Positions 1-30,930 of a DNA stretch of 30,930 nt are shown piece by piece. The position numbers and the translations under genes were made by a program. The stretch is from a virus. The stretch spans positions 1 to 30,930 of IMG/VR virus record IMGVR_UViG_3300025076_000087; one strand, given 5' to 3'. Under the pieces are notes generated by a model. The model worked only from the letters and a program-made list of their open reading frames with translations, searched no databases and was not told the origin of the DNA. Position 1 is the first letter of the stretch. The number at the start of each line of letters is the position of its first letter.

Positions 1-369
1 ATGATGGAAAAGCAATATAGGGCACTTGCTGCCGCAGTGCTGCATCTATCAGTGGTGGACTTGCAGAGCATGTTTAAAAAGATAATGCGGTTATCAGCAC
101 TCTCTGCTGGCGGAAAACTTGAGGCGTATGTTTATCGCGCCTTGGACGAGGGAAGAGAAGAAGATATTACCTTCACGGCAGATGAAGTGAGTGCCATGCG
201 ATTTTGGGAAAATGGGAGCGAGTGCCGGGAACTATATTTCGATTTGCTTAATATCCCTGAAATCCCAAAAGAAGTAAGGCAGCATTATGATTACTGCTTT
301 GAAAACTACGACAGCCTTCAGAAGAAGCTCACTGAATTGCGGGAAAAAAAAGCGATTAAATCACAGTGA
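1..369 (+). CDS. Hypothetical phage protein, 122 aa
   Basis: I do not recognise this protein. It is small, acidic and apparently soluble, with no signal peptide or membrane segment. Its C-terminus is rich in Lys and Glu and probably helical (about residues 95-120). Two adjacent ATG codons open the window, so the true start could be at 1, at 4, or upstream of the window. Its position just before the HNH endonuclease and packaging genes is usual for small uncharacterised late-gene leaders in Firmicutes siphophages. Its last 17 codons fall inside the first copy of a duplicated block (319-573), and its TGA stop lies within a short palindrome. That the frame is coding is fairly likely; function is unknown. 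Confidence 0.6.
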   Translation: MMEKQYRALAAAVLHLSVVDLQSMFKKIMRLSALSAGGKLEAYVYRALDEGREEDITFTADEVSAMRFWENGSECRELYFDLLNIPEIPKEVRQHYDYCFENYDSLQKKLTELREKKAIKSQ

Positions 370-573
370 TTAAATGCGGTCTTGATAGTGTATTATGGTG
401 AGCAGAGAGGTATCGAAGATGCCAACAATAGCCTTCATGGGAGCATCCTCAGAAGAAGCTTACGGGATTGTATAAAAAAAGGCGATTAAATCACTGTGAT
501 TAAATGCGGTTTTGATAGTGTATTATGGTGAGTAGAGAGGTATCGAAGATAACGAAAATAACCTTCATGGGAG
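319..573. repeat. Imperfect tandem duplication, ~130-bp unit, two copies
   Basis: Two head-to-tail copies start at 319 and 450. The core 352-443 matches 482-573 at a constant offset of 130, with 84 of 92 bases identical by eye. The first 30 bases are weaker and carry a 1-nt length difference. Each copy contains the palindrome AATCAC-N-GTGATT (359-371 and 489-501), which has operator-like form, followed by TATTATGGTGAG. The first copy spans the end of the preceding gene; the second runs into the leader of the HNH gene. Each copy also holds a short open frame beginning MVSREVSK, with no Shine-Dalgarno sequence in front. Nothing else is coded between 370 and 614. Confidence 0.8.
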
Positions 574-614
574 TTTCCCGCGAGGGTTTTTTGTTTACTA
601 GGAGGTCAAACACA

Positions 615-968
615 ATGCCTATTAAACCAAAACGGCCGTGTTCTAATCCCGGCTGCCCAAAGCTGACAGCCGGACGGTTTTGCGAAGAACACGAGAAAGC
701 TGAAGCTAAACGCTACGAACGCTACCAGCGTGACCCGGCAACACACAAGCTCTACGGCAGTGCATGGCGGAAGGTGCGGAAGTGCTTCCTCGCGGCGTAT
801 CCATTGTGCGAGAACTGCTTGCAGTATGGTCGGGTAACACCGGCTCAGGAAGTCCACCACGTCAAGCCGCTCGCACAGGGTGGTACTAACGACTATGAGA
901 ATCTAAGTGCTTTATGTTGTTCTTGCCATTCAGAGATTACCGCTCGCGAAGGTGGGCGTTGGGGCTAG
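615..968 (+). CDS. HNH endonuclease (packaging-associated)
   Basis: A 117-aa HNH nuclease. The N-terminus has the Cys pairs and His of a zinc knuckle (CSNPGCPKL then FCEEHE). The C-terminal half holds the HNH core: CENCLQYG, then EVHHVKPLAQGG and ENLSALCCSCHSEIT. The start is the ATG at 615 because GGAGGT lies at 601-606; the same frame is open 90 nt further upstream but has no ribosome site there. In HK97-like phages an HNH protein next to the terminase genes assists terminase cutting at cos. The gene sits directly before the candidate packaging region and the small terminase, which fits that role. Family assignment is firm; the packaging role is inferred from position. Confidence 0.9.
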   Translation: MPIKPKRPCSNPGCPKLTAGRFCEEHEKAEAKRYERYQRDPATHKLYGSAWRKVRKCFLAAYPLCENCLQYGRVTPAQEVHHVKPLAQGGTNDYENLSALCCSCHSEITAREGGRWG

Positions 969-1082
969 GGCGGTCTAAATCCCTGTATTCAGATAGGAAT
1001 TCAACGGGCGTGGCCCAACGCGTGAAAAAATACCGGTTCAAACGGGGGATTAACCCCCACCACAGCAAGGAGGTGAAGGCGC
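969..1082 (+). other. Spacer between HNH gene and small terminase; candidate cos/packaging region
   Basis: This 114-bp gap carries a perfect inverted repeat GGGGG-ATTAA-CCCCC (1044-1058), an A-rich tract (1025-1030) and the ribosome site AAGGAGGTGA (1068-1077) for the terminase. In many cos phages with HNH-assisted packaging the cohesive-end site lies between these two genes. The inverted repeat makes this stretch the natural candidate, but no cut site can be read from sequence alone. Confidence 0.3.
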
Positions 1083-1670
1083 GTGGCAAAAGACGGAACA
1101 AACAGGGGCGGCCGCCGTGTCCGCGCCGGTGATAAACCGCAGCCCCTTGCGGAAAAAATCACGGCAGGCAAGGCCGCGCGGATTCTGGAAGCCCCGGAAC
1201 TGCCTCCTGAGTCCCAGCTTGAAGCTGGCGAACTAGGTGATGCGGCGGCTTTATCTGGCGAGGATATGCCGGCGCCAAGCGATTATCTTAGCTCAAGGCA
1301 AAAGGACGGCAAGCCGCTTGGCGCGGACGCGCTATTTATTGAAACATGGAGCTGGCTTAAAGAGCGTGGGTGTGAGAAGTTTGTTAACCCCCGGCTGATT
1401 GAAGCATATGCGCAAGCCTTCACGCGCTACATCCAGTGCGAGGAAGCAATCAGCACCTACGGGCTTTTGGGCAAGCACCCGACCACAGGCGGCGCGATGA
1501 GCAGCCCGTTTGTGCAGATGAGCCAGTCATTTCAGAAACAGGCAAATCTCATCTGGTATGAGATTTTTGACATCGTCAAGCAAAACTGCACCACAGCATT
1601 TGTGGGTAATCCGCAGGACGACATAATGGAGGCGCTACTCTCCGGGAGGAAAGGGAGGAAGGACAAATGA
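1083..1670 (+). CDS. terS: Phage terminase small subunit, P27 family
   Basis: A 195-aa protein. The basic N-terminus (MAKDGTNRGGRRVRAGDKP) is typical of P27-type small terminases. The middle and C-terminal part is the helical P27 domain, with FIETWSWLKERGC, RLIEAYAQAFTRYIQCEEAI and a late segment containing SPFVQMSQSF. It binds the packaging site and presents DNA to the large subunit. The GTG start at 1083 is set by AAGGAGGTGA at 1068-1077. The stop overlaps the next gene's start (ATGA at 1667-1670). The large subunit lies about 10 kb downstream, because methyltransferases, an IS element, the amidoligase module and a cargo cassette are interposed. Confidence 0.88.
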   Translation: MAKDGTNRGGRRVRAGDKPQPLAEKITAGKAARILEAPELPPESQLEAGELGDAAALSGEDMPAPSDYLSSRQKDGKPLGADALFIETWSWLKERGCEKFVNPRLIEAYAQAFTRYIQCEEAISTYGLLGKHPTTGGAMSSPFVQMSQSFQKQANLIWYEIFDIVKQNCTTAFVGNPQDDIMEALLSGRKGRKDK

Positions 1671-2911
1671 TACTTGCCAAGCGGTCTGAAATAGTAAAAA
1701 TTGATAAAATTGTGCCGTATGCTCGAAACGCCAGAACGCACAGCAAAGAGCAAATAGCTCAGATACGTGCCAGCTTTCGTGAATTCGGTGTGGTCGCGCC
1801 GCTGGTTGTTGATGAGAAATACAATCTGCTCGTAGGGCATGGGCGACTTGTTGCGGCTCGTGCCGAGGGACTAAATGAGCTTACTTGCATTGTGGTTGAG
1901 CACCTGACCGAAGCACAGAAGCGAGCATATATCATTGCCGACAACCGCCTTGCCCTAAATGCCGGCTGGGACGCGGAGATGTTGGCAGTAGAGATTGCCG
2001 ATTTGCAAGGTGCTGATTTTGACATTTCGCTCCTTGGCTTTGATGACGCGGAACTGAACAACTTGATGGGAGGCGCTGAGGAAGTCAAAGACGACGACTT
2101 CGACGTGGACAAGGCGATAAGCAATCCGCCGTTTGCTTTAACAGGTGATCTTTGGACGCTCGGACGACATCGAATGTTCGTAGGAGACGCGACGAAGGCA
2201 GAAGACGTTTCTCGGTTGATGGAAGGTAGGAGGGCGAACCTCCTGCTAACCGACCCACCATATGGAGTATCATACGAGGGAAAAGCTGGAAAGATCGCAA
2301 ATGACGATCTGCGGGGTGAAGCATTATACCAATTTCTGCTTGCTGCGTTCACAACTGCCGAGGCGGCGCTTGATGACGAGGGCAGTGCATATGTATTTCA
2401 CGCAGATACCGGGGGAGAAATCTTCCGACGGGCGTTCCGCGAGGCTGGATTCAAGTTGTCCGGTACGTGCGTTTGGGTCAAGCCGAGCTTGGTGCTTGGC
2501 CGTTCACCGTACCAATGGCGCCATGAACCCTGCCTTTTTGGATGGAAAGTAAAGGGCAAGCACAAGTGGTACTCCGATCGGAAACAGACCACAATTTGGA
2601 ATTTTGACAAGTCTTCAAAGAATAATATTCATTGTACAATGAAGCCTGTTCCACTGCTCGCGTATCCAATCAAAAACAGCAGCACTGCAAACAACATCGT
2701 GCTCGATCTGTTTTCAGGGAGTTTTTCAACCGGGATGGCTTGCGAGCAATCCAATCGTATCTGCTACGCAATGGAAATTGACACGAAATACGCAAGTGCC
2801 AGTATTAAACGATTTCACGAAAGTTTTCCTGATCAGGCAATTACATTCGAGCGCAAAGGAAAGAGAGTGACATTCGAGGAGGTGCGCTTAATATTAAAAC
2901 CCTCCAATTGA
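1667..2911 (+). CDS. ParB-like/DNA N-methyltransferase fusion (N6-A or N4-C)
   Basis: A 414-aa protein. Residues ~8-95 form a ParB/Srx-like nuclease-fold domain (KIVPYARNARTH, LLVGHGRLVAAR), and ~190-380 an SAM-dependent DNA methyltransferase of the beta class. Catalytic motif IV is DPPYG at 196-200. The region normally reading HPTMKP is HCTMKP (322-327), and the SAM-binding motif normally D-x-F-x-G-S-G-S/T reads DLFSGSFSTG (347-356), with Phe in place of a conserved Gly. Phages use such enzymes to protect their DNA from restriction. The gene overlaps the small terminase by 4 nt and the next gene by about 19 nt. Family is sure; the two motif changes leave activity uncertain. Confidence 0.92.
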   Translation: MILAKRSEIVKIDKIVPYARNARTHSKEQIAQIRASFREFGVVAPLVVDEKYNLLVGHGRLVAARAEGLNELTCIVVEHLTEAQKRAYIIADNRLALNAGWDAEMLAVEIADLQGADFDISLLGFDDAELNNLMGGAEEVKDDDFDVDKAISNPPFALTGDLWTLGRHRMFVGDATKAEDVSRLMEGRRANLLLTDPPYGVSYEGKAGKIANDDLRGEALYQFLLAAFTTAEAALDDEGSAYVFHADTGGEIFRRAFREAGFKLSGTCVWVKPSLVLGRSPYQWRHEPCLFGWKVKGKHKWYSDRKQTTIWNFDKSSKNNIHCTMKPVPLLAYPIKNSSTANNIVLDLFSGSFSTGMACEQSNRICYAMEIDTKYASASIKRFHESFPDQAITFERKGKRVTFEEVRLILKPSN

Positions 2912-3504
2912 CGCGGGGAAAATGCGTGATAGTGGACGATGAGGATTTTGAGATATTGAGCGGATTTAACTGGGCATTTAAGCCCAACAATTATCAGTCC
3001 AGGGGATACGCAATTCGCAGCTTGCCCCGGCAACGTGGAAAACCACGACACACGCTCTCAATGCATCGCCAAATTCTTGAGGTTAATGATGATGTGAAAA
3101 CAGACCACATAAACGGAAACGGTTTAGACAATCGTCGCGCCAACCTTCGTATAGCGACCACTCAGACAAACGCGTTCAATCGAGGCAAACCTAACGTAGT
3201 GTGTACATCAAAGTACAAAGGCGTTTTGCGACGTAAGGGAAAGAACGTTTGGGAGACGAGAATTAAGTATAACGATAAAGCAATACATCTTGGCGTTTTC
3301 CTAACAGAGCGAGAAGGCGCTATGGCATACAATTATGCCGCTCAACTTATGTTTGGAGAATTTGCCAGATTAAACGAGAATGTGCCGGAACCTTCACAAA
3401 ATGTAAAGATGAGGGTTTATGAACGGTGCATGAACATGGTTGTCCGTCGAAACTGGCGTCCGGTAACGGGCGTTTTTTCTTTTGGAATTGAGGATTCAAG
3501 ATGA
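2893..3504 (+). CDS. HNH endonuclease with AP2 DNA-binding domain (homing type)
   Basis: An HNH_3 domain at about residues 65-100 (DHINGNGLDNRRANLRI, then TQTNAFNR) is followed by an AP2/ERF-type domain (YKGVLRRKGK ... IHLGVFLTEREGAMAYNYAAQLMFGEFARLN). This pairing is typical of free-standing homing endonucleases in phages. Relatives usually begin M-K-x-I-x-L-T-x-G-K-x-x-x-VDDEDF; here the frame reads I-K-T-L-Q-L-T-R-G-K, with ATT at 2893 placed 9 nt after GAGGAGGTG (2875-2883). I therefore take ATT as the start. TTG at 2908 is the first conventional alternative but has no ribosome site. The gene overlaps the methyltransferase upstream and, by 4 nt, the one downstream. About 30 residues follow the AP2 domain with no recognisable match. 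Confidence 0.82.
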   Translation: MKTLQLTRGKCVIVDDEDFEILSGFNWAFKPNNYQSRGYAIRSLPRQRGKPRHTLSMHRQILEVNDDVKTDHINGNGLDNRRANLRIATTQTNAFNRGKPNVVCTSKYKGVLRRKGKNVWETRIKYNDKAIHLGVFLTEREGAMAYNYAAQLMFGEFARLNENVPEPSQNVKMRVYERCMNMVVRRNWRPVTGVFSFGIEDSR

Positions 3505-5423
3505 ATAGACAGCTTACCCTCGGCTCGCTTTTTGACGGCTCGGGCGGCTTCCCGCTTGGGGCCGTTTTAAATGGGATCATACCGGTCTGGGCCTCAGAGA
3601 TAGAACCTTTCCCAATAAGGGTTACAACCAAGCGCCTGCCAACTATGCGGCATTACGGCGATATCAATAAAATAGACGGCGCACTCATTCCGCCTGTGGA
3701 CATCATCACGGCGGGATTTTGCTGTCAGGATTTATCCGTGGCTGGCAAACGCGCCGGGCTTCAAGGTGCAAGGTCAGGGCTGTTTTACCAGATACCTCGG
3801 ATCATTAAAGAGATGCTCGCCGCTACCGACAACGAATACCCGAAGTTCGCCGTGCTGGAGAACGTGCCGGGTATGTACTCAAGCAATAATGGCTTGGATT
3901 TTCAGGAGGTACTCAATGAACTCATTAAAATTAAAGACAAAACCCTGTCAGTACCTTTGCCTGAAAAGAGCAAATGGTCAACTAGCGGCGAGATTGTGGA
4001 AGACGGTTTCTCAGTCGGTTGGCGAACGCTTGATGCTCAATTTTGGGGAGTCGCCCAGCGCCGCCGCCGTTGTTACATTGTCATCGATTTTACAGGCGAA
4101 CGTGCCGGAAAAATACTATTTGACGAGTCGCGCCTGTCAGGGAATCCTCCGCAGGGCGGGTTCCCGTGGCAAACAACTGCCGGAGGTCTTGCGGCTGGCT
4201 CTGGAAGCCCAGTCAGCGTCTTAAACGACCAAGGCGGCGCCTATATGTCAGTCACGGAAGAAATAACCGCTACACTCCGCGCCGAGGAACACGGGCATCA
4301 GCCTATCGTGTTCGAGCCGGGAGCAGCATCGAGGCTTGGCGGCCATGTGTGGCAAGGCGAACCCACCGGCGCGCTCCGTGCCGACATGGGCGACAATCAA
4401 CTGGCAGTAGTGATAGAAAACCATCCCACCGATTCAAGAATAAAAATTGACGAGAGCGGAACGGTGCAAACCCTCACGGAACGTATGGGAACCGGCGGCG
4501 GCAATGTCCCGCTCGTTATGAACGAGAGACAGTATGCCTTGACGGTCGGTGAGGACGTGGCAGACACCCTCACCTGCATGGACTTCAAGGGAACGCAGTG
4601 TGTATTTGAGACGAAAACTCTGAAAATCTGTTGCGGCTGCAAAGGAGGTGGCAATGGTGCGCTCATCCAAGACAATAAATCGGCGACGCTGTCCACAAGC
4701 AACGAGCAGACCGTGTTCGTGCCGAAGGTTTACGGCATCTGTTCCAAAGACAGCAATTCCATGAAATCGGCAAACCCGCACAGCGGTATTTATGAAGCGG
4801 AAACTTCCCGAACGCTGGATAAAAACGGCGGCAACCCAGCCTGCAATCAGGGTGGCATTGCTGTTGTGGAGCCTGTGGTGTTTACGCAGAACCAGCAACA
4901 GACATATATCTTGCAAGGAAGTATGATTGGGCGCGAAGAAAAGAACGGCCCGCAGGGTGATGGCATAAATGAGGATGTGTGTTTTACTCTTAATACTGTT
5001 GACCGCCATGCCACGGTCTATTCCATGACCACGTGCTGTTTCCCCTCTGTGTATGAAGAAAAAGCATCCACGCTGATGGCGCGGGACTATAAGGACACGC
5101 AAATGGTGAACCGATCGCATTACATTATCCGCAGACTCACCCCGACCGAGTGCGCCTTGCTTCAAGGCTTCCCGCCAGATTGGTGTGCGGGGCTTGGAAC
5201 AATTGAGCCAGCCGATGGGGATATCGCTTTTTGGTCGGAGGTCTGGGAAACCCACCGTCTTACTATGGGTACATCTACGAAATCAAAGAGCCGTAACCAG
5301 ATAGTCAAATGGTTAAAAGACCCATGTAGCGATGCGGCGGCTTATAAAATGTGGGGTAACGGCGTGGCTTTACCGTGCGTGGTATTTGTCCTCGGCGGGA
5401 TTGTGTCATACACACAAGGGTAA
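3501..5423 (+). CDS. DNA (cytosine-5-)-methyltransferase
   Basis: A 640-aa C5-cytosine methyltransferase. Motif I is LFDGSGGFPLGA (10-21); motif IV is GFCCQDLSVAG (72-82) with catalytic Cys75; motif VI is ENV (120-122); motif VIII is QRRRR (186-190). Motifs IX and X are near the C-terminus (RRLTPTECALLQGFPPDW and MWGNGVALP). The usual Pro before the catalytic Cys is replaced by Cys. About residues 250-550, the target-recognition region, is long and made of repeated units of a 'T-L-x-x' turn followed some 10-20 residues later by a hydrophobic V-V/V-F strand; I count about eight. It overlaps the preceding gene by 4 nt. Its likely role is self-protection of phage DNA. Recognition sequence cannot be read. 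Confidence 0.93.
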   Translation: MNRQLTLGSLFDGSGGFPLGAVLNGIIPVWASEIEPFPIRVTTKRLPTMRHYGDINKIDGALIPPVDIITAGFCCQDLSVAGKRAGLQGARSGLFYQIPRIIKEMLAATDNEYPKFAVLENVPGMYSSNNGLDFQEVLNELIKIKDKTLSVPLPEKSKWSTSGEIVEDGFSVGWRTLDAQFWGVAQRRRRCYIVIDFTGERAGKILFDESRLSGNPPQGGFPWQTTAGGLAAGSGSPVSVLNDQGGAYMSVTEEITATLRAEEHGHQPIVFEPGAASRLGGHVWQGEPTGALRADMGDNQLAVVIENHPTDSRIKIDESGTVQTLTERMGTGGGNVPLVMNERQYALTVGEDVADTLTCMDFKGTQCVFETKTLKICCGCKGGGNGALIQDNKSATLSTSNEQTVFVPKVYGICSKDSNSMKSANPHSGIYEAETSRTLDKNGGNPACNQGGIAVVEPVVFTQNQQQTYILQGSMIGREEKNGPQGDGINEDVCFTLNTVDRHATVYSMTTCCFPSVYEEKASTLMARDYKDTQMVNRSHYIIRRLTPTECALLQGFPPDWCAGLGTIEPADGDIAFWSEVWETHRLTMGTSTKSKSRNQIVKWLKDPCSDAAAYKMWGNGVALPCVVFVLGGIVSYTQG

Positions 5424-5462
5424 GTGGCTGCTTTTCCTTGATATTTATTATCACATAATCTC

Positions 5463-5488
5463 TTGCTATTATAGCCTTCTTAAGTGAT
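5463..5488 (+). promoter_or_regulatory. Left half of a phage control region, cut by the IS element
   Basis: These 26 bases match 8307-8332, upstream of the amidoligase, at 20 of 26 positions, beginning with the identical TTGCTATTA and ending AAGTGAT against GAGTGAT. Sequence on the far side of the IS (from 7119, ATATGTAATCACCGGAAGG) resumes the match to 8333 onward. The region therefore looks like a regulatory leader of the 7181 gene that the IS separated. The gap 5424-5462, after the methyltransferase stop, holds nothing else I recognise. Confidence 0.5.
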
Positions 5489-5559
5489 CTGCCATGAAAT
5501 AAATTACACAATAACGAATGAAACCTGTTCTTGCAACTCACGACATAGTAAAATTGAAT

Positions 5560-5705
5560 GGCAGGATAATGTCGACATTTATCTAAGATTCTGAACTTGT
5601 AAGTGATCTTGACAGGGCTTGCTTTGGAGCACAGTTACATGTTGCCCTTTGCGTAATTCGCTAAGGAATAGCACGAGTATTATATTTCAAATTTCTCTTA
5701 GCAAG
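5560..5705 (+). ncRNA. Candidate IS110 bridge RNA (seekRNA)
   Basis: Limits are approximate. A first hairpin, GATAAT-GTCGAC-ATTTATC, lies at 5565-5583. A target-type segment follows: TAAGTGAT at 5600-5607 is identical to the host bases left of the insertion (5481-5488), and TTACATGT at 5635-5642 can pair with the host bases on the right (ATATGTAA, 7119-7126, one G-T wobble). Between them TGCT-TTGG-AGCA (5620-5631) can form a stem-loop. A donor-type loop follows, closed by GCTAAG (5660-5665) and CTTAGC (5697-5702) and containing GTATTATAT (5677-5685), identical to the IS right end (7112-7120). The order left-target, right-target, left-donor is that known for IS621. The right-donor guide is weak (CAAAT, 5688-5692, 4 of 5 pairs). 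Confidence 0.6.
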
Positions 5706-5740
5706 CCATTCTGCATATTATATTTAAGGGGATTGATAAT

Positions 5741-6982
5741 ATGCGAGATTTATTGGAAGTATGTTGCGGATTAGATGTACACAAGGAGGCTGTAGTGGCT
5801 TGCCTGCTTAAGGGAACGCTGGATCAGGAGCCAACGTCGGAGATTAGAGAATTCCCCACATTGCTAAGCGGTTTGGAAATGTTAAAATCATGGTTAATTG
5901 AGAATAAATGCCGCGAAGTAGCAATGGAAAGCACAGGTGTTTACTGGTTTCCAATTTACAATGTTTTGGAAGCAGTATTTGAGGAAGAAGGCGGCATTCA
6001 TATGACGGTAAGCAATCCACGTCACATGAAGAATGTCCCCGGCAAAAAGACGGATGTCAACGACGCCAAGTGGATTGCTAGTTTGCTTCGTGCGGGATTA
6101 TTGAATGCAAGTTATATACCGCCAAGGCAGGTTCGTGAACTTCGTGACTGGACACGTTATCGCAAGACTATTGTACAGGAGATGACCGGTCACAAAAATC
6201 GGGTGGAGAAATATTTACAGCAGTGCGGTTTCAAGCTGTCCACTTTTTTGAGCGATATTTTTGGACAGTCTGGCATGTCGTTGATTCATAAGCTTTGCGA
6301 GGTGGGATATATTTCGCCAGATGATGTTCTATCTCATTTGCGTGGTACAGCAAGAAATAAGCTTGAAGATATTAAGCTAGCTGTGAACGGTCGCTTAACT
6401 GAGCATGAACGGAGTTTTTTATCTCTACTGACACGTAATCTTGCGAACTGCCTTCAGGAGATTGCAGAAATTGAAGCGAAAGTTATGGAGTGTGCCGGAC
6501 AATTTGATGCAGCTATTCGCTTGGTGGAGACAGTCCCTGGCGTACAGCGTTTAACAGCAGTTACGATTATTTCCGAGCTTGGGACAAACTTGAGAATGTT
6601 CCCGACTGCGGGGCATCTTTGTTCTTGGGCTGGTATGTGTCCGGGTAATAACGAGAGCGCTGGAAAGAAAAAATCCACTCGGTTGTCAAAAGGTAACATA
6701 CATCTTAAAAGTGTCCTCTGTCAATGTGCGTGGGCAGCAACACGAAGTAAAAAGACATATCTGCGTGACTGGTATTGGAAGCTTAGCCGTCGAAGAGGGA
6801 TGAAGAAAGCAGTTATTGCACTTGGGCGTAAGCTTCTAACAATCATTTACCATATGCTCACCACAGGCGAATTGTATGACGAAGATCGTTACGGAAGTGC
6901 AAAAAATAAGCAGGAAGAAATCCGAAAAAATAGACTTATTGCTGAAGCACAAAAACTTGGATTGAAGTTCGTTCCCGCATAA
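5741..6982 (+). CDS. IS110-family transposase/recombinase
   Basis: A 413-aa RNA-guided DEDD recombinase. The N-terminal RuvC-like domain shows the four acidic residues in context: CCGLDVHK (Asp12), AMESTGVYW (Glu63) and KKTDVNDAKW (Asp105, Asp108). The C-terminal transposase_20 domain has VETVPGVQRLTAVTIISELG (263-282) and a serine-bearing segment LCSWAGMCPGNNESAGKKKS (293-312), where Ser306 is the likely nucleophile. Both catalytic domains look intact, and the length is at the upper end for the family. The start is ATG 5741, preceded by AAGGGG about 10 nt upstream. It acts with the bridge RNA encoded just upstream. It is unrelated to the phage programme. Confidence 0.95.
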   Translation: MRDLLEVCCGLDVHKEAVVACLLKGTLDQEPTSEIREFPTLLSGLEMLKSWLIENKCREVAMESTGVYWFPIYNVLEAVFEEEGGIHMTVSNPRHMKNVPGKKTDVNDAKWIASLLRAGLLNASYIPPRQVRELRDWTRYRKTIVQEMTGHKNRVEKYLQQCGFKLSTFLSDIFGQSGMSLIHKLCEVGYISPDDVLSHLRGTARNKLEDIKLAVNGRLTEHERSFLSLLTRNLANCLQEIAEIEAKVMECAGQFDAAIRLVETVPGVQRLTAVTIISELGTNLRMFPTAGHLCSWAGMCPGNNESAGKKKSTRLSKGNIHLKSVLCQCAWAATRSKKTYLRDWYWKLSRRRGMKKAVIALGRKLLTIIYHMLTTGELYDEDRYGSAKNKQEEIRKNRLIAEAQKLGLKFVPA

Positions 6983-7054
6983 AGTATTCACAATCAATAA
7001 TTCAACATCCTGATATATGGCGGGTATTTCGTCGTTGATACCGGTCTATTTGTC

Positions 7055-7083
7055 TTGACTTCGTTTCATTAGTACGCCTTAAT
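7055..7083 (+). promoter_or_regulatory. Possible outward-facing promoter in IS right end
   Basis: TTGACT (7055-7060) is followed after 17 nt by CTTAAT (7078-7083, four of six consensus bases). It points toward the 7181 gene, whose own control region the IS interrupts. Only the spacing and the -35 box support it. Confidence 0.3.
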
Positions 7084-7118
7084 GTGTACGAGGGCTGGTG
7101 GGTATGGTTTCGTATTAT

Positions 7119-7154
7119 ATATGTAATCACCGGAAGGCAAACAAAAGCCTTCGG
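7119..7154 (+). promoter_or_regulatory. Right half of the interrupted control region, with hairpin
   Basis: ATATGTAATCACCGGAAGG continues the similarity to the amidoligase leader (8333 onward). GGAAGGC (7132-7138) can pair with GCCTTC (7147-7152). Before the insertion another GCCTTC (5474-5479) lay about 35 nt upstream and could have competed for GAAGGC, giving two mutually exclusive hairpins, an attenuator-like layout. The IS has removed that competitor from the vicinity. Confidence 0.35.
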
Positions 7155-7180
7155 AATTCATGAAAACGGAGGCCAAGCTA

Positions 7181-8059
7181 ATGAAAATCACCTACAATCT
7201 AACAGGCGCAGAGCGCAAATCACTGGTTGAGGCTATCAGTCAGGAACTAACCGCCCCGAAAAAATATCTCGGAGCTTCGACATTTGCCTACGAGGTGGGC
7301 GGCTACCACATCGACAAGTACGGCGTGGTTACAGGTCCTGACAACCTTGACCTTGAGGCAGGCCTAAATGCTCTCCACGGCTTTGAACCTGTGGAACGCG
7401 AATATGACAACCCCGATACCTACGAGAGCGGGCTTGGCGGGATGAATGCGAACCCCTCTATTGAAGAGCTAAACGAGCTTTGGGCAGAAAGCGAAGTGCG
7501 CCGCATGAAACTTGAAGACGCAAACGTCCCCGATTACTCAAATCATGGGCAGTACGGCGGGGATGATATTTCTGCCTTTGACGAAATGCAAATTGCCGAG
7601 GAAGAGGAAGTCGACCCCGACGACCACTGCGACACTTTGACTATCGAAATGCCGCTTGCGGGCTTTACCGATGCGGCGATTGAGAACCTCACCCGGCTAA
7701 TTGAGAGCAAAGCCGCCCTCATTAAAAAGGCCATCGGGGTGGACTCTCTCCCTATCGAGCGCACGGAAACGACACTCAGGTTCCCATGGTTTAAGTTTGG
7801 CATAGACAGCGCAACAGTCGCCGCCTACTCCCGCTTTATCGGCGCGCTGTATGCGGCGGCAAAAGTCCAGAAGCGCGTCACCGGCAGGGAAAAGCCGGTG
7901 GAGAACGAAAAGTACGCCTTTCGTGTGTTCCTCCTCCGCCTCGGCTTTGTGGGCGACGAGTATAAGGATGCACGGAAAATTTTATTGAAAAATCTCTCCG
8001 GAAGCTCGGCTTTTAAGAGCGGCGCCCGGTCTAAGGCGGAGGTGGACGCCGATGCCTAA
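7181..8059 (+). CDS. Phage/mobile-element 'virulence protein' family, function unknown
   Basis: A 292-aa protein of the family often labelled 'virulence protein' in Firmicutes prophages and mobile elements; no activity is established that I know of. It begins MKITYNLTGAERKSLVEAIS, has an acidic, low-complexity middle (~residues 70-150), then a conserved half with LTIEMPLAGFTDAAIENLTR, ERTETTLRFPWF and a C-terminal ENEKYAFRVFLLRLGFVGDE...LSGSSAF segment. The last ~40 residues are clearly homologous to the C-terminus of the amidoligase at 8383. ATG 7181 is chosen over ATG 7160 because AACGGAGG (7165-7172) lies just before it. It overlaps the next gene by 8 nt. The IS separates it from its original leader. 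Confidence 0.8.
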   Translation: MKITYNLTGAERKSLVEAISQELTAPKKYLGASTFAYEVGGYHIDKYGVVTGPDNLDLEAGLNALHGFEPVEREYDNPDTYESGLGGMNANPSIEELNELWAESEVRRMKLEDANVPDYSNHGQYGGDDISAFDEMQIAEEEEVDPDDHCDTLTIEMPLAGFTDAAIENLTRLIESKAALIKKAIGVDSLPIERTETTLRFPWFKFGIDSATVAAYSRFIGALYAAAKVQKRVTGREKPVENEKYAFRVFLLRLGFVGDEYKDARKILLKNLSGSSAFKSGARSKAEVDADA

Positions 8060-8276
8060 GTTCCCCTCTAAGGAGACGGTGGAGCGCCTGCGCAGAGAGT
8101 ATCCGCAAGGCACCCGCGTGGAACTTGCCAGGATGAACGACCCATACTCTAAGCTGAAGCCAGGCGACCTCGGAACGGTTGACTTTGTGGACGACACAGG
8201 CACGGTTTTCATAATCTGGGACAGTGGCTCGCACCTTGGGGTGGTCCACGGTGAGGACGCGGTGAAAAAGCTTTGA
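8052..8276 (+). CDS. DUF4314 domain protein
   Basis: A 74-aa protein. After a basic N-terminal helix (ETVERLRREYPQGTRVEL) comes a small all-beta fold (KPGDLGTVDFVDDTGTVFIIWDSGSHLGVVHGED) characteristic of DUF4314, which resembles an SH3-like barrel. Function is unknown. It overlaps the end of the preceding gene by 8 nt, so the two are probably translationally coupled. It recurs beside amidoligases in Firmicutes prophages. The 106-nt gap before the next gene holds the structured leader described at 8302-8373. Confidence 0.85.
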   Translation: MPKFPSKETVERLRREYPQGTRVELARMNDPYSKLKPGDLGTVDFVDDTGTVFIIWDSGSHLGVVHGEDAVKKL

Positions 8277-8301
8277 TATTTCTGTGATAAATTTGCAATA
8301 A

Positions 8302-8373
8302 TTGACTTGCTATTACTTCCCTCCTGAGTGATATATGTACATACCGAAAGGTACACTACACCACTCAAGGAGG
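8302..8373 (+). promoter_or_regulatory. Structured leader/promoter region of the amidoligase gene
   Basis: Promoter-like elements TTGACT (8302-8307) or TTGCTA (8307-8312), the latter 17 nt before GATATA (8330-8335), are present. CCTCCTGAGTG (8320-8330) pairs with CACTCAAGGAGG (8362-8373) over 11 bp with one bulged A, which would bury the ribosome site of the amidoligase. Inside the 31-nt loop, TACC-GAAA-GGTA forms a small hairpin with a GNRA tetraloop. If transcription starts upstream of 8320 this is a translational switch. If the -10 at 8330 is used, the upstream arm is not transcribed and the inverted repeat would be a DNA site. The region is paralogous to 5463-5488 plus 7119-7137. Confidence 0.5.
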
Positions 8374-8382
8374 ACAAACATC

Positions 8383-9282
8383 ATGCTGACTAGAAAATTC
8401 GGGATTGAGATCGAGTTCACGGGCATCACCAGAAGCGAGGCGGCTCGTATCGCGGCGGAGCACCTCGGCGGCACGGTAGCAAGCACGGGCGACTACTACG
8501 ACACCAAAAAGGTCACAGCGCCGGACGGCAGGGTCTGGAAGTTCATGAGCGACGCCAGCATCACCTGCCAAACAAAGCAAGGCCGCCAAAAGGTTCCGGC
8601 CGGCCGTGACTACAGCGTGGAGCTGGTCAGCCCCATCCTCACCTACCGCGAGGACATCAGCACCCTGCAGGAGTTAGTGCGTAAGCTGCGCAAAGCTAAG
8701 GCCTTCGCCAACAACTCCTGCGGCATTCACATCCACCTTGACGGCGCAAGCCACACACCGCGCAGCCTCCGCAACTTCGTAAACATCATCGCCAGCAAAA
8801 ATGACCTTTTCTACAAAGCGCTGCAGATTGCACCGGAGCGGATGAGCTACTGCAAGAAGATGGACAGTCTGCTGGTGGAGAAAATGAACCGCAGAAAGCC
8901 AAAGACCCTGCGGGCGATTGAGGAGATCTGGTACGAGGGCTACAACGAAAGCCAAGAGCGCCACTACCACCCCAGCAGGTACCACTTCCTCAACCTGCAC
9001 AGCTTTTTCACCGGCAACCGCACGGTGGAGCTGAGGGGCTTTAACAGCGAGCTGCACGCCGGTAAGATTCGCAGCCACATAGTCCTCGCCCTGGCTTTGA
9101 ACCACCAGGCGCTGACGCAAAAATGCGCCTTGGCAAAGAAGCCCCAGGCTGAGAACGAAAAATTCGCCATGCGGACCTACTTAAACCGCATCGGTTTCAT
9201 CGGCGAGGAGTTTGCCAACTGCCGCGAACACCTGACCGCACACTTAAGCGGCTCGGCGGCCTGGCGGTTTCGGGCGGCCTGA
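8383..9282 (+). CDS. Amidoligase family protein (COOH-NH2 ligase-type, glutamine-synthetase-like)
   Basis: A 299-aa amidoligase_2 family protein, predicted to use ATP to form amide bonds between a carboxylate and an amine; the true substrates are unknown. Diagnostic parts are the N-terminal strand GIEIEF (7-12), VELVSPIL, the core CGIHIHLDG and, later, the strand HSFFTGNRTVELRGFNS. The C-terminus (NEKFAMRTYLNRIGFIGEEF...HLSGSAAW) is shared with the 7181 protein. The ATG at 8383 follows AAGGAGG (8367-8373). The gene is GC-rich like its neighbours. Together with the cyclotransferase-like gene downstream it forms the arrangement predicted for peptide- or amide-tag chemistry. Confidence 0.9.
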   Translation: MLTRKFGIEIEFTGITRSEAARIAAEHLGGTVASTGDYYDTKKVTAPDGRVWKFMSDASITCQTKQGRQKVPAGRDYSVELVSPILTYREDISTLQELVRKLRKAKAFANNSCGIHIHLDGASHTPRSLRNFVNIIASKNDLFYKALQIAPERMSYCKKMDSLLVEKMNRRKPKTLRAIEEIWYEGYNESQERHYHPSRYHFLNLHSFFTGNRTVELRGFNSELHAGKIRSHIVLALALNHQALTQKCALAKKPQAENEKFAMRTYLNRIGFIGEEFANCREHLTAHLSGSAAWRFRAA

Positions 9283-9320
9283 GCCGCCCCCAAAGCCAGC
9301 GAGCAAGGAGGAGATAGACA

Positions 9321-9785
9321 ATGGATAAGCACAACAAGCTTTACATCGCCTACGGTTCCAACTTAAACCGGGAACAGATGGCGGACAGATGCCCCACAGC
9401 GAGGGTTTTGGAGGCGAGCATGATGGATGGTTGGCGGCTCCTGTTCCGAGGCGCGCGCGAGGGCGCGGTGGCGACGGTGGAGCCTTGTCAGGGCTACAGC
9501 GTCCCGGTGCTGGTCTGGGAGATAACGCCCGCTGACGAGGCGGCGCTTGACCGCTACGAGGGCTGGCCCTACTTCTACCGCAAGGAAACGGTCAAGGTGA
9601 AACTGGGCGGCAAGACCGTCAGGGCGATGGTGTATATCATGAACGAGGGCAGGCCGCTGGGGCAGCCAAGTTGCTATTACTACTCGGTTATCCTCGAAGG
9701 GTACAGGGACGCGGGCTTTGATGTGCAGATCCTGCGCCAGGCGACTATTGATTCGGCGGAAGCGGAGGAAATTGACCATGACTGA
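9321..9785 (+). CDS. Gamma-glutamylcyclotransferase-like (AIG2/GGCT) protein
   Basis: A 154-aa GGCT-fold protein. Characterised relatives cleave gamma-glutamyl amines or peptides, releasing 5-oxoproline. It shows the substrate-loop motif YGSNL (11-15) and the probable catalytic Glu80 in LDRYEGWPYFYRK. It follows the amidoligase by 38 nt with AAGGAGGAG (9305-9313) before ATG 9321, and overlaps the DUF5049 frame by 8 nt. The pairing of a ligase and a cyclotransferase suggests attachment and removal of the same linkage, but the substrate is not known. The domain call is firm. Confidence 0.9.
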   Translation: MDKHNKLYIAYGSNLNREQMADRCPTARVLEASMMDGWRLLFRGAREGAVATVEPCQGYSVPVLVWEITPADEAALDRYEGWPYFYRKETVKVKLGGKTVRAMVYIMNEGRPLGQPSCYYYSVILEGYRDAGFDVQILRQATIDSAEAEEIDHD

Positions 9786-9964
9786 AAAGATAAAAGAGCA
9801 AATCCTCACCATCCGGGACAGCGGCGTCACCAATTATGTTTGACGTAAACCGCATCCAGCACGAGGCCTTTGTGCGCGGCTTCTACGAACTTGTGCTGTA
9901 CCTGGAGGAACACAAAGCCGAATACAGCCGCTTTATCCTGACGGGTGAAGCGGATATCAAGTGA
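9778..9964 (+). pseudogene. DUF5049 protein gene, split by an apparent 1-nt insertion
   Basis: The first frame (9778-9843) reads MTEKIKEQILTIRDSGVTNYV then stop. The next frame from 9836 continues MFDVNRIQHEAFVRGFYELVLYLEE...FILTGEADIK to a stop at 9962-9964. Together they match the usual single DUF5049 chain, where TN is followed directly by MFD. One extra T near 9834-9835 explains the break. Either the gene is dead, or the downstream part starts at its own ATG 9836, which overlaps the first stop (ATGTTTGA). The function of the family is unknown. In related phages this small gene directly precedes the large terminase; here a cargo cassette follows. Confidence 0.7.
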
Positions 9965-9993
9965 CCTTTTGACAAAAGATCACTAAAAGAGTA

Positions 9994-10037
9994 TTGACCA
10001 ATTGGTCAAGTCGGTGTTATATTGACTACGTGGTCAA
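9994..10037 (+). promoter_or_regulatory. TetR-type twin operators overlapping a promoter
   Basis: TTGACCAATTGGTCAA at 9994-10009 is a perfect 16-bp palindrome. A second, imperfect copy TTGACTACGTGGTCAA lies at 10022-10037, with extended arms ATATTGAC and GTCAATAT at 10019-10040. The first TTGACC also serves as a -35 box, with TATATT 18 nt later (10018-10023) as a -10, so binding at either site would block transcription. The TetR gene two positions downstream is the obvious ligand, making the cassette self-repressed. An imperfect hairpin with CTTTT-GAC-AAAAG lies just upstream (9961-9983). Confidence 0.75.
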
Positions 10038-10059
10038 TATTTTTTTGGAGGTGATATTA

Positions 10060-10791
10060 TTGGATAGCTCAAAAAAGTTTCAAAAAAATCTTTTGTCGAC
10101 AAGTGGGATGGCAAAAGAAGAGATGAACAATTTAATCAGGAAAATTGTGATCAGATTTTCATTTTTTCCAGTTTTTCTGGGATTGATTACATTGTTGCCT
10201 GCCGGTACATTAAATTATTGGCAAGTATATGCTTATATTGCCGTTCTGGTTATACCCATGTTATTTGTTGTTTCATATTTTCTCAAAAATGACCCGCAGT
10301 TTCTGGTGCGGCGCATGAAAATGAAAGAAAAGGAACAACAACAAACGATTATTCAAATAGCATTCTCTTTTATATTTTTATCCAGTTACGTTGTTTCTGG
10401 TTTGGATCGGCGTTTTGGTTGGTCTGATGTGCCGGTTGAGATCATTTTTATATCGCTTTTTGTCATTTTGTTGGGATATCTGCTAATCTTTCTTGTTTTC
10501 AGGGAAAATTCATATGCTTCTCGCATTATCGAGGTAGAAGAAAACCAAAAAGTGATATCGACCGGTCTTTACGGTATTATCCGTCATCCGATGTATTTCG
10601 GTATGTTAATAATGTTTATCCCGACGCCTGTTGCACTTGGCTCATACTGGGGATTAATTCCTGTGGCAACTATACCATTGGCGTTAATCTTCAGGATATT
10701 GAATGAGGAAAAAGTGTTGAGCAGGGACTTGCCGGGATACTGGGAATACTGCCAAAAAACCAAATATCGCCTGATTCCATTTTTATGGTAA
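10060..10791 (+). CDS. Isoprenylcysteine carboxyl methyltransferase (ICMT)-like membrane protein
   Basis: A 243-aa integral membrane protein with several hydrophobic spans (about residues 25-45, 50-70, 95-115 and 130-150, plus a C-terminal hydrophobic stretch). The C-terminal SAM-binding signature of the ICMT/PEMT superfamily is present: VISTGLYGIIRHPMYFGMLIM, then EEKVLSRDLPGYWEYCQKTKYRLIP. Bacterial members methylate uncharacterised small molecules or lipids. The TTG at 10060 is chosen because GGAGGTGAT (10047-10055) precedes it; ATG 10108 is a weaker alternative. The gene is visibly AT-richer than the phage genes around it and lies behind TetR operators, so I read it as acquired cargo. Confidence 0.82.
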   Translation: MDSSKKFQKNLLSTSGMAKEEMNNLIRKIVIRFSFFPVFLGLITLLPAGTLNYWQVYAYIAVLVIPMLFVVSYFLKNDPQFLVRRMKMKEKEQQQTIIQIAFSFIFLSSYVVSGLDRRFGWSDVPVEIIFISLFVILLGYLLIFLVFRENSYASRIIEVEENQKVISTGLYGIIRHPMYFGMLIMFIPTPVALGSYWGLIPVATIPLALIFRILNEEKVLSRDLPGYWEYCQKTKYRLIPFLW

Positions 10792-10862
10792 TGAAGGTCG
10801 TGATGCGGTGCTTTTATCCCTAACGCGGTTGAGGTATATTTTTCTTAGCTTGATAGCTTTTT

Positions 10863-11516
10863 ATGGAAGGGACAATCAAATTGATTCCACATCCCTCATT
10901 CCTAAATCTTGAACATAAAAAACAGGAAGTTTTGCGAAACGTATGCCTTGAGGAATTTGCCCGGGCAGGCTACAGCAGCGCCTCTACAAATGCCATGTGC
11001 AAGAACGCAGGGATATCGAAAGGCTTGCTGTTTTATTACTTCGGAAGCAAAAAGGAGCTGTTTATATATCTCGTTGATTATTGCACGATAATACTAAGGG
11101 ACAGTTTTTACGATGGGTTAGTTCTTGATAGGGAAAACATCTTTGAGCGCATGATTAATCTCACTATGCGCAAGTGGTCATTATATGAAAAATATCCATT
11201 GGAATATGGTTTTCTGGCAAAGCTGCTTCTGGACTCTCCTCCCGATATCGAACAAAAACTTATCCAAATGAAGAAAGATAACTTAGAACGTTCCATGCAA
11301 ACAATTATGCATAACCTTGATCTTTCGGGTTTAAGGCCTGACATTGACAAAGCAAAAGCTATTGAATTGGTACTTTTCGTCATTGAAGGGTTCAAAGCTA
11401 AGAATATAGAAAAATACAAGATGAATCCCAGGCCATTGAGCGAGCTTAACGACGAGATAATGCTTGAAATGAAAGAATATTTAAGTATGTGCCGTATTGG
11501 GATATGTGTCCGGTAA
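10863..11516 (+). CDS. TetR/AcrR family transcriptional regulator
   Basis: A TetR-family repressor of up to 217 aa. The N-terminal helix-turn-helix domain is classical: EEFARAGYSSASTNAMCKNAG followed by ISKGLLFYYFGSKKELF. The C-terminal ligand domain is divergent, as is normal. The start is uncertain: ATG 10863 has no clear ribosome site, whereas TTG 10881 follows GGAAGGG (10865-10871) and gives the IPHPSFLNL... start typical of close relatives. It lies 71 nt after the ICMT-like gene and is AT-rich like it. The twin palindromes at 9994-10037 are its probable binding sites, giving autoregulation. The inducer is unknown. Confidence 0.9.
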   Translation: MEGTIKLIPHPSFLNLEHKKQEVLRNVCLEEFARAGYSSASTNAMCKNAGISKGLLFYYFGSKKELFIYLVDYCTIILRDSFYDGLVLDRENIFERMINLTMRKWSLYEKYPLEYGFLAKLLLDSPPDIEQKLIQMKKDNLERSMQTIMHNLDLSGLRPDIDKAKAIELVLFVIEGFKAKNIEKYKMNPRPLSELNDEIMLEMKEYLSMCRIGICVR

Positions 11517-11599
11517 TAGCCGGCTTTTTGGAAATTAAAATGAGGGGATAAGGATCCGGGGTATAGGTGGGTAAATCGCAAGCAGTGGTAATAAACGGG

Positions 11600-11627
11600 A
11601 AAAAGGGCTTCCTCGGAGGCTCTTTTC
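11600..11627 (+). terminator. Rho-independent terminator-like hairpin
   Basis: AAAA is followed by GGGCTTC-CTCG-GAGGCTC (11605-11622; 7-bp stem with two G-T wobbles) and TTTTCC. It separates the TetR cassette from the large terminase gene. The U-run is short, so termination may be partial. The rest of 11517-11654 holds only the terminase ribosome site. Confidence 0.5.
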
Positions 11628-11654
11628 CTTTGCTCAAAAAAGGAGGCGAAACCT

Positions 11655-13259
11655 TTGCGCAAACTAAAAAAATACAGGCCGACCTCCTTCATAATGGAAG
11701 GCTCTTACTACGACAAGGCTGCCGCCGACTACGCCGTGTCTTTTATTCAAGCCCTCTCCCACACCAAAGGCGCCTGGGCAGGCAAGCCCTTTGAGCTGAT
11801 CGACTGGCAGGAGCAAATTGTCCGCGATGTTTTCGGTATCCTGAAACCAGACGGTTGCAGGCAGTTTAACACAGCGTATGTGGAAATTCCCAAAAAACAA
11901 GGCAAATCTGAGCTTGCCGCCGCTATCGCCTTGCTGCTTACCTGCGGCGACGGCGAGGAGCGCGCTGAGGTGTATGGCTGCGCGGCTGACCGCCAGCAGG
12001 CCAGCATCGTATTTGAGGTGGCGGCCGACATGGTGCGGATGTGCCAGGCGCTGTCCCGGCGAGTGAAGTTACTCGCCTCCACCAAGCGGCTGATATATCT
12101 GCCGACCAACAGCTTCTACCAGGTGTTGAGCGCGGAAGCTTACTCCAAGCATGGTTTCAACATCCACGGTGTTGTGTTCGACGAGTTGCATACTCAGCCT
12201 AACCGTAAACTCTTTGACGTGATGACCAAAGGCTCCGGCGACGCGCGGCGGCAGCCGCTGTACTTCCTAATTACTACTGCCGGAACAGACACCCAGAGCA
12301 TCTGTTACGAGACGCACCAAAAGGCAAAGGATATCCTCGAGGGCAGAAAGCACGACCCCACCTTCTATCCTGTCATTTACGGGGCGAAGGAAGAGGACGA
12401 TTGGACCGACCCCAAGGTGTGGAAGAAAGTAAATCCCTCCCTTGGCATCACCGTTGGCATCGACAAGGTGAAGGCCGCCTGCGAAAGCGCGAAGCAAAAC
12501 CCCGCCGAGGAAAACAGCTTCCGGCAGCTTAGGCTTAACCAGTGGGTGAAGCAAGCCGTCCGCTGGATGCCGATGGCGAAATGGGACGCATGCGCTTTCC
12601 CGATAGATTCAGCAAGCCTTGAGGGGCGGGTCTGCTACGGCGGGCTTGACCTCTCCTCCACTACCGACATTACCGCCTTTGTGCTGGTCTTCCCGCCGGA
12701 GGATGAGGATGACAAATACAGTGTCCTCCCGTTCTTCTGGATGCCGGAGAACAATATCGGCCTGCGTGTCCGGCGCGACCATGTACATTACGACCTCTGG
12801 GAGAAACAGGGATATTTGCTGACTACCGAGGGCAACGTCGTACATTACGGCTTCATCGAGCGCTTCATTGATGAGCTTGGCAAGCGCTACAACATCCGGG
12901 AGATCGCCTTTGACCGCTGGGGCGCGGTGCAGATGACACAGAACCTTGAGGGTCTTGGCTTCACGGTTGTTCCTTTCGGGCAAGGCTTTAAAGATATGTC
13001 GCCGCCTACCAAGGAACTGATGAAGTTAACGCTGGAGGAAAAAATCGCCCATGGCGGCCATCCCGTCCTGCGCTGGATGATGGATAATATCTTCATCCGC
13101 ACTGACCCGGCCGGCAATATCAAGCCTGACAAAGAAAAAAGTACTGAAAGGATCGATGGTGCGGTGGCTACCATTATGGCGCTGGACAGAGCGATACGGT
13201 GCGGTTCCGGCAATACCGGCGGCAGCATCTATGACGAAAGGGGGATTTGGAGTGTCTGA
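11655..13259 (+). CDS. terL: Phage terminase large subunit
   Basis: A 534-aa packaging motor. The N-terminal ATPase has a Walker A variant PKKQGKS (79-85) and Walker B VVFDELH (173-179), with Asp176-Glu177. The C-terminal RNase H-like nuclease begins CYGGLDLSSTTDITAF (Asp332 as metal ligand) and ends with the conserved RIDGAVA segment. This is the HK97-like family, which cuts at cos or pac and pumps DNA through the portal. The TTG start at 11655 follows AAAAAAGGAGG (11636-11646). The stop overlaps the DUF3310 gene start. All key residues are present. Confidence 0.96.
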   Translation: MRKLKKYRPTSFIMEGSYYDKAAADYAVSFIQALSHTKGAWAGKPFELIDWQEQIVRDVFGILKPDGCRQFNTAYVEIPKKQGKSELAAAIALLLTCGDGEERAEVYGCAADRQQASIVFEVAADMVRMCQALSRRVKLLASTKRLIYLPTNSFYQVLSAEAYSKHGFNIHGVVFDELHTQPNRKLFDVMTKGSGDARRQPLYFLITTAGTDTQSICYETHQKAKDILEGRKHDPTFYPVIYGAKEEDDWTDPKVWKKVNPSLGITVGIDKVKAACESAKQNPAEENSFRQLRLNQWVKQAVRWMPMAKWDACAFPIDSASLEGRVCYGGLDLSSTTDITAFVLVFPPEDEDDKYSVLPFFWMPENNIGLRVRRDHVHYDLWEKQGYLLTTEGNVVHYGFIERFIDELGKRYNIREIAFDRWGAVQMTQNLEGLGFTVVPFGQGFKDMSPPTKELMKLTLEEKIAHGGHPVLRWMMDNIFIRTDPAGNIKPDKEKSTERIDGAVATIMALDRAIRCGSGNTGGSIYDERGIWSV

Positions 13260-13479
13260 TGAGGTCAATCACCCGAAACATTATACAAGCGGCACCATTG
13301 AGTGTATTGAAGCAATGCGTGCCTCCATGACAGCTGAGGCGTTTGCCGGATATCTTAGGGGCAACTGCATGAAATACCTGTGGCGCTATAAACACAAAGG
13401 CGGCGTGCAGGACCTGCAAAAAGGCGAGTTCTACTTAAAGGCTCTAATCCAGCTTGAACAGGAGCGTGAAAAGCGATGA
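13252..13479 (+). CDS. DUF3310 protein
   Basis: A 75-aa protein with the DUF3310 signature NHPKHYTSGTIECIEAM, GYLRGNCMKYLWRYKHKGG and LQKGEFYLKALI. Members are common in phages and are sometimes annotated as nucleotide-kinase-like, but no activity is established that I know of. GTG 13252 is used as start; it lies inside the end of the large terminase gene (8-nt overlap), and the stop overlaps the portal start by 4 nt. Expression is therefore coupled to packaging genes. Confidence 0.9.
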   Translation: MSDEVNHPKHYTSGTIECIEAMRASMTAEAFAGYLRGNCMKYLWRYKHKGGVQDLQKGEFYLKALIQLEQEREKR

Positions 13480-14690
13480 GGCTGCCTTTTTTGCGCTGGT
13501 TAGTTAAAGCCAGAGACCGACCTGCAAACAGCCTGTTTGGCTCTACTTACAGCTTCTTCTTCGGCACAACATCCAGCGGCAAGAGCGTCAACGAGCGCAC
13601 AGCCATGCAGACCACAGCGGTTTACGCCTGTGTTAGGATTCTAGCAGAAACCATAGCGAGCCTGCCGCTTCATACCTACAAACACACAGAACGCGGTAAG
13701 GAAAAAGCAACAAATCACCACCTCTATCATTTACTCCATGACGAGCCAAACCCTGAGATGACTTCATTTGTGTTTCGAGAAACACTGATGGGTCATCTTT
13801 TGCTTTGGGGAAATGCTTATGCACAGATTATTCGTGATGGCAGGGGAAATGTACTGTCACTCTATCCCCTGCTGCCCGACAGGATGGTGGTTGATAGAAC
13901 GCTGGCCGGAGAGCTTTACTACGAATACCGAAATGATACCGGATCGGTCATTCTTCGAAGGGATGAAGTCCTGCACATTCCAGGCCTTGGCTTTGACGGC
14001 CTTGTCGGTTACTCTCCCATCGCCATGGCAAAAAACGCTATTGGTATGGCTCTAGCCTGCGAGGAATATGGCGCCAAACTATTCGCCAATGGAGCCAATC
14101 CAGGGGGAGTGCTTGAGCATCCAGGGGTTGTCAAGGATCCTAAACGGATAAGGGATAGCTGGAACGCGGTTTATCAGGGCAGTGAAAACGCGCATCGGAT
14201 AGCAGTCTTGGAAGAAGGCATGAAGTTTCAGGCTATAGGCATTCCGCCTGAACAGGCACAATTTCTGGAAAGTAGGAAGTTTCAGTTAAACGAAATTGCT
14301 AGGATATTTAGAATAGCTCCACATTTGATTGGAGACTTGGAGAAATCTAGTTTTAGCAATATAGAGAATCAATCAAGAGAATTTGTCATGTACACCCTTG
14401 ATCCTTGGGTGGTTCGCTGGGAAATGGCACTGCGAAAAGCACTATTGCTACGTTCAGAGAAAGAGAACTATTTTATCAAGTTTAATGTGGATGGTCTTCT
14501 TCGAGGGGACTATGCTTCAAGAATGCAGGGTTATTCTGTGGGGATTCAAAATGGTTTTTTAAGTCCTAATGATGTAAGGAAGCTAGAAAACCTAAATACT
14601 GTGGAGCATGGAGATGTATATGCGATGAATGGTAATATGCTAAAGCTTGAGGACATCGGCGCCGCTTATGGAAAGTCCGACATAATGTAA
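13476..14690 (+). CDS. Phage portal protein, HK97 type
   Basis: A 404-aa portal subunit; twelve copies form the DNA channel at one capsid vertex. Family features include the N-terminal AVYACVRILAETIASLPLHTY, LLWGNAYAQIIRDGRG, LHIPGLGFDGLVGYSPI, and the SSFSNIENQSREFVMYTLDPWV segment leading to the clip/crown. ATG 13476 overlaps the previous stop. Base composition changes within the gene: the first ~200 nt resemble the neighbouring GC-richer genes, while most of 13700-14690 is visibly AT-richer, which suggests recombination within the gene. Confidence 0.95.
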   Translation: MRLPFLRWLVKARDRPANSLFGSTYSFFFGTTSSGKSVNERTAMQTTAVYACVRILAETIASLPLHTYKHTERGKEKATNHHLYHLLHDEPNPEMTSFVFRETLMGHLLLWGNAYAQIIRDGRGNVLSLYPLLPDRMVVDRTLAGELYYEYRNDTGSVILRRDEVLHIPGLGFDGLVGYSPIAMAKNAIGMALACEEYGAKLFANGANPGGVLEHPGVVKDPKRIRDSWNAVYQGSENAHRIAVLEEGMKFQAIGIPPEQAQFLESRKFQLNEIARIFRIAPHLIGDLEKSSFSNIENQSREFVMYTLDPWVVRWEMALRKALLLRSEKENYFIKFNVDGLLRGDYASRMQGYSVGIQNGFLSPNDVRKLENLNTVEHGDVYAMNGNMLKLEDIGAAYGKSDIM

Positions 14691-14734
14691 AGCATTCGCA
14701 AATAAAAGTAGTGCGGGAAAGGAGGCAGAGAAGC

Positions 14735-15436
14735 TTGAATAAGACATTTTGGAATTGGGTCAAAAACGAAGAAGGCAGAACCCTCTACCTTGACGGGGCC
14801 ATCGCCGAGGAAACTTGGTGGGGCGATGAGGTGACGCCTAAGCAATTTAAGGCTGAGCTAATCAGCGGCAGCGGAGACATCACAGTCTGGATTAACTCGC
14901 CGGGAGGCTGTGTCTTTGCGGCAAGCCAGATCTACAACATGCTGATGGACTACAAAGGAAAAGTTACAGTGAAAATTGATGGAATTGCCGCAAGTGCCGC
15001 GTCTGTTATTGCCATGGCAGGCGGGGAGGTTTTAATGTCGCCGGTTTCCATGATTATGGTGCATAATCCTATGACCATCGCCTTTGGTGACACAGAGGAA
15101 ATGGAAAAAGCCATAGGCATGCTAAGCGAGGTGAAGGAAAGCATCATCAACGCCTACGAGTTAAAGACCGGCCTTTCAAGGGTGAAGCTGTCGCATTTGA
15201 TGGATGCCGAGAGCTGGTTCAATGCAAAAAAAGCAGTAGAGCTTGGCTTTGCAGACCAGATCATGTTTTGGGATGCGGATGTGTCGGCTCCTGCAAACGA
15301 GGGAGCAATCTTTAGCAAAATGGCGGTTATCAACTCGCTTATGAGCAAATTGCCGGGCAAAGAAAAGACATCAGGCAAACCCATTAGCGAACTCGACACG
15401 AGACTTGAACTATTAAAATTACAAGGAGGCAATTGA
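14735..15436 (+). CDS. ClpP-like prohead protease
   Basis: A 233-aa serine protease of the ClpP/S14 fold, used by many HK97-like phages to mature the capsid. Catalytic Ser87 lies in DGIAASAASVIAMAG, and His110 in SMIMVHNPM. The acidic third residue is probably in the MDAESWFNAKKAVELGFAD region. The TTG at 14735 is preferred because AAAGGAGG (14718-14725) precedes it, whereas a start at 14711 has none. It overlaps the region just before the capsid gene, in the usual portal-protease-capsid order. Confidence 0.93.
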   Translation: MNKTFWNWVKNEEGRTLYLDGAIAEETWWGDEVTPKQFKAELISGSGDITVWINSPGGCVFAASQIYNMLMDYKGKVTVKIDGIAASAASVIAMAGGEVLMSPVSMIMVHNPMTIAFGDTEEMEKAIGMLSEVKESIINAYELKTGLSRVKLSHLMDAESWFNAKKAVELGFADQIMFWDADVSAPANEGAIFSKMAVINSLMSKLPGKEKTSGKPISELDTRLELLKLQGGN

Positions 15437-15438
15437 AA

Positions 15439-16629
15439 ATGAATAAAACTTTAGAACTGCGTGAAAAAAGGGCTAAGGCCTGGGAAACAGCGAAGGCTTT
15501 TCTCGATTCAAAAAGAGGCAATGACGGGATAATCTCTGCGGAAGACACCGCGACCTACGAGAAGATGGAGGCAGATGTGGTAGCGCTTGGCAAAGAAATC
15601 GACCGTCTGGAGCGCCAGGCCGCAATTGACCTTGAGCTTTCCCTTCCTGTTAACAAGGCTATCACCAACGCCCCGGCAGATACGCCCGGCAAGGATTTGA
15701 CCGGCAGAGCATCAGCCGAGTACAAGAAGGCGTTCTGGAATGCCATGCGCTCCCAAAAGCCAAAGTACGAGGTCATAGACGCCCTGCAGGTTGGCTCTGA
15801 TCATGAAGGCGGCTACCTTGTGCCGGATACGTTTGAGCGTACGCTCGTTGAAGCCTTAGAAGAAAAAAATATCTTTCGCCGCTTGGCAAATGTCATCACC
15901 ACCTCAAGCGGCGACCGCAAGATTCCCGTTGTGGCGAGCAAGGGCAACGCATCTTGGGTGGACGAGGAAGGCGCTATCCCTGAGAGCGACGACAGCTTCT
16001 TGCAGGTGTCAATCGGCGCCCATAAGCTTGCCACCATGATTAAGGTTTCCGAGGAACTCTTAAACGACTCCGTATTTGACCTTGAAAACTACATCGCAAG
16101 AGAGTTTGCCCGCAGAATCGGCGGCAAGGAAGAAGAAGCGTTCCTATTAGGCGACGGAATAGGCAAACCCCAAGGCATCATTCCCGGAACGGTCGGCGAC
16201 CAAACAGCAAATGCCACTACCATCTCGCTAGATGATATCCTTGATTTGTTCTACAGTCTGAAAGCGCCCTACCGCAACAAGGCGGTCTTTGTGATGAACG
16301 ACTCCACCGTCAAAGCGATCAGGAAACTAAAAGACAGCACCGGCCAGTACCTCTGGCAGCCGTCTATCCAAGTGGGAACGCCCGACTCTATCTTAAACCG
16401 TCCACTCTATACCTCGGCGTATATGCCTGCCATCGAGGCTGCAGCAAAAAGCGTGATCTTCGGTGATTTTAGCTATTACTGGGTGGCTGACCGCCAAGGG
16501 AGGGTGTTCAAGCGACTGAGCGAACTGTTTGCCGTAACGGGCCAGGTTGGCTTTATGGCCACTCAGCGCGTGGACGGCAGGGTGATCCTGCCGGAAGCTT
16601 TCAAGGTACTCCAGCACAAAACAGTGTAG
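15439..16629 (+). CDS. Major capsid protein, HK97 fold
   Basis: A 396-aa capsid protein. Residues 1-~75 are helical, charged and likely the scaffolding delta-domain removed by the protease upstream. The mature part begins near DALQVGSDHEGGYLVP, the typical N-arm, followed by E-loop and P-domain segments (NASWVDEEGAIPESD, KVSEELLNDSVFDLENYI, GDGIGKPQGII). ATG 15439 is chosen over TTG 15433 because AAGGAGG at 15423-15429 is too close to the latter. It is the main structural subunit of the head. Confidence 0.96.
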   Translation: MNKTLELREKRAKAWETAKAFLDSKRGNDGIISAEDTATYEKMEADVVALGKEIDRLERQAAIDLELSLPVNKAITNAPADTPGKDLTGRASAEYKKAFWNAMRSQKPKYEVIDALQVGSDHEGGYLVPDTFERTLVEALEEKNIFRRLANVITTSSGDRKIPVVASKGNASWVDEEGAIPESDDSFLQVSIGAHKLATMIKVSEELLNDSVFDLENYIAREFARRIGGKEEEAFLLGDGIGKPQGIIPGTVGDQTANATTISLDDILDLFYSLKAPYRNKAVFVMNDSTVKAIRKLKDSTGQYLWQPSIQVGTPDSILNRPLYTSAYMPAIEAAAKSVIFGDFSYYWVADRQGRVFKRLSELFAVTGQVGFMATQRVDGRVILPEAFKVLQHKTV

Positions 16630-16641
16630 GGGTGCGGCGGC

Positions 16642-16968
16642 ATGAGTGTGATGGATACCCTGTTGCCTAAAGTCAAGGCGAATTTGATTCTGGAACACGG
16701 CGCGGACGATGCTCTACTTTTAGGCTTTATCCGCGCCGCTCTTTCTTATGCCGAAAGCTACCAGCATATTGCAGAAGGCCATTACTTTGAGAACGCCATG
16801 CCGCCCACCACCGAACAGGCTGTGATTATGCTCTCCAGCCATTTTTACGAGTCCAGAGACGGCTCGACAGCAGGCTTTTTTGCAGATAACGTGCAGGCAA
16901 GTCAGCAGGTGTGGCACACGGTTAATCTGCTGCTGCGGCTTGACCGGGATTGGGGGAAAAGCATATGA
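16642..16968 (+). CDS. Head-tail connector (gp6-like adaptor)
   Basis: A 108-aa helical protein (LLPKVKANLILEHGADDALLLGFIRAAL, TEQAVIMLSSHFYESRD) of the phage gp6-like connector family, which binds beneath the portal. It follows the capsid gene by 12 nt. Its stop overlaps the next gene's ATG. The C-terminal LLLRLDRDW is typical of the family. Confidence 0.88.
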   Translation: MSVMDTLLPKVKANLILEHGADDALLLGFIRAALSYAESYQHIAEGHYFENAMPPTTEQAVIMLSSHFYESRDGSTAGFFADNVQASQQVWHTVNLLLRLDRDWGKSI

Positions 16969-17297
16969 GCTTTGGCAAGATGAATACCTTTATCGATATC
17001 ATCTCAACTGTGCCTGTTAAGGATAGCGAGGGTTTTGCGGTCACCGGCGACACCATCCTCGCCTCTATCCGCGCCTACAAAGAGGACAGGCGCGGCAATG
17101 AAAAATGGGCGAACATGGCGGCCTTCTCTGAGGCGTCCGCCCTCTTTCGCTTCCGTAAAATCCCCGGCCTTGTGTTTACGGCACAGATGGTTATCGTTTG
17201 CGCTGACGGGCGCTACAACATTTTGAGCGTCGAGGACGTGCGCGGGCGCGGCATGTATCTTGAAGTTCTGGCAAAGAAGGTGATTTCCGGTGGCTAA
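16965..17297 (+). CDS. Head-closure / head-tail adaptor protein
   Basis: A 110-aa small beta-barrel protein of the SPP1 gp16-like head-closure family: MSFGKMNTFIDIIS, then TGDTILASIRAYKEDRRGNEKW, RFRKIPGL and NILSVEDVRGRGMYLEVLAKK. It closes the connector after DNA filling. ATG 16965 overlaps the preceding stop (ATGA), and the last codons overlap the next gene by 8 nt. Confidence 0.87.
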   Translation: MSFGKMNTFIDIISTVPVKDSEGFAVTGDTILASIRAYKEDRRGNEKWANMAAFSEASALFRFRKIPGLVFTAQMVIVCADGRYNILSVEDVRGRGMYLEVLAKKVISGG

Positions 17298-17724
17298 AGC
17301 CAAAGTATTTTCAATGCCGGAGGAATTTCTCCTGAGGCTGTCGCGGCTTGGGGAAAAAACAGATGAAATAATCACAAAGATGCTTGAAGCGGGCGGCGAG
17401 GTAGCGCTGGAGAAAGTCAAAGACAACCTGGCAGCGGTTATCGGGCGCGATACCTTGCACGCATCGCGCTCTACGGGTGAGCTGGTCGATGCACTAGGCA
17501 TATCGCCGGTCAAACTCAGCAGAGACGGCACGCTAAATATCAAAGTCGGTTTTTCCGAGCCTCGGCGCGATGGCCTAAGCAACGCTATGCTCGCAAATAT
17601 TATTGAACATGGCAAACACGGACAACCCGCAAAACCGTTTCTAGCCCCGGCAAGAAGCACCTCTAGAAAATTAGTCATCAAGACGATGACGGAGGCCTTT
17701 GAGCTGGAGGTGGAGAGCTTGTGA
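17290..17724 (+). CDS. HK97 gp10-type tail-completion protein
   Basis: A 144-aa protein of the HK97 gp10 family, with the helical LEAGGEVALEKVKDNLAAVIG region and the conserved IIEHGKHGQPAKPFLAPA segment (commonly E-x-G-...-Q-PA-R/K-P-F-L). It joins the connector and tail tube. GTG 17290 lies within the end of the preceding gene. The stop overlaps the next GTG by 4 nt. Confidence 0.9.
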   Translation: MAKAKVFSMPEEFLLRLSRLGEKTDEIITKMLEAGGEVALEKVKDNLAAVIGRDTLHASRSTGELVDALGISPVKLSRDGTLNIKVGFSEPRRDGLSNAMLANIIEHGKHGQPAKPFLAPARSTSRKLVIKTMTEAFELEVESL

Positions 17725-18062
17725 GCATTTTAGCCGGACTAAATGCGCTTTTAACCGGCGTAATCGCAGTTGAAACCGGCATCTTTAGCGGCAAGGCTCC
17801 GGATGAGTACGTCGTCATTACACCGCTCTTGGACATTTTTGAAGTTCACGCCGACGACGTTCCGGGGCTTGAGGTGCAGGAAGCGCGGCTGTCGCTCTTT
17901 TGCAAGGGCAGCTACACCCGGCGGAAAAATCAGCTTGTAGCCGCATTGCTACAAAACAACTTCACTGTCACCAGCCGGCGCTACCTCGGTTACGAGGAGG
18001 ACACGGGCTACCACCATTATTCCGTAAATGTGGCAAAAGAATACGAACTGCAGGAGGAATGA
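17721..18062 (+). CDS. Tail terminator-like protein
   Basis: A 113-aa alpha/beta protein in the tail-terminator position, between the gp10-like and major tail protein genes. Visible features are VVITPLLDIFEVHADDVP, EVQEARLSLFCKGSYTRRKNQLVAALLQNNFTV and a C-terminal YHHYSVNVAKEYEL strand. Such proteins cap the tail tube and dock it to the head. GTG 17721 overlaps the preceding stop. The role is assigned from size, fold pattern and position more than from a specific motif. Confidence 0.75.
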   Translation: MSILAGLNALLTGVIAVETGIFSGKAPDEYVVITPLLDIFEVHADDVPGLEVQEARLSLFCKGSYTRRKNQLVAALLQNNFTVTSRRYLGYEEDTGYHHYSVNVAKEYELQEE

Positions 18063-18064
18063 TT

Positions 18065-18649
18065 ATGGCAACAATCGGTCTTGACCGGCTCTACTACGCG
18101 CCGATCACAGAGGCGGCAAACGGCAACGAAACATACGGCACGCCGCTAATGCTGGCAAAGGCGATCTCAGCTGAGCTCTCCATCGAGCTTGCCGAAGCGA
18201 CGCTTTATGCCGACGACGGCGCTGTGGAGGTAGTAAAGGAATTCCAAAGCGGTACATTAACGCTGAGCGTGGATGGTATCGGCCGTGCTGTTGCTGCAGC
18301 GCTGACTGGTGCAACTGTGGATTCTAAAGGTGTGCTTATTTCAAGCAGCGAGGATGTCGGGATGCCTGTGGCGGTAGGGTTTAGGGCAAAGAAAGCAAAT
18401 GGCAAGTATAGATACTTCTGGCTCTATCGCGTAAAGTTTGGCATCCCGCCTACGAATTTGGAAACGAAAAGTGACTCAATCACATTTTCTACTCCCTCCA
18501 TCGAAGGTACGGTGCTTAGGCGAAACAAAGCAGATTCAAGAGGACAGCATCCTTGGAAAGCTGAAGTAAACGAGGATGATGCAAGCGTATTGCCGGCCAC
18601 GATAAATGCTTGGTATACGTTGGTTTACGAACCGGCATATACGCCATAG
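18065..18649 (+). CDS. Major tail (tube) protein
   Basis: A 194-aa beta-rich tube protein of the phi13-type family. It begins MATIGLDRLYYAPITEA, continues with AISAELSIELAEATLYADDGAVEVVKEF and GTLTLSVDG, and ends with SDSITFSTPSIEGTVLRR...WYTLVYEPAYTP. ATG 18065 follows CAGGAGGAAT (18051-18060). The last ~370 nt are AT-richer than the first part, another mosaic point. With no sheath gene beside it, the tail is non-contractile. Confidence 0.9.
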   Translation: MATIGLDRLYYAPITEAANGNETYGTPLMLAKAISAELSIELAEATLYADDGAVEVVKEFQSGTLTLSVDGIGRAVAAALTGATVDSKGVLISSSEDVGMPVAVGFRAKKANGKYRYFWLYRVKFGIPPTNLETKSDSITFSTPSIEGTVLRRNKADSRGQHPWKAEVNEDDASVLPATINAWYTLVYEPAYTP

Positions 18650-18664
18650 GGGGGGTAATTGTTT

Positions 18665-19048
18665 ATGGATAACGAAAGAAGTGCAAATATCAATATCGGC
18701 GGTGCGGACTATGAACTGGTGCTGACCACCCGCGCCACAAAAGAGATTGCAAGACGCTACGGAGGCTTAGAGAATCTAGGCGAAAAGCTGATGCAAGCCG
18801 AGAACTTTGAACTGGCGCTTGATGAGATCATTTGGCTGATTACGCTGCTCGCGAACCAGTCCATCCTCATCCACAACCTCAAAAACAAGGAAAGCCGGCA
18901 AGAGCTTCTGAGCGAAGAAGCGGTGGAGCTTTTAACCACACCGCTAGACTTGGCAGAATACAAAGCCGCCATCACCGAAGCAATGTTTAAGGGCACGAAG
19001 CGCAGCATTGCAAGCGAGGACAGTCCAAAAAACACGGAAGCCGGGTAA
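18665..19048 (+). CDS. Tail assembly chaperone, G-type (zero-frame product)
   Basis: A 127-aa tail assembly chaperone in the usual place between the tube and tape-measure genes: INIGGADYELVLTTRATKEIARRYGGLENLGEKL, then a helical middle and a charged tail. ATG 18665 is preferred to TTG 18659 for spacing from the G-run at 18649-18656. Normal termination is at the TAA 19046-19048. Part of the ribosomes should slip at 19027-19033 to make the longer product. Confidence 0.88.
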   Translation: MDNERSANINIGGADYELVLTTRATKEIARRYGGLENLGEKLMQAENFELALDEIIWLITLLANQSILIHNLKNKESRQELLSEEAVELLTTPLDLAEYKAAITEAMFKGTKRSIASEDSPKNTEAG

Positions 19049-19236
19049 GCGACGATGAGTTGTTCACCCGGCTTCTCTATTACGGTACAGTTCATTTAAA
19101 CCGCACAGAAGATGAAACGTGGCTCATGCCGCTTGGCCTCTTGCTTGATTTGTGGGAGTGCCACAAGCAGTTTCTAGGGCTGGCGAAACAGAAAAAAGAA
19201 ATATTCATTGAAAATTTAGTTCCCTACGGAATATAG
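18665..19236 (+). CDS. Tail assembly chaperone, GT fusion made by -1 frameshift
   Basis: Slipping back one base at A-AAA-AAC (19027-19033) joins the 127-aa chaperone to a further ~68 codons in the -1 frame, ending TAG 19234-19236. The extension begins HGSRVSDDELFTRLLYYGTV and ends KEIFIENLVPYGI. No start codon with a ribosome site serves this second frame, so frameshifting is the natural way to express it. As in lambda gpG/gpGT, the long form is expected to bind the tape measure and recruit tube subunits. The mechanism is established for the family; use of this signal is inferred from its structure. Confidence 0.82.
19027..19075 (+). promoter_or_regulatory. -1 ribosomal frameshift signal
   Basis: The slippery heptamer AAAAAAC (19027-19033) is in the correct phase: codons CCA-AAA-AAC. 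Three bases later GAAGCCGGGT (19037-19046) pairs perfectly with ACCCGGCTTC (19066-19075), a 10-bp GC-rich stem with a 19-nt loop. The zero-frame stop is at the base of the loop. Spacer length is short compared with the usual 5-9 nt. Confidence 0.82.
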
Positions 19237-19260
19237 GAAATTGGAAGGGAGGTGCGCTGC

Positions 19261-21633
19261 GTGGCAGATTTCGGCCTGCGGATAGGCGTAGAAGGCCAAA
19301 AGGAATTCAAGACCGCCATGCAGGATATCAACCGCTCTTTTAAGGTCCTAGGCAGCGAAATGGAGCTTGTGTCTGCCCAGTTTGGCAAAAACGACAAGTC
19401 AGTCGAGGCCTTAACCGCGCGAAAAGAAGTGCTTGGCAAAGAGATTGACGAGCAGAGGAAAAAGACGGATGTCCTCCGCGCCGCCCTATTAAACGCCGCC
19501 GCCTCCTTTGGTGAAAACGACAAGCGCACACAAGAGTGGCAAATACAGCTAAATAAGGCAAACGCCGCGCTCCTTAACATGGAGCGCGAGCTAAGCGACA
19601 CGAGTAATGCCCTAGAAGATGCCGCAAAGGAAACAAACGACCTAGAAACACAAACAGAACAGCTTGGCAACGAACTTGACAAAACAGGCAAAGACGCGGA
19701 TGAGGCAGGTTCCAAGTTTGACAGATTGAGGGGCACACTGCAAAACGTGGGCATAGCGATGGGCGCTGCATTTGTTGCCGTTGGCGTTGCCGCTGCTGCT
19801 GCAGGCAGGGCGCTTGCCGGCATGTCCGTAGGCGCTGCAACGTATGCCGATGAAATACTTACCGCAGCCACAGTCACCGGGATGAGCACAGACGCGCTGC
19901 AGGCATACAGATATGCTGCCGAGCTTGTGGACGTGCCGCTTGAAACGCTGACCGGCAGCATGGCAAGAAACGTGCGAGCGATGGACGCAGCACGCAGAGG
20001 GGCGAAATTACAGTCAGGGGCGTATCAGGCGCTTGGCGTCTCGGTGACAGATTCAAACGGCAATCTTCGTGATGCGGAGACGGTCTACTGGGAAACCATC
20101 GACGCGCTTGGTCGTGTGCAAGACGAGACGGAGCGCAACGCTATCTCCATGCAGCTATTTGGCAAATCGGCACTTGACCTAAATCCGCTTATCGCGCAAG
20201 GCTCCGACGGTATTGCAGCGCTTACCGAAGAAGCAAGGCAGATGGGTGCTGTGATGAGTGAAGATGCACTCGCTAGCCTTGGCGCGTTTGATGATACTGT
20301 CCAGAGGCTCACAGCAGGCGCCGGTGCTGCAAGAAATGCGCTTGGCATGGTGCTGTTGCCGCAGCTGCAAGTGCTTGCAGGCGATGGCGTCGGTCTACTT
20401 GGTGAATTTACGCGAGGCTTAAACGAAGCAGGGGGCGACTGGACGAGAGTCAGCGAGGTTGTCGGCACTACAGTCGGCGGCATTGTGGATAGCATCATGA
20501 AAACGGTGCCTGATATTGTCCGGCTTGGCATGGATATCGTCACGTCGATTGGCAGCGCGATCACAGATAATATTACGGTGCTTGCCGATGCCGCCTCGCA
20601 GATCATCATGACGCTGCTAGATGGCTTAGTCGCGGCTCTGCCCGGCCTGGCTGACGGTGCGCTGCGGCTTGTGCTTGCTCTGGTAGATGGCATTATTGAC
20701 ACGCTGCCCGCGCTTGTGGAGGCGGCAGTAAAGATGGTTGCCACGCTTGCCGGCGGCATTGGCGACGCGCTGCCTCGTCTTATCCCGGCGATTGTGGAGG
20801 CCGTTGGCCTTGTTGCACAGACGCTGACAAAGAATCTGCCGCTTGTACTCGACGCAGCTCTGCAGATTATTCTTGGCTTGGCACGAGGGCTAGTGACCGC
20901 TTTGCCGGAACTGGTTGCTGCACTGCCGAAAATTATAGATGCGCTAGTGTCGTTCCTAGTCGCCGCAACCCCGCAGCTAATTGAGGCAGGCATTATGCTT
21001 CTTGTCGCGCTGGTTGCTGCGCTGCCGGAGATCATTACGGCAATCACAGCGGCAATCCCGCAGATTGTTGCGGCGCTTGTGGGCGGCATTGTCGGCAGCT
21101 CTCCTCTGCTTGCGCAAGCAGGTGTGCGGGTGTTTGGTTCGCTCATTCGGGACTTGCCGGTGATTATCGCGAGGATAGTTGGGGCGGTGCCACAAATTAT
21201 GTCAGGACTGGTCAATGCCTTCTCCGGCTCTGCTTACCAAATGGCGCGCGTGGGCGGCGACTTGATTAGAGGCTTGTGGCAGGGCATATCTGACATGGGC
21301 GCGTGGATTCGAGCTCAAATCGCAGGCTTTATGAACGGCATTGTGGGCGGTATCAGAAGTTTTTTTGGCATCAGGAGTCCTTCTCTGCTCTTCGCCGGCA
21401 TCGGTGGTGACATGGCGGCCGGCATCGGCGTTGGCTTTGAGCAAGCTATGTCACGCATCAGCGGCGATATGCAGAGGGCGGTGCCGGTTGGCTTTGGCGC
21501 GGCAGGTACAAATGCGCAAATCGGGCATGTGCATTCAGGCGAAATCACAATTCGAGGTGTGAACAATCAGGGTGAATTTATCGGCGCACTTGACGTAGTC
21601 ATGGACGAGCTGCGCAGAAGCAACAGGAGGTGA
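19261..21633 (+). CDS. Tail tape measure protein
   Basis: A 790-aa tape measure, which sets tail length and is later ejected ahead of the DNA. The N-terminus (~1-160) is a long coiled coil (LRIGVEGQKEFKTAMQDINR onward). A hydrophobic Ala-rich stretch lies near 165-185. Residues ~400-650 are a run of hydrophobic repeats of the form L-V-x-A-L-P-x-L-V with ~20-residue spacing. The C-terminus has FFGIRSPS. GTG 19261 follows GGAAGGGAGGTG (19243-19253). Using the common figure of about 0.15 nm per residue, a tail near 120 nm is expected. Confidence 0.95.
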   Translation: MADFGLRIGVEGQKEFKTAMQDINRSFKVLGSEMELVSAQFGKNDKSVEALTARKEVLGKEIDEQRKKTDVLRAALLNAAASFGENDKRTQEWQIQLNKANAALLNMERELSDTSNALEDAAKETNDLETQTEQLGNELDKTGKDADEAGSKFDRLRGTLQNVGIAMGAAFVAVGVAAAAAGRALAGMSVGAATYADEILTAATVTGMSTDALQAYRYAAELVDVPLETLTGSMARNVRAMDAARRGAKLQSGAYQALGVSVTDSNGNLRDAETVYWETIDALGRVQDETERNAISMQLFGKSALDLNPLIAQGSDGIAALTEEARQMGAVMSEDALASLGAFDDTVQRLTAGAGAARNALGMVLLPQLQVLAGDGVGLLGEFTRGLNEAGGDWTRVSEVVGTTVGGIVDSIMKTVPDIVRLGMDIVTSIGSAITDNITVLADAASQIIMTLLDGLVAALPGLADGALRLVLALVDGIIDTLPALVEAAVKMVATLAGGIGDALPRLIPAIVEAVGLVAQTLTKNLPLVLDAALQIILGLARGLVTALPELVAALPKIIDALVSFLVAATPQLIEAGIMLLVALVAALPEIITAITAAIPQIVAALVGGIVGSSPLLAQAGVRVFGSLIRDLPVIIARIVGAVPQIMSGLVNAFSGSAYQMARVGGDLIRGLWQGISDMGAWIRAQIAGFMNGIVGGIRSFFGIRSPSLLFAGIGGDMAAGIGVGFEQAMSRISGDMQRAVPVGFGAAGTNAQIGHVHSGEITIRGVNNQGEFIGALDVVMDELRRSNRR

Positions 21634-21637
21634 TGGG

Positions 21638-21985
21638 GTGCCGGTTGGAATGTGGAAGATTGATAATACGCTTATCACACGCTACGTAAAAACACTCCGC
21701 CGCTTTGAGGCGCGGCAGATTTGGCATACCACACTTGATGGATTGCCTCATGTGCAGACAATCGGCAGCGCAACAGAGGTTATTGATGTTGACTTATGGG
21801 TAGACAAGGCAGGCAAAGAGCTTATCGACAGGTGCCAAGTAACAGGCGAACCGGTCAATGTGAGCGACGGGATTGATACATGGACGGGTCTTATCGCGGA
21901 AGCCCCAAGCTGGGAGAAAATAAGCAGAGTTAAGGGTATCTTTACCGCCAAGCTTTTAGTGAGATGTTTTCAGCCGGCAGTTTGA
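21638..21985 (+). CDS. Small tail-tip protein, function uncertain
   Basis: A 115-aa mostly beta protein just after the tape measure (MWKIDNTLITRYVKTLRRFEARQIWHTTLDGLPHV, EVIDVDLWVDKAGKELIDRC). The place suggests a distal-tail or hub-adaptor role, but I see no diagnostic motif. GTG 21638 is set by AGGAGGTGAT (21625-21634); ATG 21650 is an alternative. Stop at 21983-21985. Confidence 0.7.
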   Translation: MPVGMWKIDNTLITRYVKTLRRFEARQIWHTTLDGLPHVQTIGSATEVIDVDLWVDKAGKELIDRCQVTGEPVNVSDGIDTWTGLIAEAPSWEKISRVKGIFTAKLLVRCFQPAV

Positions 21986-21997
21986 GGTGGTGAGCAT

Positions 21998-22069
21998 GTG
22001 AGGCAAATTAGTCAGTTTAGAAACTATTTTTCTACCAATATGACAGTGCAGCAAGAAGGGGCGGTGTAG
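21998..22069 (+). CDS. Possible 23-aa small protein
   Basis: GTG 21998, seven bases after GAGGTGG (21984-21990), opens a frame reading MRQISQFRNYFSTNMTVQQEGAV and stopping at 22067-22069, three bases before the next gene's ATG. The layout suits translational coupling. It could be a real microprotein, a remnant of a longer gene, or chance. I do not recognise it. Confidence 0.35.
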   Translation: MRQISQFRNYFSTNMTVQQEGAV

Positions 22070-22072
22070 GCC

Positions 22073-23497
22073 ATGCGCTCTATACCATTTGCTCTAGAGG
22101 AAAAAATCGAAAAGCTGATGCAGACCATCTACGAGGGCGCCGATCCATGGATGGATATCGTGGCACAAAAAACGCAGCGCTTCATCACTCAGGGAACACT
22201 GCTTGCTCCGGTAACCATTCGGACTGGCAGCTCTCTTGGCCCATTTCAAATAGCGGTCCGGAGAGAAGACTCGAACCTGGACCCGTCGGAACTTGTAATG
22301 GCATATGTCCAAAACGGGGAAGCCCGTGTTGCCACCCTTCCATACTTTCCGGCCCCAAATGAGACGTGGACCTACCGCTACACAATCGGGCCAGCCACAG
22401 ACATCGGCATCGACTTTGATGGCTGGTGGAAATTCATAACGGACAGGACCGGGATCTACTACGACACCACTAGGCGATGGGCGAAGGTTTCAAGCGGGGA
22501 GCCGTGGATAGCATACGTGACGCCGGGAGGCGCCCTGATTGTCCAGCAAGGACAACACGGCCAGCCTCTCACCCTGGCAACCAGTAGCGTGACGAGGGTG
22601 GCGGTTCTTCGAGGCTGGAAGAACGTCATCCTCACAAATCAAGACCATGGCCTAGTCGTGGCATACATCCAAAACAACAAAATCTGGTACCGAACCTACG
22701 CACAGCAATCTGACGAAACATTAGTCTGGGAAATCGCGCGGGCAGTATCACTTCTGCCAAGCCCAGCCCAAAACGTGTCGCTCTTTAGAACAAACGACTA
22801 TCGCCTGGGATTTTTGGGAGAGAGCAACGGCATGATTCACCATGTGGTGACATCCCGGAACTGGGCCGGCATGGCAATCGACGACCATACCATAGCGGGT
22901 CAGATCAGAGACTTCACAGTAGGCCTCATTCCAATTGAGCACATCAATGCCGCTGCTCCGCACGAAACCATCCAGGCGGCAGTCGCATCCGCACAAATTA
23001 TGCTCTGCCCGCATGTCGTACCGGCCGTTTTGGAGATTAGTAACCCTGACGAGTTCAGCATTTTTATTGAATTTGACGTAGAGCTTGCAGGCGACCTTGC
23101 CGGTCAACAGGGAGCATTCACCGTAAGCGACGCCGGTGGCAACTATGCGGTGAGCGCGACAGCAAAAGTAGCCCCAAACACCATAGCCCTTGCGGTAAGC
23201 AATTTTTCTGCGGCGAACAAAGGGCTTACCGTGACCTATAACGCTAGCCTGGGAAGCCTTCATCACATAGCGCCTGGTGGGTGCCAGATGTGGGTGGCCT
23301 CTTTTAGCCGGTTCTTTATGCCTGATATAGCTCCGCCGGAAGGCTATGCCGACGAGATGATCAAGGCAAGCTTTGCTAGCGTAACGGTAAATCTTCTTTC
23401 CATTACCCACCACGACAGGTACCGGGCAGAAACCATCAGTGCGTCACTATCACGATTTAGTGTGGTGCTGACAAACATTAACGACCTGACCCCCTAA
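22073..23497 (+). CDS. Tail-tip/adsorption protein with beta-propeller-like and Ig-like parts
   Basis: A 474-aa protein of unknown exact role. Residues ~70-280 contain repeated beta strands of the type 'V-V-A-Y-I/V-Q-N-x-x...W-x-Y-R' (VMAYVQNGEARVATLPYF, VVAYIQNNKIWYRTYAQQ), reminiscent of a propeller. Residues ~330-420 look Ig-like (FSIFIEFDVELAGDL, TVSDAGGNYAVSATAKVAPN, GLTVTYNASLGSL). There is no catalytic motif. It lies between the tape measure and the discoidin-bearing protein, so a structural role in host contact is likely. ATG 22073 follows an AAGGGG-type site. Confidence 0.7.
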   Translation: MRSIPFALEEKIEKLMQTIYEGADPWMDIVAQKTQRFITQGTLLAPVTIRTGSSLGPFQIAVRREDSNLDPSELVMAYVQNGEARVATLPYFPAPNETWTYRYTIGPATDIGIDFDGWWKFITDRTGIYYDTTRRWAKVSSGEPWIAYVTPGGALIVQQGQHGQPLTLATSSVTRVAVLRGWKNVILTNQDHGLVVAYIQNNKIWYRTYAQQSDETLVWEIARAVSLLPSPAQNVSLFRTNDYRLGFLGESNGMIHHVVTSRNWAGMAIDDHTIAGQIRDFTVGLIPIEHINAAAPHETIQAAVASAQIMLCPHVVPAVLEISNPDEFSIFIEFDVELAGDLAGQQGAFTVSDAGGNYAVSATAKVAPNTIALAVSNFSAANKGLTVTYNASLGSLHHIAPGGCQMWVASFSRFFMPDIAPPEGYADEMIKASFASVTVNLLSITHHDRYRAETISASLSRFSVVLTNINDLTP

Positions 23498-23514
23498 AAA
23501 GGAGGCCAAGAAAA

Positions 23515-25026
23515 ATGGAATTTCTCACACAGGTAAAAGTTCACAACGAGTTCAAGATAGAGGTCAAAGACAGCAAGACGGGCAAGTTGAAGCAGGAAGT
23601 TTGGGCCTACAACATTATCCTGAGCCAAATGTATACCCGGCTAGTGGCATTTAGCACTTATTTTGTAAACATACACTTTGGGACGGGAACCGGAGAGCTT
23701 GCGGCGAGCAGGACAACATTATTTAGCCATCTTGGTACGAAGGCGGCCCAAACGCACGAAACAGTAATGGCATTTCCGACATCAAAGTGGACCAGACGGA
23801 TTATCCTAAACCCAGAGGAATTTGTCGGCCAGACACTGCGGGAGGTCGGCGTAGCATTTGGCGGCAGCAACAACAACCTAGTCACGCATGCTATGCTCGA
23901 AGATTCCGAGGGAAACCCAATCTCCCTCACCAAAAGAGACACGGACCTAGTTACCATCTACGCAACGATTTTTATTCAACTGGCAGATTTTCCAGACGGA
24001 GCCCTGCGCCTAACGAACTTCCCAAATAATAACGGCCTGCTAAATTATCTCTTTGGCGGAGCCGCCCCTTCGAAAACTTTTCATGTCGGCGTCAAAGACT
24101 GGCCAGCTAACACAAATACAGGAAACTTTATCAGCCAGAGCGTGGGGAGCGTGGCTGCTGGCAACTGGGTACAAGATGTGGCAAGCCGACGCGTCTCTGC
24201 GCCCGTGACAAGATTTGGGACAACGGTGGGGAATGAGGTAATAAAAGAGGTCGGCGTGGTAAACCTTTTCCGGGCGATTATGCCAATAACCGGTGTCTGG
24301 GAAGGACGGGTTTTTACCGGAGAGAACCTTGGGACCGGCGACGGTGTGAGAAACGGCTTCTCTTTTAACCGCAGAGAAGTGCGGCCTGGAAGCGCTGTAG
24401 TCAAGATAGACGGAGTGACGACAACTCCAACCATTCACTACGGCGACCGGCCCGGGGACAATATTATCTTATATCGCCGGGTAATCGTTAGCCCACGAGA
24501 CGAGCAGGCTCGGGCTCACATGATAACAGACGGACTGACAGGATTTGATAACCAGTGGCAATCAAGGCGAAGCGATTACCCTTTGCCCATTTTGATAGAC
24601 TTTATCCCAGATGAGAGAAACCTGACAGTAATGGTGGGCACACTTCGAATACACAACCCAACAGCAAACGCAACCGGCATACGCGATTTTACTCTGCAAG
24701 GCGCATCTGACCTATCCGGACCCTGGATAAATATTTTTTCAGGCGCGATGGCGACGCAGAGTGAAACAAGAACTTTCACCTTTACGCCGGTTTCCTACCG
24801 ATACTATCGGCTTCGAGTAACAACTTTATTCTGGCAAGGCAATACCGGCTCGCCTGACGTGGTAGGCATTGCCGAAGTAGCCCTTCTTGCACTCATGCCA
24901 GATAATATCATTTTTTCGACGCCGCCGGCACCCGGAGCAGCCATTACGGCAGACTACGCGGTGGACCACATTCCCAAATCAAGCGATTTCGTCCTAGACC
25001 TGGGATTTACTATCCAGTTTGGCTAA
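23515..25026 (+). CDS. Tail fibre/tip protein with F5/8-type C (discoidin-like) domain
   Basis: A 503-aa structural protein and probable receptor-binding candidate. Residues ~50-118 and ~188-252 look like two copies of one module, each ending in a related strand (GQTLREVGVAF and GNEVIKEVGVV). Residues ~270-320 hold the LGTGDGVRNGFSFNRREVRPGSAVVKIDG strand pair common in tail proteins. Residues ~335-460 resemble a discoidin/F5_8 type C carbohydrate-binding fold (RDFTLQGASDLSGPWINIFS then FTPVSYRYYRLRVTT). ATG 23515 follows AAGGAGG (23499-23505). Confidence 0.75.
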   Translation: MEFLTQVKVHNEFKIEVKDSKTGKLKQEVWAYNIILSQMYTRLVAFSTYFVNIHFGTGTGELAASRTTLFSHLGTKAAQTHETVMAFPTSKWTRRIILNPEEFVGQTLREVGVAFGGSNNNLVTHAMLEDSEGNPISLTKRDTDLVTIYATIFIQLADFPDGALRLTNFPNNNGLLNYLFGGAAPSKTFHVGVKDWPANTNTGNFISQSVGSVAAGNWVQDVASRRVSAPVTRFGTTVGNEVIKEVGVVNLFRAIMPITGVWEGRVFTGENLGTGDGVRNGFSFNRREVRPGSAVVKIDGVTTTPTIHYGDRPGDNIILYRRVIVSPRDEQARAHMITDGLTGFDNQWQSRRSDYPLPILIDFIPDERNLTVMVGTLRIHNPTANATGIRDFTLQGASDLSGPWINIFSGAMATQSETRTFTFTPVSYRYYRLRVTTLFWQGNTGSPDVVGIAEVALLALMPDNIIFSTPPAPGAAITADYAVDHIPKSSDFVLDLGFTIQFG

Positions 25027-25044
25027 GAGCAGCACAGGAGGGAA

Positions 25045-26415
25045 GTGGCGGCTTTGGATTTAGCTTTTGAGCACAGCAAGCACGTAGGAGTCGGCACGCA
25101 GCCCTGCGGCTTTCATAGCCCAGACAATGTCTTTCAGGTCTTTTTTATAAACGCCGCCACGGGGAAAATCATGGCTAAAAGCGCGCAGACGCAAAACGGA
25201 GAGTGGGCAGACCTGGAATACACGCAACCGATTCTTGCATGCACAGACGAGGCTGTAGAGTTTTTACGGCTACGCTACTATACAGGTAACAACGTCTGGG
25301 TGATGTGGAAAAACCCGACCGAGGAAGGAGAGAGTGGATTAGTTCGGCACCGCCTAGCCGTTCTAAATTTCCATCAAAAATTATCGGAATATCTTGTGAG
25401 CGGTAGCATTGAACTTCGTCAAGATAATCCAGTGGCGCAGTTCACACTTACTTTAGAAAACCCAAATCAACACGTAAGTGGAGAACATGATACTCTTCTT
25501 GTTCCCGGGGCTAGCATTACATTCAAGTTTCGAGCAGGAAATAGCGCTCCCTATCCAATGGGACGTTTTTTTGTGGATCGAAATAAGATGAGCGCAACTG
25601 ATGCCATAGCTACCCTTGAAGGTCGAAACACTACAGGAAAGCTATTAAAGGATCAAAGGTTCGATGACGAAAGAATCTTCCCTAAAAAGAGGCTGCATGA
25701 AACCTTTCAAGCTGTGCTGGAAAACGCCGGCATTTTAGACTTCTGGGTGGGTGAGACAACTTTCGATGTTGGAATGGAATTCCCGCCTGATATGGCTATC
25801 TATGAGGGTTTAGTGGAATTGTTAAAAACTGTGCGCAACTGGGTAATTAAAGAAGAGCTGACTGGTACCATAGGCATTGGAAGAAAAGATGATTTACGTT
25901 TTACACAACCGGGAACTTACTCGTTTGAAAGAGAAAAAGATGTTTTTAGCCGAGCTGTCGCTCGTGATGACGAACATGCCTATTCCCGGGTTTGTGTCCA
26001 CAATGATGATTTCTCTATAAAAGTTTACAGAGATGTGGATTTCCGTTTTGCCATGGCCAGAAAGAAAACGCTATATGTTCCTATCGCACAGAATACCACT
26101 CTCCAAGATGCCACAGAGTATACCGAAGAGCTATCAGGCAGGCTTTCTCAAATTGGAATCATAGAAACTTTCACTGGACCTTGGCGGCCGCACCTGCAGC
26201 CGGGGGATGCAGCCAGGATCCTTGGCCCGGGTGGAGTTAGACTGCTTGGAACTATAACGACAGTAATTCATAAGTTTGGGAAAACAGCACCCGGTTTTAT
26301 TACAGAATTTGTAGTAGACTCCGGCGGACAGATTGGTAAAGCCCAAATCAGTGAGTATATTATGAAAATAGCTGGACGCATTGCCAGTACGAGCAAAGTC
26401 AAGCGGTTGTATTAA
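25045..26415 (+). CDS. Baseplate hub / tail-tip protein, chimeric
   Basis: A 456-aa protein with two unlike parts. Residues ~1-105 (AALDLAFEHSKHVGVGTQPC to about GLVRHR) resemble the propeller-like segments of the tail-tip genes upstream and share their GC-rich codon use. From ~110 on, the sequence is a phage tail hub of the gp44/late-control-like type: SGSIELRQDNPVAQFTLTLENPNQH, LVPGASITFKFRAG, RFFVDRN, HETFQAVLENAGI, with clearly AT-richer codons starting near 25370. Start is GTG 25045 or, with better spacing from AGGAGG (25037-25042), TTG 25054. The domain joint coincides with the composition shift. Confidence 0.75.
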   Translation: MAALDLAFEHSKHVGVGTQPCGFHSPDNVFQVFFINAATGKIMAKSAQTQNGEWADLEYTQPILACTDEAVEFLRLRYYTGNNVWVMWKNPTEEGESGLVRHRLAVLNFHQKLSEYLVSGSIELRQDNPVAQFTLTLENPNQHVSGEHDTLLVPGASITFKFRAGNSAPYPMGRFFVDRNKMSATDAIATLEGRNTTGKLLKDQRFDDERIFPKKRLHETFQAVLENAGILDFWVGETTFDVGMEFPPDMAIYEGLVELLKTVRNWVIKEELTGTIGIGRKDDLRFTQPGTYSFEREKDVFSRAVARDDEHAYSRVCVHNDDFSIKVYRDVDFRFAMARKKTLYVPIAQNTTLQDATEYTEELSGRLSQIGIIETFTGPWRPHLQPGDAARILGPGGVRLLGTITTVIHKFGKTAPGFITEFVVDSGGQIGKAQISEYIMKIAGRIASTSKVKRLY

Positions 26416-26460
26416 CCGGCTCGTTTAGGCTTGGGTATTATTCGTAAAGATTGGCTTGAT

Positions 26461-26500
26461 AGAACGCTTTGCTGCAGAGACGGCGGGCGTTCTTTTATTA
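26461..26500 (+). terminator. Hairpin before the lysis genes (terminator or attenuator)
   Basis: AGAACGC (26461-26467) pairs with GCGTTCT (26487-26493) and is followed by TTTATTA. It lies between the hub gene and the holin ribosome site (ACGGAGG, 26504-26510), so it could lower read-through into lysis genes. The U-run is broken. Confidence 0.45.
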
Positions 26501-26518
26501 GAAACGGAGGTTAAAACA

Positions 26519-26923
26519 TTGAAATCTATCTGGAACACAATGCAGGCGGCGTTTACCGTAATCGGTGGTTATCTGGGCTGGTTTCTCGGAGGCTTTGACG
26601 GTTTTCTGTATGCCTTAATTGTTTTTGTGTGGATTGATTACCTGACAGGTTTGATGTGTGCCGTCATAGACAAGAGGCTCTCAAGTGAAATTGGCGCAAA
26701 AGGTATCTTTAAAAAGGTGCTCATCTTTGCACTTGTTGGACTTGGGCACATGCTTGATACTCAAGTTTTGGGTGATGGCAGTGCAATCAGAAATGCGGTG
26801 ATTTTCTTTTACCTGAGCAATGAAGGCATTTCGATTCTGGAAAACGCAACACATATCGGGCTGCCGCTTCCTCGAAAACTAAAAGCAGTCCTGAAGCAAT
26901 TAAACGAGGAGGAAATGCAATGA
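26519..26923 (+). CDS. Phage holin, Cph1/phi-LC3-like (Phage_holin_4_1 family)
   Basis: A 134-aa membrane protein that opens the inner membrane at lysis. It has an N-terminal hydrophobic span (AAFTVIGGYLGWFLGGFDG), a second (FLYALIVFVWIDYLTGLMCAV) with the family's DYLTG motif, then GAKGIFKKVLIFALVGLGHMLD and NEGISILENA. TTG 26519 is chosen because ACGGAGG (26504-26510) lies 8 nt ahead; the in-frame upstream region runs through the hairpin and is unlikely to be translated. It overlaps the amidase start by 4 nt. Confidence 0.92.
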   Translation: MKSIWNTMQAAFTVIGGYLGWFLGGFDGFLYALIVFVWIDYLTGLMCAVIDKRLSSEIGAKGIFKKVLIFALVGLGHMLDTQVLGDGSAIRNAVIFFYLSNEGISILENATHIGLPLPRKLKAVLKQLNEEEMQ

Positions 26924-27651
26924 ATCTGCGCACGATAATTCTCACAAACAACGCCTGCTTCAAGGCGGGCAGAACGATTGTGCCGCAAGGTCTTATGATC
27001 CATTCGACCGGGGCAAATAACCCATGGCTGCGTCGCTACGTAGGGCCAGACGACGGGCTGCTTGGGAGAAACCGGCACAATAACCACTGGAATCAGGACA
27101 GGCCCGGGGGCAGGCAGGTCTGCGTCCATGCCTTTATCGGGAGACTTGCGGATGGCTCGATTGCCACTTATCAGACGCTGCCGTGGAATCATCGCGGCTG
27201 GCACTGTGGCAGAGGCGTGAGAGGCTCCGGCAACGACACGCATATCTCGTTTGAGCTATGTGAGGATAACCTGATGGGGGCTGTATATTTTAAGCAGGTT
27301 TATGACGAGGCGGTGGAGCTATGTGTGCATCTCTGCAAGCTTTATGGCTTGACTGAGCAAAACATTATCAGCCATTCAGAGGGCCACCGCTTGGGAATCG
27401 CCAGCAACCATGCCGACGTGATGCACTGGTTTGTGCGTCACGCTGAGAGCATGGACAGTTTCCGGGCTGATGTGAGGAATGCACTTACTGCTCCGGGTTA
27501 TGATATCTACACCGTGGTAAAGGGTGATTCGCTCTGGAAGATTGCGGCGGCTAGGCTTGGTAGCGGCGCACGGCATCCTGAGATCAGGGCGCTAAACGGG
27601 CTGACCTCGGAGGTCTTATTTCCGGGGCAGAAACTCAAAATTCCCAAGTAG
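26920..27651 (+). CDS. N-acetylmuramoyl-L-alanine amidase (endolysin) with LysM domain
   Basis: A 243-aa endolysin. The N-terminal amidase_2/PGRP zinc domain (~20-175) has GLMIHSTG with His28 and the C-terminal metal/catalytic segment SHSEGHRLGIASNHADVMHW, with His164 and Asp166. A single LysM peptidoglycan-binding repeat occupies 196-243 (YDIYTVVKGDSLWKIAAARLG...LFPGQKLKIP). It cuts the amide between MurNAc and the stem peptide. ATG 26920 overlaps the holin stop, with GAGGAGG just before, the classic lysis cassette. There is no signal peptide, so export depends on the holin. Confidence 0.95.
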   Translation: MNLRTIILTNNACFKAGRTIVPQGLMIHSTGANNPWLRRYVGPDDGLLGRNRHNNHWNQDRPGGRQVCVHAFIGRLADGSIATYQTLPWNHRGWHCGRGVRGSGNDTHISFELCEDNLMGAVYFKQVYDEAVELCVHLCKLYGLTEQNIISHSEGHRLGIASNHADVMHWFVRHAESMDSFRADVRNALTAPGYDIYTVVKGDSLWKIAAARLGSGARHPEIRALNGLTSEVLFPGQKLKIPK

Positions 27652-27665
27652 TCCGAGAGCAGAAC

Positions 27666-27713
27666 TATGACCCATGGTGCGAAGTTTCCTTCGTGCTGCG
27701 GGTCATATTTTTT
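27666..27713 (+). terminator. Strong Rho-independent terminator after the lysis cassette
   Basis: TATGACCC (27666-27673) pairs with GGGTCATA (27700-27707), with an inner CGAAG...CTTCG stem. A run of six T follows (27708-27713). It marks the end of the phage late operon. Confidence 0.85.
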
Positions 27714-27755
27714 GCACCCGGACCAGCCGATTTGACACCTTTTGCTGACTTATAG

Positions 27756-27780
27756 CGAAGGCACACTCGCCTTCGGAGGA
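27756..27780 (+). promoter_or_regulatory. Hairpin abutting the ribosome site of the recombinase module leader
   Basis: CGAAGGC-ACACTC-GCCTTCG (27756-27775) forms a 7-bp hairpin whose 3' base touches the GGAGGAGG ribosome site at 27776-27783. TTGACA (27732-27737) lies upstream but has no well-spaced -10. The layout resembles the GAAGGC/GCCTTC hairpin at 7132-7152. Confidence 0.4.
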
Positions 27781-27789
27781 GGCAGTCTA

Positions 27790-27843
27790 ATGAAGTATCA
27801 GCAGAAAGAAAAAATCAAGCAAATGCGCGGCGGCGCATTATGA
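27790..27843 (+). CDS. Short 17-aa frame, possible truncated HTH-type leader
   Basis: ATG 27790 follows GGAGGAGGCAG and encodes MKYQQKEKIKQMRGGAL, then TGA overlapping the next ATG. The start resembles small helix-turn-helix proteins often found before recombinases in Firmicutes elements (x-KEKIKQ-L/M-R), but the rest of such a protein is missing. It may be a decayed remnant kept for translational coupling. Confidence 0.35.
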   Translation: MKYQQKEKIKQMRGGAL

Positions 27844-27995
27844 GTAAGGAACAGGCGATCATCCACTACAGGACGGCAATGGTGGTTTTTGGAAAATGGC
27901 TTGCCGGTGGCGTCATCACCGAGGAAGAACTGACAAGAATCGATGCGGCAATAGCCTGTAAATACGGCCTTTCTCCGTGTAGCATATATCGCTGA
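27840..27995 (+). CDS. SHOCT-like small protein
   Basis: A 51-aa protein too short for most gene callers: MSKEQAIIHYRTAMVVFGKW, then LAGGVITEEELTRIDAAIAC and KYGLSPCSIYR. The pattern 'short oligomer helix, G-x-I-(T/S)-E-E-E-L' is that of SHOCT domains, and this exact type commonly precedes serine recombinases in Firmicutes mobile elements. It overlaps the 17-aa frame (ATGA). Function is unknown; oligomerisation or a regulatory role for the recombinases is possible. Confidence 0.75.
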   Translation: MSKEQAIIHYRTAMVVFGKWLAGGVITEEELTRIDAAIACKYGLSPCSIYR

Positions 27996-28001
27996 AAGTA
28001 C

Positions 28002-28040
28002 TTGATATTACGGGCGTTTAGAGCGAATATGTTATAAACG
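28002..28040 (+). promoter_or_regulatory. Possible promoter/operator before the recombinases
   Basis: TTGATA (28002-28007) lies 17 nt before a poor -10 (GAATAT, 28025-28030). CGTTTA (28015-28020) and TAAACG (28035-28040) form an inverted repeat spanning it. The ribosome site AACGGAGG follows for the gene at 28056. Confidence 0.3.
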
Positions 28041-28055
28041 GAACGGAGGCCTTTT

Positions 28056-29351
28056 ATGGGGCGAGTCATCACAAAAACAGTCCCTGCGGCGCCATCCCTT
28101 GCAAAAAGACAGAGGGTTGCCGCCTATGCCCGAGTATCAAGCGGCAAGGAGGCGATGCTCCAGTCGCTTGCTGCTCAAGTCAGCTACTACAGCGCACTGA
28201 TCCAGCGTCGGGCAGACTGGGAATATGCCGGAGTCTACGCGGACGAAGCGCTGACGGGAACAAAAGACAGTCGCCCGGGACTCCAGCGCATGCTCGCCGC
28301 CTGCAGGGACGGAAAAGTTGACATGATCATCACCAAGTCAATCTCGCGCTTTGCCAGGAATACGGTGACGCTGCTTGAGACTGTACGCGAACTGAAACTG
28401 CTTGGTGTTGACGTATATTTTGAGGAGCAGAACATCCATTCCATGAGCGGAGACGGTGAGCTTATGCTGACTATCCTCGCGTCCTATGCTCAAGAGGAAA
28501 GCCTCTCGGCGAGCGAGAACTGCAAATGGCGTATTCGTAAACAGTTTGAAAATGGGGAACTTGCTGGACTCAGATTTATGTTTGGCTACCGAATTGTTAA
28601 GGGCAAGGTGGAGATCGACACAGAGCAAGCCGCCGTTGTCCGCATGATTTTTGAGGACTATATCGGCGGCATGGGTGGCGGCAAAATTGCAAAGAAGCTA
28701 AAAGATATGAATGTGGCTACCGTGCACGGCGCTACTTGGGATGCTGAGCGCGTGATCGTTATCCTCAAGAATGAAAAATACGCTGGAAACGCACTGCTAC
28801 AGAAAAAATATGTAGCCGACCATCTGAGCAAAAGGAAGATCTGGAACAAGGGCGCTCTGCCGCAGTATTTTGCAGAAGGAACTCACCCTGCCATCATTGA
28901 CGCGGCAACCTTTGATAGAGCGCAGGCAGTCATGGAGGAGCGGCGCAGGTCTTGCGGCACAAAGGGTGATACCGGTAGCCGATACCCCTTCAGCGGTGTT
29001 ATCCTCTGCGTGAACTGCGGCAAGAAGTATAAGCGGAAAAGTAGTGGTGAAAAAGCCGCTTGGCAGTGTGCAAGCTATTTGCAGGAGGGTAAAGCAGCCT
29101 GCCCCGCTAAGCAAATACCGGAAGCTGTGCTTTGCTCAACGGGTGCCGAGGTTCTCGGTCTTGACGAGTTTGAGGCTGATATATTCAAAGAAAGAATTGC
29201 GGAAATCAGGGTAACGGAGTTTAACACACTGCTCTTTGAGTTCTGCGACGGCCATGCAATAGAAAAGGTCTGGCAGGACAGGTCACGACGGGAAAGCTGG
29301 ACGATTGAGATGCGCCAGGCGGCTTGTGAAAAAGCGAAAGGGAGGCAGTAA
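28056..29351 (+). CDS. Large serine recombinase (resolvase-type), first of a pair
   Basis: A 431-aa serine recombinase. The catalytic N-terminal domain starts VAAYARVSSGKEAML with Ser28 as nucleophile, and includes IITKSISRFARNTVTLLE and LTILASYAQEES. The recombinase domain (~165-270) has FMFGYRIVKGKVEIDTEQA and ILKNEKYAGNALLQKK. A zinc ribbon follows: CVNCGKKYKRKSS...WQCASYLQEGKAACPAK. Unlike its partner it ends soon after the ribbon, with little sign of the coiled coil used for synapsis control. Start ATG 28056 has AACGGAGG before it. It is followed after 1 nt by the second recombinase. Confidence 0.92.
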   Translation: MGRVITKTVPAAPSLAKRQRVAAYARVSSGKEAMLQSLAAQVSYYSALIQRRADWEYAGVYADEALTGTKDSRPGLQRMLAACRDGKVDMIITKSISRFARNTVTLLETVRELKLLGVDVYFEEQNIHSMSGDGELMLTILASYAQEESLSASENCKWRIRKQFENGELAGLRFMFGYRIVKGKVEIDTEQAAVVRMIFEDYIGGMGGGKIAKKLKDMNVATVHGATWDAERVIVILKNEKYAGNALLQKKYVADHLSKRKIWNKGALPQYFAEGTHPAIIDAATFDRAQAVMEERRRSCGTKGDTGSRYPFSGVILCVNCGKKYKRKSSGEKAAWQCASYLQEGKAACPAKQIPEAVLCSTGAEVLGLDEFEADIFKERIAEIRVTEFNTLLFEFCDGHAIEKVWQDRSRRESWTIEMRQAACEKAKGRQ

Positions 29352-29352
29352 A

Positions 29353-30930
29353 ATGGCGTCAAGCGTAAGGGTTATCCCGGCAAGCGTTCGCCACCACTCT
29401 GCCCATGGTGCGCCACTATCCGCCAAGCGAAGAGCTGCGGCTTACGCTAGAGTTTCCACCGACAGCGAAGAGCAAATGACCAGTTACGAGGCGCAGGTAG
29501 ACTATTACACCAAGTACATCAAGGAACGTGCCGACTGGGAGTTTGTACGGGTCTACACGGATGAGGGTCTCAGTGCTACAAATACCAAGAAGCGCAACGG
29601 TTTTAAGCAGATGGTTGCCGATGCATTGGACGGGCAGATTGATTTGATCATCACAAAATCAGTCAGCCGCTTTGCGAGGAATACGGTGGATAGCCTTGTG
29701 ACGGTGCGTCAGCTTAAGGAAAAAGGCGTGGAGGTTTACTTTGAAAAAGAAAACATTTACACGCTGGACAGCAAGGGCGAACTGCTCATCACGATAATGT
29801 CGAGCCTTGCGCAGGAAGAAAGCCGCTCCATCTCAGAGAATGTCACCTGGGGTCAGCGCAAGCGCATGGCGGATGGTAAGGTTAACTTGCCATACGGTCA
29901 GTTCCTCGGCTACGAAAAGGGCGAGGACGGACTGCCTCAGATTGTGGAGTCCGAGGCTCTGATTGTACGCATGATATTTCGGCTGTTCGTAGAGGGCAAA
30001 ACACCATCTGCTATTGCTAGGCAGCTTGCCGGACAAGGTATTCCATCACCTGCGGGAAAAAAGACCTGGCAGGTTGCTACGGTAAAGAGCATTCTGGGCA
30101 ACGAGAAATATAAGGGCGATGCGCTTCTCCAGAAGAAATTCACTGTGGATTTCTTGACAAAAATGCGGAAGAGCAACGAGGGAGAGGTTCCGCAGTATTA
30201 TGTCCAGAACAGCCACCCTGCCATTATCGAGCCGGATGAATTCGATGCGGTGCAGGCGGAAATTGAGCGGCGCAAGGGTCTTGGCAGGCCGTCTGGTTGC
30301 GGCAGCCCTTTCTCAGCGAAGATTGTCTGCGGCGATTGCGGTGGGTTTTACGGCTCCAAGGTCTGGGGTTCAAACACCAAATATCGCCGGATCATCTGGC
30401 GGTGCAATGAGAAGTACAAGGGCGGCAAGAAGTGTAAAACTCCGCACGTAACTGAGGATGATGTGAAACAGCGATTTCTGGTGGCGTTCAACACTCTGAT
30501 GGGCAGCCGGGAGGAACTGCTCACCAACTGCCGCCTCGCACAGCAGGTTTTATGCGACTACTCGGAGATTGATGGTGAACTTGAGGAACTTAGGCGAGAA
30601 ATCGAGGTGGTCACAGAGTTGTCGAAAAAGGCAATCTACGAGAGCGCGAGGGTTTCTGTCAGCCAAGATGAGTGGAGTGAGCGCAACAGCGGCTATCTGG
30701 AGCGGCACCGCAAGGCCACGGAGCGGATAGCGGAACTTGAGAAGCTGAAGCGTGAACGGCAGAGCAAATTCCTGATGCTTGAGGGTTTTGTCAGGGGTAT
30801 TGAATCATGCCCGCTGGTTTTGGAGGAATTCGATGAAAAGCTATGGGCGGTGTCGGTGGAGAAGATTGGGGTAATGCTGGACGGGAGGATGGTGTTTTAC
30901 TTCAAGGATGGCACGGAAATTGTGGGCTAG
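29353..30930 (+). CDS. Large serine recombinase (integrase), second of a pair
   Basis: A 525-aa serine integrase. The catalytic motif is AAAYARVSTDSEEQM with Ser35; IITKSVSRFARNTVDSL and SSLAQEESRSISENV follow. The recombinase domain (~165-290) includes ILGNEKYKGDALLQKKFTVDFLT. The zinc ribbon is CGDCGGFYGSKVWGS...WRCNEKYKGGKKC. A coiled coil (~415-480: DGELEELRREIEVVTELSKK and RHRKATERIAELEKLKRERQ) precedes a final strand. ATG 29353 is set by GGGAGGCAG just upstream. The gene is complete, and its stop is the last base of the window. Such enzymes integrate phages at att sites; an attachment site is expected just beyond the window but is not visible. Confidence 0.94.
   Translation: MASSVRVIPASVRHHSAHGAPLSAKRRAAAYARVSTDSEEQMTSYEAQVDYYTKYIKERADWEFVRVYTDEGLSATNTKKRNGFKQMVADALDGQIDLIITKSVSRFARNTVDSLVTVRQLKEKGVEVYFEKENIYTLDSKGELLITIMSSLAQEESRSISENVTWGQRKRMADGKVNLPYGQFLGYEKGEDGLPQIVESEALIVRMIFRLFVEGKTPSAIARQLAGQGIPSPAGKKTWQVATVKSILGNEKYKGDALLQKKFTVDFLTKMRKSNEGEVPQYYVQNSHPAIIEPDEFDAVQAEIERRKGLGRPSGCGSPFSAKIVCGDCGGFYGSKVWGSNTKYRRIIWRCNEKYKGGKKCKTPHVTEDDVKQRFLVAFNTLMGSREELLTNCRLAQQVLCDYSEIDGELEELRREIEVVTELSKKAIYESARVSVSQDEWSERNSGYLERHRKATERIAELEKLKRERQSKFLMLEGFVRGIESCPLVLEEFDEKLWAVSVEKIGVMLDGRMVFYFKDGTEIVG

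What the first reader, a model, noticed from the sequence alone, without database searches (positions are those of the whole stretch)
5489..7120. IS110 bridge RNA whose guide segments match both junctions of its own insertion
Seen: in the left non-coding end, TAAGTGAT (5600-5607) repeats the host bases before the insertion (5481-5488); TTACATGT (5635-5642) can pair with the host bases after it (ATATGTAA, 7119-7126, one wobble); GTATTATAT (5677-5685) repeats the IS right end (7112-7120) inside a loop closed by GCTAAG/CTTAGC. Known: IS110-family recombinases use a bridge RNA with left/right target guides, then left/right donor guides, all covering a dinucleotide core. Inference: core AT, element 5489-7120, empty site TAAGTG-AT-ATGTAATC. 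The order and positions agree with the IS621 model. The right-donor guide is poor (4 of 5 pairs).
Basis: partly seen in the sequence, partly recalled or inferred. Interest (0 to 1): 0.82.

Follow-up and report, generated by a model that had tools for sequence, protein, structure and literature searches.

The report
IS110 element aimed at phage motif
A bacterial jumping gene in this phage carries a small RNA that spells out both where it inserts and its own end, and relatives with the same aim have landed in the same conserved phage control-like sequence; the mechanism is a known kind, but the guide segments sit in the RNA in the opposite order to the best-studied example.

Summary

(1) Uninterrupted phage relatives read GAGTG-AT-ATATGTAATC, so the AT cores are 5487-5488 and 7117-7118. 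Bases 7119-7120 are host; the element is 5489-7118.

(2) The left target guide (5600-5607) and left donor guide (5677-5683) are confirmed: both change together with flank and end across diverged copies.

The supported one lies upstream of the left guide, 5575-5582 (ACAUUUAU), pairing with core plus right flank 7117-7124 at 7 of 8 positions.

The right-before-left order matches that reported for IS1111 seekRNAs, although this RNA lies in the left end as in IS110 types. The two bases after the left guide match the element's first two bases in nearly all clades.

The target is a conserved intergenic phage motif, probably hit repeatedly. Function is inferred; nothing was tested at the bench.

The parts
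5462..5488 (+). left half of the conserved phage target motif CTTGCTAT...AAGTG-AT; left target, core AT at 5487-5488
   Evidence: same motif uninterrupted in L084/L085/L086/L090/L163 and 60+ further places
5489..5740 (+). IS left end (non-coding), holds the predicted bridge RNA
   Evidence: empty-site comparison; alignment of homologous left ends
5557..5719 (+). predicted bridge RNA, minimum extent
   Evidence: covariance model R1 and hits upstream of IS110 genes; single-sequence fold z = -2.0
5561..5567 (+). outer stem P1, 5' strand (pairs 5708-5714)
5570..5573 (+). target-loop stem, 5' strand UGUC (pairs 5611-5614)
   Evidence: 36 of 36 pairs standard in 9 sequences, 12 of 362880 permutations as good (the printed L009 span is not the strand scored)
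5575..5582 (+). right target guide proposed here, ACAUUUAU; pairs top strand 7117-7124, 7 of 8, core included
   Evidence: best segment in most copies; 2 of 5040 permutations as good; independent copy L022 8 of 8
5600..5607 (+). left target guide UAAGUGAU, identical to 5481-5488
5608..5609 (+). CU, handshake-like extension of the left target guide; identical to the first two bases of the left end (5489-5490)
   Evidence: 16 of 16 matches over 8 clades with changes at both positions, 24 of 40320 permutations as good, all ties
5611..5614 (+). target-loop stem, 3' strand GACA
5616..5623 (+). donor-loop stem P2, 5' strand GGCUUGCU (pairs 5700-5707)
   Evidence: 42 of 42 standard pairs over 6 clades, every position changed on both sides somewhere
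5634..5640 (+).
   Evidence: no covariation with right target or right donor
5646..5666 (+). hairpin P3 (5646-5653 / 5659-5666)
5677..5683 (+). left donor guide GUAUUAU, identical to the right end 7112-7118
5684..5685 (+). AU after the left donor guide; equals right target bases 7119-7120 in this copy
   Evidence: true here and in L002-type copies, not general (756 of 5040)
5700..5707 (+). P2 3' strand AGCAAGCC
5708..5714 (+).
5741..6982 (+). IS110 recombinase, 413 aa
   Evidence: PF01548 E 1e-28 and PF02371 E 2e-22; NF033542 IS110 family RNA-guided transposase E 4e-80
6983..7118 (+). IS right end; left donor GTATT 7112-7116 plus core AT 7117-7118
7119..7128 (+). right target (host): ATATGTAATC, right half of the phage motif
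   Evidence: empty site in L084/L085

Best explanation
The element (5489-7118, 1630 bp with one core) is an IS110-family insertion that arrived by bridge-RNA-guided, conservative recombination at an AT core. Its left end encodes a bridge RNA: a closing stem P1 holds a target loop (stem UGUC/GACA; right target guide ACAUUUAU, hairpin, left target guide UAAGUGAU, then CU) and a donor loop (stem P2; GUUACAU, hairpin P3, left donor guide GUAUUAU). [quoted passage not shown] The recombinase joins the circular element (right end-AT-left end) to the target. The target is a conserved, promoter-like phage intergenic motif (CTTGCTAT-N9-12-AGAGTG-AT-NN-ATGTA), so the element is in effect a phage-directed IS. 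Shown computationally: borders, core, left guides, fold, covariation. Inferred: expression, RNA-protein binding, circular intermediate, recombination activity, promoter nature of the motif.
For: Recombinase family; IS621 and ISCro4 recombinases as sequence relatives. Empty sites. Same site used by diverged copies, 62-64% aa. Guide-flank covariation with permutation controls and partly independent copies: L022 8 of 8, L013 6 of 8, L018 6, L020 3.5. Fold covariation, recovered by single-sequence folding. Covariance-model hits directly upstream of recombinase genes in Alicyclobacillus, where the guides differ from those here and match that element's own, different target at eight sites.
Against: No right donor guide was identified. 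The right target guide has one mismatch (7120), is weak in L211, L008 and L020, and its segment was chosen after looking; the four later copies alone are not decisive (2 of 24 permutations at least as good). Few independent clades (7-8) and few copies close to the window element. No expression data. The best neighbour with the empty site is about 84% identical, not isogenic.
Confidence: 0.85

Rival explanations
1. One reading: right target guide at 5635-5642, after the left target guide.
For: UUACAUGU can pair with 7119-7126 in this copy, and the L002-type RNA pairs partly in the same +4 register (offset 4: 93 of 5040 permutations as good).
Against: At the core register it does no better than swapped flanks (822 of 5040); the +4 register excludes the core; it rests on the tandem ATATAT of this site; the upstream segment does better and keeps the core.
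Confidence: 0.12
2. The insertion is an old one inherited with the phage lineage, and the shared site of W and L002-type copies reflects common descent, not RNA-guided retargeting.
For: All closest copies but L005, L209 and L228 sit in the same gene gap.
Against: The gene right of the site is 82-85% identical to IS-free phages L084-L088 but only 44% to IS-bearing L003, whereas the IS proteins of W and L003 are 64% identical. Most phages with the gap lack the IS. L209 and L228 use the same motif sequence in other settings.
Confidence: 0.1
3. The repeats are short coincidences and the site is chosen by the protein or by a factor bound to the motif, without RNA guidance.
For: The target motif is conserved and could bind a regulator.
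Against: Guide segments change with unrelated targets in relatives (TTTTC-AA, CATA-AG, GGTTA-AG) and with the element ends; stems show compensatory changes.
Confidence: 0.03

Closest known systems
IS621 bridge RNA and recombinase (IS110 group; PMC11208160, PMC11208158)
   Same: DEDD RuvC plus Tnp-domain recombinase, long left end with structured RNA, target and donor loops, bottom-strand left guides and a top-strand right guide that include a dinucleotide core, insertion at the core without longer duplication
   Different: 413 aa against 328 aa; core AT (relatives AA, AG) against CT; right target guide before left target guide; handshake-like pair follows the left guide and matches the right donor, whereas the IS621 handshake guides follow the right guides and match the left sides; no clear right donor guide
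IS1111-family seekRNA (PMC11187229)
   Same: top-strand complement precedes bottom-strand match in the RNA
   Different: here the RNA lies upstream of the recombinase gene, the right end is short, and no 11-13 bp subterminal inverted repeat was seen
IS110-type seekRNA studied in PMC11187229
   Same: RNA upstream of the recombinase gene
   Different: reported order is bottom-strand match first, the opposite of what is found here

Membership tests
IS110 family | DEDD RuvC-like domain plus Transposase_20 domain with catalytic serine | tested here: met
   PF01548, PF02371, NF033542 above cut-off; D12, E63, D105, D108, S306 invariant in the alignment; D105/D108 and S306 line up with IS621
IS110 family | insertion at a dinucleotide core shared by target and ends | tested here: met
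   empty site and junction table, core AT
IS110 group (RNA in the longer left end) | structured RNA upstream of the recombinase gene with covarying left target and left donor guides | tested here: met
IS621-type bridge RNA | left target guide 5' of right target guide | tested here: not met
   right guide that covaries lies 5' of the left guide
IS621-type bridge RNA | right donor guide pairing with core and left end | tested here: inconclusive
   no segment covaries
IS621-type bridge RNA | CT core | tested here: not met
   core AT, relatives AA and AG; IS621 tolerates AT in the laboratory (PMC11208158)
IS1111 group | longer non-coding region downstream of the gene | tested here: not met
   252 bp upstream, 136 bp downstream
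IS1111 group | subterminal inverted repeats of 11-13 bp | tested here: not met
   by eye in the end sequences only a short ATGAAA/TTTCGT similarity; no dedicated search was run
bridge RNA / seekRNA | RNA is expressed and bound by the recombinase, and directs recombination | not testable with these tools
   needs RNA-seq, binding and recombination assays

The most novel reading that the evidence does not exclude
A clade of left-end (IS110-type) bridge RNAs with mirrored guide order: the target loop reads right guide, hairpin, left guide, then a two-base handshake that pairs with the right donor on the opposite strand from IS621. This suggests a mirrored strand-exchange order, within an element clade that repeatedly targets a conserved phage promoter-like motif.
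Probability: 0.55. Interest if true: 0.6.

Novelty: new variant of a known kind. Interest (0 to 1): 0.5.

Why it matters
If right, guide order is not fixed by the IS110/IS1111 split, and the handshake pairing found in IS621 has a mirror-image counterpart, which bears on which strand is exchanged first and on how such recombinases are programmed. It also gives a natural case of an RNA-guided mobile element whose guide is set to a sequence shared by many phages, so that the element can spread from phage to phage with its target always present.

Tried and rejected
Rfam gave no match in the window. Segment 5634-5640 tested as right donor guide, no support beyond the core complement. Right donor guide at 5713-5718 (GCATAT) set aside: GC is the end of stem P1, and the equivalents in relatives do not covary with the left end. 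A pseudoknot between an upstream GGGCA and UUGCCC was considered and dropped when P1, the target-loop stem and P2 explained all sequences. A CT core (as in IS621) was considered because the left guide is followed by CU; excluded by the empty sites. A general match of the two bases after the left donor guide with the right target was tested and rejected (756 of 5040). RNAalifold on the raw alignment gave only part of the fold. Close relatives were sought in 397 genomes of one family, giving few new copies; relatives could not be drawn for the virus record itself. Sigma-70-type scan of 5380-7200 found nothing above chance.

Full report
Setting. The window is a 30.9 kb virus record with terminase and other phage genes. 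The gene at 5741-6982 is an IS110 recombinase (PF01548, PF02371, NF033542), related to IS621 (8wt6, E 4e-10) and ISCro4. It lies between a cytosine methylase gene (3501-5423) and an unnamed phage gene (7160-8059).

Borders. Phage contigs L084 and L085 match the window from 7117 rightwards at 84% and carry no IS...CCTGAGTGATATATGTAATCACCGG. Set against the window junctions ...TTAAGTGAT|CTGCC and GTATT|ATATATGTAATC, the bases shared by both sides are AT, so the cores are 5487-5488 and 7117-7118. Other uninterrupted phages have two free bases after this AT: CT in L086, GT in L090, TA in L163. In related IS copies the two bases after GTATTAT also vary: TA, TT, AA.

Related copies. Genome and virus collections gave copies at 62-64% protein identity (L002-L007, L209), partial copies L204 and L228 found by their left ends, and a sister set at about 48-53% (L179, L180, L184, L200-L203, L211; L210 44%). 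Alicyclobacillus fastidiosus carries several copies in one genome. Most close copies sit in the same methylase-side gap of other phages. The gene right of the gap in the window is 82-85% identical to IS-free phages but 44% to IS-bearing L003, so repeated insertion is more likely than descent.

Guides. The junctions of 21 copies were tabulated. The left target guide (5600-5607) and left donor guide (5677-5683) are the best positions of the whole RNA for identity with left target plus core and left donor plus core. Swapping flanks among clades destroys the match: 12 of 40320 and 4 of 5040 permutations reach the observed value, and these are exchanges between clades of equal sequence. Scanning three regions showed that the segment 5' of the left target guide pairs best with core plus right target, and at the same homologous place in most copies: ACAUUUAU here (7 of 8 with 7117-7124), ACAUACAU in L209, CGCACCUU in the sister set (pairs AA-GGTGC), CGCCCCCU in Alicyclobacillus (pairs AG-GGGGC). 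With fixed segments 2 of 5040 permutations are as good. The segments were chosen after inspection, so four further copies were scored afterwards: L022 8 of 8, L013 6, L018 6, L020 3.5; as a set of four these are supportive but not decisive (2 of 24 permutations at least as good).

Handshake-like bases. The two bases after the left target guide equal the first two bases of the element in all eight clades (CT, CT, CA, CG, CG, CG, AC, AC). Copies read later: AC/AC in L013, AC/AC in L020, UU/TT in L041, one of two in L022. In IS621 the handshake guides follow the right guides and pair with bases left of the core (PMC11208158). Here the pair follows the left guide and matches bases right of the core, the mirror image. 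The matching test for the two bases after the left donor guide fails in general (756 of 5040), although it holds in the window copy.

Fold. Stems P1 (5561-5567/5708-5714), P2 (5616-5623/5700-5707), P3 (5646-5653/5659-5666) and the target-loop stem (5570-5573/5611-5614) are supported by compensatory change: P2 has 42 of 42 standard pairs with every position changed on both sides somewhere, the target-loop stem 36 of 36 over nine sequences. The strands were registered by hand. In one search the printed span for L009 is not the strand pair intended (the script found an earlier GAGT); the intended strand is the GAGT after AAGACG. On the raw alignment the fold scores above all 500 shuffles and above slid versions in covariation, and after realignment much more so, though that alignment leans towards the structure. 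The window RNA folded alone gives the same stems, z = -2.0.

Breadth. The covariance model finds the RNA just upstream of recombinase genes in Alicyclobacillus and in L022 at E 0.01-0.2, where the position makes the weak scores credible.

Target. The motif CTTGCTAT-N9-12-AGAGTGAT-NN-ATGTA occurs in more than 60 distinct forms in the phages fetched and in at least 120 stretches of viral contigs, where the scan stopped at its limit. The window has a second, empty copy at 8306-8339. Its spacing and place before genes look promoter-like; that is an inference, and no sigma-70-type scan supports it (one search covered only 5380-7200).

Comparison. IS621 has left before right target guide, a CT core and the core in all four guides (PMC11208160, PMC11208158). 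Siddiquee et al. (PMC11187229) report that the top-strand complement comes first in IS1111 seekRNAs and second in the IS110 type they studied. The window clade has its RNA in the left end like IS110 types but the order of IS1111. I did not find this combination in the passages I read; the diverse structures in the figures of PMC11208160 could not be seen, so precedence is not excluded.

Verdict. A genuine member of the IS110 family working like a bridge-RNA system, probably with mirrored guide order. The identity of the right donor guide remains open.

Noticed in passing
window 8306-8339; L084-L169 and L233-L312: Conserved phage intergenic motif CTTGCTAT-N9-12-AGAGTGATATATGTA, often followed by a GCCGAAAGGC-like hairpin, one to three copies per phage contig; probably a phage promoter or regulator site.
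   Followed up: partly
L232 1-3700 (Petralouisia muris contig, coverage 360 in its title): Two identical tandem 1847 bp units of methylase 3' end plus IS; the inner junction joins the IS right end GTATTAT to AAAATGTGGGG inside the methylase gene (GAGTAT-AAAATGTGG in relative L131), a place resembling the target. Suggests recombination of the right end with a secondary site, or an assembly artefact.
   Followed up: partly
window 28056-29351 and 29305-30930: Two large serine recombinases, adjacent and overlapping by about 47 bases in different frames, at the end of the record.
   Followed up: no
window 9994-11516: A predicted membrane methyltransferase (PEMT/ICMT-like) and a TetR-type regulator lie between phage genes, just before the terminase; look like bacterial cargo.
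   Followed up: no
L228/L231: IS copy at the same target sequence next to a gene that reads like an ICE or prophage excisionase; contig ends inside the IS, so its right side is unknown.
   Followed up: partly
L202 1288-1497: Sister-type copy whose left end is diverged before the guides while the donor loop is intact; possibly a recombinant or decaying left end.
   Followed up: no
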